From contig JAGPMT010000016.1 of assembly GCA_018052735.1 (NCBI GenBank), positions 1 to 54,785 on the forward strand: a DNA stretch of 54,785 nucleotides. Reading direction: 5' to 3'. Source of the stretch: Phycisphaerae bacterium (lineage in GTDB: Bacteria; Planctomycetota; Phycisphaerae; Sedimentisphaerales; Anaerohalosphaeraceae). Below the pieces are notes generated by a model, which saw only the letters and a list, made by a program, of their open reading frames with translations, searched no databases and had not been told where the DNA came from. The position numbers were made by a program, and so were the translations under genes. Positions 1-54,785 of the stretch are shown here, in pieces (the stretch's first letter is position 1; each line of letters opens with the position of its first letter).

Positions 1-1
1 G

Positions 2-355
2 TGGTACAGCATGGCGGCCGTCAGTGACGGATCAACCCTGTCGCTGTATCTTCGCAATGTGACCGAAGGTCAGGCTTGGCAGCTGATAGCCCAGACGGAT
101 ATGACGCAGTCGGGCAGCCCGAACACGGCGCTGACAAAAGGCCTTGGCAGCGGTGGGGATTGGGTGGCCGGCACGTGGTCGGTAGGACGGGGCCTGTATG
201 CCGGCGGGCACGGCGACCGTGCCTACGGATTTATTGATGAAGTTCGCATTTCCGATGCTGCGTTGAGCGTGGACCAATTCCTGATGGTTGTGCCGGAACC
301 GGCAACGCTGCTGCTGCTGGGTATGGGAGCTGCGGTGTTGGCTCGCAAACGCTAG
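2..355 (+). CDS. LamG-domain protein with PEP-CTERM anchor, C-terminal part only
   Basis: The reading frame is open from the left edge, so this is the last ~117 residues of a longer secreted protein. The first visible residues (WYSMAAVSDGSTLSLYL) match the WYHIAVVSDG strand of the LamG/concanavalin-like domains encoded further right at about 3.2 and 5.6 kb. The signature VGRGLY...IDEVRISDAALS also recurs there. The protein ends with VPEPATLLLLGMGAAVLA followed by RKR: a Pro-Glu-Pro motif, a hydrophobic helix and a basic tail. That is the PEP-CTERM sorting signal processed by exosortase in Gram-negative-type envelopes. It is the only LamG protein here with this anchor; its neighbours end in a dockerin-like tail. 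Likely a surface or exported carbohydrate-binding protein; its ligand is unknown. Confidence 0.85.
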   Translation, partial: WYSMAAVSDGSTLSLYLRNVTEGQAWQLIAQTDMTQSGSPNTALTKGLGSGGDWVAGTWSVGRGLYAGGHGDRAYGFIDEVRISDAALSVDQFLMVVPEPATLLLLGMGAAVLARKR

Positions 356-389
356 TTTTTAGTAAAGCAGATTGTTTTTTTAGCCGAAA

Positions 390-426
390 TCCTGCTGATG
401 GCCTCGGAAAAAGGCCATCAGCAGGA
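390..426 (+). other. Perfect 15-bp stem-loop between LamG genes
   Basis: TCCTGCTGATGGCCT (390-404) pairs perfectly with AGGCCATCAGCAGGA (412-426) around a 7-nt loop. No T run follows on either strand, so it is not a textbook Rho-independent terminator. It lies 35 bases after the stop codon of the PEP-CTERM gene. A transcript 3'-end stabiliser or a weak terminator is the likely role. Confidence 0.6.
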
Positions 427-523
427 AATCCCAAAAAGGAGTTGTAACATAGGGTCTTAAAAGGGGAGCAAGACAGGTAGAGGACAAAATGCATCTATAT
501 ACATATTTTTAGGAGACATATCT

Positions 524-2626
524 ATGAAGCAGGTACTTATGTTTTTATTGGCCCTTGCAGTATCCGTTCCGGTTTCAGCGGTTATTACCCACCGGTACGA
601 TTTTGAGGCAGATGCCAATGACCTTGTCGGCGGTCTCAAGACTGTACTGGAAAATGGAGCGGTCGTACAAAATGGGGCTTTGGTGCTGGGCGGAGGTTCG
701 CCCGGTGCTCGTGCAGTGCTGGATGGTCCCGGGATAGCGATCAATACCTATACCAGTGTGTCGATTGAAGCGTGGTTTATGGACAATGGGCTCAGCGGCT
801 GGACGCGGGTGTTTGACTTCGGCGATACCTCCGGTGGAGACGGCGGCTATTGTTTGTTTTACACGCCTTCCGGCCCCGGCCGTTCCCGACTGGCTATTTC
901 GACCAATGGTTTCCCCAGCTGGTCAACAGGCGAACAGCTGGTAGATGGACCCGTTCTTACATCTGCCACCAAATACCATATTGTATGCGTGTATGAAGCC
1001 GACGGCGGGTCAGGCGGCTTGAGCGCTATGCGTATCTATCAAAACGGGGTTTTAGCCGCCTCCAATACGGCTGTTTCGATGCCCTTGTCAGGCCTGCATA
1101 ACAATTTTGCCTATCTGGGCAGTGCCGTCTATCCGAATGACCCTGAATTGAATGGGTCTATTTACGAATTCCGCATTTATGACAAGGCCCTCAATCCCGG
1201 TGAAGTGCGCTTTACAAATCATTTCGGGGAAAACAATGCCTATCCGCTGGTTATTCGGAGTCATAATCCGATTTACGGCCAGACGCTGGTTCCGGTAACG
1301 CCCACGCTCTCGTGGACGCCTGAAGCCAATGTTGATGTATTGTCCTACAATCTTTATCTGGGGACAGATCCCAATATTATGGACCCCAACCGCTCTGATG
1401 TCAGCGGCATCAGCACGCTGGTCGTAACCAATCTGGCAAGCCCCAGCTATACGGTTCCGTCAGCGCAGAAACTGCTTAACAACAAGGTTTATTATTGGCG
1501 CGTTGATACAGTAGCAACCGATTTAACCACCTATCAGGGTGCGGGAATGACCTTTACATCAATTCCTGCATTCCCGGCTTTTACCGTCAATCCGGTATCC
1601 GCGTATGTGTTTGAAGGCCAGACAGCTGAGCTGACGGCAACCTGCCAGAGCTTAACTCCGCTTACCGATGCAGTCCGCTGGTACAAGGTCGGCACGCCGG
1701 ATGTTGAAGTTACCGCCGGCGGCGATGTGTCTATTCAGACTGTTACCGTAGGCGACCTGACGACTACAACGCTGAGCATTGCTAATGTGGATGCGGCAAG
1801 GGAAGCCAGCTATTATGTCAAGGCAACCAATGCAGGCGGCTCAGCGGTTTCATCTTCGGCCAAGATTGTCCTCAAGAAGCTCATTGCCTACTGGCCGTTT
1901 GAAAACAATCTGACGGATGCCTCCGGCACCGGCTATCACGGCACAGCGGTTGGAAATCTGACCTATGCAGCCGGCAAGGTAGGACAAGCCCTTGATTTGA
2001 GCGGCGCTACCGATACCTATGTTGATCTGCCCGACGGATTTGCCGACTTTGTAGGCGGTTTGACCTTCAACGTCTGGGCTTATCCGCGCTCGGCTGCCAA
2101 CTGGGCACGTTTCCTTGAGTTTGGCAATGGGGCCAATGCCGACAACATCTATTTTGCCCGCAATGGGACATCCGCAACACTGCAGTACACCATTTATAAA
2201 GGCTCAACCAGCTCCGGTACGGTTTCCCGCACCAATACAATTGCTCTGAATGCTTGGCAGATGTTTACGATTACAATGGACGCCAGCGGAAGCTGCCGGC
2301 TGTACAAGGATGGGCTGCAGATTGCTACCGGTACCGTTCAGATTCCCAATGTGGTAACCCGTATAAACAACTATATCGGCAAGAGCAACTGGGCGGCTGA
2401 CGCCTATTACAACGGGCTTCTGGATGAAATACGCATCTACAACTATGCTCTGACGCCGGATGAAGTGGCCGACCGGTATGTGGCTGATACGGGCGCACCG
2501 TACTGCCGCACCAGACCGACCTATGACCTCAACAACGACTGCTTGTTCAATTTGGCAGACTTTGCTATCTTTGCAGCACAGTGGCTGGATTGCGGTCTGT
2601 ACCCGGCATCGGACTGCCCGAATTAA
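524..2626 (+). CDS. Secreted LamG-Ig-LamG protein with dockerin-like C-terminal tail
   Basis: 700 residues with a clear Sec signal peptide (residues 1-19, cleavage after VPVSA). Two LamG/concanavalin-like sandwiches (about 20-235 and 455-655) flank a fibronectin-like segment (about 240-345, VYYWRVDTV) and an Ig-like domain (about 350-450, with RWYKVGTP and YYVKATNAGG). The tail holds D-L-N-N-D-C ... W-L-D-C-G-L-Y-P ... C-P, resembling one EF-hand-like half of a type I dockerin plus a Cys cluster. No catalytic motif is visible, so binding or adhesion to polysaccharide is inferred. It starts at ATG after AGGAG and is followed by a paralogue 66 bases downstream. The same Ig and second LamG modules recur in that paralogue, indicating duplication. 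Confidence 0.85.
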   Translation: MKQVLMFLLALAVSVPVSAVITHRYDFEADANDLVGGLKTVLENGAVVQNGALVLGGGSPGARAVLDGPGIAINTYTSVSIEAWFMDNGLSGWTRVFDFGDTSGGDGGYCLFYTPSGPGRSRLAISTNGFPSWSTGEQLVDGPVLTSATKYHIVCVYEADGGSGGLSAMRIYQNGVLAASNTAVSMPLSGLHNNFAYLGSAVYPNDPELNGSIYEFRIYDKALNPGEVRFTNHFGENNAYPLVIRSHNPIYGQTLVPVTPTLSWTPEANVDVLSYNLYLGTDPNIMDPNRSDVSGISTLVVTNLASPSYTVPSAQKLLNNKVYYWRVDTVATDLTTYQGAGMTFTSIPAFPAFTVNPVSAYVFEGQTAELTATCQSLTPLTDAVRWYKVGTPDVEVTAGGDVSIQTVTVGDLTTTTLSIANVDAAREASYYVKATNAGGSAVSSSAKIVLKKLIAYWPFENNLTDASGTGYHGTAVGNLTYAAGKVGQALDLSGATDTYVDLPDGFADFVGGLTFNVWAYPRSAANWARFLEFGNGANADNIYFARNGTSATLQYTIYKGSTSSGTVSRTNTIALNAWQMFTITMDASGSCRLYKDGLQIATGTVQIPNVVTRINNYIGKSNWAADAYYNGLLDEIRIYNYALTPDEVADRYVADTGAPYCRTRPTYDLNNDCLFNLADFAIFAAQWLDCGLYPASDCPN

Positions 2627-2692
2627 GGGTATCCTTTCTGAATGTTGAAAATCGGATTTGAAAACAGCATATGAGTTTTGGAGGTATAACTT

Positions 2693-4909
2693 ATGAAAAA
2701 ATTGAATTCAGCAGTTGTAATTGCTCTGATGCTTTCCTTGTCAATAGGGGCATCAGCAGCAACGTTGCTGTGGTATGATTTCGAGGACGGCACACCAGAA
2801 ACAGTAATGAATCCGGGTACGGCTCCGGCGATTGCTTCACGCGATCTTTCTGGAAACGGCTACCATATGTGGGGTTGGGCGTCCGGGACTGCCAACAACA
2901 GTCCGTCTTTTTCTGCGTTAGGGGATACCCCGACCGGTTATGGAACCAGCGCCCGTTATCCGGTAGCCAGCAAAGACGGCTACACAGCCGGCGCTGATGC
3001 CATCAATACGTGGTCGCCGCTTGTCTGGACAATTGAAGTCTCTGCAAAATTGGATTCCTTGTCCGGCTGGCAGACGGTGATCGGCCGGAACGGCTCTTCA
3101 CTGGGTGTGGCTGAGGCGGATTTCTATCTGCAGAAAAATGACATCGACGACCGCTGGCGCATCAACTTCGGCACGGTTGGCGGGGAACGCTTTATTCTCG
3201 ATTCAGATTTTGTGGTCGAAGCCGGAAAATGGTACCATATTGCTGTGGTCTCGGATGGAACTACCGTTAAGATGTATGTTGATAAAATTGACGGCAACGG
3301 CTACCAGCTGGTTGGTTCCAGAGCTTTTTCTGGAACGAATAACGCTTTAGCACAGGGCAATTTTGTCTGGACCTTCGGCCGCGGCTGGTACAATGGCGGC
3401 AACGTCGACTTTGTCATCGGCAACATTGATGATGTGCGGTTCAGCGATGCGGCATTGACGCCCGACCAGTTCCTGCACACGATGTACGATTTGGGCAATC
3501 CGTCTCCCGGCCATCGGTCAGTGAATGCACAGCGTTCGCCGACTTTGAGCTGGCAGTTCATTAATGCCGGCGTCACAGCGGATTCTTATCAGATTTACGG
3601 ACCTACAACCGATCCGAATCTGGTTGATCCCAATCAGCCCCGGACCCCGGACTATACGACGACTGCCCAGTCGCAGGCGATTGCCGGTCCGCTGGCGTAC
3701 ACGACCAAGTATTACTGGCGTGTGGACGCGGTTGTCGGAACCACGGTTTATACCGGACCGATCTGGAATTTCACCACAGTCCCGCCGTCGCCTGTCTTTA
3801 GCGTCAATCCCGGCCGGGTAGGCGCCTTCCCCGGCGAAAGCGCTGTTTTGACGGCCACCTGCAGCAGCACGCTGCCGCTGACCCGTACAATCCAGTGGTT
3901 CAAGGTTGGCACCCCCGATGTGGAGATTACCACAGCTGATCCGGATGTATCAATTCAGCAAACCGTCAATGGAGAATTAACAACCAGCACCTTGACAATC
4001 AGCAATATCTCGCTGGCTCACGAAGCCCAATACTATGCACGGGCCACCAACAGCGGCGGATCCGTCAATTCGTCCAATGGGGCGATTGTGGTCAAGCGGC
4101 TTCTGGCGTGGTATCAGTTTGAAGGCAATACCAACGACAGTTCCGGCAATAATATGCATGGAACCGTGATGACCCCCAGCGGGGCAGCAGCTACGATCGC
4201 CTATGTACCCAGCGTCAACGAGGCTATGGGACAGGCTGTTTCCTTTACAGGAACAGGAATCAGCAACCCGACCAATACAGTTGATCCGTATGTGGACCTG
4301 CCCGATGGCTTCTCCGATTTCAGCCAAGGGCTGACCTTTGGGGCATGGGTCTATCCCACAGCAGCGGCCAACTGGGCACGCATTGTGGAATTTGGCAACG
4401 GGACCAACGGCGCCAACAACAGCATTTACTTTACCCGTGTTGGTACCGGTACAACCGTGCGTCTGGAAAATGACAATACCAATCCATCCAATAATACTTC
4501 GATTACAACACCTTCCGGCGGGATTACCCTGAACGAATGGCAGTTTTTGGTCGTAACGGTCAATAAGAATGCGACCAACAATGCGACCATCTACCGCAAC
4601 GGCAGACCGCTTGTGACAGGGACAATCAATCTGCCCAACATCGTAACCCGAACCAACTGCTTCATCGGACGCAGCGAATGGTACGGCGATTCGCTGTATC
4701 AGGGCCGAATGGACGATGTGCGGATTTACAACTACGGGCTGACAGCCGACGAAATCGCCCAGATGTATTATGATATAGTGGGCACGTTCTGTCTGAGCAA
4801 GCCGGTCTATGATTATGACAACAACTGTATCGAAGATCTCGGTGATCTGGCAATAATGGCAGCAACATGGCTGGATTGCGGTCTTTATCCGGCAACGGCC
4901 TGCCCGTAA
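2693..4909 (+). CDS. Secreted LamG-Ig-LamG protein, paralogue of the upstream gene
   Basis: 738 residues with a signal peptide (1-22, ending GASA). The order is LamG (about 23-265), a fibronectin-like segment (YYWRVDAVV), an Ig-like domain (QWFKVGTP, YYARATNSGG), a second LamG (about 470-705), and a tail with D-Y-D-N-N-C ... W-L-D-C-G-L-Y-P. From the Ig-like domain onward it tracks the upstream protein closely. Its first LamG is instead the kind found in the PEP-CTERM fragment and the arabinofuranosidase gene (FGRGWYNGG...DDVRFSDAAL). It therefore looks like a mosaic of a duplicated C-terminal half and an exchanged N-terminal LamG. GGAGG precedes the ATG at good spacing. Probable role: extracellular glycan binding; no enzyme motif seen. 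Confidence 0.85.
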   Translation: MKKLNSAVVIALMLSLSIGASAATLLWYDFEDGTPETVMNPGTAPAIASRDLSGNGYHMWGWASGTANNSPSFSALGDTPTGYGTSARYPVASKDGYTAGADAINTWSPLVWTIEVSAKLDSLSGWQTVIGRNGSSLGVAEADFYLQKNDIDDRWRINFGTVGGERFILDSDFVVEAGKWYHIAVVSDGTTVKMYVDKIDGNGYQLVGSRAFSGTNNALAQGNFVWTFGRGWYNGGNVDFVIGNIDDVRFSDAALTPDQFLHTMYDLGNPSPGHRSVNAQRSPTLSWQFINAGVTADSYQIYGPTTDPNLVDPNQPRTPDYTTTAQSQAIAGPLAYTTKYYWRVDAVVGTTVYTGPIWNFTTVPPSPVFSVNPGRVGAFPGESAVLTATCSSTLPLTRTIQWFKVGTPDVEITTADPDVSIQQTVNGELTTSTLTISNISLAHEAQYYARATNSGGSVNSSNGAIVVKRLLAWYQFEGNTNDSSGNNMHGTVMTPSGAAATIAYVPSVNEAMGQAVSFTGTGISNPTNTVDPYVDLPDGFSDFSQGLTFGAWVYPTAAANWARIVEFGNGTNGANNSIYFTRVGTGTTVRLENDNTNPSNNTSITTPSGGITLNEWQFLVVTVNKNATNNATIYRNGRPLVTGTINLPNIVTRTNCFIGRSEWYGDSLYQGRMDDVRIYNYGLTADEIAQMYYDIVGTFCLSKPVYDYDNNCIEDLGDLAIMAATWLDCGLYPATACP

Positions 4910-4956
4910 TCAGGGGGATTGGAATTTACGCTTCAGAATGTGTATGTGTTTGGGCT

Positions 4957-4988
4957 CCACTCCGGCAGGATTATTCCTGCCGGAGTGG
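4957..4988 (+). other. Perfect 13-bp stem-loop upstream of the arabinofuranosidase gene
   Basis: CCACTCCGGCAGG (4957-4969) and CCTGCCGGAGTGG (4976-4988) pair perfectly around ATTATT. No T tract follows. It sits in the 123-base gap between the second LamG gene and the GH51/GH43 gene. It could end part of the upstream transcript, protect an mRNA end or attenuate the enzyme gene. Confidence 0.6.
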
Positions 4989-5032
4989 CTTGCTTATATG
5001 CTATTTTATAAATCTGCATTGCGGGGGTTAAA

Positions 5033-8000
5033 ATGAAGTCTGGTTCTTATTTCGGTATTGTCCTGCTCGTTGCAGCTGTTTTATTTGTTCAGCCGGCATC
5101 GGCAGCGACGATTGCCCATTGGAATTTTGAGGACGGTACGGCAGGTTTGCCTTTTTACAATATGCCCAGACGCGGCTCGGTCGATATTGTCAACGGCTAT
5201 GTCATGCGCGGCTACAATACGACATACGGCCCGTCGTTTACAGCCGAAACACCTGACGGCAGCGGCTTAGGCGCCTATTGCAACGGCAGTCAGGACGGCT
5301 ATACAACCAATTCCGTTATTAACGGATGGTCGCCGCAGGCATGGACTATCGAAATTTCAGCACGGCTGGATGATATTTCCGGTTGGGAAACCCTCATCGG
5401 CCGCGACGGAGCAAGCCACGGAGAGCCGGAATCGGATTTCTATCTGCAGAAAAACAATGTCAATGGGGCCTTTCGCATCAATTATGAATCCGTCGGCGGA
5501 CAGCGCTGGATATTGGATTCCAACTTTACAGTCCAAGCCGGGCGCTGGTATCATTTGGCTGTAACCAGCGATGGGGCAGAGCTGACGATGTATTGCGATA
5601 AACTGGACGGCAGCGGCTATCAGGTTGTCGGTTCGCTGGACATTTCCTCCCAGACGCCCGCCCAGAATGCGCTGGCTGCTTCCGGTGCAAACTGGACATT
5701 CGGCAGGGGCTGGTACAATAACAGTTTTACCGATCATATTACAGGGTATTTTGATAATGTCCGTTTCAGCGATACCGTTTTAGCGCCGAATGAATTTCTT
5801 GGCTATAATCCTATTTTACTGAACGAATCTGACGGCAAAACCCTGTTGTTCAAGCAAGATCTGGTGTATACGGATGATTACAGCATTGTTCTGAAAGAAG
5901 CCCCGGCCGGTGATGTCACGGTGACGATTACGCCCCCCGCCGGTCTGACGGTGGGAAATGGAAGCGGCCAGAGCTTGACGATAACCTTTACCAGTGCAGA
6001 CTGGAACCAGCCCCGCACCATTACAGTGGGTGTCGCCGATGCAGGGGCACTGCTGGCTGATATTGAATACATTGGGCATTCAGTTCAAAGCACCGATCCG
6101 AAATTTAATGGCGTATCCATCCGCGATGTGGCTGTTTACATCGAAGAAGATGCCTGCGGCGTCTGGGGCTATCTTGAAACGGATTATGATTTCAACTGCA
6201 AAGTCGATCTGGAAGACTTTGCTGTTTTAGCAGGACTGTGGCTGATAACCGATGCCCCGCTCAATCTGACGGATTTTGCGACAGACTGGCTGATGAATAC
6301 ATGGACGTACAATGAAACCACCTATGCCCGCTCCATTCAGCGTTCAGACCAGCCGTTTTTTGTCAACACGGCCAATATTGCCAACACGATTGACGAGAAA
6401 ATCTATGGGCATTTTCTGGAACATATCTACCATTCGGTCAATGGCGGCCTATGGGGTGAACTGGTTTGGAACCGCAGCTTTGAAATGAGCGATTCAGGCG
6501 GCGGCATCTGGTCGATTGAGGATAATCAGCTTATTCAATCCAGTTTGTCAACCGATGTGCGCCTGCCTTTTGGCGATACAGGCTGGAGCGATTATGAATT
6601 GACCCTTGAGGCCCGAAAGGACGGGGGCAGCGAGGGCTTTCTTATTCCGTTCCGCTATGCCGACGGCGATAATTTTTACTGGCTCAATCTCGGCGGATGG
6701 GGCAATGTCCGTCATGCTGTCGAGAAGGAAATTAACGGCAGCCGAAGCACGGTTTCCGGAACAACTGTTAACGGCAGCATTAATACAGGACAGTGGTACT
6801 CCATCCGTATTCGCTGTCAAGGCAATACCTACAGCATTTATTTAGATAATGTTTTGATTATCAGCTTTACAGATTCCAGCAATCCTCATCTGACCGGACA
6901 AGTGGGTGTGGGGACATGGGCTACCCAGGCCCGATTCCGCAATATTCAGGTTGCCCAAATTCCCGATTCGGCAATTTTATTCAGCGGTCTGCCGGACCTT
7001 CCCGGAACGGCCTTTGGAGCGGCGTTCTGGTCGGTTTTCGGAACAGCGCAGGCGACGATGACAACCGATGCTCTCAATGACAGCTATGCTGTGCAGATTA
7101 TTGGTGACGGCTCCGCTGCCGGCCTGATGCAGAACAATTTCAAATTTATTCCGCAGAAATACAACGGTTCTCTGTGGATGAAGGGGTCTTTGCCGGCAGG
7201 TCTCAAAGTGGAGCTGCTGGACAATACGACCGTTCTCGGACAGGCAATTCTTCCGGCCCCTTCGGCTGACTGGGCGGAATATCCGTTTCAAATAGACTCT
7301 GCCGGCTCAACCAATCAGGGGATGCTCCGCATTACTCTGTTGGGTGCCGGTACGGTTAAAATTGACCAGATTAGCCTGATGGGACAGGATGCCGCCTCTG
7401 TCGGCGGGTATCGGCCGGATCTGCTGTCGGCAGTGGAAGGGCTGCGGCCGCCGATTATCCGGTGGCCGGGCGGCTGCTACGCGTCTGCGTATTTCTGGAA
7501 AGACGGCATCGGCCCGCAGCATCAGCGCCGCAAGTACCCCATCAGTCTGTGGGATGATCAGGATACCAACTCCTACGGGACAGATGAATTCCTGCGAATG
7601 TGCCGACGCATCGGCGCCGAACCGCTCATTTGTGTCAACACCGGCCTGCTGAACGGCACCTGCGGTGTGGCGATTCCTTATAAGCTGACCGAAGAACAAT
7701 ACCTTCAGGATGTCTTGGACTGGATGGAGTACTGCAATGGTTCTGTCGATACGCCGTGGGGCGCTGTCCGTGCTGCGAATGGACATCCGGAGCCGTACAA
7801 TGTAACGTACTGGGAAATCGATAATGAAACATGGTCAACCAGCTGGGGCGGCGGCATAACCAACTATATTGCCAAAGTCCAGCTGTTTGCGCCGGCAATG
7901 CGGATCAAGGCCGAACAGCTGGGCGTTCCTGTCAAGCTGATTGCCTGCGGCAGCGGCAGCTATGATCAGTCCTGGAACCGTACGCTGATTGATAACTGTG

Positions 8001-9559
8001 CCGTGCTGATTGACTACATTAGCACGCACCATTACGAATCGCCGGACAACTTTAAGCAGGGACCCCGCAGCTATGAAGCCTTTATCAACGAACTGGCTGC
8101 CTATATTGCCGCCTCCGCCAATCCGGATTTGAAGATTTATATGTCGGAATGGAATGCCCAGAGCACCGACTGGCGGACCGGCTTGTATGCTGGCGGCCTG
8201 CTGAATGCTTTTGAGCGCACCGGAGATGTTTTTGAAATCGGCGGTCCGGCTCTCTTCTTGCGGCATACGTCGGCTTCCGGTTGGGATAATGCCTTTATCA
8301 ACTTTGACCATACCGGCTGGTTTGCCGCTCCGAATTATATTGTTATGAAGCTGTGGCATGACCATTACGCTCCTCTGTGCGTCCAAACCAACGGGACAGA
8401 CACCAATCTTAATGTGGTTTCAGCTCTTTCAGCAGACGAAAAAACACTGTATATCCGAATTGTTAATCCGGATGCAGACAGCAAATCGGTCGCCTTTGAA
8501 ATTGATCCGTCCTTTACGGCTGAATCGGCCTATATGCATTATGTGGCGCCGGGCAGTTTGTATGCCCGCAACACATTGGCTAATCCGCAGGCAGTTCGTG
8601 TTGAGGCCAAGGTGATTGGTCTGGATGACCAGACATTGCGGTTTAAGATGCCGGGTTATGCGGCTGCTGTGGTTACGGTCCGAACGTCCAAACCGCACAA
8701 GACAGCGTTTTTGTACAGTTCGTTTCGCAATAACGGCGAAGATGGGCTTCATCTGGCATACAGTCAAGACGGCCTGGTGTTTACTGCCTTGAAAGGCGAC
8801 ACATCATTTCTTGCTCCGCAGGTCGGCAGCCGGCTGATGCGCGACCCAAGCATCTGTCAAGGCCCCGATGGAATGTTTCATCTTGTCTGGACAACCGGCT
8901 GGTGGGATAAGGGCATTGGCATTGCCCATTCGCCCGATTTGATCAACTGGTCGGAGCAGATATTTCTGCCTGTGATGGCCCATGAGCCGAATGCCAAAAA
9001 CTGCTGGGCTCCAGAGATCTTTTACGATGAGGCAACGGACCGTTTTCTCATCTTTTGGTCCACCACAATCGACGGCGCATTTCCAGAGACCTATAATCCC
9101 AGCGATGACAACAACCATCGCATTTACTATGTTTCTACGCAGGATTTTGTAACCTATAGCAATACAGCCCTGTTTTATGATCCCGGCTTTAACTGCATCG
9201 ATGCCTTCATCGCCAAGCATGGCGCTGGTTATGTGATGTTTCTTAAAAATGAGACCAAAGTGCCGATTGCCCAGAAAAACATCCGTATGGCTTTCAGTGA
9301 CTCTGCCGCAGGACCCTGGGGACCTGCTTCCGAATCGATTTCCCCAGCTTGGGTAGAAGGACCCTCAGCTGTAAAGGCTGGCGGACAGTGGTATCTGTAC
9401 TATGATGCCTATACGCGAGGGCGAATGGAGGCAACGGCTTCACTGGACCTGAAGGCCTGGACCGATATTACTAGCCAGCTGTCATTTCCTGCAGGTACAC
9501 GCCATGGAACTGTTTTTCGTGTTGCACAGGATATCGTGGACGCTCTTAAATCGCTCTAA
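5033..9559 (+). CDS. Secreted multidomain GH51 alpha-L-arabinofuranosidase fused to a GH43-type domain
   Basis: 1508 residues. Signal peptide 1-24; LamG about 25-262; beta-rich linker 263-375; dockerin-like segment about 380-425 (DYDFNCKVDLEDFAVLAGLW) that is internal here; GH51 module about 445-1215; GH43-type five-bladed propeller module about 1222-1500. GH51 signs are GHFLEHIYHSVNGGLWGEL near 459, IIRWPGGCY near 808, the acid/base Glu932 in WEIDNE (families usually have WEIGNE) and the nucleophile Glu1039 in IYMSEWNAQ. A DUF1080/LamG-like sandwich (about 490-645) is inserted early in GH51. In the GH43 part the expected triad is present: base Asp1271 (MRDPS), Asp1390 (NCIDAF) and acid Glu1442 (WVEGPS). 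The protein should release arabinose from arabinan or arabinoxylan outside the cytoplasm. A strong terminator follows. Confidence 0.9.
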   Translation: MKSGSYFGIVLLVAAVLFVQPASAATIAHWNFEDGTAGLPFYNMPRRGSVDIVNGYVMRGYNTTYGPSFTAETPDGSGLGAYCNGSQDGYTTNSVINGWSPQAWTIEISARLDDISGWETLIGRDGASHGEPESDFYLQKNNVNGAFRINYESVGGQRWILDSNFTVQAGRWYHLAVTSDGAELTMYCDKLDGSGYQVVGSLDISSQTPAQNALAASGANWTFGRGWYNNSFTDHITGYFDNVRFSDTVLAPNEFLGYNPILLNESDGKTLLFKQDLVYTDDYSIVLKEAPAGDVTVTITPPAGLTVGNGSGQSLTITFTSADWNQPRTITVGVADAGALLADIEYIGHSVQSTDPKFNGVSIRDVAVYIEEDACGVWGYLETDYDFNCKVDLEDFAVLAGLWLITDAPLNLTDFATDWLMNTWTYNETTYARSIQRSDQPFFVNTANIANTIDEKIYGHFLEHIYHSVNGGLWGELVWNRSFEMSDSGGGIWSIEDNQLIQSSLSTDVRLPFGDTGWSDYELTLEARKDGGSEGFLIPFRYADGDNFYWLNLGGWGNVRHAVEKEINGSRSTVSGTTVNGSINTGQWYSIRIRCQGNTYSIYLDNVLIISFTDSSNPHLTGQVGVGTWATQARFRNIQVAQIPDSAILFSGLPDLPGTAFGAAFWSVFGTAQATMTTDALNDSYAVQIIGDGSAAGLMQNNFKFIPQKYNGSLWMKGSLPAGLKVELLDNTTVLGQAILPAPSADWAEYPFQIDSAGSTNQGMLRITLLGAGTVKIDQISLMGQDAASVGGYRPDLLSAVEGLRPPIIRWPGGCYASAYFWKDGIGPQHQRRKYPISLWDDQDTNSYGTDEFLRMCRRIGAEPLICVNTGLLNGTCGVAIPYKLTEEQYLQDVLDWMEYCNGSVDTPWGAVRAANGHPEPYNVTYWEIDNETWSTSWGGGITNYIAKVQLFAPAMRIKAEQLGVPVKLIACGSGSYDQSWNRTLIDNCAVLIDYISTHHYESPDNFKQGPRSYEAFINELAAYIAASANPDLKIYMSEWNAQSTDWRTGLYAGGLLNAFERTGDVFEIGGPALFLRHTSASGWDNAFINFDHTGWFAAPNYIVMKLWHDHYAPLCVQTNGTDTNLNVVSALSADEKTLYIRIVNPDADSKSVAFEIDPSFTAESAYMHYVAPGSLYARNTLANPQAVRVEAKVIGLDDQTLRFKMPGYAAAVVTVRTSKPHKTAFLYSSFRNNGEDGLHLAYSQDGLVFTALKGDTSFLAPQVGSRLMRDPSICQGPDGMFHLVWTTGWWDKGIGIAHSPDLINWSEQIFLPVMAHEPNAKNCWAPEIFYDEATDRFLIFWSTTIDGAFPETYNPSDDNNHRIYYVSTQDFVTYSNTALFYDPGFNCIDAFIAKHGAGYVMFLKNETKVPIAQKNIRMAFSDSAAGPWGPASESISPAWVEGPSAVKAGGQWYLYYDAYTRGRMEATASLDLKAWTDITSQLSFPAGTRHGTVFRVAQDIVDALKSL

Positions 9560-9597
9560 ATTGTCAGGGATACAGCAGCGGCACCCATTGAACAAGA

Positions 9598-9624
9598 CCC
9601 CGGCTGTTAAGCCGGGGTTTTTTT
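9598..9624 (+). terminator. Rho-independent terminator after the arabinofuranosidase gene
   Basis: CCCCGGCT (9598-9605) pairs with AGCCGGGG (9610-9617) around GTTA, followed by seven T. It closes the LamG/GH51 transcript and abuts the 3' end of the convergent regulator gene. Confidence 0.9.
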
Positions 9625-10909
9625 ATCGCTTGTTCTGCCGGCGGAATTCCCGCGGTGTCATGCCGACAAGCTGCTTGAAAACGCGGGTAAAATAACTCTG
9701 GTTGTTATAGCCGACTTCGTAGCAAATACGGGTGCAGTTGTTCTCAGAGGTCAGCAGCAGCCGTTTGGCATGCTGGATGCGAATACTGGTCAGATAGTCC
9801 ACAATCGTAACGCCCATCTGTTCGCGGAAAAGGTGGGCCAGACGCGATACGCTCAAATGGGCGCTTTTGGCGATATCTGCCAGCGTCAGCGGCTGCGAAT
9901 AGTGGTACTGCATAAACTCAATAGCGGGCTTGAGCTGGGACATCTTTTGGGCATCCTGTGAATTGTAGACGCTTTCGATAAATTCATCGAGGGCGTGGCT
10001 TATCCAGATGCAGATGTCTTCCTGTGTATCCAGCGCCAAAACTTTATTGATATAATCCATATTTTTATTGAGCAGCAGGTTGATATCCACGCCGCCCTGG
10101 GCTGCCGCTCGGCTCAATACGCTAAGCAGTTCGACCAGACGGGCTTTGAGGAGATTGATATTGCCGGGATTGTGAAACAAAATGCGGCCTAACAGGGAAT
10201 TCAATATTTCTTTGGCCCCCGTTCGGTCGCCGATTTTGACCTTGCCGATAAGCTGACATTCCAGCTCATACGGATAGACCTCATCCGAGTCCAGTAGTTT
10301 GGTTTCTTGGATGGTTTGGCTGATTTGGGCCTGCTGCATCGAACGCTGCCGCCGCCACTGAATGACCTGCGGATCCAGATCGGCTGTCTGATACAGTAGA
10401 ACGTAAAGAAATTCTGAGGCCTCGTGAATACGCCGGGCCGAGACCACCGGAACCTTCAGCAGCGTCTGACGAATTTCATTCTCATGGATATGAAGTCCTC
10501 GCAGACGCTTCTGTACATCCGATTCAATGGTTTCATCCAACGGTTCCCAAAGGCATTTGCCGAAAAACAGACCTCCCAAAGGAATATTACCGTCCATCAC
10601 TGGTATACAGCCCAAAACAATGCCTGCATGGCAGAGAGTGATGTAGGGCTGACCGGTTTCAATGGAGATATTTAAACTGCGGACACGGTCCTCTCTGCAT
10701 CGCTTCAGGCCTGTTTTAGAAAGACGAATCCGCTGACAGAATGCCGGATGACAGTTTGAACTGCAGAGAGACCGTATTTCTTGGCCATTTATATCTGTTG
10801 TCTCAACTGGAAGTTTGAAATTCCGCAAAAAGCCGGCGGCAATCCTTCCGAACTGTTCTTTAGAAATAATATCTTGTATTCGAACAGATTGTAGATTTAG
10901 CTTTTTCAT
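9623..10909 (-). CDS. AraC-family transcriptional regulator with PocR sensor domain
   Basis: 428 residues from the chosen start. The N-terminal third (about 1-170) matches the PocR ligand-binding domain: a conserved Cys pattern (C-S-S-N-C-H-P-A-F-C and C-R-E-D), then YITLCHAG and GGLFFGKC. The last ~100 residues are a double helix-turn-helix AraC domain (LTLADIAKSAHLSVSRLAHLF, then ICYEVGYNNQSYFTRVFKQ and GMTPREFRR). The frame stays open another 45 codons upstream, but that stretch is AT-rich, would encode an unlikely hydrophobic run and contains a good promoter. The ATG at 10909 is therefore preferred. Convergent with the GH51/GH43 gene; control of the neighbouring glycan cluster is likely but inferred. 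PocR domains in other bacteria sense small diols or sugar-related ligands. Confidence 0.88.
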   Translation of the reverse strand: MKKLNLQSVRIQDIISKEQFGRIAAGFLRNFKLPVETTDINGQEIRSLCSSNCHPAFCQRIRLSKTGLKRCREDRVRSLNISIETGQPYITLCHAGIVLGCIPVMDGNIPLGGLFFGKCLWEPLDETIESDVQKRLRGLHIHENEIRQTLLKVPVVSARRIHEASEFLYVLLYQTADLDPQVIQWRRQRSMQQAQISQTIQETKLLDSDEVYPYELECQLIGKVKIGDRTGAKEILNSLLGRILFHNPGNINLLKARLVELLSVLSRAAAQGGVDINLLLNKNMDYINKVLALDTQEDICIWISHALDEFIESVYNSQDAQKMSQLKPAIEFMQYHYSQPLTLADIAKSAHLSVSRLAHLFREQMGVTIVDYLTSIRIQHAKRLLLTSENNCTRICYEVGYNNQSYFTRVFKQLVGMTPREFRRQNKR

Positions 10910-10952
10910 TTCCAATTTCTCGATTGGCCTAACAATATCATAGCAAAATAGT

Positions 10953-10980
10953 ATTATAGAAAATTTAATTTTAAGGGCAA
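10953..10980 (-). promoter_or_regulatory. Sigma-70-type promoter of the PocR/AraC regulator
   Basis: On the minus strand TTGCCC (10980-10975) is followed after 16 bases by a perfect TATAAT (10958-10953). The expected transcript start is near 10946, about 37 bases before the chosen ATG. Its position inside the longer open frame is the main argument against the longer start. Confidence 0.5.
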
Positions 10981-11138
10981 GAAGTATGATTAGAAAAAGA
11001 ATACAATGCAATATGTATATCTGTAATATCCAGATATTTGCCATTCAAAGAAAGACTTGCTGAACTAATAAAAGGGCGCAGTATTTTCGCATTTTACCCT
11101 TTTACGATTTGTCCGAATAAAGGATATCTGCAAATTGT

Positions 11139-12791
11139 CTATTGTGAAGATTTCTTTAATCGGCTGCGCACACTTTCTTTAATCCGCTGGATGTGGCCTC
11201 GTCCGAGTGCCTTAACCTCGCAGCCCAGCTCGAAATACCTGCGAATTTTGGCATCATCTAAGATGCCGTAGCAGTCAATAACAGCCAGCGGGCCGCCGAC
11301 CCAGTTGACGATTTGATCGGGTTCCAGATTCAGATAGGGTGCATGCGGAACAGCCAGTATTACTGCTTCTGCCCCTTTTAATGCCGCTGGAAGGTCTTTT
11401 TCGACGCGTAGATTTACCAAATCATCCTGATTGCGGAAAAACCGTGCCCATGAATGTCCCGGAGCCGGATACTCATCCTGCTTTTCCAATTCATACCAGT
11501 GTTCGACATACGGGTCGTGAACCTTTACATCAGCCCCCATCTCTGTAAGCTTTCGAACAACAATTTCCGATCCGCTGTACCGCGTATCTGCAACGTCCTG
11601 ACGGTAGCTGGCCCCGCACAGGAGGACAGATGCCCCTGCTATATAGCGCCCCATATTCCGCAAAGCATCACGTGTGAGGGTGGCTGCATGAAGTCCGCGT
11701 GTATCGTTGATATCGATGGCGGCGGTAGTCAGCTTGAAAATATCATCATTGAATCCCAGAATATGCCTGTATGCCCAATATCCTAATCCTCCGTCTTTGG
11801 GCAGACAGTAGCCGCCGATACCGGGGCCCGGAAAAATAATATTGCTGTGTGTCGGCCGCATTTTGATCGCCTTGATAACTTTGATTAAATCAACGCCGTT
11901 GCGCTCTGCAAATAAGCTCCATTCATCCAGAAAAGCCAAGATAACTGCGCGATAGGAATTTTCAACAATTTTGGTTGTTTCGGATTCAATCGGACGGTCC
12001 ATGACTGTCAGCGGATATTTCTCTGTATTGAGAACTTCCCGCAGAAACTTTTCCACCCGGATTTTGGCGGCTTCATTGCATCCTGAACAAACCCGCCAGA
12101 AATCCCGTATTGACGATACGTACTCTCTGCCGGGCATCACCCGCTCAAAACTATGTGCCAGCAGCGGTTCGGATGCAATGCCTCGTGCTTTGAATGCCTT
12201 CTTCAGAATCGGCCATGCCACAAATTCGGTTGTCCCCGGCGCCACAGTAGTCTCAATCAGCGTCAGGCAATTGGGCTGTACTTTTTCACCGATTGTCTTA
12301 AGCGTAGCTTCCAATGCTTTCATCTCTGCCTCCCCTGTCCGCAGGTTGCCCAGCGAACGCTTGCTGAAATCACACTGTACATCTACTACTACGCAGTCTG
12401 CCAGCGACAGGCAGTCGCTGTTGTATGTGGCGACCAATGTTTTTTTGTCCTTCACGCATCGGGCGATCATCGGGTCCACTTGCGGATCTTCGGCTTTCAC
12501 CGGTGACTGCCCCCTGTTGAGCATCGGGATTTTCCAGTAGCTGCGGGTACTGGGCCGCTGGCAGCCGATGACAAATTTACTCGGCTTGCCGGTTTTTTTA
12601 TCAACTGTATCAGCAATAATTGCTGCCATTACGGCCCCGACAAATCCAACACCCATGACCACGACGATTTCTTTGCCTTCTTGACGTGCGGTTGAGACTA
12701 AAGTTTCGAGACGCTTAAATTCAGCAGGGTACTCCTCGGGTTTGGGAAGCGGGAATTTCTCGCCGGACGGGCTGACAGAATAGTCGTTCAT
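11139..12791 (-). CDS. UDP-glucose/GDP-mannose dehydrogenase-family nucleotide-sugar dehydrogenase
   Basis: 550 residues, longer than the usual 420-470, with about 40 extra residues before the NAD-binding fold. The Rossmann loop is GVGFVG (47-52). The catalytic loop PGPGIGGYCLPKD carries the expected nucleophile Cys329. The UDP-binding C-terminal domain has GASYRQDVADTRYSGSEIVVRKL, the family's G-x-x-(Y/F)-K-x-x-x-x-D-x-R-x-S pattern with Arg for Lys. The enzyme oxidises a nucleotide sugar at C6 (uronate formation) in the cytosol, supplying envelope or exopolysaccharide synthesis. The exact sugar cannot be read from sequence. GGAG lies 8 bases before the ATG. No glycosyltransferases are adjacent, so it appears to be a stand-alone gene. 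Confidence 0.85.
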   Translation of the reverse strand: MNDYSVSPSGEKFPLPKPEEYPAEFKRLETLVSTARQEGKEIVVVMGVGFVGAVMAAIIADTVDKKTGKPSKFVIGCQRPSTRSYWKIPMLNRGQSPVKAEDPQVDPMIARCVKDKKTLVATYNSDCLSLADCVVVDVQCDFSKRSLGNLRTGEAEMKALEATLKTIGEKVQPNCLTLIETTVAPGTTEFVAWPILKKAFKARGIASEPLLAHSFERVMPGREYVSSIRDFWRVCSGCNEAAKIRVEKFLREVLNTEKYPLTVMDRPIESETTKIVENSYRAVILAFLDEWSLFAERNGVDLIKVIKAIKMRPTHSNIIFPGPGIGGYCLPKDGGLGYWAYRHILGFNDDIFKLTTAAIDINDTRGLHAATLTRDALRNMGRYIAGASVLLCGASYRQDVADTRYSGSEIVVRKLTEMGADVKVHDPYVEHWYELEKQDEYPAPGHSWARFFRNQDDLVNLRVEKDLPAALKGAEAVILAVPHAPYLNLEPDQIVNWVGGPLAVIDCYGILDDAKIRRYFELGCEVKALGRGHIQRIKESVRSRLKKSSQ

Positions 12792-12826
12792 AAGCGATCT
12801 CCGTATAAGTTGTTCGAAACCAGATA

Positions 12827-12847
12827 CTTACCGTTTTAATCGGTAAG
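12827..12847. promoter_or_regulatory. Palindrome upstream of the nucleotide-sugar dehydrogenase gene
   Basis: CTTACCG, seven bases, CGGTAAG: a perfect 7-bp inverted repeat centred about 45 bases upstream of the dehydrogenase start, within the divergent intergenic region shared with the MnmE-like gene. The spacing suits a dimeric repressor or activator site. No matching second copy was noticed. Confidence 0.35.
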
Positions 12848-12976
12848 TTGACTGGACAAGTTTAAATAAAATAGTTAGTTTTGGATAATAAAAAGCTGTA
12901 AAATTTTTACAAAAGAAAAGTGATGGTTGATGTCATTATTTCATTATTGCGGCAAGTGATGTAAATTGAAGGACCT

Positions 12977-14200
12977 ATGGAATTGATAGACAATCAAACC
13001 AGAGTGTGTGTATTAACCGGCCGGAAAATGGCGGCTATTGCCAGCATTGCTCTGGAAGGACCGGAGTCGCAAACTATACTTGGAAAAATTTTCAGAAAAA
13101 ATCCTTTTAATAAGCATCGATCGAATACTGCTGCAGACACCGGCGTTATAGATCTTCAGCAGGTCCTATATGGCTGCATTATGGATGGCAGTCAAGTGAT
13201 TGATGAAGCAGTTGTTGGATGTGAAGAAAAGGATTCTTATGTTATTCATTGCCACGGAAATCCTCTGCTGGTTGAGCGAATTATCAATTTGCTTCAATCC
13301 TATGGAGCACAGCTTACAGAAGCGGAAACCTTTTTTTTAAGGCGCTATCGACGGCAGTCCGGCTCTTTGATTGAAGCCGAAGCCAAATTGGCGATGCAGA
13401 CTTCATATACCATTGCCGGCGTGCGGATACTTCAAGCCCAAATTGCTGCCGGTCTGACATTGTGGGCAGGCCGTATGATGGATGCCGTCAATATACTGAC
13501 ACGCGAGCAAATTCAAAATGAATGCCGTCAGATTTTGGCAAACAGCATCATTGCCCGACGGATCATTCACGGAGTACGTATCGTCATAGCCGGCCCCCCC
13601 AATTCAGGCAAAAGCACCCTTTTGAATTGCTTGGCAGGGCGGCAGGAAGCTATTGTCTCGGACATCGCCGGAACAACGCGGGATTGGATCAGTATTGTCT
13701 GCCGGATGGAACCGCTGTATGCAGAGTTTATTGATACAGCCGGATTGGATACCTCATTGGCACAAGATTATGCTCTTCAGCGGCATGCTCAGCAGATTAC
13801 ACAGCAATTGCTGGAAAACTGTGATTTAATTCTGCATCTGCACGATGCTGCTGCGTTGGAAGATAGCGGTATTCAATCAATTAATACAAATGTAATTGCA
13901 AATTTCGCTCAAAAAAAGCCCATTATTAATATTTATAATAAAATTGACCTTTTAAAGGATAGAAATATTCCTCACTGTCTGCCAAACGGCCTTTGCATCA
14001 GTGCTAAAGAGGGCATAGGGATTGAATTGCTTGGCCGGACGATAGGAAAAACACTAGGCACAAACGATTTTGATGCAAATCAGCCGGTCGTGTTTACAGA
14101 CCGCCAGAGAGCGATAATATCACAAATTATGAACTCCGCAGAATCCCTTAGAGATTTATTATCGGACTTGATTGGGCTTTCGTATCCCTCCACGCATTAG
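12977..14200 (+). CDS. Divergent MnmE/TrmE-like GTPase
   Basis: 407 residues against about 450 for MnmE. An N-terminal region recognisable by VIHCHGNPLLVERIINLL (MnmE: HCHGG...I) leads to a helical segment and then a G domain: G1 GPPNSGKST (206-214), G2 TTRD (233-236), G3 DTAG (253-256), G4 NKID (321-324), G5 SAK (342-344). MnmE with MnmG makes the 5-carboxymethylaminomethyl group of wobble uridine and needs a C-terminal FCIGK Cys. Here the matching end reads SDLIGL and that Cys is Leu. The helical domain before G1 is also shortened. It is either a much-altered MnmE or a paralogue doing something else. GAAGGA lies just before the ATG. Nothing adjacent helps assign a role. Confidence 0.75.
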   Translation: MELIDNQTRVCVLTGRKMAAIASIALEGPESQTILGKIFRKNPFNKHRSNTAADTGVIDLQQVLYGCIMDGSQVIDEAVVGCEEKDSYVIHCHGNPLLVERIINLLQSYGAQLTEAETFFLRRYRRQSGSLIEAEAKLAMQTSYTIAGVRILQAQIAAGLTLWAGRMMDAVNILTREQIQNECRQILANSIIARRIIHGVRIVIAGPPNSGKSTLLNCLAGRQEAIVSDIAGTTRDWISIVCRMEPLYAEFIDTAGLDTSLAQDYALQRHAQQITQQLLENCDLILHLHDAAALEDSGIQSINTNVIANFAQKKPIINIYNKIDLLKDRNIPHCLPNGLCISAKEGIGIELLGRTIGKTLGTNDFDANQPVVFTDRQRAIISQIMNSAESLRDLLSDLIGLSYPSTH

Positions 14201-14397
14201 CATACGAACTGTCCGGTATGCAATTTTAGCGATTCGATGATTCAGTCAGTCTGTTTGATTCACTCAATCCCTTCAAAATAAGTTTTTTTAAGTTAATTGA
14301 CTGGCGGTTTATGACGACAGACAGATGTACCCGTATGTGTACAGATTCATGCAGGGAAACTGTCGGATTTAATCGGTAACAGCATAAGGACTAAATT

Positions 14398-15690
14398 GTG
14401 GCACAAGAACAACAGGACAAAAAAGATACCCCAGCAGCCGATGCCATGCAAAAACAGATTGCCCTGCAGGAAGCGCAATTTTATGCCAAAGGCCGGCTGA
14501 TGAACAATATGGCCTACCAAATCCGCACATTGTCTAACGCCATTGTCGGATTCAGCGATTTACTTCTTTCTGAACCGCTCAGTCCAGATCAATTGGAGTA
14601 TGTGCGAGAAATCAATCAGGCCGGCAACGGTTTATCGGCACTGGTCAATGAGGTACTGGATTGGACTCAGGTAATGACCGGCCGGATTGCGGTTTCCAAA
14701 ACATCATGCGATCTGGCAGAGCTTCTTGGGCGTCTGGAGGCAATCTTGCGTTCAGCCGCACGGGAAAAAGGGCTTGCCTGTGCTGTGCAGCTTGATCCGC
14801 AGCTGCCGGATTCTATTGTTTGTGATTCGGAACATCTGTATAAATGCCTCCTCAATTTATTGTCCAATGCTGTCAAGTATACGCGCAAAGGATCCATTCG
14901 GATTCATGTGCGATTGGATGACAGTCAGGCCGAACCGGCAGTTTGTTTTGATGTGATAGATACCGGTATCGGCATAGAGGCAGATAAAATCGACTCTATT
15001 TTTGATCCGGCTCAGAAGCGGGAAGAATCAAATGAACAAGTCCAAACACTTTTTAATCTCGGCTTGACAGTAACGGCAGGGCTGTCTTTAACCAAGCAGT
15101 TATGTCATCTGATAGGCGGAACAATAGAGGTAACCAGCCAAGTGAATAGCGGTTCAACGTTTACGCTGCGAATCCCCGCAGGATTGGAATTGTCCACCCG
15201 GCAGGAGTCCCCGATATACAGCCATCCAAAGCAGGAGACACAGAAGTCTGCCTCTGAGCCGGCTTTGATACTGCTGGCAGAAGACCAGCCGTCCAACCGC
15301 ACGGTTATTACCTTAATGCTCGAAGCAATGGGCGTTCGCGTAGACACAGCTCAGGATGGGCGGGAGGCTGTCCAAAAAGCCCTTCAGAATACTTATGACC
15401 TGATACTGATGGATTTAAAAATGCCGACGATGGACGGCTATGAAGCAGCGGCACAAATTCGCCGCCAGAATCACGTCCCCATGGTTGCCTTATCGGCCAA
15501 GGTGTTTGATGAAGAAGAACATCGCCGCATCACAGCTTTGTTTGAAGGATTTCTCACCAAGCCTGTTGACGGCCGCAAGCTTGCACAGACACTCGAACAA
15601 TTTATAGATTCGTTTCAGTATTCCGCACCGACGGCCGCAGCCTCGGCAGGCCGTCCGGCAGAAAACATAGCATATGAATACAGAACATAA
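14398..15690 (+). CDS. Histidine-kinase-like protein lacking the phospho-accepting His, fused to a receiver domain
   Basis: 430 residues, GTG start after AAGGA. No membrane segment. The dimerisation region reads N-M-A-Y-Q-I-R-T-L-S-N where hybrid kinases have M-S-H-E-I-R-T-P-L-N; Tyr40 takes the place of the phosphorylated His. The ATP-binding domain keeps the N box (NLLSNAVKY, 153-161) and G1 (DTGIGI, 188-193), but the G2 glycine loop is altered (TAGLSL). The C-terminal receiver (about 290-410) looks intact: acidic pair Glu295/Asp296, phospho-acceptor Asp339 (LMDLKMPTMDG), switch Ser and Lys (LSAK, TKPVD). It lies 78 bases upstream of the GspE/PilB start, so control of pseudopilus activity is a reasonable inference. 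It may sense or scaffold, with the receiver phosphorylated by another kinase. Confidence 0.85.
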   Translation: MAQEQQDKKDTPAADAMQKQIALQEAQFYAKGRLMNNMAYQIRTLSNAIVGFSDLLLSEPLSPDQLEYVREINQAGNGLSALVNEVLDWTQVMTGRIAVSKTSCDLAELLGRLEAILRSAAREKGLACAVQLDPQLPDSIVCDSEHLYKCLLNLLSNAVKYTRKGSIRIHVRLDDSQAEPAVCFDVIDTGIGIEADKIDSIFDPAQKREESNEQVQTLFNLGLTVTAGLSLTKQLCHLIGGTIEVTSQVNSGSTFTLRIPAGLELSTRQESPIYSHPKQETQKSASEPALILLAEDQPSNRTVITLMLEAMGVRVDTAQDGREAVQKALQNTYDLILMDLKMPTMDGYEAAAQIRRQNHVPMVALSAKVFDEEEHRRITALFEGFLTKPVDGRKLAQTLEQFIDSFQYSAPTAAASAGRPAENIAYEYRT

Positions 15691-15768
15691 ACCAGACCAG
15701 AAATGACAGCAAACGTATCCAGACAAGTGCAGTATTCCGGTATGCCGCTGGCCGTCAAGGAGAATCAG

Positions 15769-17484
15769 ATGTTTGGTGACTGGCTGGTTCAGAACGGCTA
15801 TATCACGGAACAGCAGCTTGCCGCAGCACTGAACGACCAGAAAACCAGCGGAGGCCGGCTGGGACAGAATTTGGTGCGTCTGGCCTATCTAAACGATGAA
15901 CAGCTGACGCAGTGTCTGGCGGCTTATCTGAATCTGGAGTCCATATCGCTGTCAGATCTTTCTGTTATTAACAAGGAAGTAGCACGCGGAATCCCTGAAA
16001 ATATTGCCAAACGCTTCCATAGCTTGGCTGTCGATGCTAAAGACGACCGCATTCTTGTGGCAATGGCCGATCCGCTCAATGTAATTGCCGTTGATACGGT
16101 TTCAGTCAAGCTGAAGAAAAATATTCAGGTTGTGCTGGCTTCGGAACGGGAAATCCAGCGGGCCATTGAGTATGTCTACCATGGAACGGATGTCGAAGAA
16201 CAGCAGCTTCGCGACTTGGTCGAATTGGAAATCAGCAGCGATGAAGACGACCTGATGGAAAATACGCTGGCTATGGAAGTGTCCGCTGCGGCCGAGGCAC
16301 AGGATGCACCGGTGATCCGCTTTGTGGATCTTCTGCTTAGTCAGGCCATTAAAAGCCGAGCCAGCGATATTCATATCGAGCCGCAGGATAAATCGATGAG
16401 CATCCGCATGCGGATTGACGGACTACTGACGGAAATGGTGCCGCCGCCAAGAAAAATGCAGCCGGCCGTAATTGCCCGCATCAAGATACTTTCCGAAATG
16501 GATATTGCCGAGCGGCGGCTGCCGCAGGATGGCCGTTTTAAAATCAGACGGGGCCAGGGAAAAGAAGAAATTGATGTCCGTGTTTCTTCGCTGCCGACTA
16601 TCTATGGCGAAAAAATTGTAATGCGCATCCTTGATAAGGGAGCAGTCACCCATAATCTTGACAGTCTGGGGCTGGAGCCTGACCTACTGGCTAAATTTAA
16701 GATGACGCTCCAGCAGCCCCATGGCATCATCATCGTTACAGGCCCCACCGGCAGCGGCAAGAGTACAACCCTTTATTCAGCGCTCAATGAGCTGCGGGAC
16801 CCCCACAAAAACATTACGACAGTCGAGGATCCTGTGGAATACCGGCTTGAGGGAATTAACCAGACACAGATTAAGCCGTCTATTGGTCTGACGTTTGCCT
16901 CATGCCTTCGAACGATTCTGCGGCAGGATCCTGATATTATTTTGATTGGCGAAATCCGCGATAAAGAAACGATGGAAATTGCTATCAAGGCCTCGCTGAC
17001 GGGACATCTGGTATTGAGCACCTTCCATACCAATGATGCCCCCAGTGCCTTGAGCCGATTGGTTTATATGGGTCTGGAGCCGTATCTGCTGGCCTCTTCT
17101 CTGAACCTGATATTGGCGCAGCGGCTCGTGCGCCGCATCTGTGACAAATGCAAAGCCCCCCAGACACTGACAGAAACTCAGATTAAACGTCTGGAATTAA
17201 CGCCCGAACAGATTGCCAACACAACATTCTATCATGGCAAAGGGTGTTCGGAGTGCGGCGGAAGCGGCTACCGCGGACGTCTTCCCATTTTTGAGTTTTT
17301 GATCATGGATAACCAGATTCGCGAAGCTCTTGCCAATGGGGCTTCTGAATCACAGATTCGAACGATGATTCGCCAAAAAGGATACGGCAGTCTGCTCAGC
17401 AGCGGTCTTGCCCGTGCGATTGAAGGCCGCACAACGGCCGAAGAAATTATCCGTGTAACTTATGCAGAGAACATAGAGGTTTAG
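15769..17484 (+). CDS. GspE/PilB-type assembly ATPase
   Basis: 571 residues from the ATG at 15769, chosen because AAGGAG sits 6 bases before it; the frame is open another 22 codons upstream without such a site. N-terminal MshEN/T2SSE_N domain (FGDWLVQNGYITEQQLAAAL), then the AAA-like motor: Walker A GPTGSGKST (about 325-333), Asp box, Walker B (DPDIILIGEIRD), His box (LTGHLVLSTFHTNDAP) and the tetracysteine zinc site (CDKC ... CSECGGSGYRGR). It hydrolyses ATP on the cytoplasmic face to drive pseudopilin assembly with the next gene's platform protein. The zinc site marks an extension ATPase, not a PilT retraction ATPase. Confidence 0.95.
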   Translation: MFGDWLVQNGYITEQQLAAALNDQKTSGGRLGQNLVRLAYLNDEQLTQCLAAYLNLESISLSDLSVINKEVARGIPENIAKRFHSLAVDAKDDRILVAMADPLNVIAVDTVSVKLKKNIQVVLASEREIQRAIEYVYHGTDVEEQQLRDLVELEISSDEDDLMENTLAMEVSAAAEAQDAPVIRFVDLLLSQAIKSRASDIHIEPQDKSMSIRMRIDGLLTEMVPPPRKMQPAVIARIKILSEMDIAERRLPQDGRFKIRRGQGKEEIDVRVSSLPTIYGEKIVMRILDKGAVTHNLDSLGLEPDLLAKFKMTLQQPHGIIIVTGPTGSGKSTTLYSALNELRDPHKNITTVEDPVEYRLEGINQTQIKPSIGLTFASCLRTILRQDPDIILIGEIRDKETMEIAIKASLTGHLVLSTFHTNDAPSALSRLVYMGLEPYLLASSLNLILAQRLVRRICDKCKAPQTLTETQIKRLELTPEQIANTTFYHGKGCSECGGSGYRGRLPIFEFLIMDNQIREALANGASESQIRTMIRQKGYGSLLSSGLARAIEGRTTAEEIIRVTYAENIEV

Positions 17485-17632
17485 CTGTTTTTTTTGTTAT
17501 CGGACGCTTCGGACCGAAAAAACGCTCAAATTTGTGAAATTAAGGGCTTGTTTGAGCTTTCAGCCGAACCGGCCGTTCCGAAATGACGATGGAAGGAAAA
17601 TAGAGTGAAAGACACTATTTTGAAAGCTGGTT

Positions 17633-18835
17633 ATGAAGACGTTTGAATATGTTGCATGGGATTATTCGGGCAATTGCCAGGAGGGAGTCCGGCAGGCCGC
17701 CAGTCAGGAGGAACTGCTCAGTTTTCTTCGCAGTCAGGAACTGACGCCGGCGGTTATTACGGAAGTTGTCGGATCGGTTCAGGAAAAGACAGCACCGGTC
17801 CGCTATAAGAAAGTCAAGTCTGTGGAACTGGCAACCTTCTGCTGGCAGCTGAGCACAATGCTGTCCGGCGGTCTGTCAATCACCAGTGCTATTCAGACCA
17901 TCGCAGATGAAATTTCCAATCCGTATTTTGAAGATGTTCTTAAAAGCATCGGCGAAAAAATTGAGAAGGGAATGTCTCTGACCGATTGTGTCAAGCAGTA
18001 TCCGAAGGTTTTCAGCAAGCTGTGCTGTGCGATTATTATGGCAGGCGAAACAGGCGGATCGCTGGCGGTTGCCCTCGAACGACTTGCCGAGCACTATGAA
18101 AACAAGGACAAACTGGCCCGCAAGGTCAAAGGAGCTATGGCATATCCGGCCTTTGTCGTCGGATTTATTGTCTTAATAGTGATTGTATTGATGACCCTGA
18201 TTATTCCCCGGTTTACAACAATGTTCAAGGAGTTCAACGGGGAGCTTCCAGCTTTTACCCGCGGCTTTATGGCGGTTTACGATGCAATCGCTCACAATGC
18301 TTTGTACATTGTTTTCGGATTGGTAGCGGCAGGAATTGGGCTGTCGCTGTATGCACGGACACGCCGGGGGCATTTGCATTTCTGCAAAATCAGCTTGTCC
18401 CTGCCGATTTTCGGCAAAATTCTGCTGATGGCTTTTGTGGCCTCTTTCTGCAAAACGCTCAGCACCCTTATCGGGGCGGGTGTTCCTCTGCTGGATGCCT
18501 TTGGCATACTGGCGGAGATGACCAATAACGATCTGCTGCGCAAAGGGGTACTCGATACCCGCGACAAGATGGTCGAAGGCGTCAGTATTTCACAAAGTAT
18601 GGAGCAGATCGGTTTCTTCCCCGGCGTGGCCGTTAAGATGGCCCAAATAGGAGAAAACAGCGGCTCGCTGTCCAGTGTGATGGAAAAAACCGCCGAGTAT
18701 TACGAGAAAAAGGTGGATTCACTTGTGTCGCTGATGCTGGGGATGCTGGAGCCGGTTCTGATAATAACGGTGGGAGCTATTGTGCTGGTGGTTATTTTGG
18801 CTATGTATCTTCCGATCTTTTCTCTGTCGGTCTAA
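17633..18835 (+). CDS. GspF/PilC-type inner-membrane platform protein
   Basis: 400 residues with two T2SSF repeats. The first (about 70-190) contains FCWQLSTMLSGGLSITSAIQTI and AGETGGSLAVALERLAEHYE. The second (about 270-395) contains FCKTLSTLIGAGVPLLDAFGIL and GENSGSLSSVMEKTAEYYE. Hydrophobic helices lie at about 168-190, 222-240 and 370-397. A short N-terminal domain (KTFEYVAWDYSGN) is typical. It links the ATPase to the growing pseudopilus. Separated from the ATPase gene by 148 bases, a larger gap than elsewhere in the locus. Confidence 0.94.
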   Translation: MKTFEYVAWDYSGNCQEGVRQAASQEELLSFLRSQELTPAVITEVVGSVQEKTAPVRYKKVKSVELATFCWQLSTMLSGGLSITSAIQTIADEISNPYFEDVLKSIGEKIEKGMSLTDCVKQYPKVFSKLCCAIIMAGETGGSLAVALERLAEHYENKDKLARKVKGAMAYPAFVVGFIVLIVIVLMTLIIPRFTTMFKEFNGELPAFTRGFMAVYDAIAHNALYIVFGLVAAGIGLSLYARTRRGHLHFCKISLSLPIFGKILLMAFVASFCKTLSTLIGAGVPLLDAFGILAEMTNNDLLRKGVLDTRDKMVEGVSISQSMEQIGFFPGVAVKMAQIGENSGSLSSVMEKTAEYYEKKVDSLVSLMLGMLEPVLIITVGAIVLVVILAMYLPIFSLSV

Positions 18836-18948
18836 AGAAGAATGCAGGAAGGATTTTACTTAAGATGAAGGTGTTTTCGAACGAAAAACAAAATAGAGTC
18901 AACAGGTAGAATACTATCAACCTTACATTTAATTGCAGGAGAACAGAA

Positions 18949-19335
18949 ATGAAAGTAAAAGGGTTTACATTGATTGAGCTGATGGTCGTAATTCTGATTG
19001 TTGGAATTCTGGCAGCTGCTTCGGTCCCGATGATGCGGGGCCGCATCGATTCGGCCAAGTGGTCTGAAGCCAATGCAACCGCCGGAACGATTCGCTCGGC
19101 TGTTCGCGTGTATTTTGCCGAACACGGCGAAGCTCCCACCGGTGTTATGAATGCGGCCAATATGAGCTTGCTGGGCTTTACGTCTGCTGATTTAACAGGA
19201 ACCTATTTTGTTCCCGGCGACTACAACATCACCAGCGTAGATGCCAACGGCAATGCGACGATTACCGTTACGGGCAGCCAAACAAATGCTCCAAGCGGTT
19301 CCAAGACCCTCAGTGCTTCTGGAACATGGAACTGA
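18949..19335 (+). CDS. Major pseudopilin (GspG/type IV pilin-like)
   Basis: 128 residues. The leader is only MKVKG, then the prepilin motif G|FTLIEL with Glu at +5 and a hydrophobic helix (MVVILIVGILAAASVPMM). The globular part is small and Cys-free (RIDSAKWSEANATAGTIRSAVRVYF onward). First of the pilin genes, with an AGGAG site and a strong hairpin directly after it. Both features fit a highly expressed main subunit. Whether it forms a surface pilus or a short periplasmic pseudopilus cannot be told from sequence. Confidence 0.9.
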   Translation: MKVKGFTLIELMVVILIVGILAAASVPMMRGRIDSAKWSEANATAGTIRSAVRVYFAEHGEAPTGVMNAANMSLLGFTSADLTGTYFVPGDYNITSVDANGNATITVTGSQTNAPSGSKTLSASGTWN

Positions 19336-19359
19336 CAGACAGCATATTGCTAGCGCACG

Positions 19360-19401
19360 GAGGCGGCAAGAGATGCAACAGAATCTCTTGTCGCCTCTTT
19401 T
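19360..19401 (+). terminator. Terminator-like hairpin after the major pseudopilin gene
   Basis: A 15-bp stem (19360-19374 with 19383-19397, one G-T pair) with an 8-base loop, followed by TTTT. It probably stops part of the transcription or protects the pilin mRNA, giving more major pilin than minor subunits, a common pilus-operon arrangement. Confidence 0.7.
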
Positions 19402-19471
19402 GTCTGTAAGCAGCCGGCACGGGAGGTATGGGATTGGAGGTGCCGGCAAATCAGCCGAATGAGGAATGGGA

Positions 19472-19999
19472 ATGATCTACAGAGGCAGAATGCCATACCC
19501 GGCAGCAGCCAGCAGGCGGATTAGGATGCAGACAGCATTTACGCTGATCGAGGTGATGCTGTCGATCCTCATTGTGATGGTGCTGGTTACGGGAGCCATG
19601 GGGTATCAGTATTTCAGCGCCCGCGATGTAAAACTTGCCGAAGTCCACACCTCCGCAGCGCGGCTTGCGCTGCTGCTGCTGGAAAGCTGGAAGGGTGTTC
19701 AGGGCGACGCGGGATTTGATCCAGTCAGCACTTTTGCTGGACAGCTTGATATTCAATCCGCTCAAGAAGGCCCCCCTGCGGCGACTAATACAGGCGGTGC
19801 CCTGCTGACGTGTCTGGGCTTTTATCAGGTTCAATTGAATGGAGTGTGCTATTATGTAACGCCGGCTTGGCAGCCACCTTCAGACCTTGAACCGATGGTG
19901 CTCAATGTTACTATTGCCTGGCGGCGCGATTACAGACCGGGGCCGCTGACAGGCGATGAACCTCTTGTCCGGTATTCCGCTTTTCTTGTGCAGAACTGA
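19472..19999 (+). CDS. Minor pseudopilin, I/PilV-like, cassette copy 1
   Basis: 175 residues from the ATG at 19472, which has GAGGA 6 bases upstream; an ATG two codons earlier directly abuts that site. A 20-odd residue basic leader precedes A|FTLIEVM (Glu at +5), then a hydrophobic helix. Position -1 is Ala and not the usual Gly. The globular part contains ARLALLLLESWKGVQGDAGFDP, closely echoed in the gene at 21.8 kb (ARTAHVLIEAWKGHKGAADFDP). First gene of a three-gene minor pseudopilin set that occurs twice. Confidence 0.85.
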   Translation: MIYRGRMPYPAAASRRIRMQTAFTLIEVMLSILIVMVLVTGAMGYQYFSARDVKLAEVHTSAARLALLLLESWKGVQGDAGFDPVSTFAGQLDIQSAQEGPPAATNTGGALLTCLGFYQVQLNGVCYYVTPAWQPPSDLEPMVLNVTIAWRRDYRPGPLTGDEPLVRYSAFLVQN

Positions 20000-20008
20000 T
20001 CAAAGACG

Positions 20009-20542
20009 ATGAAACACTACAGCGTACAGGCAGATCGATGCGGATTTACACTGATTGAGCTGATGACAGCCATAGCGCTGGTTTCGATTGTCATTCTCAG
20101 CATCGGTTTTTTGCTGGCCGATGGGCAGCGGGCTTTGGCCCGTCAGCGCAGCCGGGTGTTCAGCGATGCAGCGGCTGACGGATTTGCTATTCAGAAGGTA
20201 TTTGATGCAGTCTGCCGCAAAGCCAGTATGCGTAAAGCCGTTATAGCCGACGAAGGCCGAACGCTGGAGTTGTATTATTGGAATGCCGGCTCGACCACTT
20301 CCTCGCCGGAAAATTATGCCCGTTTTTACCAATCGGACAGGGATGTATTTATCCAGCACGGCAGATTACTGCCTGGGACCTGGCAGCCGGATGCGGATGC
20401 ACCTGTTTCAACAATCTTGCTGGCACGGCAGGTTGATACGATAGCATTTGTTGCGGAAGGAACATCCGTGCAGATGTTTCTGACTTTTGAAGATCCGGAT
20501 CTGATGCCGGTTGTCTGCTCCTCGGTGCGGCACAATGATTAG
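20009..20542 (+). CDS. Minor pseudopilin, J/PilW-like, cassette copy 1
   Basis: 177 residues. Leader of 12 residues (MKHYSVQADRCG), then G|FTLIELMTAIALVSIVIL with Glu at +5. The following segment (GQRALARQRSRVFSDAAADG...FDAVCRKASM) aligns with the second-cassette gene at 22.3 kb (TQRGWLDSYAKV...FDKVVRKASR). The second half contains YYWNAGST and FYQSDRDVF, and the partner has FYYSDWLAS and FYRNSADPS. Starts 9 bases after the preceding gene, so the two are co-transcribed. Probably part of the pseudopilus tip complex with its I- and K-like neighbours. Confidence 0.85.
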   Translation: MKHYSVQADRCGFTLIELMTAIALVSIVILSIGFLLADGQRALARQRSRVFSDAAADGFAIQKVFDAVCRKASMRKAVIADEGRTLELYYWNAGSTTSSPENYARFYQSDRDVFIQHGRLLPGTWQPDADAPVSTILLARQVDTIAFVAEGTSVQMFLTFEDPDLMPVVCSSVRHND

Positions 20543-20554
20543 CAGGGTAGAACG

Positions 20555-21772
20555 ATGGGTGTACAAATAATCAGAAAACAGCGAAAAGGGGCCATCTTGG
20601 CATTGATGGTTATGGTTATTCTGCTGCTGTCGATGACCTCGCTGGCACTCATGAAGGTGGGGCAGGAAGCTCGGCTTCGTACTGTTCGCAATGCTTCTCA
20701 AATTGCTGCTCGTTTTGCTGCAGATGCGGGCATCGAACAGGTGATTTACCAAATGAACAAACAGCTGGCAGCTGGGGCATGGACGCTCGATGAGATTCCT
20801 GTCTATACGGCACAGCCGATGTCCGGCTGTACAGCCAGCTACACGGTAACTTTTACCTCCGGTTCGCTGGCCGGCGGCTACCAGATTACGTCGGAAGGAC
20901 GCTGCGGCGGGCAGATCCGGATGGTTCGGGCTACGGTTGGATTAACCAGTCCTTTTGCTGAAAATTATGCCGTCTTGACGCAAGGAAGCATGGCCTTTAA
21001 AAATAAATCGATCGTGGCAGGATACAATTCAGCCGATCCGCTGGATACCGATGTATCGGTACGCATCGGCACGCTCAGCACAGGCAGCGGAGCTGTTGAT
21101 ATCTACAACGGCAGCACAATCCATGCGGATGTTTATGTGGGGCCCGAGGGCGACCCTCAGCGGGTCATTAACCAGCACGGCGGCGCCAGCGTGGCGGGGG
21201 AGTATTTTGTTATGCCTGTCAGCATAAATCTGCCGGTAATTGAGCCGCCTGATTATGTTGCCTCACGCGGGTCGCTAAAGGTCAACAGTGATCTCACACT
21301 GCATGCCGCCGACAGCGGGAAATATACAAGCATCAATGTTAAAAACGGCAAAACGCTGATTGTCGGCGGAGATTTGACGCTATATGTAACCGGAGATATC
21401 GATTTGGGAAACGGCGCCAAAATAGAAGTGGAAAACAACGGTTCTTTAAAGCTCTATTTTAAAGGCAGCATCGATGCCCGGAACTCCGCAGGCATCAGCA
21501 ACAAAAGCCGAATCCCCTCCAAAGTAAAGCTGTTTGGCACAGGGACCAACCAGAGCATCGATTTGAAAAATGACGGGGCATTATATGGTGTTGTCTATGC
21601 CCCAGAGGCCCAGATGACGGTTCATAATAAAACGGATGTCTACGGTTCTATTATCGTTCATGATTTTGAGCTGAAAAACGGCGGAAATATGTATTATGAT
21701 GAAGCCTTGAAAAATGTTTCGCTGGACGACGAATGCATCCGTTTTGCCGTAACCCGCTGGGAGGATTTATAA
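20555..21772 (+). CDS. K/PilX-like tip pseudopilin with beta-helical passenger, cassette copy 1
   Basis: 405 residues. The N-terminus KQRKGAILALMVMVILLLSM is a type III-like hydrophobic start without Glu at +5, as in GspK and PilX. Then comes the ARFAADAGIEQVIYQMNK segment typical of PilX-type proteins. The C-terminal two thirds (about 150-405) is repetitive and rich in Asn/Gly (YGVVYAPEAQMTVHNKTDVYGSI), like the DUF7305 beta-helix region, ending YYDEALKNVSLDDECIRFAVTRW. Its copy at 22.9 kb ends in the same pattern. K-like subunits lacking Glu5 cap the pseudopilus, so this is the likely tip with an exposed domain. 12 bases separate it from the J-like gene. Confidence 0.82.
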   Translation: MGVQIIRKQRKGAILALMVMVILLLSMTSLALMKVGQEARLRTVRNASQIAARFAADAGIEQVIYQMNKQLAAGAWTLDEIPVYTAQPMSGCTASYTVTFTSGSLAGGYQITSEGRCGGQIRMVRATVGLTSPFAENYAVLTQGSMAFKNKSIVAGYNSADPLDTDVSVRIGTLSTGSGAVDIYNGSTIHADVYVGPEGDPQRVINQHGGASVAGEYFVMPVSINLPVIEPPDYVASRGSLKVNSDLTLHAADSGKYTSINVKNGKTLIVGGDLTLYVTGDIDLGNGAKIEVENNGSLKLYFKGSIDARNSAGISNKSRIPSKVKLFGTGTNQSIDLKNDGALYGVVYAPEAQMTVHNKTDVYGSIIVHDFELKNGGNMYYDEALKNVSLDDECIRFAVTRWEDL

Positions 21773-21793
21773 TTCTTCCGAAAGGAGGTCGCA

Positions 21794-22273
21794 ATGAATC
21801 ATACTGCAGCGCATCCTGTAAGAAAACAGGCATTTACTCTGATTGAATGCCTGATTGTAATGCTGATTTTGATGATCAGCATCGGCGGCATCATGGGCTT
21901 TCGCTACCATGCGGTTCTGAATGCCGAACGGGCTGAAACGCACCTTTTGGCCGCCCGCACGGCGCATGTGCTGATTGAGGCCTGGAAAGGCCATAAGGGA
22001 GCCGCTGATTTTGATCCTACTTTGCCGGGATTTGATTCTTGTTTCCAAATACAGCCGGGCAGCATTTTCGGCACAGAAAGTGCTGCCTTGACCGGTTCCG
22101 AATATCGCTATTTGGGTACTTACCGGGTGGATGTCGAAGGCCGTTCTTTCCGAGCTGACCTGGTCTATCAAAACGATACCGGCATTGACCGGCTGCGAAC
22201 ACTGTATGTAGTGATAAGCTGGCAGGACAAGCAGCCCCGACGCTTATATCTGTCCACCCTCACACAAACATAA
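21794..22273 (+). CDS. Minor pseudopilin, I/PilV-like, cassette copy 2
   Basis: 159 residues, preceded by a near-perfect AAAGGAGGT site. Leader MNHTAAHPVRKQA, then A|FTLIECLIVMLILMI with Glu at +5 and again Ala at -1. The globular part shows ARTAHVLIEAWKGHKGAADF, matching the first-cassette gene at 19.5 kb. The C-terminal part (YLGTYRVDVEGRSFRADL...LYVVISWQ) parallels the copy's CLGFYQVQLNGVCYYV...LNVTIAW. It opens the second I-J-K set. Confidence 0.87.
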   Translation: MNHTAAHPVRKQAFTLIECLIVMLILMISIGGIMGFRYHAVLNAERAETHLLAARTAHVLIEAWKGHKGAADFDPTLPGFDSCFQIQPGSIFGTESAALTGSEYRYLGTYRVDVEGRSFRADLVYQNDTGIDRLRTLYVVISWQDKQPRRLYLSTLTQT

Positions 22274-22285
22274 AAGGACCGTCTT

Positions 22286-22801
22286 ATGAAATCCATGCCA
22301 ATGAAAGCCGGATTTTCTCTAACAGAACTGACTTTAGCCATAGCGATCAGTTCTATTATCCTGCTGGCTGTTGCCGTAGTGATGCTGGATACACAGCGGG
22401 GCTGGCTGGATTCGTATGCAAAAGTCAACAGCAGGGCGATTGCGGATGCTGCCGTAGCCAAAACGGCCTTTGACAAGGTTGTGCGCAAAGCATCCCGCAC
22501 GCTGTATTATTTCGATGCAATTGATGATATTACAGTTTTTTATTACAGCGATTGGCTGGCAAGCCCCCAATTGGACCGTTTTGCCCGATTCTACCGTAAT
22601 TCTGCTGATCCATCCTGCCTCTATGTTCAATACGGCGATGTGGGCACAGGTCAAGTTTTGTCGGAAGTTTGTCTGGCTTCCACGGTGGCAGATTTGGAAT
22701 TCCGACCGCTTAACGGTGCTATTGAAATGAAATTGGTTCTGCAGGATGACCACGAATCGACTGTAATGGTTACGACGGCTATTTTGCACAATGATGGTTA
22801 A
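22286..22801 (+). CDS. Minor pseudopilin, J/PilW-like, cassette copy 2
   Basis: 171 residues with AAAAGGA upstream. Leader MKSMPMKAG, then G|FSLTELTLAIAISSIILLAV with Glu at +5. The mid-region KTAFDKVVRKASRTLYYFDAI matches the copy-1 gene. The last residues TTAILHNDG parallel CSSVRHND there. The spacing of 12 bases to the preceding gene implies translation from one message. Diverged enough from copy 1 to suggest an old duplication with separate roles. Confidence 0.85.
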   Translation: MKSMPMKAGFSLTELTLAIAISSIILLAVAVVMLDTQRGWLDSYAKVNSRAIADAAVAKTAFDKVVRKASRTLYYFDAIDDITVFYYSDWLASPQLDRFARFYRNSADPSCLYVQYGDVGTGQVLSEVCLASTVADLEFRPLNGAIEMKLVLQDDHESTVMVTTAILHNDG

Positions 22802-22865
22802 GTCATCCTGCATCCAGGCCGATACCTGGTTAGAAAATGTATTGAAGATTCAGAAAGTCCGATAA

Positions 22866-24113
22866 ATGAAAACTGTAAGACAGAACATATTGCCTCAAAA
22901 AGAACAGACCGGCTCTGTTTTGGTCCTTGTACTGGTGATTGTGATGGTCTGTTTTATTATCGGAACCAGCGTTTTACTGCTTGGAACACAGTCACGCATG
23001 GCATCCCTTGACCAGATACAAGATATGGAAGCCCGTCTGGCCGCTGACGCCGGGGTAGAACGTGCGGTCCAAGAGATCAATAATGCAGTGATCGCTAAAA
23101 CTTGGTCTGCTGATCTGCTCCCTTCGGCCAGCGGCGTCGAAATGCCTTTTTCCAATGCTATTTATTCCGTAACAACGACCTATGATTCTGCCGATGGCTA
23201 TCGCATAGCATCTACTGGTATCGACCGCAATCGCAGCCGTACAGTCAGAGCCGCTTTGCGGCTCAAAGGTCTGTTTGATAATGCAATTCAATGCCGAAAC
23301 AATATTATTCTTAAAAGCGGTACAGTCGTTCAAAGCGTTGATTCAAACGTCTCATTAAATCCGGACGATTGCAGTCAGAAAGTTATTATCGGGACCAACA
23401 GTACAGAGGCCTGCTCAATTATTCTGAACAATAACGTCGTTGTAGATGGCGATGTTGTGGTAGGATTCGGCGGCGATGTAGCCAGAGTCATCAAAGATCA
23501 GGGTGCCATTTTTGACCGCAGCTATGCACTGTCTTCAACCCTCGATTTTCCGCAGGTTTCCCCGCCGCCGCTGCTGGGACCCAATACAAAAATCGAGGTT
23601 AAAACAGGAGAAAAAACAATCGGACCGGGCGGTGATTTTCCCGCCGGCGGCCGGTTTTCCTCTGTCAAATTGGGGCAAGGTGCTACCCTGCGGGTTATCG
23701 GTGACTGCACGTTGTATATAACCGGCACTGTGGATATGGGGCAAAACAGCGAAATTCTTCTGGATCCGGCTTATAATGCCTCCTTGACGGTCTATTTGGA
23801 CGGCAACTGGATTTCCGACAACAATTCAGGCATCAATAACGCCATCCAGATTCCCTCGCGTTTTAAGCTGTACGGGACAGGGCCGATTGGCCAAAAAATC
23901 GATTTGAAGGCCAAAACCGATGCATTTGGCGTTATTTATGCGCCAAATGCGGATTTGACGGTCTATTCCGGGGGCAATATTTACGGAAGTTTTGTGGCCA
24001 ATAATTTCGAATTGAAAAGTCCGGCAAATTTTTACTATGACGCTGCACTCAAGACGGTTTCTGTAACGGATGAAGGTGCTCGATTTGTCATCAGCCGCTG
24101 GAATGAAGAATAA
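22866..24113 (+). CDS. K/PilX-like tip pseudopilin with beta-helical passenger, cassette copy 2
   Basis: 415 residues. The N-terminus KEQTGSVLVLVLVIVMVCF has no Glu at +5, as expected of GspK/PilX-type tip subunits. ARLADAGVERAVQEI-type helix follows (as written: ARLAADAGVERAVQEINN). The repetitive C-terminal region (FGVIYAPNADLTVYSGGNIYG) and the end FYYDAALKTVSVTDEGARFVISRW mirror copy 1 of this cassette at 20.6 kb. Having two such tips suggests either two alternative filament ends or two secretion substrates. Confidence 0.82.
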   Translation: MKTVRQNILPQKEQTGSVLVLVLVIVMVCFIIGTSVLLLGTQSRMASLDQIQDMEARLAADAGVERAVQEINNAVIAKTWSADLLPSASGVEMPFSNAIYSVTTTYDSADGYRIASTGIDRNRSRTVRAALRLKGLFDNAIQCRNNIILKSGTVVQSVDSNVSLNPDDCSQKVIIGTNSTEACSIILNNNVVVDGDVVVGFGGDVARVIKDQGAIFDRSYALSSTLDFPQVSPPPLLGPNTKIEVKTGEKTIGPGGDFPAGGRFSSVKLGQGATLRVIGDCTLYITGTVDMGQNSEILLDPAYNASLTVYLDGNWISDNNSGINNAIQIPSRFKLYGTGPIGQKIDLKAKTDAFGVIYAPNADLTVYSGGNIYGSFVANNFELKSPANFYYDAALKTVSVTDEGARFVISRWNEE

Positions 24114-24125
24114 CGGAACAAAAGT

Positions 24126-25202
24126 ATGGCACTCAATTTACTGACGCATCGACAAATTGAACCGGCTGGTCTGGACATCGGAACGTCCGCGGTCAAGCTG
24201 GTCCGCCTGCGCAAAACCAGTGATGGGTATGCTCTTGCGGCGGCTGTCAGACAGCCGATTGACGGCGGCACAGGAGACGAAAAACAGCGTCGTCTGAGTT
24301 GTGCCGAAGCGGTTAAGGCCTGCTTTCAAAAGGCCGGCCTGAAAAGCCGAAGTGCTGTGACCGGTGTTTCAGGCCCGGAAGTGATGATACGGGGCTTTAA
24401 ATTAGGACCGCTGCCGATGGAAGCTGTTGGTCAGGCAGTCGCCATTGAAGCCCAGCAGGTCTGTCCGCTTGATATGAAGCATAGTGTGCTGGACTATCAG
24501 CTTATCGAAAGTCAGCCGATAGTGTCCCCTGACGGCCGTACTGTCCAGCCGAAACATGGTGTGATGGCAGTTGCCGCCGAACATGTGCTTCAAGAGAAAA
24601 TGCAGATTCTTGCTGAGGCAGGCGTTCGGGTCCTGATGATTGATGCCGATGCATTGGCCCTTCTGAATTGTCTCAATGAGCTGCAGTTGCTCGAAACCGG
24701 CGGAACGGCAGCAGTGGTCGATATGGGTATGATGTTCACCAATGTCGTCATTTACGGTCAGGACGGCCTGCCGTTTGTGCGCGATATTCATATCGGCGGG
24801 CAGCGGATTGCCGAGCAGCTCAGTCAAATGCTTGCGGTTTCCGAAAGCCAGGCCTGCCGGTTTCTGGCCGGCGAACCCTCACCGGAGGTGCCGCAGAATA
24901 AGGTGCTGCTGGCTTTAAATGATGCGATCCGGCCGCTGGCCAACGCGATTAACGAGACCCTGCGGTTCTATTCGTTTCAGGAAAAAGGCGCTGGCCTGGA
25001 CAGCATTTATTTATCCGGTGGATTGGCGCAAACGGGGTCTTTTGTGGAATTTCTTGCTGACGCTCTGCCGGCGCCGGTACATATTCTAAATCCGTTTGAG
25101 GCCATGCCTGTTGATGATGCTATTCCCAACGCAGCCGAACTGATTCAAAGCGGTCCGGCATTTGCTGTGGCCGCAGGTCTTGCAATGAGGATGGTCGAAT
25201 GA
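24126..25202 (+). CDS. PilM-like actin-fold ATPase of the pseudopilus platform
   Basis: 358 residues. FtsA/PilM actin-like fold: phosphate-1 motif GLDIGTSAVKLVRL (about 15-28), middle AAVVDMGMMFTNVVIYGQDGLPFVRDIHIGG, and late IYLSGGLAQ. PilM docks on the cytoplasmic tail of PilN and connects to the assembly ATPase; in T2SS the cytoplasmic half of GspL is the equivalent. Starts 12 bases after the second K-like gene and overlaps the next gene by 4 bases, so it is tightly coupled. Confidence 0.9.
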   Translation: MALNLLTHRQIEPAGLDIGTSAVKLVRLRKTSDGYALAAAVRQPIDGGTGDEKQRRLSCAEAVKACFQKAGLKSRSAVTGVSGPEVMIRGFKLGPLPMEAVGQAVAIEAQQVCPLDMKHSVLDYQLIESQPIVSPDGRTVQPKHGVMAVAAEHVLQEKMQILAEAGVRVLMIDADALALLNCLNELQLLETGGTAAVVDMGMMFTNVVIYGQDGLPFVRDIHIGGQRIAEQLSQMLAVSESQACRFLAGEPSPEVPQNKVLLALNDAIRPLANAINETLRFYSFQEKGAGLDSIYLSGGLAQTGSFVEFLADALPAPVHILNPFEAMPVDDAIPNAAELIQSGPAFAVAAGLAMRMVE

Positions 25203-25843
25203 TGTTTTCTATCGATTTGCTCAAAGGAAAGGGATTGCCGGAAAAGACCGATCTGAAGCGGATTGGTCTTAAAGCAGTTCCTTTACTGATTCCGATTTTG
25301 GCCGTAGGGGGGCTGGCCGCTTCATGGCAGCATAGCAAAGCGCTTCTGGAATCCCAGAAAGCCGCCCTCCAGACGCATCAGGAGCAGATGGCCTTGTATG
25401 CCGAGGATGCTGCCGCATACAGCAAAACCCTCGCCCAGATTAATAGTCTGCAGGGATGCTTGAAAGACATCTCTGCAGCCCTGGCCTATCGAATTCAGGT
25501 TTCGGATCTGCTGGTCGAACTTGTACAAACCCTGCCGGACAGCATCTTTCTCTATGAGATGAAGCTGGACCGGAATTCTGTTGTTGAAAAAATCCAGCAG
25601 GCCGATTCAGCCGATGCCAAGCAGCGGCTGGTCGTCCGCCGAAAACTGAATCTGATTCTCTGCGGTTTTGATGCCCAGCGAAGCGATCCGGCTGTTCAGG
25701 AATATCTCGACCGCCTCAAGCAGTCGGCGCGTCTTAGGTCTGTATTTGAGCAAATCAAGCCGACAGCCCGCCAGCAGGGGCAGGTGGACAATCGGGATGC
25801 CGTCTATTATGAAATTGAATGCGTTCTTAAGGAGCAGGGATGA
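25199..25843 (+). CDS. PilN-like inner-membrane platform protein
   Basis: 214 residues. An N-terminal cytoplasmic stub (MFSIDLLKGKGLP), a single membrane helix (about 29-46, AVPLLIPILAVGGLAAS), a coiled-coil region and a periplasmic ferredoxin-like domain. That is the fold and size of PilN or the periplasmic part of GspL. Starts within the stop of the PilM-like gene (ATGA overlap) and overlaps the PilO-like gene the same way. The short N-terminal motif probably binds the PilM-like protein, as in known systems. Confidence 0.82.
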   Translation: MMFSIDLLKGKGLPEKTDLKRIGLKAVPLLIPILAVGGLAASWQHSKALLESQKAALQTHQEQMALYAEDAAAYSKTLAQINSLQGCLKDISAALAYRIQVSDLLVELVQTLPDSIFLYEMKLDRNSVVEKIQQADSADAKQRLVVRRKLNLILCGFDAQRSDPAVQEYLDRLKQSARLRSVFEQIKPTARQQGQVDNRDAVYYEIECVLKEQG

Positions 25844-26478
25844 TCATGAAGCTGAAAAAAATAAAACTCAGCCGGTATGCCGGAATGCTTATTGCTGTAT
25901 GGAGCCTCTGCATCGTCCTCTTGGTCTTGGGGTATTGGCAGTGGTATCTGCCGCTTCAGGCCGAGCGGATTGAAGTCCAGCGGCAGTTTTCCGAAAGCAG
26001 CCAGCAGCTGGAACAAGCCCGCCTGGCAGCCCGGGAAGAAACAAAACAGCAGCTCAAGCAGCGATTGGAGCAGTCCAGCCGGACTATTGCGGACTTTTCT
26101 GTACCGGCTGACGGTGTAACCAATCTTGTTTTTCAAATCGGCCAGATTTCAAATGATCTGCGCCTAATTGATTTTTCCAGCAAGAACCCAAAGACTTCCT
26201 ACGCTTCGACGCTCGGAAGTACCAAGCGGCTGTCCGAAGGATGGCTGTCGGTGGAATTTTTTGCATCATTTGAACAGTTTGTCCGCTTCATCAACCAGCT
26301 GGAGCGGAACTGCCCTGCGGTGTTTGTGGAAAAACTCCAGTTTCGGCGGGCAACAGCGGAATCCAAAGGTCATGATATCAAGCTGGAGCTGTCGTTTTTG
26401 GCATCTGCTCAGCCCTCCGCTGAACCGGTTGCATCGGCAGCCGGCCTAACCGCAGCAGATAAGACTCTTAAGAATTAA
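25840..26478 (+). CDS. PilO-like inner-membrane platform protein
   Basis: 212 residues. One membrane helix near the N-terminus (about 14-36, MLIAVWSLCIVLLVLGYWQWYL), then a Gln/Glu-rich coiled coil (about 40-90) and a mixed alpha/beta periplasmic domain. This is the architecture of PilO/GspM. Overlaps the PilN-like gene by 4 bases; PilN and PilO pair as a heterodimer in studied systems. Sequence similarity to named families is weak by eye, so the call leans on topology and gene order. Confidence 0.78.
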   Translation: MIMKLKKIKLSRYAGMLIAVWSLCIVLLVLGYWQWYLPLQAERIEVQRQFSESSQQLEQARLAAREETKQQLKQRLEQSSRTIADFSVPADGVTNLVFQIGQISNDLRLIDFSSKNPKTSYASTLGSTKRLSEGWLSVEFFASFEQFVRFINQLERNCPAVFVEKLQFRRATAESKGHDIKLELSFLASAQPSAEPVASAAGLTAADKTLKN

Positions 26479-26495
26479 AGGCAAAATACGGCATC

Positions 26496-27290
26496 GTGAG
26501 AACCATTGCAATAACAAATCAGAAGGGCGGCTGCGGCAAGACCACAACAGCAGTCAATTTGGCTGCTGCACTGGCTGTCCGGGGGCAGCGCACGCTTTTA
26601 GTTGATCTGGATCCTCAGGGCCATGCCACTCTCGGATTGGGACTGATTCCGGAGCACTGTCAGCATACAATCTTTGATGTCATTGTTCAGGATGATTTGC
26701 CGGTATCGCGTATTCTGATGCCTTCCGGCATACCGCTGCTGATGATTGCTCCCAGCAATGTGCTTCTGTCAGGCGCCGAAGCAGCCCTGATGACAATGAA
26801 CCAGCGCGAATATGTTCTGTATAATCGCCTTCTTCAGGCTGACCTGTTTTTCGATTACTGCATTATCGATTGTTCTCCTTCTCTCAGTTTGTTGACGCTT
26901 AACGCCCTCAATGCGGCTTCCGATGTCATTATTCCTGTTCAGACGCATTATTATTCCATCGAAGGACTAAAACAGGTTCTGGAAACCCTCAGTGTAGTTC
27001 AGGAACGCTTCAATCCCCAGCTTCAAGTGCGGGGCATTTTGCTGACCTTGGCCGAAAAAAATGCAATTCTCTCACGTGATGTGGAACGGCAGATGCGGGA
27101 TTATTTCGGTCAGCTTATTTTTCAAACGGTCATTCACCGTAATATTCGATTGGCAGAGGCCCCGGCAGCGGGCCAATCCATCATCACTTACGATCCGGCC
27201 AATCCGGGTGCAAAAGAATACAGGCAATTAGCGGAAGAGATAACCTATGAGAAAGTCAGGACTACACAAGCAGATTTCGTCCATATTTGA
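26496..27290 (+). CDS. ParA/MinD-family ATPase within the pseudopilus operon
   Basis: 264 residues, GTG start. Deviant Walker A KGGCGKTT (10-17) with the signature Lys10, switch LLVDLDPQGHATLGLG (A' motif), Walker B YCIIDCSPSLSLLTLNAL and PVQTHYYSIEGLKQVLETL: a Soj/ParA-type protein, complete in length. No ParB, parS or replication gene is nearby, so chromosome partition is unlikely. Placed between the PilO-like gene and the GspB/C-like gene, it probably positions the machine in the cell, as ParA-like proteins do for other polar or distributed complexes. Its last 44 bases overlap the next gene. Confidence 0.88.
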   Translation: MRTIAITNQKGGCGKTTTAVNLAAALAVRGQRTLLVDLDPQGHATLGLGLIPEHCQHTIFDVIVQDDLPVSRILMPSGIPLLMIAPSNVLLSGAEAALMTMNQREYVLYNRLLQADLFFDYCIIDCSPSLSLLTLNALNAASDVIIPVQTHYYSIEGLKQVLETLSVVQERFNPQLQVRGILLTLAEKNAILSRDVERQMRDYFGQLIFQTVIHRNIRLAEAPAAGQSIITYDPANPGAKEYRQLAEEITYEKVRTTQADFVHI

Positions 27291-28023
27291 CGGCGTGCCG
27301 ATGCCTCAAAACAGCCTCTCTGCAGCTGCATCGCCGCCCAGTCAGGTACCGCCGACGGCAGCCGCATCCCATTCCTTGGAGGCGTCTGCTGCATCCAGAC
27401 CTACGCTGGCCCAGCGCCTCAGCGCCGATCCATCGGTCTGTATCAGTACGCCGGCGGTTTCGTCCAAACGGCCGATGCCCTTGCCGAAGTCAGCAGTTCC
27501 ATCAGCACCCAAAGGCAGCGGCGGTTTTTCTTCGCAGGTGAAGAAAGCTGTTTTCGGCTCAGCTAAAGGACAAGTTGATTCGCGTCAGAAAAAAATGGCT
27601 GTTTTAGTCGGCATTTTATCAGTGGTGTTTGCTGCTGTATTGTATGTGACCTTGGGCGGGCTGGGAAAAGGCAAAGCCATTGCCGCTGTAAGCAGTCCGG
27701 ATCCTGAACAGAGTGTGCCGGCTTTGCAGAAAACTATTGAAGACTGGAAGCGTCCCGACCCGGTTCCCAATGACCTTCGCGATGCGACGGTACCGGTTGT
27801 CCGTCAGGCGGTGCCTGTGCAGACAGCTGATACTGATGCCGAAGTGGGCGATCTGACGGTGCGCGGCATTCTGTTTAGCCAGCACAAGCCGTCGGCTATA
27901 GTCAACGGTCAAGTAGTGACCGAAGGTCAGACGATTAATGGCGTTACAGTAGTCCGGATTTCGCGGGATACCGTTGAGTTTGAAGCGAATGGAAAACGCT
28001 GGACCCGTTCTGTTCAGCGATAA
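27247..28023 (+). CDS. GspB/GspC-like bitopic protein of the secretion locus
   Basis: 258 residues. A Pro/Ser/Ala-rich cytoplasmic region (about 1-115), one membrane helix (about 118-140, MAVLVGILSVVFAAVLYVTLGG) and a periplasmic part. The C-terminal domain (about 196-256) reads LTVRGILFSQHKPSAIVNGQ ... TINGVTVVRI ... VEFEANGKRW, the homology region of GspB/GspC that touches the secretin. GGAAGAG stands a few bases before the ATG. It starts inside the ParA-like gene in another frame, so translation is coupled. Likely job: to connect the inner platform to the outer-membrane secretin. Confidence 0.82.
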   Translation: MRKSGLHKQISSIFDGVPMPQNSLSAAASPPSQVPPTAAASHSLEASAASRPTLAQRLSADPSVCISTPAVSSKRPMPLPKSAVPSAPKGSGGFSSQVKKAVFGSAKGQVDSRQKKMAVLVGILSVVFAAVLYVTLGGLGKGKAIAAVSSPDPEQSVPALQKTIEDWKRPDPVPNDLRDATVPVVRQAVPVQTADTDAEVGDLTVRGILFSQHKPSAIVNGQVVTEGQTINGVTVVRISRDTVEFEANGKRWTRSVQR

Positions 28024-28070
28024 TAAATGCCCATCTACAGCGATCTGAATAATCAGGAAAGGATAGGATT

Positions 28071-29525
28071 ATGGATACGATACACGGCCTCAAAAAAATA
28101 TTTGCCGCAGTGCTGCTGCTTGTCAATGGGCAGATTGCTTTGCTGACGGCCGATGAACTTGCCGTCGTCAGCAATAAGCCTGTTCTGCTCAGCCCGGTCC
28201 AGCAGCGGATGCAGCAGGAAATCAGTATTGATTTTCGCGATACTCCGATTGATGATGTGCTGATGATGATGGCCAAGCAGGCCGATGTGGACATCCTCAA
28301 AAGTCCCAAAGTAACCGGCACCGTAACTGCTACCCTGACGGATGTTCCCCTGTCGGAGGCCTTGGCCGGCATCCTTGAAACGCATGGCTATACGTATGTG
28401 GCTACCGACAATATCATCCGAGTTGTAGCCAAAGAGGATGTTCAGGAAATTCGCGAAAAACTGGTCAGCCGCGTCTTCCGCGTTACCTATGCTGATGTTA
28501 AGGAAGTTGAACAAGCCCTTCAGCGTTTCATTTCCGAGCAGGGTTCTATCTCCGCCAATCCCGGCACCAGCAACATTATCGTTACGGATGTCGAAAGCAA
28601 GATTCAGGCAATCCAGTCTTTTATTGAAGAGATTGACCGTGTAACCCCGCAGATTCTCGTCGAGGCCAAAATCTACGATGTCTCTTCAAAAGACCGTTTT
28701 GACCTTGGTATCCAGTGGCAGGCCGGCACCGCCACCAGCTATGGCGAACCCGGCACCGGTCAGCGTCTGGGCAATGATATCGGTACCATAGGCAATATGT
28801 ATAACGGCGTGCGGGATTCGGCGCTGACAGGAGCTTTCAACGGCACCATCAGCAAAGCCACCGATACCGACGGTCTGCTTCGTTTTGGGATATTAAATGA
28901 CAACGTTCATATCGATGCACTGCTTCGTGCCGAAAAAGAAGATGTGCGGGCTAAACTGTTGGCTAATCCGCGTGTAATGGTGCTGGATAATCAATTGGCA
29001 CAAATCAAGATTGTGGAAGAAATCCCCTATCAGGAATTGACAGAAACCAGTGCCGGCGGCAGCATCGGAACCACTTCCTTCCGCGATGTGGGCATCGAAC
29101 TTCGAGTGACGCCTCATTTGACCCGAGATGGTCTGATTCGACTTCAGCTCAATCCCAAGTTCAGCGTCCGGACGGGCGATGTGGCTGTAGCGGGAGTTAA
29201 CAACACCAATCCTCAGCCGATTGTCGCAAGCCGCGAAACTATTACCACTGCCCTGATTAAAGACGGCCAGACTGTTGTGATAGGCGGTCTTAAAAAACAA
29301 GATGTGTCCCAGCAGATCAATAAGGTTCCGATTCTGGGAGATCTGCCTCTTTTAGGCGGCCTGTTTAAGTTTCAAGGTGAAAGTACCGTTAATAGCGAAT
29401 TGGTGGTCTTTATTACACCTCATATTGTTACTCAGCCGACCCTGTCTGCTGAAGAGCAAAAGCATCTTGAAAATACTGTCTTTGTCAGCCCGCGGCTGCC
29501 TGAGACGCGATACGGGAATAACTAA
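28071..29525 (+). CDS. Secretin of the type II secretion/type IV pilus family (GspD/PilQ-like)
   Basis: 484 residues with a signal-peptide-like start (about 1-28). An STN/N-type domain (about 48-120, ISIDFRDTPIDDVLMMMAKQ, DVPLSEALAGILETHGYTY), one NolW-type N domain (about 125-195, VFRVTYADVKEVEQALQRF), then the secretin core (about 200-465) with VEAKIYDVSSKDRFDLGIQW and the closing signature TVVIGGLKKQDVSQQINKVPILGDLPLLGGLFK. It forms the outer-membrane gate. Shorter than most GspD (650+), with fewer N domains, and closest in layout to PilQ/MshL. Last gene of the locus, followed at 18 bases by a terminator. Confidence 0.95.
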   Translation: MDTIHGLKKIFAAVLLLVNGQIALLTADELAVVSNKPVLLSPVQQRMQQEISIDFRDTPIDDVLMMMAKQADVDILKSPKVTGTVTATLTDVPLSEALAGILETHGYTYVATDNIIRVVAKEDVQEIREKLVSRVFRVTYADVKEVEQALQRFISEQGSISANPGTSNIIVTDVESKIQAIQSFIEEIDRVTPQILVEAKIYDVSSKDRFDLGIQWQAGTATSYGEPGTGQRLGNDIGTIGNMYNGVRDSALTGAFNGTISKATDTDGLLRFGILNDNVHIDALLRAEKEDVRAKLLANPRVMVLDNQLAQIKIVEEIPYQELTETSAGGSIGTTSFRDVGIELRVTPHLTRDGLIRLQLNPKFSVRTGDVAVAGVNNTNPQPIVASRETITTALIKDGQTVVIGGLKKQDVSQQINKVPILGDLPLLGGLFKFQGESTVNSELVVFITPHIVTQPTLSAEEQKHLENTVFVSPRLPETRYGNN

Positions 29526-29542
29526 TCCGATTTTGTTGTATG

Positions 29543-29575
29543 CAGCTGGGGATTTTATTCCCCAGCTGTTTTTTT
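29543..29575 (+). terminator. Rho-independent terminator closing the pseudopilus locus
   Basis: CAGCTGGGGA (29543-29552) pairs perfectly with TCCCCAGCTG (29559-29568), with a loop of TTTTAT and seven T after it. It marks the end of the secretin transcript. Confidence 0.92.
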
Positions 29576-29597
29576 AATGGCTTCGAAAAACCTAATG

Positions 29598-30104
29598 CTA
29601 TATATCCAATTTGGCGTCTTTTTCGATGACTTTTTGTGCTTGTTCCTTACGGAACTGGAGCAGTTTGGCTGCCAGTTCAGGATTGTTCAAGGCGAGAATC
29701 TCAACCGCAAACACCGCCGCATTTTTCGCCCCTGCCTTGCCGATAGCCATCGTTGCCACGGGTATTCCCGGAGGCATCTGAACCGTGCTCAGCAGGGCAT
29801 CCAGTCCGCAAGGGCCTTCCTTAGCCTGCAAAGGCACACCGATAACAGGCAAGAGTGAATGGGCTGCCATAGCCCCGGCTAGATGAGCAGCCATCCCGGC
29901 TGCGGCAATGATTACCCTAATCCCATTGCTTTCTGCATTTTCTGCAAATTCGCCAGCGGCAGCAGGGGTCCGGTGGGCCGATAAAATCCGTACAACCGGA
30001 TCTATCCCAAATTCCCGCAGCTGCTTGACACAACCCTCCATAACCTCTGCGTCACTGTCAGAACCCATCACCACCGCTACCGGCGATTGTCTGGTTTTGT
30101 CCAT
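29598..30104 (-). CDS. purE: N5-carboxyaminoimidazole ribonucleotide mutase (PurE)
   Basis: 168 residues, the usual length of class I PurE. The N-terminus has VMGSDSDAEVMEGC with the conserved Gly-Ser-Asp-Ser-Asp loop. VRILSAHRTP follows with the catalytic His, and then VIIAAAGMAAHLAGAMAAHS and VIGVPLQ. It isomerises N5-CAIR to CAIR in de novo purine synthesis, in the cytosol. No purK is visible next to it. Preceded on its strand by AAAGGG. Convergent with the secretin gene. Confidence 0.95.
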   Translation of the reverse strand: MDKTRQSPVAVVMGSDSDAEVMEGCVKQLREFGIDPVVRILSAHRTPAAAGEFAENAESNGIRVIIAAAGMAAHLAGAMAAHSLLPVIGVPLQAKEGPCGLDALLSTVQMPPGIPVATMAIGKAGAKNAAVFAVEILALNNPELAAKLLQFRKEQAQKVIEKDAKLDI

Positions 30105-30220
30105 TGTATTTTCCCTTTTAGCAGTTACAATATAATTTAGCTTGTGCAGAATGCAGCCTCAATCCTTAAATATATCCGCTGAAGCGGATATTTGCAAGCA
30201 GAGAATACAGGAGGTTTCCG

Positions 30221-31093
30221 ATGAATATTCGAAAAGCAGCCGTAGCTGGCCAGTTTTACGGCGCACCAGCGAAGGAATGCCGCGAGGAAATCGAAGAATG
30301 CCTGCCCCCGCGTGATCTGAAAATAGAATTGCCCGAGTCTATTGTGGCCGCCATTGTGCCCCATGCCGGCTGGGTTTTCAGCGGTTCATTGGCCGCCGTT
30401 GCATTTAAGGCTATTCGTCAAGTCAACGGCGATGTGGATACGTTTGTTATCTTTGGGGCAGCCCATCGCTATTATGGCGACAGGCCGGCCGTCTATGACT
30501 CCGGCCAATGGGAAACACCTTTGGGACGGATTGAGATAGATGCTGATTTGTCCAGCCGTATCATTGAACAGGGGGCCGATGCTGATTTGCAGGCTCATCG
30601 CTCCGAGCACAGCATTGAGGTACAGGTACCCTTCATCCAGTATCTTTTCCCCAAAGCCCAAATTGTGCCGGTTGTAATGCCGATAACTGGGACCGAGCAT
30701 ACTTTCGGAGCACGCATCGGACGGTTGATTAGCGCCATCAACGACAAAAAAATTGTCTGTGTGGCCTCAACCGACCTAACACACTATGGCCCCCGCTATG
30801 GTTTCTGCCCGCAGGGTACAGGACCTGATGCTCTACGATGGGCTCGCGAGGTTAATGATCGCCTGTTTATTGATACGGCAATCCGGCTGGAAGCAGAACA
30901 GTTGGTTCAAATTGCAATTGATAAGGGCAATGCCTGCGGTCCGGCAGCAGCGGCTGTCGTCGTCGCTGCTGCCAAAGCCATGGGACGCAGCAGAGGCCTT
31001 CTTCTCGGCCATACCACCAGTCACGACATCATGCTCGAAAAATTCAACCAGCCCAGCGAAGAATCCGTCGGCTACGCTGCGATTGTCTTTTGA
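30221..31093 (+). CDS. Memo-family protein (AmmeMemoRadiSam system protein B)
   Basis: 290 residues, full length. Motifs are IRKAAVAGQFYGAP, IVPHAGWVFSGSLAAVAFKAI (metal-type His), IFGAAHRYYG, HRSEHSIEVQVPFIQYLF and STDLTHYGPRYGF. These match the Memo/class III extradiol dioxygenase-like fold. In many genomes it sits with an AmmeA (AMMECR1) and a radical SAM partner, neither of which is present here. The biochemical role of the bacterial family is not settled. Excellent GGAGG site before the ATG. Confidence 0.9.
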   Translation: MNIRKAAVAGQFYGAPAKECREEIEECLPPRDLKIELPESIVAAIVPHAGWVFSGSLAAVAFKAIRQVNGDVDTFVIFGAAHRYYGDRPAVYDSGQWETPLGRIEIDADLSSRIIEQGADADLQAHRSEHSIEVQVPFIQYLFPKAQIVPVVMPITGTEHTFGARIGRLISAINDKKIVCVASTDLTHYGPRYGFCPQGTGPDALRWAREVNDRLFIDTAIRLEAEQLVQIAIDKGNACGPAAAAVVVAAAKAMGRSRGLLLGHTTSHDIMLEKFNQPSEESVGYAAIVF

Positions 31094-31143
31094 GATGCGG
31101 CCGCTGCCGCAACAAGCCGTTGCCGGATTAGAAAAAATATACC

Positions 31144-31166
31144 GCCGGCAGGACTGCCCTGCCGGC
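31144..31166. other. Stem-loop after the Memo-family gene
   Basis: GCCGGCAGG (31144-31152) pairs perfectly with CCTGCCGGC (31158-31166) around ACTGC. No T tract follows on the plus strand; on the minus strand T-rich sequence (TATATTTTTTC) comes after it. It is probably a terminator or an mRNA end for whichever transcript meets it. Confidence 0.5.
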
Positions 31167-32096
31167 TTGAATCTTCCTGTTCCTTTAGGAAGGAGGGAAA
31201 GGGAATTTTACTTATAATAACAGCGGGAGATATAGAGTTGTTGGATTCGGTTGTATGGTTGCGGTGTTGTTATTTTATGAGAGTGTTTTTTGGGACCTTC
31301 CCATCTTCTTCCCGGCGGACCCCGTTCATGAGCATTCCAGCACGGCCGATAAAAATGTATCAGAACAGTTTCTTTGTACCTCGGCGGCATATCAATGTTT
31401 CCGTAAATCAGGGCGTTCCCGTTTCTATATATATCATACAAAATAAAAAGGCCTCTGGAAACTCGCTGCAGTCAACGATCTTTTTTTTCAAGTTCGGCGG
31501 CCCCCGGCCTTGACGGGCAGTCATCGGTGGATTTTTGAAAGCGTTGCATTGGATAGTAAAAAGTGTCATGTTGAAGTTCCTTTTTAGATTTTAGATGATA
31601 TGGCCTTTACCAAGACGAAAGCGATGAAATCACTAAATTCATTTTGAGTAAAATTGTTACCTTTTTATTCGGCCGGTGGACTGCGTGCCCCTTGGACTGC
31701 CAGTGTTAATTCAGATGTATGTTCAAAAGCGGTCATCTGTTTCCCCCCAGATTTATGCTTTTATGCCGTACTTATCAATAACGACAAACGTTACTATATC
31801 AGATTGCAAATGAATTTTCAAGAGAATGCAAAGAAAATATAAGGAAATATTTATAAAACACAGAAAAGATGTTTTATTGCACATTTTTTCCGTATATTAT
31901 GGGGCATTTGGAGGGTAAAAATAATTAGCCGGCTTAATTTTTTTATAGCTGCAATTGCCTGCCAACATAAACTTCCGGGTAAGAGCGCATCATTAAAGTT
32001 GTAAGTTGCTTGAATATAAATAGTTGCATTCGGGGTACAACAATCTGTTTTGAAGTTGGCCGTGATTTGAGTTTAAGAAATTTTTTCTGGCTGACT
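31167..32096. other. About 0.9 kb without a convincing gene
   Basis: Frames here are short, lack good start sites and do not resemble known proteins. The right half is AT-rich. The only frame with an acceptable ribosome site is a 53-codon one on the minus strand (listed separately). I see no tRNA, riboswitch or mobile-element end. It could be eroded coding sequence between two unrelated genes. Confidence 0.5.
31408..31569 (-). CDS. Possible 53-residue small protein
   Basis: ATG at 31569 with AAGGA about 5 bases upstream. The product begins MTLFTIQCNAF and contains RQGRGPPNLKKKIVDC and FPEAFLFCMIYIE. No family is recognised and the composition is unremarkable. It is the best-supported frame in the gene-poor stretch but could easily be chance. 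Confidence 0.2.
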   Translation of the reverse strand: MTLFTIQCNAFKNPPMTARQGRGPPNLKKKIVDCSEFPEAFLFCMIYIETGTP

Positions 32097-32561
32097 TTAA
32101 GACTCGGCCGGATACATAAATTCCGGCATACGCCGCGGTTTTCCCTGCTTATCCACACAAGCTAAGATACTGCTTCCTTCAGCCAGAATAAGACCGGTGG
32201 AAGGCCGTTTAAGTGTGTAAGTATGCTCTACGCGTGCACTCGTTATGCGGGTGCAGACAGTGGTTAAATGCAGCTGCTCATCGTAGAAGCAGGGGCGGCG
32301 GTATTTGACGGAAAGCTGTGCAACAACAAAGTAAATCCCTGCCTTTTCCAGTTCGCTGTATGCCAGCCCGTTAGCCCGCAGCAGTTCCGTGCGGCCCATT
32401 TCAAACCACACCGGATAAACCGTATGATGCACAACGCCTGCCTGATCGGTCTCGCAATAGCGCGGCACGATGGTTATCGTATAGTCGCTGATTTTTGTGC
32501 AATCGGGAAACTGGATTGCAGGCGTACTTTCAAAATCACTGCTCCGCGGTTCAACACGCAT
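32097..32561 (-). CDS. Hotdog-fold acyl-CoA thioesterase (YbgC/4-hydroxybenzoyl-CoA type)
   Basis: 154 residues. Motif RYCETDQAGVVHHTVYPVWFEMGRTELLR carries the catalytic Asp of the V-x-Y-x-x-T-D-x-x-G-x-x-x-H-x-x-Y signature and the helix Glu/Arg. IYFVVAQLSVKYRRPCFYDEQL is the central strand region. It hydrolyses a CoA or ACP thioester in the cytosol; the substrate is unknown. About 20 extra residues stand before the domain. AAGGGG precedes the ATG on its strand. No Tol-Pal genes, the common partners of ybgC, are adjacent. Confidence 0.85.
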   Translation of the reverse strand: MRVEPRSSDFESTPAIQFPDCTKISDYTITIVPRYCETDQAGVVHHTVYPVWFEMGRTELLRANGLAYSELEKAGIYFVVAQLSVKYRRPCFYDEQLHLTTVCTRITSARVEHTYTLKRPSTGLILAEGSSILACVDKQGKPRRMPEFMYPAES

Positions 32562-32701
32562 ATATTACCCCTTCATCACATCTGTTTTTTGTAATTGATG
32601 CTAATGATAACCAACATAAACGGAACAATCAAGTATCAGTTAAGGGATGTTAAGGATAAGACAAAAAAAGAGTAGCAAAAAGACACTTAAAGTATTAAAA
32701 A

Positions 32702-33577
32702 ATGGCTATGGAAGTATGGACAATAAAAAAACTGCTTGAATGGGTCAGCGGCTATTTAGAGCAAAAAGGTGTGGATTCCCCTCGGCTGAGTGCCGAACTG
32801 CTGCTGTGCTATGTACTTGGGTTGGAGCGTATCCAGCTTTACATACTGTATGACCGTGTGGTCGAAAAGCCCCAGCTTGACAAGCTGCGGCCGCTGATCA
32901 AACGAGCAGGGGACCATGAGCCGATTGCCTATCTGGTGGGACGGTGCGAATTCTATTCGTTGCCGCTGGTGATTACGCCTGATTGCTTGATTCCCCGCCC
33001 GGAAACAGAGCATCTGGTGGAAAAAGCGATTCTGTTCCTGCGAAGCCGTCCGGGAATGCAAAGGGTACTGGATTTGTGTACGGGTTCCGGCTGTATTGCT
33101 GCTGCCATTGCCAAAAATGTCCAAAATGTACAGATTACGGCGACAGACATCAGTGATGCGGCCCTGAAGACCGCTGCGGCCAATATCGAGAAGCTGAAAT
33201 TGACCGACAAAGTCCAGCTGTTGTGTGGGGATTTGTTTGATCCGATTATCGAAGGACTTGACCAGAGCCGGTTTGACTTGATTGTGTCCAATCCCCCGTA
33301 TGTCAGCGAACCGGAATATGCCCGGCTGGATAAGAATGTTCGGGATTATGAACCGAAGGGGGCGCTGTTGGCCGGCAGAGACGGCTTAGAGGTCTACCGG
33401 CGGATACTCGAGCGGGTAGGTCATTTTTTGAAGACGGATGGGGCATTGATGATGGAAATTGGCTATGCACAAGGGCCGGCCGTCAAAGAACTGCTCGAAA
33501 AAACTGCATTATTTAAAGAAATCCGCATCGAAAAAGATCCTGCCTGCAATGACCGTATTGCAATTGCTAAGATATAA
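32702..33577 (+). CDS. prmC: Peptide chain release factor N5-glutamine methyltransferase (PrmC/HemK)
   Basis: 291 residues, the family length. The N-terminal helical substrate domain (PRLSAELLLCYVLGLERIQLYI) is followed by the class I methyltransferase fold. It has LIPRPETEHLVEKAI, SAM loop VLDLCTGSGCIAAAIA and the catalytic NPPYV motif. It methylates the GGQ glutamine of RF1/RF2 using S-adenosylmethionine. prfA, its usual neighbour, is not next to it. The start is uncertain between two ATGs two codons apart; neither has a clear ribosome site. Confidence 0.94.
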   Translation: MAMEVWTIKKLLEWVSGYLEQKGVDSPRLSAELLLCYVLGLERIQLYILYDRVVEKPQLDKLRPLIKRAGDHEPIAYLVGRCEFYSLPLVITPDCLIPRPETEHLVEKAILFLRSRPGMQRVLDLCTGSGCIAAAIAKNVQNVQITATDISDAALKTAAANIEKLKLTDKVQLLCGDLFDPIIEGLDQSRFDLIVSNPPYVSEPEYARLDKNVRDYEPKGALLAGRDGLEVYRRILERVGHFLKTDGALMMEIGYAQGPAVKELLEKTALFKEIRIEKDPACNDRIAIAKI

Positions 33578-33677
33578 TTTTTTCGGGGAATAGCTATACC
33601 TGCAATAGTTAATACCCGCCTATGATGCCTGCGCAGAATAATTCATTTCGATTGGGATACTTGTGTAATCCCGATGT

Positions 33678-33854
33678 TCATCTTTTCTGCTCAAACTGGT
33701 CAAGTTTTTTCTTTACACTTTCGATAGAACTGTTGATTTTTATCAGAAAAACGATGACAAATACCATAAAAGCCAATTTCATGCCAATGCCGAAGAAGCC
33801 GATAAAAAAGATGGTCAGCCACTCGATTCCGCCCGGTATCCCTATGTGCGCCAT
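33678..33854 (-). CDS. 58-residue membrane protein with a short coiled-coil tail
   Basis: ATG at 33854 preceded by AAAGGGG at normal spacing. The product begins MAHIGIPGGIEWLTIFFIGF, followed by a long hydrophobic stretch (about 13-40, possibly one bent or two short helices). It ends with a charged helix (NSSIESVKKKLDQFEQKR). The layout, a short Gly-rich start, a membrane helix and an amphipathic tail, recalls TatA-type or other small scaffold proteins, but the TatA Phe-Gly hinge is not obvious (FFGIGMK is the nearest match). Function unknown. It lies alone between prmC and the glycyl-tRNA synthetase gene. Confidence 0.6.
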   Translation of the reverse strand: MAHIGIPGGIEWLTIFFIGFFGIGMKLAFMVFVIVFLIKINSSIESVKKKLDQFEQKR

Positions 33855-33965
33855 TGGTATTCCCCTTTCGTCCTAAGTCTTTAACATAAAGCTTTTTTAT
33901 AGAAAGACGCTGTACATTAACAAATGTTGCCCACAATCTAATCTCTTATGTACAAAATCTTCGTC

Positions 33966-33993
33966 TTGTAATTTTAGATATAACCGGTAAAAT
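33966..33993 (+). promoter_or_regulatory. Candidate promoter of the glycyl-tRNA synthetase gene
   Basis: TTGTAA (33966-33971), 16 bases, TAAAAT (33988-33993), about 50 bases before the ATG. Two good but imperfect hexamers; the surrounding AT-richness makes a chance match possible. Confidence 0.3.
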
Positions 33994-34044
33994 AAAAACT
34001 TTCTGAACAAAAGAAGTATTCTGAACTCCAGAAAAGGTAAAGGT

Positions 34045-35526
34045 ATGGCCAAATTAGCAAAGCTTGACGATATTGTATCGCTGTGCAAACGGCGGGGATT
34101 TATTTTTCAATCCAGTGAGATTTACGGCGGCCTTGCAAGCTGCTATGATTACGGCCCATTGGGAGCAGAACTGAAGCGCAATGTACGCAATGCATGGTGG
34201 AAAGCGGTTGTGCAGATGCGGGACGATGTTGTGGGCTTGGATTGCTCGATTTTGATGCATCCGATGGTCTGGAAGGCGTCCGGCCATGCCGATAAATTTG
34301 CCGATCTTGTAACTGTCTGTAAAAAGTGCAATACCCGCAGCAGGGTGGACCATCTGCAGGATAAAAGCGACGGCGGCTCCGATCAGGAACATACCGAACA
34401 TATTAATATCGAGATAGAGGCAGGCAAGCCCCACGACCTAAGCCGCAAGGTCTGTCCGGCCTGCGGAGCAGTAGGGCAGTTCAGCCAGCCGATGGCTTTT
34501 AAGTTGATGTTTGAAACCCAGATGGGGGCCAATGTGGATGACCAGATGACGCTGTTTCTCCGCCCCGAAACGGCCCAGGGCATTTTTGTTAATTTCCGCA
34601 ACGTGCTGGATTCTACAAGGGTTAAGGTGCCGTTCGGCATCGGTCAAATCGGCAAATCCTTCCGCAATGAAGTTACAACCAAAGCATTTATTTTCCGCAC
34701 GCGCGAATTCGAGCAGGCCGAACTGGAGTTTTTCTGCAAGCCCGGTACCGATGAACAATGGTACGATCATTGGAAGCAGCAGCGTTTTAGCTGGTATCTG
34801 AACCTTGGGATTAAAAAAGAAAATCTCCGCTTCCGCGAACATGAAAAAGATGAACTGGCGCATTATGCCAAGGCCTGTGTTGATATCGAATACAAATTCC
34901 CCTTTGGACAAGGCGATTGGCAGGAGCTGGAAGGAATCGCCAACCGCACCGATTACGACCTGCGGCAGCATCAGCGCGGGATGCGCACAATGAATGACTG
35001 GTTCGAGCAAAAGGGCGATTTGACGAAAATAACGCTTAAGGAGGAGGACCCCGATTATGTCAAGGGGCCGCTGTCTTATTTCGATGAAGAAACCCGTGAA
35101 CGATATGTTCCGTATGTGATTGAACCGTCGGCGGGCATCGACCGCAGCACATTGGCGTTTCTGGTGGATGCCTACGATGAGGACGAGGTTAACGGCGAGC
35201 CGCGCAGTCTGCTGCGGTTTCATCCGCATCTGGCGCCGATTAAGGCGGCTGTGTTTCCGCTGGTTAAGAAAGATGGGATGCCCGAGATTGCCCGGAAACT
35301 GTATGATGACCTCAAAGGCAGTTTTGCCTGCTTCTATGACGAAAAGGGCGCCGTTGGCCGCCGCTACCGCCGTCAGGATGAAGCTGGCACGCCGTTCTGT
35401 CTGACTGTTGACGGCCAAACAAAGGAAGATAACACTGTAACCATCCGTGAACGCGACAGCATGGTGCAGATCCGCGTTTCTTTGGATCAGGTTAAAGCGT
35501 GCCTGCACGATAAGCTGAATTTGTGA
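34045..35526 (+). CDS. glyQS: Glycyl-tRNA synthetase, single-chain alpha2 type
   Basis: 493 residues. Class II synthetase of the eukaryote/archaea/Gram-positive type, not the alpha2beta2 GlyQ/GlyS type. It has KRRGFIFQSSEIYGGLASCYDYGPLGAELKRN at the start and an insert with two zinc-type Cys pairs (CKKC, CPAC). Motif 2 is FRNEVTTKAFIFRTREFEQAELEFF, and motif 3 lies around ASIDRSTLAFLV-like EPSAGIDRSTLAF. The C-terminal anticodon domain begins at about LAPIKAAVFPL. It charges tRNA-Gly in the cytosol. Confidence 0.95.
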   Translation: MAKLAKLDDIVSLCKRRGFIFQSSEIYGGLASCYDYGPLGAELKRNVRNAWWKAVVQMRDDVVGLDCSILMHPMVWKASGHADKFADLVTVCKKCNTRSRVDHLQDKSDGGSDQEHTEHINIEIEAGKPHDLSRKVCPACGAVGQFSQPMAFKLMFETQMGANVDDQMTLFLRPETAQGIFVNFRNVLDSTRVKVPFGIGQIGKSFRNEVTTKAFIFRTREFEQAELEFFCKPGTDEQWYDHWKQQRFSWYLNLGIKKENLRFREHEKDELAHYAKACVDIEYKFPFGQGDWQELEGIANRTDYDLRQHQRGMRTMNDWFEQKGDLTKITLKEEDPDYVKGPLSYFDEETRERYVPYVIEPSAGIDRSTLAFLVDAYDEDEVNGEPRSLLRFHPHLAPIKAAVFPLVKKDGMPEIARKLYDDLKGSFACFYDEKGAVGRRYRRQDEAGTPFCLTVDGQTKEDNTVTIRERDSMVQIRVSLDQVKACLHDKLNL

Positions 35527-35559
35527 GCTATTCTGGCCGGCAGACAAGGAAAATAACGG

Positions 35560-36027
35560 ATGATAGCAGATCATCTCAATAATGCATCATTATACAACGG
35601 ATTGGACAGGCGAATTGCCGCTGGGCTGGAGCTGCTGAAGAAGGACACTGTGCGTCAGTCGCTGCCGGGACGGTATGAAATTGAGGGCGATGCCCTGTTT
35701 TACATTGTTGATGAGTACCAATCCAAGCCGTTTGAACAAGGCCGGCCGGAGATTCATCAACAGTATCTTGATATTCAATACATTGCGTCAGGCACCGAAT
35801 GCATCGGTTATGCGGTTTTAAATGGCCTTGATCAAGAGCAGCCTTACGACAGCCGTAAGGATGTTGCTTTTTATAAGCATTGCCCGCAGATGAGCCGAAT
35901 CGTCCTGAAGGCCGGAATGTTTGCCGTCTTCTGGCCCAACGAAGTCCATATGCCGGGCTGTTCGGCCGGTGTGGGCCAGCGGATCAAGAAAATTGTTGTC
36001 AAAGTGCGTATGGAACGGCAGGTTTGA
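35560..36027 (+). CDS. YhcH/YjgK/YiaL-family cupin-like protein
   Basis: 155 residues, typical length. The family pattern is visible: a middle stretch with E-I-H-Q-Q-Y-L-D-I-Q-Y-I-A-S-G, then GYAVLNGLDQEQPYDSRKDVAFY, and FAVFWPNEVHMPGC with the second metal-type His. Members bind metal in a beta-barrel and are often linked to catabolism of N-acetylneuraminate or other sugars, but no sugar gene is adjacent. Good AAGGAAA site; 33 bases after the glycyl-tRNA synthetase gene, so probably co-transcribed with it. Confidence 0.85.
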   Translation: MIADHLNNASLYNGLDRRIAAGLELLKKDTVRQSLPGRYEIEGDALFYIVDEYQSKPFEQGRPEIHQQYLDIQYIASGTECIGYAVLNGLDQEQPYDSRKDVAFYKHCPQMSRIVLKAGMFAVFWPNEVHMPGCSAGVGQRIKKIVVKVRMERQV

Positions 36028-36118
36028 GTTGTTAGTTATGGGCTCCACGTCAAGCGGTCAGCGTGGAAGTTGGTAACTAAAGACCAAAGCGGCCGCCGCA
36101 GATAGGCAGGGGGCTGGA

Positions 36119-37723
36119 TTGGATAAGAATGCCGTAAAGCGTTTTTTTAAGGGCACTTACACTGTCTGGAAGTGCTTTTTGTGGGGGCTTCGGTGGCTCA
36201 GCATTGTTGCCTTTGGTGTTTTGTTTTTTACCGGTATTTATTTTGAACTGCCGTGGAAGGTGCTGGTCTGTCTGGCAGTTATTCCGGCGGTGGGGATTTT
36301 CGTGCCCAGAAAGATACAGCCGTGGGTATGGATGGGACTAACTCTGTTTTTGCTGGTTGTCTGGGGATGGGTCAATCTGCCGGAACATAACAGCAGCCGA
36401 TGGCGCGTCTATCAGTATGACAAGGCACTGGCTGAAATTGAGCGGGATTATCTGCCGGAGGGGATGGAAAATGCCGCTGATTTGTATCAGCCCATCCTTG
36501 ATACATACGGCGAGACTATTTTTTACTACAGCTTCAGCAGTCCGCAGGAAGATGCATTAACACTGAGCCAGCCGTGGGATCCTGCTGCTTATCCCCAGCT
36601 GGATGCCTGGATGTTGAGTTTGCAGCCGGCAATTGAAAGGCTGTCGGCGGCAGCCCGCGTGGAACAGTGCCGATTTGAAATTCCCTATAATCTGGCGGCG
36701 CTGAAGCCCCAGATGGAGCGCATCAATCGGCTCAAAGGCTGGGCACGGCTGCTGCTGCGGGCAGCTAACCGCGATTTATATCTTGGGCATCAGGAACAGG
36801 CTCTCGAAAAAATGCTGGCGGTTGTAAATCTGTCGCAGCATTTGTACCAGCAGCAGACCCTTTTTGACCAAGCCGGAGCGTTTTATGTGGAGCTGATGGG
36901 CGCTAGGGCATTGGAAACCTATTTGGTGCGGTATTGCGAAAATCCCGACTGGGCGGTGAAAATTGAAGATGTTTTTGAAGACCTCAATCCCCGATGGACG
37001 CGCAACTGGCCGCATATCCTGCAGCGGGAAAAGCTTCTGACGAAAAATATTGCAGCCCTGCTGTATGAAGTCAATGAGGCCGGCCGGATTCGCATCTCAC
37101 ACAATGCAGCTGCTGCTTTGCAGGAAGGGCTGGGCTATCCTGCCCGGAGATTGTTTCTCAATCAGCATCAAATCAACCGGCTGGCAGTCATCGGACTGTG
37201 GCTGAGTCTGCCGATGTCGCCGCAGCGGCTCGCCCAGCTGATCGATAAACGCTTTGACTATTATTCCCTGCAGGTGCAGAAAGGCCAGCAGCTGCCGAAT
37301 TTCAGCATCAAATATGTTTGGACACTGGGGCTGAATGCCCAGAGTATAATCGACTGGCTGGCAATGCAGCAGGTTGGCTACTTTTGGGCACTGGATGGTC
37401 AGTACCGGCGGCATCAGGCCATTGTTCGTCAGATGCATCTGTTTTCGGGCTTGAAGCGGTATTTTTTGCAGCATGGCCAATGGCCGGAGCGTCTTGAGCA
37501 TATCGAAAGGGACAGCGATGAATTGCTTATCGATCCGCTTACCAGCAGGCCGTTTGTATATGAGCGTTTGGATTCTGAATTCCGTTTGTATTCGCTTGGT
37601 CCTAACGGGGTTGATGACGGCGGGATTAATCATCCAAAACTGAAAAAAGATGATATTCTGCTGTGGCCGAGAAAGACAACACAGCAAGACAACGTCAGAA
37701 CTTCAAAACCCAGCAACGGCTAA
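36119..37723 (+). CDS. Membrane-anchored protein of unknown function
   Basis: 534 residues, TTG start after a G-rich site; no in-frame ATG nearby fits better. Three hydrophobic segments near the N-terminus (about 25-45, 48-63 and 70-88) are followed by a long soluble part rich in Gln, Leu and Arg helices. The C-terminus (IDPLTSRPFVYERLDSEF, then LYSLGPNGVDDGG) is a motif seen at the end of many planctomycete exported proteins and resembles the pseudopilin GspG C-terminal region. I do not recognise a family for the rest. A membrane-tethered extracytoplasmic domain is the only inference I make. Confidence 0.65.
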   Translation: MDKNAVKRFFKGTYTVWKCFLWGLRWLSIVAFGVLFFTGIYFELPWKVLVCLAVIPAVGIFVPRKIQPWVWMGLTLFLLVVWGWVNLPEHNSSRWRVYQYDKALAEIERDYLPEGMENAADLYQPILDTYGETIFYYSFSSPQEDALTLSQPWDPAAYPQLDAWMLSLQPAIERLSAAARVEQCRFEIPYNLAALKPQMERINRLKGWARLLLRAANRDLYLGHQEQALEKMLAVVNLSQHLYQQQTLFDQAGAFYVELMGARALETYLVRYCENPDWAVKIEDVFEDLNPRWTRNWPHILQREKLLTKNIAALLYEVNEAGRIRISHNAAAALQEGLGYPARRLFLNQHQINRLAVIGLWLSLPMSPQRLAQLIDKRFDYYSLQVQKGQQLPNFSIKYVWTLGLNAQSIIDWLAMQQVGYFWALDGQYRRHQAIVRQMHLFSGLKRYFLQHGQWPERLEHIERDSDELLIDPLTSRPFVYERLDSEFRLYSLGPNGVDDGGINHPKLKKDDILLWPRKTTQQDNVRTSKPSNG

Positions 37724-37836
37724 ATACTCCCTTTTCGACTGCATTAACATTACGGTCCCGCAGCAGGCTATAACTATAATCCCCGAAATGCTGTTCTAAT
37801 TTGCCTAAATAAGCACCATTTGGGCTGCCAGGGGTG

Positions 37837-38181
37837 TCAGGAGTTTGCGGCGGCTTTGCCTGTTATTATCTCTCTGAAGGAATCCGCAATTTTTTCCAGC
37901 CGGCTTTTATTGAAATGCTCATGCAAAAGGGCCGTCAGCATTTGAAAATCAATGTAATATTCAACCGCTGCAGGGTCACAAAGCAGCCATTTTTCCATCC
38001 GCAGGAAATAGCGTTTTTCAAGCACGCCATCCTGCATTTTGAGAATCATAATTCCCAGCGGTTCATATTTATGATATTCGGGGCTTACAATGTCTTCTTC
38101 GGAAACCCCAGCTCCTCCCTCTTCGCATAAACCCAGAAGGGAATTGACTACTTTCTGCAGTTTATCTATCATTTGAAACAT
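37837..38181 (-). CDS. Small protein of unknown function
   Basis: 114 residues, ATG at 38181 with GAGG upstream (AAGAGGAAACAA). Mostly helical, with an acidic middle (EEGGAGVSEEDIVSPEYHKYEP) and a hydrophobic run with charged ends (RMEKWLLCDPAAVEYYIDFQML). No transmembrane segment and no recognised motif. It is the first gene downstream of mutS on the same strand, 156 bases away. Confidence 0.55.
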   Translation of the reverse strand: MFQMIDKLQKVVNSLLGLCEEGGAGVSEEDIVSPEYHKYEPLGIMILKMQDGVLEKRYFLRMEKWLLCDPAAVEYYIDFQMLTALLHEHFNKSRLEKIADSFREIITGKAAANS

Positions 38182-38337
38182 TTGTTTCCTCTTTTCTTCT
38201 TGCTCTTGTTTCTACCTTATACGTCGGATATTGGAAAAGGAAAATAAAAAAAATCTTCAGCAGAAAAATAAAGAGCATTTATGATTGCTGCGGACAGACA
38301 AAAGTTATCGGACTTTATGCCTGCCTGAAGCCCTTGT

Positions 38338-40953
38338 TTAACGGCTTATCTCCTGTTGAATTTCAGCCAGCAGATTGATTGCTTCGATGGGAGTCAACTT
38401 GTTGACATTCAGTCCGGCCAGCTTGTCCAGTACAGATTTATGCTTTTGGACAAACAGCAGCTGTTCATCAGCAGTTTTGTTTTTGGAAAGATGTTCTCCG
38501 GCCGCTTCTTTGGCAAAGGTATTTTCGAGTTCCTTGAGGATTTCGCTGCTCCGGGTCAGGATAGATTTCGGGATGCCGGCCAATTTGGCCACGTGAATTC
38601 CATAGCTTTTATCAGTTCCTCCGGGAATGATTTTATGAAGAAAAACAACCTCTCCGGCCCATTCCCGCACAGCTACATTCAGATTTTTCACATTGGCCAA
38701 AAGCTGCCCCAGTTCAGTCAGCTCATGATAATGTGTGGCAAAGAGCGTACGGCATTTAATGACATTGGCCAGATGCTCGGTAATCGCCCAAGCCAAAGCC
38801 AGCCCGTCGTAGGTGCTCGTCCCCCGGCCTACTTCGTCAAGGATTACCAGCGAACGGTCCGTGGCATTATTGAGAATATTGGCCGTTTCAGTCATCTCCA
38901 CCATAAAGGTGCTCTGACCGCGGGTCAGTTCGTCCGAGGCGCCGACCCGCGTGAAAATACGGTCTGCAACTCCGATATGGGCTTTCTTGGCGGGTATAAA
39001 TGAGCCGGTTTGCGCCAAAAGCACCAGCAGGGCAGTTTGGCGGATATAGGTGCTCTTGCCGGCCATATTCGGACCGGTGATAATGGCTGCATCTTTGCCG
39101 TCTTCGGACAGGATTATATCGTTGGGAACAAATTCAGCTCCCAGCATCTGCGCCAGCACAGGGTGCTTGCCTTCAATAATAACCAGTTCCCTGCCGTCTG
39201 TAACCTTCGGCCGGATATAATGATTCTGCCGCGCCAGATACGCCAAGGCGGCAAGGCAGTCGCATACGGCCAGCACGTGCGCCAATTCCTGCAGCCGTCG
39301 AATATAACGGGTTGTTTCCTGACGAACCTGCTCAAACAAACGGCATTCCAGCTCCAGTGCTTTTTCCCGGGCGCCAAGGGCTTGTTCTTCGTATTGCTTC
39401 AGCTCGTCCGTGATGTAGCGTTCAGCGTTTTTTATTGTCTGTTTGCGTACATAATCGGCCGGAACTTTATCGGCATGGGCATGGCTGACTTCGATGTAAT
39501 ACCCAAAAACATTGTTGAAACCGATTTTCAGCTTATCAATGCCGGTCCGCTGAATTTGACGCTGCTGGTATTCGGCCAGCCAGCTTTGGCCGTCTTTGGA
39601 AAGTGACCGCAGGTTATCCAGCTGGTCGCTGAAGCCGGAGCGGATTACGCCGCCGTCTCGCAGATGCGAGGGAGCTTCCGGCTCAATCGCCTGTTCCAGC
39701 AGGTCCGCCAGTTCGTCCATACTGTCGCAGCGGCCACAAAGGCTTTGGAGCATTGAGGCCGAACAGTCCGACAGCAATTGGCGAATTTGCGGAATGGTCC
39801 GCAAGGTGATGCCCAATGCCACCAAATCCTTCGGCGAGGTGCGATAGGTACTGATGCGGGCGGCGATGCGTTCCAGATCGGCGATATGCTTAAACTGCTT
39901 GCGTATCTGGGTGCACAACGCATCGTTGTTAACCAGTTCTTCAATGGCATCCTGCCGGGCTGTTATTTCGGCAGTGCAGCGCAGCGGCATGCATACCCAT
40001 GACCGAAGCATCCGCGATCCCATGCCGGTAACAGTCTGGTCTATGCAGTCCAGCAGCGTTCCCTTGGATGATTCCCCCCGTATCGTTCGCACCACTTCCA
40101 GTGACCGCAGTGAAACAGGATCAATCTGCAGGTAGTCACTGGGTTTGACCAGACGAAGCGACGTAATATGGTTAAGGGCGGTTTTTTGTGTTTCATCCAG
40201 ATACTCAAGGATAGCCCCGGCAGCACAGATGCCTTCAAAATCCTCGCTGATGCCGAAACCTTCCAGCGTGCTGACTCCGAAATGCTTGAGCAGTTTTTCT
40301 TTTGCCCCAAACGGGTCAAAATACCATCCGGGCCGTTCTGTTATGACAGCTCCGGTAAGCTGCCGAATCTGGTGGACTAATTTTTTTTGCTCCGCTTCAA
40401 ACAGCTGGCCTCGGCATTCGGCCAGCAGAACTTCCCGAACCCCCAGCCGGAGCAGCTCATCCAGAATGTGTTTGTCCGCAAGCGAACGAATAAAGAAATG
40501 ACCTGTGGAGATATCCACCCATGACAGAGCCGCTTGTTTCGTTCCCAGCCATACAGCGGCCAAATAGTTGTCCTCTTTGGCTTCCAGCAGCATCTCATCC
40601 GTCAGCGTTCCGGGTGTTACAATCCGTATTACATCCCGCTTGACAACACCCTTGGCCAGCTTAGGATCCTCAACCTGCTCGCAGACGGCTACTTTGTAGC
40701 CCGCCTGAAGCATCTTTTTAAGGTAGCCGTCAACTGCGTGATAGGGCAGTCCTGCCAGCGGAATAGGCGTATCCCCGCTCTTGCCGCGGCTGGTCAGCAC
40801 CAGCCCCAGAACACGCGATACGATGTGGGCATCCTCAAAAAAGGTCTCGTAAAAGTCGCCCATTCGAAAAAACAGTATCGCATCCGGATATTTCGATTTG
40901 AAATGCCGGAACTGTTTCATTGCCGGCGTCAGATTGTCCGCTTCTTTTACCAT
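38338..40953 (-). CDS. mutS: DNA mismatch repair protein MutS
   Basis: 871 residues, standard for MutS1. The mismatch-reading motif is in FRMGDFYETFFEDA (Phe-x-Glu near residues 31-33), followed by the connector, lever and clamp (RQTIKNAERYITDELKQYEEQALGARE). The ATPase has Walker A TGPNMAGKSTYIRQ, Walker B SLVILDEVGRGTSTYDGLA and the ATFATHYHEL-type switch (LFATHYHELTELG). It binds mispairs and recruits MutL; no mutL is in the window. The C-terminal beta-clamp/dimer helix region appears present. ATG at 40953, with no strong ribosome site visible. Confidence 0.96.
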   Translation of the reverse strand: MVKEADNLTPAMKQFRHFKSKYPDAILFFRMGDFYETFFEDAHIVSRVLGLVLTSRGKSGDTPIPLAGLPYHAVDGYLKKMLQAGYKVAVCEQVEDPKLAKGVVKRDVIRIVTPGTLTDEMLLEAKEDNYLAAVWLGTKQAALSWVDISTGHFFIRSLADKHILDELLRLGVREVLLAECRGQLFEAEQKKLVHQIRQLTGAVITERPGWYFDPFGAKEKLLKHFGVSTLEGFGISEDFEGICAAGAILEYLDETQKTALNHITSLRLVKPSDYLQIDPVSLRSLEVVRTIRGESSKGTLLDCIDQTVTGMGSRMLRSWVCMPLRCTAEITARQDAIEELVNNDALCTQIRKQFKHIADLERIAARISTYRTSPKDLVALGITLRTIPQIRQLLSDCSASMLQSLCGRCDSMDELADLLEQAIEPEAPSHLRDGGVIRSGFSDQLDNLRSLSKDGQSWLAEYQQRQIQRTGIDKLKIGFNNVFGYYIEVSHAHADKVPADYVRKQTIKNAERYITDELKQYEEQALGAREKALELECRLFEQVRQETTRYIRRLQELAHVLAVCDCLAALAYLARQNHYIRPKVTDGRELVIIEGKHPVLAQMLGAEFVPNDIILSEDGKDAAIITGPNMAGKSTYIRQTALLVLLAQTGSFIPAKKAHIGVADRIFTRVGASDELTRGQSTFMVEMTETANILNNATDRSLVILDEVGRGTSTYDGLALAWAITEHLANVIKCRTLFATHYHELTELGQLLANVKNLNVAVREWAGEVVFLHKIIPGGTDKSYGIHVAKLAGIPKSILTRSSEILKELENTFAKEAAGEHLSKNKTADEQLLFVQKHKSVLDKLAGLNVNKLTPIEAINLLAEIQQEISR

Positions 40954-41083
40954 AACCAGCGATTATACAGCCAACGTCTGGTTTCTCAAGATAAACAACG
41001 GAAACTTGAATTGTTTCAGCAATACGGGCACAATAGGCCTATTTACTTGCCTCCGCTATCTGCTTATACTTCTGGGCAGGCAG

Positions 41084-41887
41084 ATGCGTAAAGAACAAAT
41101 CAAAAAATTCGTTTTTTTGCGATTTTCAATCGGGATAGCAGCTGTCTGTATGGGATTTTTATACGGATGCACAGCCGGCCGAATCAATATTGCCGCACTT
41201 TCGCCCGAGGATCGCCAGCACGTCGAAAGTATTATAGACCGGCTGGGGCCGATGATACAGCAGCGGCGGATTCAGGAAGATTTAGCGGCACTGACGTTTG
41301 AGGATTTGTTTGTCCCGCTGGACAAAAAACAAAAGAGTTTTCTGCGGAGATTTTTGAATCTGGATGTCCGGCGGCTGCAATTGACCATTCCCTATCAGGG
41401 GATACCGCCCCAGACGCCCGATTTCATTGCTCTTCGCGGCCAGACAATAACACGAACCGACGGCCGAACAGAAGAATTGCCGGTCCAGTTTTTGCCGATA
41501 CCGGTCTATGAGGCCTTTTCGGCAATGGTCAGTCAGATGAAACAAGATATCGGGGCAGGCATTTATGTGGAATCGGGCTATCGGCCAGCGGCATATCAGT
41601 TATATCTGTTTCTCGTGTATCTCAAAAATCACGAGTATTCAGTTCTGAAAACAGCCCGTTTTGCTGCCTGGCCGGGGTACAGTGAACATGGCTGGCCACA
41701 ACATCAGGCAATAGACATCATTACAGAACAGGGTATCAACGGGCAGGATAATCCCGAAGAAATGACAGCAACAAAACAATATCAATGGATGCTCGAAAAT
41801 GCAGGCCGATTCGGCTTTGAGATGTCTTATCCGGAAGGTTCTGCAATGGCCTTCGAACCTTGGCACTGGCGGTATAAGGGGTCTTAG
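41084..41887 (+). CDS. Lipoprotein D-Ala-D-Ala carboxypeptidase-like peptidase (VanY/M15B)
   Basis: 267 residues from the ATG at 41084. The frame is open 62 codons further upstream, but that part overlaps the mutS start and looks non-coding. From 41084 there is a charged start, a hydrophobic core and a lipobox-like LYGC, so it is a likely lipoprotein. Family marks are YVESGYRPAAYQLYLF, PGYSEHGWPQHQAIDII, YQWMLENAGRFGFEMSYP and EPWHWRY. The zinc motif S-x-H-(x)6-D of M15 is stretched by two residues here (SEHGWPQHQAID). It trims peptidoglycan stem peptides in the periplasm. It ends tail to tail with rluD, the two stop codons sharing bases. Confidence 0.82.
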   Translation: MRKEQIKKFVFLRFSIGIAAVCMGFLYGCTAGRINIAALSPEDRQHVESIIDRLGPMIQQRRIQEDLAALTFEDLFVPLDKKQKSFLRRFLNLDVRRLQLTIPYQGIPPQTPDFIALRGQTITRTDGRTEELPVQFLPIPVYEAFSAMVSQMKQDIGAGIYVESGYRPAAYQLYLFLVYLKNHEYSVLKTARFAAWPGYSEHGWPQHQAIDIITEQGINGQDNPEEMTATKQYQWMLENAGRFGFEMSYPEGSAMAFEPWHWRYKGS

Positions 41888-42978
41888 GCTTTGGCTGGCA
41901 AGGAGCGGTATGTCCGCAGGGCGTCCAAAAATCTCTGCATATCATCAGGCAGGGGTGCTTCAAAAGTCTTTCGCTGCTGGGTGACCGGATGAGTCAGCTC
42001 CAGTTTCCAGGCGTGCAGGGCACAGCGGGCCAGCAGCGGTTCTTCGGCGGCGGGCTGGCGGTTTTCAATCTGCCATGGGTAAACCAGTTTGCCGCCGTAC
42101 ATGTCGTCGGCGACAATCGGGTGTTTGATGTACGATAAATGGACCCGAATCTGGTGCGTACGGCCGGTTTTAAGATCGAGTTTGAGCAATGAAAAGCCGC
42201 GAAATGCTTCCAGCACTTCATAAAAAGTAACCGCCTCTTTGCCGATATCGGGCCGAATGGAAAATTTTTCCCGGATGACCGGATGCATGCCCAGCGGTTG
42301 CTTGATGCAGTCAGAATGCAGTTCCGGTGTGCCGTGGACGATAGCAAGATAGGTTTTTTTCGTTGTGCGGTCGGCAAATTGGCGGGAAAGCTTCCAGTGG
42401 GCTGTGTCGTTTTTGGCAACAACCAGACAGCCTGTGGTATTGCGGTCCAGCCGGTGAACAATACCGGGACGGATGTCATCCGGACACGATGACAGGTGCT
42501 GAAAATGGTAAACCAATCCGTTAACCAGAGTGCCGCTTTTATAGCCGCGCGCCGGATGCACAATCAGATTGGCCTGCTTATTGAGCACCAGAATATCATC
42601 ATCCTCATACAAGATATGAAGCGGAATATTTTCGGCAGTCAGCTCACGCAGCTCGCGTGCCGGCAGAATCAGCTCAATGATGTCGCCGGCCTGAAGCTTA
42701 TGGCTGGGCTTGGCCGGCCGGCCGTTGACATTGACGCCCTGCTCCCGGATGAGGGCTTGAAGCCGTGTGCGGCTGAATTGGCTGAATCGTCCGCACAGGT
42801 ATTTATCAAGCCGGTTAAACTTCAGATTGGACCCTACCCGAAACCGCAGCGGCCGCCCGGCCAGCTGTGTGGTTTCTTCATCGGTCAGATTTCTGTCCAG
42901 CTCAATAACTTGATTGTCCAGCGCCTCATCATCGGAATCATCAACAGGAGAGGCCGGGATATCATTCAAATCAGACAT
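41884..42978 (-). CDS. rluD: RluA/RluD-family 23S rRNA pseudouridine synthase
   Basis: 364 residues. An S4 RNA-binding domain (about 55-115, RLDKYLCGRFSQFSRTRLQALIREQGVNVNG) is followed by the catalytic domain with PGIVHRLDRNTTGCLVVAKN (catalytic Asp in H-R-L-D-R), ARTTKKTYLAIVHG-like DRTTKKTYLAIVHG and LKTGRTHQIRVHLSYIKHPIVAD. An acidic ~40-residue extension precedes S4. It converts uridines of helix 69 or related sites in 23S rRNA; the exact member (RluC or RluD) is a best guess. It follows the TPR-like gene by 3 bases, so the two are one operon. Confidence 0.88.
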   Translation of the reverse strand: MSDLNDIPASPVDDSDDEALDNQVIELDRNLTDEETTQLAGRPLRFRVGSNLKFNRLDKYLCGRFSQFSRTRLQALIREQGVNVNGRPAKPSHKLQAGDIIELILPARELRELTAENIPLHILYEDDDILVLNKQANLIVHPARGYKSGTLVNGLVYHFQHLSSCPDDIRPGIVHRLDRNTTGCLVVAKNDTAHWKLSRQFADRTTKKTYLAIVHGTPELHSDCIKQPLGMHPVIREKFSIRPDIGKEAVTFYEVLEAFRGFSLLKLDLKTGRTHQIRVHLSYIKHPIVADDMYGGKLVYPWQIENRQPAAEEPLLARCALHAWKLELTHPVTQQRKTFEAPLPDDMQRFLDALRTYRSLPAKA

Positions 42979-42981
42979 GGA

Positions 42982-43779
42982 TTAAGGTTGGCTCGATGTC
43001 TGTTCGGGTGTTGCCGGAACTGCCGGCTCTGGTGCGGCCTCAATAACGGCTAACGGCTCGGTTTGGCTTGTCTGGACGGGTGCTGCAGGGGCGGGTGCTT
43101 CCGCAGGCGCAGGAGCAAATGTAAATGTCTGGGCGTTATCTTCTAAGCTGTCCAGACGCTGCTGGGCCTGCTTGGGAAAAACTGTCGCCTCAAATGTTTT
43201 ATCGCTGACGATTTCTTTGTAAATATCACCTGCTTGAGCGGTTTGGCCGAGCTCTTCGGCACATAATCCCAGCCCCAATTTGGCCATTGCCTTAAGCGTT
43301 GGGGTTTTGGCTGATTCGAGAGCCTGCTCATAGGCACTCTTTGCTTTCTGGATCTGGTTTTCGAGCATTTCGGGGCTGACGTCTTTGCGCAGATGCAGTT
43401 CGGTGCGAATGGCTTGTGCGGCTTTAATACGGGCTAAAGCGGCCAGATTAGGATTGTCAATTTTCTCTGCTTTTTCCAGAAGGGTATCCGCGTTCACTAA
43501 AAGCGTTCCGAGCGCCTGATTCTGGGCATCTCCGTCCTGTGCCTGCAGAATATCATAGACATCTTTGTCCAGCATCTGAATGGACTGGGTGATGCTGCTT
43601 TGGGCAGCCATATCTTTCTGAAGACGCATCCGGCTGAACACCGGCCAGGTTATCAGACCAATGACAATCAATGCCGTCCCGATAATAAAGTTGGCGTTTT
43701 CTTTGGCGAGTTTGGGCAACTGACCAAGCTGCTGGGCCAATTCATTGGTTTTCAGCTCATGACGATGTCCGGCATCCAT
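42982..43779 (-). CDS. Membrane-anchored tetratricopeptide-like protein
   Basis: 265 residues. One membrane helix (about 31-48, FIIGTALIVIGLITWPVF) follows a short cytoplasmic start. An extracytoplasmic helical repeat region (about 60-205) has SAYEQALESAKTPTLKAMAKLGLGLCAEELGQTAQAGDIYKEIV in TPR style. The tail is low-complexity Pro/Ala/Glu (about 212-265). The layout resembles YfgM-type Sec-associated ancillary proteins, though the match is structural only. Likely to bind or hold other envelope proteins. Co-transcribed with rluD. Confidence 0.65.
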   Translation of the reverse strand: MDAGHRHELKTNELAQQLGQLPKLAKENANFIIGTALIVIGLITWPVFSRMRLQKDMAAQSSITQSIQMLDKDVYDILQAQDGDAQNQALGTLLVNADTLLEKAEKIDNPNLAALARIKAAQAIRTELHLRKDVSPEMLENQIQKAKSAYEQALESAKTPTLKAMAKLGLGLCAEELGQTAQAGDIYKEIVSDKTFEATVFPKQAQQRLDSLEDNAQTFTFAPAPAEAPAPAAPVQTSQTEPLAVIEAAPEPAVPATPEQTSSQP

Positions 43780-43918
43780 AGTGACCTTTCGATTAAAATA
43801 GTCTATAATTATTTTGTTATTGCTCCGGCTTTACTGCCTGAAAGAACCTTTACAAAATCAGCCGGCCTTAAAACAACCGAAACATTATAGGAAAATTGTT
43901 TTTGACATGCAACAGTTT

Positions 43919-43946
43919 TTGACGATACTAATTTTTCCTCTATAAA
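43919..43946 (+). promoter_or_regulatory. Sigma-70-type promoter of the S55 peptidase operon
   Basis: TTGACG (43919-43924), 16 bases, TATAAA (43941-43946); expected start near 43953, about 28 bases before the ATG at 43981. It is in the divergent region shared with the TPR-like gene. A TTGACA 18 bases further upstream (43901-43906) may also act as a -35. Confidence 0.5.
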
Positions 43947-43980
43947 ATCGATAAAGAACGAATAGGCACGGGGAATTCTA

Positions 43981-45768
43981 ATGAGATACAGTGGAACCGG
44001 AAAAGCGATATTCTGCATTCTATGGATGGTTCTAATAGGGCAGATGGGGCGTGCTGAGAATTTACCCCCTGCCGATTGCATCAGTCTCGACGAAGTACGT
44101 CCTGATATGGATGCCTATTGCTTGACTGTTTTTTCCGGTTCAAAAGTGGAAAAATTCCCCCTCAAAGTCCTCAGTGTTGTGCGAAATCAGCGCCCGGGGC
44201 AGGATATGATTCTTGTTTTGGGCACCGATGAACGCTTCAACCAAGCCGGTGCTGTGCATGGCTGCAGCGGCTCGCCGGTTTATATTGATGGGCGTTTGGC
44301 GGGTGCTTTGGCTGCGGGCTGGGACGGGTCTCTGGATTCTCTGTATCTTGTTCGTCCTATTAAAGATATGCTTGAGGTTGGTACTGCCCAAGGAACAAAG
44401 GTTTCTGCTTCAACTACAGCAGCCTTCGATTTTTCACAACCCCTTGATTTAGAGGTATATTATCGTCAATATATGGAGCGTCTGCAGGAACGCCGGACCG
44501 ATAACGACCTTCTGCTGCCGCTGTCAACCTCCTTACCGGCTGAAGTATGTCAGCAGTACAGCACTGTATTGCGCCGGATCGGGCTGATGCCCGCAGCCGC
44601 CGGACCTGCCGTTTTAACGGCAACGGCGGAGGATGCAGGCAATTTTGAACCGGGCAGCGTGCTGGCAGTCGTCCTATGCGGCGGGGATATATCGCTGTCC
44701 GGCATTGGCACTGCAACGGCAATCGTCGGTGACCAAATCTATGGTTTCGGGCATAGTCTTAACGGTTTAGGTCCAGTCAATCTGCCCATTGCCGCCGGAG
44801 TGGTGCATACGGTTGTGGCCAGCCGCTCATATTCTTTCAAATTGTCCTCACCGGGACCCATTTTAGGAACTCTGGAATTTGACCAAAACTGCGCCGTTAG
44901 GGGAACAATCGGCAAAATACCCCGCACCATTCCCCTGCAAATCGAAGTCAGCCGTTTTAATGACCCCCGGCAGCGGGTATATAACTGCTTTTTGGCCGAC
45001 GACCGCGGTATGACGCCGTCCATTCTGCAGGTTGTTCTCAGCGGTGCCGCTCAGATGCAGGGGCCTTTGCCTTCCGAACATACAGTCCGCTATGCCGGTC
45101 AGATTGTTCTGGAAGACGGACAACCGCTTCTGATTGATAATGTTTCCTCCGGGCGCCAGCTCAGCGATGTTGTTTCTGATGCTGCCTCCGCTGTAGACTT
45201 GCTGATGAATAATCCTTTTGGCCCAGTTCCGATTCGCTCGATCAATGCCCGAATCGAAATTGATCCCGTCAGCATAGCCGCCTCCATCTGGAAAGTGAAC
45301 GTCTCTAATGCCCGCGTCCGTCCCGGTCAAACCATCACAGCGGAAGTAACTCTCCGGTCATTTAGGGCCCCCGAAAAAACAGCAGCCATAGAGTTGAAGG
45401 TGCCGGAAACCCTTGATGCCGGAAAGTATAAAATACACATTTTCGGCGCTGCCGGCTATCAGGCCTTTGTCTCCAAGGCAGCCCCTTATAAATTCCGTGC
45501 CTACGACCTGCCCACCCTCAAGACCGGCCTCGAAGGGTTGTTCAAATACCGCCGTGACCGGCTGTATGCTGTGATGCCGATTCCAGCAACAGGACTGGTT
45601 ATCCGCCAGCATGAGCTGGGGCAGCTTCCTCCCACGAAAGTGCTGCTGATGCAGGATGCCAAACGCCTTCAGCCGCTGGAGCCCTACAATGCTTGGGCGG
45701 AAGGCAGCACCTCTTTGGATGCGGTGGTCGATGGAACTGCCGAGATTGAAATTACAGTAGAAAAGTAA
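43981..45768 (+). CDS. SpoIVB-type (S55) serine peptidase domain protein, secreted
   Basis: 595 residues with a signal peptide (about 1-25, ending GRA). The S55 domain (about 32-340) has RPDMDAYCLTVFSG, the catalytic Ser96 in VHGCSGSPVYIDGRLAGAL, and IYGFGHSLNGLGPVNLPIAAGVVHTVV with the long SYSFKLSSPGPILGTLEFD stretch. These are close to the SpoIVB peptidase family known from sporulation checkpoints, yet it sits in a genome with no sporulation genes here. The C-terminal half looks like beta-rich extracytoplasmic domains (about 430-595). It starts an operon with the beta-propeller gene. Probable envelope protease; substrate unknown. Confidence 0.85.
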   Translation: MRYSGTGKAIFCILWMVLIGQMGRAENLPPADCISLDEVRPDMDAYCLTVFSGSKVEKFPLKVLSVVRNQRPGQDMILVLGTDERFNQAGAVHGCSGSPVYIDGRLAGALAAGWDGSLDSLYLVRPIKDMLEVGTAQGTKVSASTTAAFDFSQPLDLEVYYRQYMERLQERRTDNDLLLPLSTSLPAEVCQQYSTVLRRIGLMPAAAGPAVLTATAEDAGNFEPGSVLAVVLCGGDISLSGIGTATAIVGDQIYGFGHSLNGLGPVNLPIAAGVVHTVVASRSYSFKLSSPGPILGTLEFDQNCAVRGTIGKIPRTIPLQIEVSRFNDPRQRVYNCFLADDRGMTPSILQVVLSGAAQMQGPLPSEHTVRYAGQIVLEDGQPLLIDNVSSGRQLSDVVSDAASAVDLLMNNPFGPVPIRSINARIEIDPVSIAASIWKVNVSNARVRPGQTITAEVTLRSFRAPEKTAAIELKVPETLDAGKYKIHIFGAAGYQAFVSKAAPYKFRAYDLPTLKTGLEGLFKYRRDRLYAVMPIPATGLVIRQHELGQLPPTKVLLMQDAKRLQPLEPYNAWAEGSTSLDAVVDGTAEIEITVEK

Positions 45769-45792
45769 GCAGAGTGCATATAAAGGAGACTT

Positions 45793-47973
45793 ATGAAACT
45801 GAAAATAGCTGCGGTTTTGGGACTGTTTCTGACAGCAGGGGCAGCCGGATGGGCGGTTACCTCTGCCATCATCCGCCATCAAACGGCGGCGGATTTCGGC
45901 AAAGGCAAAACGGATAAGGTCATTGCAGACTCCGCCGGCACACTGCGGCTGGCGCGGCAAAGCAGAGAAATACACTGCGACGGCCTGCTGAATGATGTAT
46001 GGTCGATTCATACTATTCTGGCCGAGCCAGATGGAACGCTGTTTTTGGGAACCGGTCCCAATGCGGCAGTCATCCGTTATGACGGCCGGAAAGCCGAACA
46101 GGTATATCCGCGTGATTCTGCCGATCCCAACCAATCAGCTGATTCGACTATCCGCAACGAACATATCTTTGCTCTGGCGCGCGATGTGGCAGGGCGTTTG
46201 TTGATTGGCGTCAGCGGGACAAAGGGGCGGCTGGTTCGTCTGTCCGGCCAAGCCGAAACGGTGTTTACCGATCCGCGTGTGCAGTATATTTTTGCAATTG
46301 CAGCAGATGCCGATAACAATATCTATCTGGCTACCGGCCCTGAGGGGCTTATCTTTCGATTAGACCCATTTTGCCAGAATCCCGAAGTAATCTGGGATGC
46401 CAAAGATAAAAATATCCTTTCACTGGCGATAAAAGATCATATTCTCTACGCTGGCGCCGACCAGCGCGGTCTGATTTATAAGATCGATACCGTTCAAAAA
46501 CAGACCTCTGTGTTGTATGATGCCGAGCAGGACGAAATCCCGGCATTATGGATTGATTCCGACGGCAATGTCTATGCCGCTGCAACCAGTGCACAGGCCG
46601 CAATGCTCCAGCTCCAGACCCCCGCAGCCCCCCAGCGGCGTGCCCCCGGCCGGCCCGATGTTGACAATGATAAAAGGCCTGTTCCGCTGGAAGGTTCGTT
46701 GAATACCCCCAACAGCAGCGAAACAAAGGAGGAAAAGAAGGAAGCCGCGCCGGCTCCCCAGCCGCCGGCACCGCCGGCAGCCAAGGCCGCCGGTCATATC
46801 TACAAAATAACGCCGGAAGGATTTGTGACCGATATGTTCACTGAAATGGCTGTTCTGTATTCGCTCCATTGCGCCGATGGCAAACTGTGGGTCGGTACCG
46901 GCAATAAGGGACAACTGTTTGCCATTGATCCGGCAGCCGATGAACAGGCACTGGTGTTTGAGGATAAAATATCAACTCAGATTACTTCAGCGCTTCCGGT
47001 CAATGGGGTTATCTATCTGGGGCTGTCCAATCCTGCTCGGCTGATTCAGCTGGACAGTGCTGTGGCGCCGACCGGCACATTTGAGTCAGCTCTGCTGGAT
47101 GCCGGACAGCCCGCACGCTGGGGAAAACTGCAGATTGAAGCCGATATCCCCAAAGGCGGCCGGATTACAATGGCCTGCCGCAGCGGCAATGTTCAGGACC
47201 CCAACGATGCGACATTTTCACCATGGAGTCCGGAAACGGTTATTGATGGTCCGGTCGAATTGGCCTGTCCTGTGGCACGGTTCTGCCAGTACCGGCTGAC
47301 CCTGACGGCCGGCAGCGACAATGCTTCACCGGTGGTGCGGCAGGTAACCGCCGCCTCGGTAATTCCCAATCTGGCTCCGACTGTTGCGGCGGTCAAGGCT
47401 GAACCCTCACGCGACCCTAAAAAAGTCGGCATCATCGACATTTCCTTTTCAGCCCGCGATGATAATCGGGATCAGCTCGAATATACGCTGGAGTTCCGCA
47501 AGCTGGGGTGGACGGTCTGGATTCCGATGAAGGACCAGCTGGATCAAAACCGTTTTGAGTGGGACGGTCGAACCGTTGAGGACGGACGCTATGAAATCCG
47601 CGTTACGGCCAGCGACCGCAAAAGCAATACGCCGGAAGCAGCTCTGACCGGCTCGCGCATCAGCGAACCGGTGGTGATTGACAATACGGCTCCGCAAATT
47701 ACAGATGCCCAGCTGCGCATCGAAGGAACCTCCATTGTGCTGCAGATGACAGTGACCGATGCCTTGTCTGTATTGGGCAGGGTGCAGTACACCGTTGACA
47801 GCAACGAAAAGTGGACAGCTGCGCTGCCGGATGACGGCGTATGCGATACCCTGACCGAACGGTTTACAATGCGGATTGATGATCTCAAATCCGGCCAGCA
47901 CATCGTGGCGGTCTCGGTCTCGGATGACTTGGGAAATACACTCTATAAAACCTATGAGGCTGCGATTCCCTGA
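45793..47973 (+). CDS. Secreted beta-propeller protein with C-terminal Ig/fibronectin-like domains
   Basis: 726 residues, signal peptide or N-terminal anchor about 1-25. Propeller blades repeat as DGTLFLGTGPNAAVIRYDG, GRLLIGVSGTKGRLVRLSG, NIYLATGPEGLIFRLDP, ILYAGADQRGLIYKID and LWVGTGNKGQLFAIDP. They are interrupted by a Pro/Ala/Glu-rich linker (about 285-335). After residue ~460 come beta-sandwich domains (ISFSARDDNRDQLEYTLEFR, VIDNTAPQITDAQL). No catalytic residues recognised. AAAGGAG precedes the ATG, 24 bases after the peptidase gene. Its stop overlaps the start of the fumarase gene. Likely protein- or glycan-binding. Confidence 0.75.
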   Translation: MKLKIAAVLGLFLTAGAAGWAVTSAIIRHQTAADFGKGKTDKVIADSAGTLRLARQSREIHCDGLLNDVWSIHTILAEPDGTLFLGTGPNAAVIRYDGRKAEQVYPRDSADPNQSADSTIRNEHIFALARDVAGRLLIGVSGTKGRLVRLSGQAETVFTDPRVQYIFAIAADADNNIYLATGPEGLIFRLDPFCQNPEVIWDAKDKNILSLAIKDHILYAGADQRGLIYKIDTVQKQTSVLYDAEQDEIPALWIDSDGNVYAAATSAQAAMLQLQTPAAPQRRAPGRPDVDNDKRPVPLEGSLNTPNSSETKEEKKEAAPAPQPPAPPAAKAAGHIYKITPEGFVTDMFTEMAVLYSLHCADGKLWVGTGNKGQLFAIDPAADEQALVFEDKISTQITSALPVNGVIYLGLSNPARLIQLDSAVAPTGTFESALLDAGQPARWGKLQIEADIPKGGRITMACRSGNVQDPNDATFSPWSPETVIDGPVELACPVARFCQYRLTLTAGSDNASPVVRQVTAASVIPNLAPTVAAVKAEPSRDPKKVGIIDISFSARDDNRDQLEYTLEFRKLGWTVWIPMKDQLDQNRFEWDGRTVEDGRYEIRVTASDRKSNTPEAALTGSRISEPVVIDNTAPQITDAQLRIEGTSIVLQMTVTDALSVLGRVQYTVDSNEKWTAALPDDGVCDTLTERFTMRIDDLKSGQHIVAVSVSDDLGNTLYKTYEAAIP

Positions 47974-48836
47974 TGCGAACAATTGCCTACAATCAGGTTG
48001 TCCAATCTGTCGAAACATTGTGCATAGACTGTGCTTTTCAGCTGCCGCCGGATGTTGCACAAGCCCTGCGGCAGGCCGCCGGCAGAGAAACCAATCCTCG
48101 GGCAAGGGAGATTCTCGAACAATTGATTGAAAATGCCCGAATCGCCGCCGAGGAGAGGATTCCGCTCTGTCAGGATACGGGTTTGGCGGTGGTTTTTGTC
48201 CAGCAGGGGGCCGATGTGCAGATTGTGCCGCCGGACGACAAGCCGGCAGCGACAATTGTTGATGCAATCTGCCAAGGCGTAGCGGCCGGCTACGAAAAAG
48301 GATTTCTCCGCAAGAGCGTTGTGGCTGAACCGCTCAACCGGCGGCAGAACACCCAAACCAATACCCCGCCTGTCATTCATTATTCGGTCGTGCCCGGACA
48401 GACGGTTCACATTTCCCTGATGGCCAAAGGCGGCGGCTGTGAAAACAAAAGCTGCTTGCGGATGTTTAATCCAACCGACTCGAAGGAAGCCGTAATAGAC
48501 TGGATTGTCCAAGCAGTCAAGCAGGCCGGCGCCAGCGCCTGTCCGCCCTTTGTGGTGGGTGTGGGGCTGGGCGGCAATTTTGAATTGTCTTGCCTGCTGG
48601 CCAAAAAATCGCTGCTTCGAAAAATCGGAGAGGCAAACCCCGACCCATTCTATGCACAAATGGAGCAGGACCTGCTGGCAGCAGTCAATGCCTCCGGTCT
48701 GGGTCCAATGGGACTGGGCGGCGATACCACCGCATTGGCCGTCTGTATTGAAACCGCCCCGTGCCATATCGCTTCGCTGCCGGCGGCTGTCAACATCGAA
48801 TGCCACAGCCACCGCCATAAAAGCATTACGATTTGA
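47973..48836 (+). CDS. Class I fumarate hydratase/tartrate dehydratase alpha subunit
   Basis: 287 residues. Iron-sulfur dehydratase signature: IPLCQDTGLAVVFV, KGGGCENKSCLRMFNPTD, ACPPFVVGVGLGGNFE, LGPMGLGGDTTALAV and the end NIECHSHRHK. Cysteines for a [4Fe-4S] cluster are present; an extra Cys lies in the SENKS-type loop (CENKSC). Reaction: (S)-malate to fumarate, or a related hydroxyacid dehydration. The beta subunit, which completes the enzyme, is not downstream: the next gene is on the other strand. It must be elsewhere if the enzyme is functional. The start overlaps the propeller gene's stop (TGATG). Confidence 0.88.
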   Translation: MRTIAYNQVVQSVETLCIDCAFQLPPDVAQALRQAAGRETNPRAREILEQLIENARIAAEERIPLCQDTGLAVVFVQQGADVQIVPPDDKPAATIVDAICQGVAAGYEKGFLRKSVVAEPLNRRQNTQTNTPPVIHYSVVPGQTVHISLMAKGGGCENKSCLRMFNPTDSKEAVIDWIVQAVKQAGASACPPFVVGVGLGGNFELSCLLAKKSLLRKIGEANPDPFYAQMEQDLLAAVNASGLGPMGLGGDTTALAVCIETAPCHIASLPAAVNIECHSHRHKSITI

Positions 48837-48843
48837 TTTTTGT

Positions 48844-49956
48844 TTATTTTCCTGCTGGCGGCTGAAAGCAGCTCAATGCCGGCAGGGGCCTTCCGTTGCT
48901 GTCAAAGAGAGCTGTTGCACCGTTGTTCCAGCCGCCGGATTGTCGAATCGGCACCGATTCGGGGTACCACCAAAGAACCCCCATTCCCATGCCGTCCGGC
49001 ACATCCCGAACAGCCTGTACTACATCGCATAAAAACGCCTGCTGACCGGCCGGCGATTTTTCCCATGCCAGATTGTCCTTAAAGGTTCCCCGGCCCGGGT
49101 CAAACGGCTGGTTGAAATAGGCGGTCTCGACGACAAAGACCGGTTTTTTAAATCGCTCGGCGGTCTGCGTCAGGTTCGTTCGCAAATCCGCCAATGTTCC
49201 GTGCCACCACGGGTAGTAACTGAGGCCGATGATGTCGTAAGCGACTCCGTATTGGTCTAAATGGCTGAAAAACCAGTCGGTTTTTTTTGCGTCCCCGCCG
49301 CATTCGATATGAATGACAATCTGGATTGTCTCATTCGGGTCGGCCTGCTTAACGCCGGCGATTCCCGCCTTCAGCAGCGTAGTAAACCGCTGCCATTCAG
49401 CTTCGGGCTCTTTGCCGCTCAATTTGCCGTCCGGCCACAGAAATCCCGGCGCAATCTCATTGCCGATCTGCACCATATCCGGCTGCACGCCGGCTTGGGT
49501 CAATTGCCTTATGACATCAGCACTGTAGAGCTGCACCTGCCGGGTTAAATCTGCAAAACTCAGATTCTCCCACGCCTTGGGTTTGCTCTGATGGCTGGGA
49601 TCAGCCCACGTGTCGGAATAATGAAAATCCAGCAGAAAAACAGCCCCCGCCGCCTTGATGCGTTTGGCCAGATTGATGGTATAAGGGACATCTTGAATCA
49701 CGCCGCCCCGGCCGGACGGCTCGACAAACAGCCGCAGCCGAAAGCAGTTTGCACCGTAGTCGCCCATCAGCTTAATCAAATCCTTCGGCTGCCCATCGTC
49801 CTTAAAAACCACGCCGGTCTCCTCCAACCGGCTGAGCATCGAAATATCCCCGCCGGTCAGAAATGTCCGGTTCTGTGCCGAAAGTCCCGCTGCCAAAACC
49901 AGCACCCACCCGAAACAGATTGCAGCTTTCCACTTTGTCTGTCTTCTTGTCTGCAT
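48844..49956 (-). CDS. GH53 arabinogalactan endo-beta-1,4-galactanase, secreted
   Basis: 370 residues from the ATG at 49956 with AAAGGA just before it. A longer reading would run into the rsmA gene and give a poor N-terminus. Signal peptide MQTRRQTKWKAAICFGWVLV...LSAQ. TIM-barrel motifs are GGDISMLSRLEETGVVFKDD, FRLRLFVEPSG, VFLLDFHYSDTWADPSHQSKPKAW, acid/base Glu167 in MVQIGNEI, GLSYYPWWHGTL and nucleophile Glu277 in FVVETAY. It cleaves beta-1,4-galactan such as the side chains of pectic rhamnogalacturonan I. With the arabinofuranosidase at 5-9.6 kb it suggests pectin side-chain use. Confidence 0.93.
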   Translation of the reverse strand: MQTRRQTKWKAAICFGWVLVLAAGLSAQNRTFLTGGDISMLSRLEETGVVFKDDGQPKDLIKLMGDYGANCFRLRLFVEPSGRGGVIQDVPYTINLAKRIKAAGAVFLLDFHYSDTWADPSHQSKPKAWENLSFADLTRQVQLYSADVIRQLTQAGVQPDMVQIGNEIAPGFLWPDGKLSGKEPEAEWQRFTTLLKAGIAGVKQADPNETIQIVIHIECGGDAKKTDWFFSHLDQYGVAYDIIGLSYYPWWHGTLADLRTNLTQTAERFKKPVFVVETAYFNQPFDPGRGTFKDNLAWEKSPAGQQAFLCDVVQAVRDVPDGMGMGVLWWYPESVPIRQSGGWNNGATALFDSNGRPLPALSCFQPPAGK

Positions 49957-50000
49957 AGGTTTCCTTTCAGCTGTTAAAAGAAGCTGCCGCATATTGCATG

Positions 50001-50885
50001 CTACCGCCTTTGCTCGTAGCAAAGGTTGGCAACAGAGATATATTGAGCGGCAGAAAGTTCTTCCGGCCGGGAGTGCGGGTCCACAAAGGCCTCCTTGAAA
50101 ATATCCGGCCAGTGGCGAATATGAGCCAAAGAAGCAGGGGCGAACCGGACACAGGCCTTGAGCATTTTGCGCCGGTGAGTCATAAACAGGCCGATGACTT
50201 CCTGAAAGGTATGCATATCATGAATCTGGGCGGCCTTTTTTTCATCCCGAACAAAGCTGACCATGGCCGAATCGACCTGCGGCCGCGGCCAGAAAACCGA
50301 AGGAGGCAGCTTTCGCAGGATATGCACGCTGCCGACGGCAGCCATCAGAATGCTCAAGACGCCGTATTCTTCATGATTGGGCCCTGCCGCCATCCGTTCC
50401 GCTACTTCCTTCTGAACTGTTACATACATTCCCTGTGCCGTAACCGGCCCGCAGATGAGATTGGCCATCACGCAGGAAGCGACGCTGTAGGGCAGGTTGG
50501 CCACCAGCAGAAGACGGCCGCCCAAGCTGTCCTGAGCCGTCTGAAGTGCTTGGAGTATCTCATGGTGAATGGCATTTTTGTTTTCCAGCACATCCATATT
50601 GAACAAGGTAACATTGGGCACAGCCGCCAGCTGACTGCGGGCAATCTTAGCCAGACCGCTATCGTATTCCACGGTAATGACCTGCCCGCAGCGGGGGGCG
50701 ATGGCCTGCGTCAAGGAGCCGGTGCCGGTGCCGACTTCCAGCACGACATCCTGCTGATGCATCTGAGCTGCATCCAGCAGCAGACGCATCAGGTTGAGGT
50801 CAATCAGAAAGTTTTGCCCCAGCCGCCGGTTGGGCGCTACGCCCGCTCCCGCCAGCAGCCGCTCAATGTCCTGTTTGGTCTGCAT
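50001..50885 (-). CDS. rsmA: 16S rRNA dimethyladenosine transferase RsmA (KsgA)
   Basis: 294 residues, family length. Motifs are RRLGQNFLIDLNLMRLLL, SAM-binding VLEVGTGTGSLTQAIA, VITVEYDSGLAKIA and VANLPYSVASCVMANLI (the NLPY catalytic motif), then a C-terminal helical domain with HRRKMLKACVRF. It dimethylates two adjacent adenosines in helix 45 of 16S rRNA late in 30S assembly. It lies downstream of pdxA on the same strand, an order conserved in enterobacteria. Confidence 0.95.
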   Translation of the reverse strand: MQTKQDIERLLAGAGVAPNRRLGQNFLIDLNLMRLLLDAAQMHQQDVVLEVGTGTGSLTQAIAPRCGQVITVEYDSGLAKIARSQLAAVPNVTLFNMDVLENKNAIHHEILQALQTAQDSLGGRLLLVANLPYSVASCVMANLICGPVTAQGMYVTVQKEVAERMAAGPNHEEYGVLSILMAAVGSVHILRKLPPSVFWPRPQVDSAMVSFVRDEKKAAQIHDMHTFQEVIGLFMTHRRKMLKACVRFAPASLAHIRHWPDIFKEAFVDPHSRPEELSAAQYISVANLCYEQRR

Positions 50886-51035
50886 GATTCAGCAAGTCCG
50901 GAAAATCTTTAACTTCGAAATCCAAAATACAGCCCAAACAGGCAAATAACAAGGAAAATCAAAACATATTGTCTGCATTGTTATGCTGTTTGAAAAGAAC
51001 TCTGTTATTTCGGAAACTATGCCTGTTTTGCCCTG

Positions 51036-52082
51036 TTACTTACCGGTCTGGATTTTGTTTTTTTGGCTCGTCTTTGCCATTTGAACAGCCACCCGAATGG
51101 CTTCCTTCATAGCATTGGGATTGGCAATCCCTTTGCCGGCAATATCAAAGGCTGTACCGTGTCCCGGCGAAGTGCGGATGATCGGCAGTCCCAGTGTTAC
51201 ATTGACCGCCTGATCAAACGCTGCCATCTTGATGGGAATCAGCCCCTGATCATGGTACATTGCCACAACGCCGTCGTAGGCACCGTGAACGGCATGGTAA
51301 AACAGCGTGTCGGCCGGGTAGGGACCCGTGCAGTTGATGCCGGCCTCCTGTGCCAGCAGGATTGCCGGACTGATAATCCGCCGCTCCTCATCGCCGAACT
51401 GACCATCCTCGCCGGCGTGCGGATTCAGACCCGCCACCGCAATATGGGGCTTGGCGATCCCGAAATACTGCTTCAGTGCCATATCCAGAAGGTCTATCGG
51501 CTCAAATACACACCCAATCGTGAATTTGTGCCGTATTTCAAACAGCGGCTCGTGTATCGTGGCTAATGCCAGTTTCAGAGGCCCTGCAACAAACATCATC
51601 ACCTTTCGCGGCGATTTGCAGCGGTCGGCCAGCATCTCAGTATGGCCGGTCCATGGGCTTTCAGCCAGATGCCAGCTGGTTTTGCTGATGGGAGCTGTAA
51701 CAATGGCGTCTATCAGGCCGTCCCGGGCCGCATCGATGGCATCCAGGCAAAACCGCATCGATGCCTCACCTGAAACACGTGTGGAAGCGTGCACCCAGGC
51801 GGGAACCGAATACTCATCGTAATCGGCCACAACGACCTGCCGCGGATAGTTCCGGCTGATTTTTTCATGCGGATGACGCAGCCAGAACGGCTCTACCTCC
51901 GCCAAATCTGCGGCATACTCGAGCTGTTCGTCTAAGCCGAAAATCACAAATTTGGCCAAGCGGCGAATCATCGGGTCGGCAAGGGCCTTCACTACGATTT
52001 CCGGCCCAATGCCTCCGGGATCACCCATCGTGATTCCAATAACCGTGTTATTGCCCAGCAGGTTGTTGATAGTCCCATTCAA
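51036..52082 (-). CDS. pdxA: 4-hydroxythreonine-4-phosphate dehydrogenase PdxA
   Basis: 348 residues, TTG start at 52082 overlapping the ribE stop (TTGA); an ATG 4 bases on is out of frame. Motifs are IGITMGDPGGIGPEIVVKAL, VTAPISKTSWH, GHTEMLADRC (metal His), GLNPHAGEDGQFGDEE with the second His, MYHDQGLIPIKMAAFDQAVNVTLGLPIIRTSPGHGTAFDIAGKG. It oxidises 4-phosphohydroxy-L-threonine with NAD on the way to pyridoxal phosphate. Full length and intact. Its partner pdxJ is not in the window. Confidence 0.95.
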   Translation of the reverse strand: MNGTINNLLGNNTVIGITMGDPGGIGPEIVVKALADPMIRRLAKFVIFGLDEQLEYAADLAEVEPFWLRHPHEKISRNYPRQVVVADYDEYSVPAWVHASTRVSGEASMRFCLDAIDAARDGLIDAIVTAPISKTSWHLAESPWTGHTEMLADRCKSPRKVMMFVAGPLKLALATIHEPLFEIRHKFTIGCVFEPIDLLDMALKQYFGIAKPHIAVAGLNPHAGEDGQFGDEERRIISPAILLAQEAGINCTGPYPADTLFYHAVHGAYDGVVAMYHDQGLIPIKMAAFDQAVNVTLGLPIIRTSPGHGTAFDIAGKGIANPNAMKEAIRVAVQMAKTSQKNKIQTGK

Positions 52083-52717
52083 AAGCCGTAATCTTTCAAC
52101 TTTTCGACAGTGATTGTCTGCTGCGGCAGGATAGCCGACAATTGTTTCTGGATAATTTTGACCAGTATGTCCGTTTCAATATTGACTGCATCGCCGACCT
52201 TTGCTGTCATCCAGCAGGTCTCTTTAATAGTTGTCGGAATCAGGGCGACATCAAAGCCTGCCGCATCGACCCGCGCGACCGTTAAGCTGATGCCGTCGAT
52301 GGCAACAGATCCTTTCAGAACAATTTGGTTTAAAATATCCGTTGGTACTTCAAACCGAAACACTGCAAACTCGCCCTGTCTGCGAATCTCTGCGATGCGT
52401 CCTGTTCCGTCCACATGACCCTGTACAAAATGCCCCCCGAAGCGTCCTTGGGCACTCATCGCCCGCTCCAAGTTGACCTTGGAGCCGACCTTCAGGCGGC
52501 TGAGGGTACTCCGTTTAAGGGTTTCTTCGCTCACATCGCATACCGCACACCCTCCCTCCACCTTGGCGGCGGTCAGGCACACCCCGTTGACTGCGATACT
52601 GTCGCCTGCCCGCACCCCCTCGCCGGCCCGCCCCAGACCGATAACAAGCTGCATCTGCTGTCCCTGCGGCAGAACCTGCCGAATTTCGCCAACTGCTTCT
52701 ATAATACCCGTGAACAT
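52079..52717 (-). CDS. ribE: Riboflavin synthase, alpha chain
   Basis: 212 residues with two lumazine-binding repeats: MFTGIIEAVGEIRQVL ... DSIAVNGVCLTA ... SLEERAMSAQGRFGGHF-like VNLERAMSAQGRFGGHFVQGHVDGTGRI, then KGSVAIDGISLTVARV. It dismutates two 6,7-dimethyl-8-ribityllumazine to riboflavin and pyrimidinedione. It leads an operon with pdxA and, after a 150-base gap, perhaps rsmA. GGGAAAAG before the ATG. The 187 bases upstream contain no recognisable FMN riboswitch. Confidence 0.94.
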   Translation of the reverse strand: MFTGIIEAVGEIRQVLPQGQQMQLVIGLGRAGEGVRAGDSIAVNGVCLTAAKVEGGCAVCDVSEETLKRSTLSRLKVGSKVNLERAMSAQGRFGGHFVQGHVDGTGRIAEIRRQGEFAVFRFEVPTDILNQIVLKGSVAIDGISLTVARVDAAGFDVALIPTTIKETCWMTAKVGDAVNIETDILVKIIQKQLSAILPQQTITVEKLKDYGF

Positions 52718-52904
52718 CGTCTTTTCCCAAATTGTGTTTTTATCAATACTTATAAAAACATCCTACGGCGGAATACCTCAAAAGTCAACACTTGTTTTCT
52801 GTAGGAAAGTCGTATGAATCAAGACACGATAACCAAGGATAAAAAATATGAGGACACCGGAATGTGGGTATGCAGACTAATCTTGCAGAAATCTTTTATT
52901 TTTT

Positions 52905-53612
52905 ATGTGGATTATTTTGTGGGTCGCATTCTCTCTGAGAACCTATATTACCCGTTATTTTCGTGGTGCTGCGGCGTTTGCCAATCCTGATATTTACCGC
53001 CTGCTTGAAACGGAGGGGTATTTCTATGCAATTCGATTAAAGGGCAATAACATACTCCAGAGCCACATTGAGCATCTTTTGACTCGTCCTGTAGGACGTC
53101 CTCCGAAAGAGCCGATTGTTCAGTATCACGGTTTTCGATACCAAGCCGCCAGTTGGAAAATAGACAGACGAGTCGTTGCGAAAGTGGAATGGCACGCAGA
53201 GCAGTTATTTCCGAGCGTTGGTTTTATCGTGACCAATCTTCGCTGGAAACACAGCAATGTGGTGAAGTTTTATAACAAGCGTGGAACCGCAGAGCAGTGG
53301 ATCAAGGAAGGCAAGTATGCCTTGAAATGGACACGGCTGGCCTGCCATGATTTCGATGATAATCAGGTTCGACTCCAGTTGTTCTGTATGGCATATAATA
53401 TTGGCAACTTCTTGAGGCGGTTGGCACTGCCCAAGTCCATAAACGATTGGTCATTGCATACCATGCGGGAAAAACTGGTTAAGATCGGAACCAAGGTCGT
53501 CAGTCATGCTCGGTATGTGACGTTTCAAATGGCTGAAGTGCTGGTTTCAAGATCGCTGTTCTATGAAATCCTTGAAAGAATCAAACACTTGAAGCCGGTG
53601 TTGACCGGATAA
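52905..53612 (+). pseudogene. Truncated IS1380-family transposase, C-terminal part
   Basis: 235 codons that cover only about the second half of an IS1380-type transposase. Matching stretches run from about residue 18 on: YFRGAAAFANPDIYRLLE, LLTRPVGRPPKEPIVQYHGF, YQAASWKIDRRVVAKVEWH, FYNKRGTAEQWIKEGKYALKWTR. The family normally has F-R-G/A-D-A-A-F with the second catalytic Asp; here it is Ala (position 22). The third acidic residue region (RGTAEQWIKEGK) is intact. The first catalytic Asp and the whole N-terminal domain are missing. The start codon at 52905 is therefore nominal and the copy cannot move itself. Confidence 0.85.
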
Positions 53613-53839
53613 ATGATGCCGAAGAATGCTTAAAAACCTGATTTTACGAACGTCAAAGCAATCAAGGTCTGTCAAAAAGTATGTCTGTAAGTGTTCGAGT
53701 GCATGAAAAACCGTATATTTACGGGATTTTGAGGAAAACCGGGCATGGAATGGATTTTTCTTGCCCCTGCGGTAGCGAATTTTATAAAATTGTTAATGTC
53801 ATTAGGAGAAAATCATGTTTTTAACCGTTTAAATGGGAA

Positions 53840-54397
53840 ATGTCAGATAATATACATTGCTCTGATGAAATAAACTTTTATCCACCTACTCCTGAGAATC
53901 TGTTACAAAATTACAATAAAAGGGAAGCAGGTGTAGTCAGGAATTTAATTGCTCAGTATAAATCTAAGAAAGATACTAGTGAAATAGCAATCACTGATGT
54001 TGCTCGACATATATTTTTGATGTATCATTTAGATCCAAGACTGATTGGCAAGGCATCATATGGAGGTGATAAAAGTAAGGCAAAAGTAACTTCTAATAAG
54101 AAAATAAAAAGCATCGATATTTGTATCGCAGAAAAAAAAAGCCAAACAATAACAGATGTTGATAAGGCTTATGGTAATGACACTTTCCTACATGAAATGT
54201 TACATGCCTTAGTTTATGTATGGGAAGAAAAATATGGGAGTCAAGCACATGTAGGACATGGCTCCAAGGAAACAAAAGAAGAATTTGAGAAATGCAGAGA
54301 ATTGTTGGTAAATGCTATATATCAACCTGCTGAACAAACAATGCCCCCCAATAACGAAGACAATGAAATAGAGCATGAAGTGGATGATGAAGAATAA
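53840..54397 (+). CDS. SprT-like zinc metalloprotease domain protein, AT-rich
   Basis: 185 residues. Zinc site HEMLH (118-122) in FLHEMLHALVYVWEEKYG, with HVGHGSKETKEEF supplying a third ligand (His137 or His140), as in SprT/Spartan-type domains. The remainder is charged and hydrophilic with an acidic C-terminal tail. SprT-like proteases cut proteins crosslinked to DNA; bacterial members also appear in mobile and defence regions. The gene is clearly richer in A and T than its neighbours, next to an IS remnant and followed by its own terminator, so recent horizontal gain is likely. The start at 53840 has only a weak site (GGGAA). Confidence 0.75.
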   Translation: MSDNIHCSDEINFYPPTPENLLQNYNKREAGVVRNLIAQYKSKKDTSEIAITDVARHIFLMYHLDPRLIGKASYGGDKSKAKVTSNKKIKSIDICIAEKKSQTITDVDKAYGNDTFLHEMLHALVYVWEEKYGSQAHVGHGSKETKEEFEKCRELLVNAIYQPAEQTMPPNNEDNEIEHEVDDEE

Positions 54398-54421
54398 ACA
54401 CTGCGTAGTGATTATTTGCTA

Positions 54422-54455
54422 AGAGGTGCCTCAGATTCACAGGCACCTCTTTTTT
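54422..54455 (+). terminator. Rho-independent terminator after the SprT-like gene
   Basis: AGAGGTGCCT (54422-54431) pairs with AGGCACCTCT (54441-54450) around a 9-base loop, with a T run after it. It ends the metalloprotease gene's message 25 bases after its stop codon. Confidence 0.88.
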
Positions 54456-54491
54456 AACTTTCAAAGATCTTGCCAAATTTCCTCAATCCCT

Positions 54492-54638
54492 TCAACTATT
54501 AACATTAAAATAAGGCACGAAATCGCCATTCCAGCTGGCTTCGCCTTGATCTGTATGCCAAAAGACAGGGCTGGCCTCGCCGATAAGAACAGGTTTGCCC
54601 CGGGCGTGTGCATCATTGAGAAAAATGGGTGTATAAGT
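54492..54638 (-). pseudogene. Fragment of a glycoside hydrolase, C-terminal region
   Basis: The 48 codons open before a stop at 54494 read TYTPIFLNDAHARGKPVLIG, then EASPVFWHTDQGEASWNGDF. The stretch G-K-P-V-L-I-G-E-A-S looks like the nucleophile strand of clan GH-A enzymes (GH26/GH5 style). A stop codon lies directly upstream in frame, and no start or catalytic-acid strand is visible to 54785. Only a remnant of an enzyme gene remains, probably broken when the neighbouring mobile DNA arrived. The family assignment is tentative. Confidence 0.4.
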
Positions 54639-54785
54639 TCAGATTTTGGAGTTTTATTTTCACATATAATTCCCTCATAGGGAGTCTGCCTCCATCGGCG
54701 GCATCGGACAGATAGAGTCGCCATCTACCGCCACAGCCGGACAGGCGGTTTGTGCTGCAGCCGGTCAGGGTGGGCTGTGCGGCTG
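54639..54785. other. Right-hand edge with no recognised gene
   Basis: Frames are short on both strands. I see no recognisable protein or RNA in these bases; the window ends before any context could help. Confidence 0.4.

Follow-up and report, generated by a model that had tools for sequence, protein, structure and literature searches.

What can a hybrid histidine kinase do once its phospho-accepting His has become a Tyr, and why is its gene kept beside that of an assembly ATPase? The question is raised by a gene in the 54,785-nucleotide stretch of Phycisphaerae bacterium DNA analyzed here (hereafter the window), whose product joins HisKA-like and HATPase-like domains to a receiver (Table 1). 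The evidence given below describes a conserved pseudo-histidine kinase with a live-looking receiver, which probably serves as a non-catalytic switch for the adjoining pilus/secretion machine.

Table 1. Coordinates of the pseudokinase gene, its parts and the neighboring cluster in the window (aa, residues of the pseudokinase).
Feature	Position	Strand	Remarks
Pseudo-hybrid histidine kinase gene	14398..15690	+	HisKA-like + HATPase-like + receiver; 430 aa; no predicted sensor domain
DHp (HisKA-like) helical hairpin, aa 30-95	14485..14682	+	Pfam; model helices 12-57, 63-94; most constrained part by dN/dS
H-box MAYQIRTLSN, aa 38-47	14509..14538	+	Tyr40 (codon 14515-14517) for His, Gln41 for Glu, Leu45 for Pro
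HATPase_c-like (CA) domain, aa 143-261	14824..15180	+	N-box and G1 retained, G2 lost
ATP-lid/G2 region, aa 203-227	15004..15078	+	No GTGLGL; exceeds canonical relatives in length; modeled with low confidence
Receiver domain, aa 291-399	15268..15594	+	E295/D296, phospho-acceptor D339 (codon 15412-15414), S366, F385, K388
GspE/PilB-type assembly ATPase	15703..17484	+	Conserved neighbor, 12 bp past pseudokinase stop
GspF/PilC-type platform protein	17633..18835	+	Same cluster
Major pilin/pseudopilin-like	18949..19335	+	N-methylation motif
Minor pilin-like and PilX/DUF7305-like genes	19466..24113	+	Same cluster
PilM-like, weak PilN-like, GspM-like, ParA/MinD-like, weak GspB-like and secretin genes	24126..29525	+	Complete the machine

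Domains and catalytic residues

The open reading frame was confirmed, with a GTG start and a soluble product, and Pfam matches HisKA at residues 30-91 (1.2e-8), HATPase_c at 143-261 (1e-21) and Response_reg at 291-399 (9.5e-25) and detects no sensor domain, PAS and HAMP included, in the 430 residues. Alignment sets the H-box of the window protein, NMAYQIRTLSNAIVGF, against MSHEIRTPMNAIIGF in canonical relatives, the columns of His, Glu and Pro being occupied by Tyr40, Gln41 and Leu45, which bears out the preliminary description, according to which both the His and the Pro are gone. The altered G2 loop that it had reported is likewise evident, a longer stretch of different sequence, NLGLTVTAGLSL, standing in place of the GGTGLGL of the relatives; the other ATP-binding boxes, N (NAVKYT, Asn157), G1 (DTGIG) and F, are kept. 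Compared with a catalytic hybrid histidine kinase, then, the window protein lacks G2 from the set of N, G1, F and G2 boxes, and the phospho-accepting H-box His is found in none of the 23 members of its clade (see below). The receiver, in contrast, keeps its acidic pair, phospho-Asp, Ser/Thr and Lys, with E295, D296, D339 (numbered as first read), S366 and K388 each present in 23/23. Every NCBIfam cut-off for TorS/ArcB/BarA/ShkA-type hybrid kinases is missed by far. As judged from these residues, catalytic loss in the window protein and its clade is well supported, and the earlier statement that the protein would be unable to autophosphorylate at its H-box gains support from the clade-wide absence of the His together with the loss of the G2 box.

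Could phosphate enter the kinase part elsewhere? The alignment of homologues at the H-box, which had been proposed as a check, shows no displaced His: a His at +1 occurs in a single member (L011, MVYHVRT), and with no neighboring His conserved among the 23 a displaced site was rejected. The idea that Tyr40 or another residue is phosphorylated from ATP on the remnant CA domain, the preliminary description having allowed for phosphorylation on another residue, draws on the Tyr in 20/23 members and on the N-box Asn and G1 retained in most of them, a persistence that makes weak nucleotide binding possible. It is nevertheless very improbable, as Phe at the site in three members disfavors Tyr phosphorylation, the ATP lid motif is gone, with G2 lost in 22/23 members and the N-box Asn in two genomes, and in DivL the corresponding Tyr is not a phosphosite, Y550F retaining partner binding (PMC4211667).

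An AlphaFold model built from the 23-member alignment (mean pLDDT 76, pTM 0.53, relative domain placement not being trustworthy) shows both helices of DHp, a CA fold whose lid is uncertain, and the receiver. Its Foldseek matches include ShkA, RetS, GacS and HK853, with DivL (4q20) at rank 37.

A clade of relatives under selection

When 39 genomes of the GTDB family and 161 of the order were searched with profiles, 23 members emerged, of which 22 belong to the family and one (G082) to another part of the order. Samples of the class (397 genomes) and phylum (392) gave no extra members above the background of canonical hybrids. The contigs of the own genome yielded canonical relatives only, and two of these, L002 and L003, carry normal MSHE(I/L)RTP boxes, by which a mix-up of paralogues was rejected. 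Among the members, the column of the His holds Tyr in 20, Phe in 3 (G018, G044 and G082) and His in none; P45L is found in 23/23, Gln41 in 22/23, and Arg43 and Thr44 are invariant. Canonical-type relatives in the same alignment show His in 25/26 and Pro in 26/26. The His is missing from about 0.9% of the HisKA domains of a large sample (PMC12632262), so that its absence from all 23 members goes beyond chance and a single shared ancestral loss fits better than repeated ones.

In the maximum-likelihood tree the members group together as one clade, separate from 30 canonical-type relatives (support 93/92). The tree is rooted at the midpoint, and a single branch has on one side the members plus a long-branched copy from G012, whose placement is unsure; this copy (L154:3464-4282, 273 aa, upstream of gspE) is a receiverless, further degraded version of the pseudokinase. 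The G082 member (L146:8317-10265) combines Phe at the site with a partial G2 (TSPGLGL), consistent with His loss preceding loss of the G2 box. A separate stand-alone receiver gene lies just downstream of it.

A hybrid kinase of G034 (L027/L147; L147:7578-9578) also has Tyr at the His site (MSYQIRTP) and, by visual inspection, an HPt-like stretch at its C-terminus. It was rejected as a clade member, since its Pro and G2 are intact and it falls among the canonical kinases in the tree, which points to an independent His-to-Tyr change.

Selection was estimated as dN/dS by the Nei-Gojobori method on non-saturated pairs, which are few, so the values are rough, although all lie well below 1. Pairwise values are 0.09-0.18 for the whole gene and, by domain, 0.015-0.09 for DHp in the less saturated pairs (0.15 in the older G000/G008 pair), 0.03-0.15 for the receiver and 0.09-0.25 for CA. 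DHp, no longer open to phosphorylation, shows the lowest dN/dS and is thus the best preserved domain. A functionless former hybrid kinase in slow decay might be recognized in the G012 copy, which sits at the same place, and in the freely varying lid region. Of the explanations weighed it is nonetheless the hardest to credit, given 23 intact ORFs, dN/dS far below 1, receiver catalytic residues kept at large divergence and no interrupted copy among the loci that carry the gene, bar G004, where the contig ends. Random decay or sequencing error was rejected on the 23 intact members and the low dN/dS. With a HisKA fold, lost catalytic function(s) and continuing selection, the group has what defines a pseudo-histidine kinase in the broad sense, and it is a real, conserved clade of pseudo-hybrid histidine kinases.

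Positions H+8, +11, +12 and +15 (A48, G51, F52 and L55), the receiver-docking determinants of HK853/EnvZ-type kinases, are invariant in 23/23, a pattern only suggestive of binding to a phosphorylated receiver in a protein devoid of kinase and phosphatase activity. The few fixed differences from canonical relatives include E41Q, P45L, T366S and Y385F; positions 366 and 385 correspond to the CheY switch sites Thr87 and Tyr106 (the aromatic at Lys minus 3), so that the changes shared there clade-wide retuned the receiver switch with its chemistry kept.

Counting against a purely non-catalytic reading is Thr44, at H+4, a residue tied to phosphatase activity in HisKA kinases (the T of HExxT) and kept, next to Arg43, in 23/23. 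A phosphatase role is thereby possible: DHp would be a dedicated phosphatase or phosphate sink for its own or another receiver, with no kinase activity, and the conserved His is indeed non-essential for HisKA phosphatase activity (PMC12632262). We regard this as unlikely, because 22/23 members have Gln for the flanking Glu and none has the Pro, the ATP lid that often aids HisKA phosphatases is gone, and DivL, which carries the identical His-to-Tyr substitution, is devoid of phosphatase activity (PMC4211667).

Linkage to the pilus/secretion cluster

The pseudokinase gene lies directly upstream of gspE on the same strand in 22/22 in-family members, with a gap that ranges, according to which start is taken, from about -14 to +100 bp; a 23rd locus, in G004, is cut within the receiver by the contig end. 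In G019 (L078) the pair is intact although the arrangement of the other cluster genes examined differs from that in the window. The linked ATPases themselves form one clade (support 98/95), every member of which is accompanied by the pseudokinase, whereas more distant ATPases of the family (G011, G014, G015, G022, G023, G045 and G051) have no such adjoining gene where the flank is present. The linkage of the two genes is conserved and well supported, but, as the G082 member does not adjoin gspE, it is not universal.

The preliminary description had taken the place ahead of gspE to suggest control of pseudopilus assembly. The link to the ATPase stands, and "pseudopilus" is a tentative name: T2SSE is clearly present in the ATPase, which just misses the NCBIfam cut-offs for both PilB (636.4 vs 675.65) and GspE (603.5 vs 630.25).

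This linkage also bears on the strongest rival, a RetS-like negative regulator, in which the dead DHp/CA part would complex with a canonical hybrid such as L002 or L003 and block or rewire its signaling, adjacency to gspE meaning co-expression only. Top fold and sequence matches include the histidine kinase region of RetS and its co-complex with GacS (7n0e), DHp is strongly conserved, and canonical hybrids that could be the partner are encoded in the same genome. Tight linkage to the ATPase in 22/22 genomes would not be expected, however, and RetS is a membrane protein that retains its H-box His and acts by binding GacS; what the window protein, with its His lost, shares with it is a kinase-like region in non-catalytic use and a close fold match, a likeness of fold only. 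We consider such a role improbable, if less so than that of a phosphatase.

Several neighbors deserve mention. Upstream of the pseudokinase, a MnmE-like GTPase gene (window 12977-14200, 407 aa) encodes an incomplete helical domain and misses both MnmE NCBIfam cut-offs by far; G002, G007 and G008 likewise have such a gene ahead of the pseudokinase. The ParA/MinD-like ATPase (26496-27290), 60-68% identical in some relatives, is possibly a positioning factor, and of the two PilX/DUF7305-like proteins (20555-21772 and 22866-24113) one has a weak match to an ice-binding-like adhesive domain.

Proposed mechanism and known systems

The explanation that we favor, with modest confidence, is a DivL-like pseudokinase whose receiver is phosphorylated in trans and whose DHp/CA part is a docking platform gating the neighboring motor; the rivals above follow in falling likelihood from the RetS-like inhibitor through the phosphatase and alternative autophosphorylation to decay. 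The receiver would take phosphate at Asp339, its phospho-state would set the conformation of the dimeric DHp hairpin and remnant CA, and these, as a non-catalytic docking platform in the fashion of DivL, would gate the motor ATPase or its recruitment through their output surface. The analogy suggests the same-chain receiver as input and the dead DHp/CA as output on the adjacent motor. Both trans phosphorylation and contact with the ATPase we infer by analogy, synteny alone not making the ATPase the target. We hold more tentatively the stricter proposal that this is an undescribed clade dedicated to the assembly ATPase, in which receiver phosphate re-poses a dead DHp/CA dimer that directly gates the motor. 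If this is true, a hybrid kinase would be run in reverse, from receiver to kinase-like domain to machine.

The simplest route for the phosphate would lead from a canonical hybrid kinase via a stand-alone HPt protein. The genome encodes canonical hybrids 35-37% identical to the pseudokinase; its membrane hybrid kinases L002 and L003 have normal H-boxes and no HPt of their own, and a search for a cognate HPt elsewhere in the genome, as had been suggested, found a candidate, the sole HPt match, in a stand-alone protein of 133 aa (C61, L162:1438-1839). A relay from hybrid to HPt to receiver could terminate at D339, but the genome encodes competing receivers, which these hybrid kinases and this HPt, unlinked to the pseudokinase, could serve instead.

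Among known systems the nearest matches in sequence and fold are hybrids of the TorS/ArcB/BarA/ShkA type, which share the HisKA-HATPase-receiver order but autophosphorylate and have sensor domains, whereas the window protein has lost His, Pro and G2. DivL of Caulobacter crescentus (PDB 4q20, a mid-list match of the pseudokinase with E 1.1e-14) shares the Tyr exactly at the phospho-His, a kept HisKA/HATPase fold, the kinase-dead state, tolerance of Phe and, probably, conservation as a receiver-docking surface; it has neither kinase nor phosphatase activity and binds a phosphorylated regulator (PMC4211667). It differs in having N-terminal PAS domains and no receiver, an arrangement that Pfam does not find here, and in controlling CckA in the cell cycle; the window protein has its own receiver and no sensor or PAS domain, has also lost Pro and G2, and is linked to a pilus/secretion ATPase.

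Pseudo-histidine kinases are already known but seldom characterized, DivL being the chief bacterial example with a Tyr there. For the present arrangement, and for its constant pairing with a pilus/secretion ATPase, the open-access literature searched seems to hold no description, and no report of a planctomycete or pilus-linked pseudo-kinase was found there, in itself weak evidence of novelty. The clade is kept vertically; it carries a receiver of its own, lacks a sensor and has a fixed partner in the genome, which already suggests the client machine, and with this well-defined pair of genes the role of dead histidine kinases becomes testable.

PilG/PilH and FimX have receiver domains that influence the place or the timing of assembly ATPase activity (PMC11656802). 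None of these is a HisKA-HATPase pseudo-hybrid, and FimX, a dead receiver with GGDEF/EAL, shows the reverse arrangement. Direct receiver control of the pilus ATPase has been suspected (PilG/PilB), with no direct interaction reported (PMC11656802), and the mechanism proposed here would add an input from two-component signaling to the pilus/secretion motor itself.

At residues 24-73 the ATPase of the window also scores 65.1 bits for an MshE-related cyclic di-GMP-binding motif, against an NCBIfam cut-off of 38, and it matches Pfam MshEN as well; with such an MshE-type N-terminus, the motor may also receive second-messenger input.
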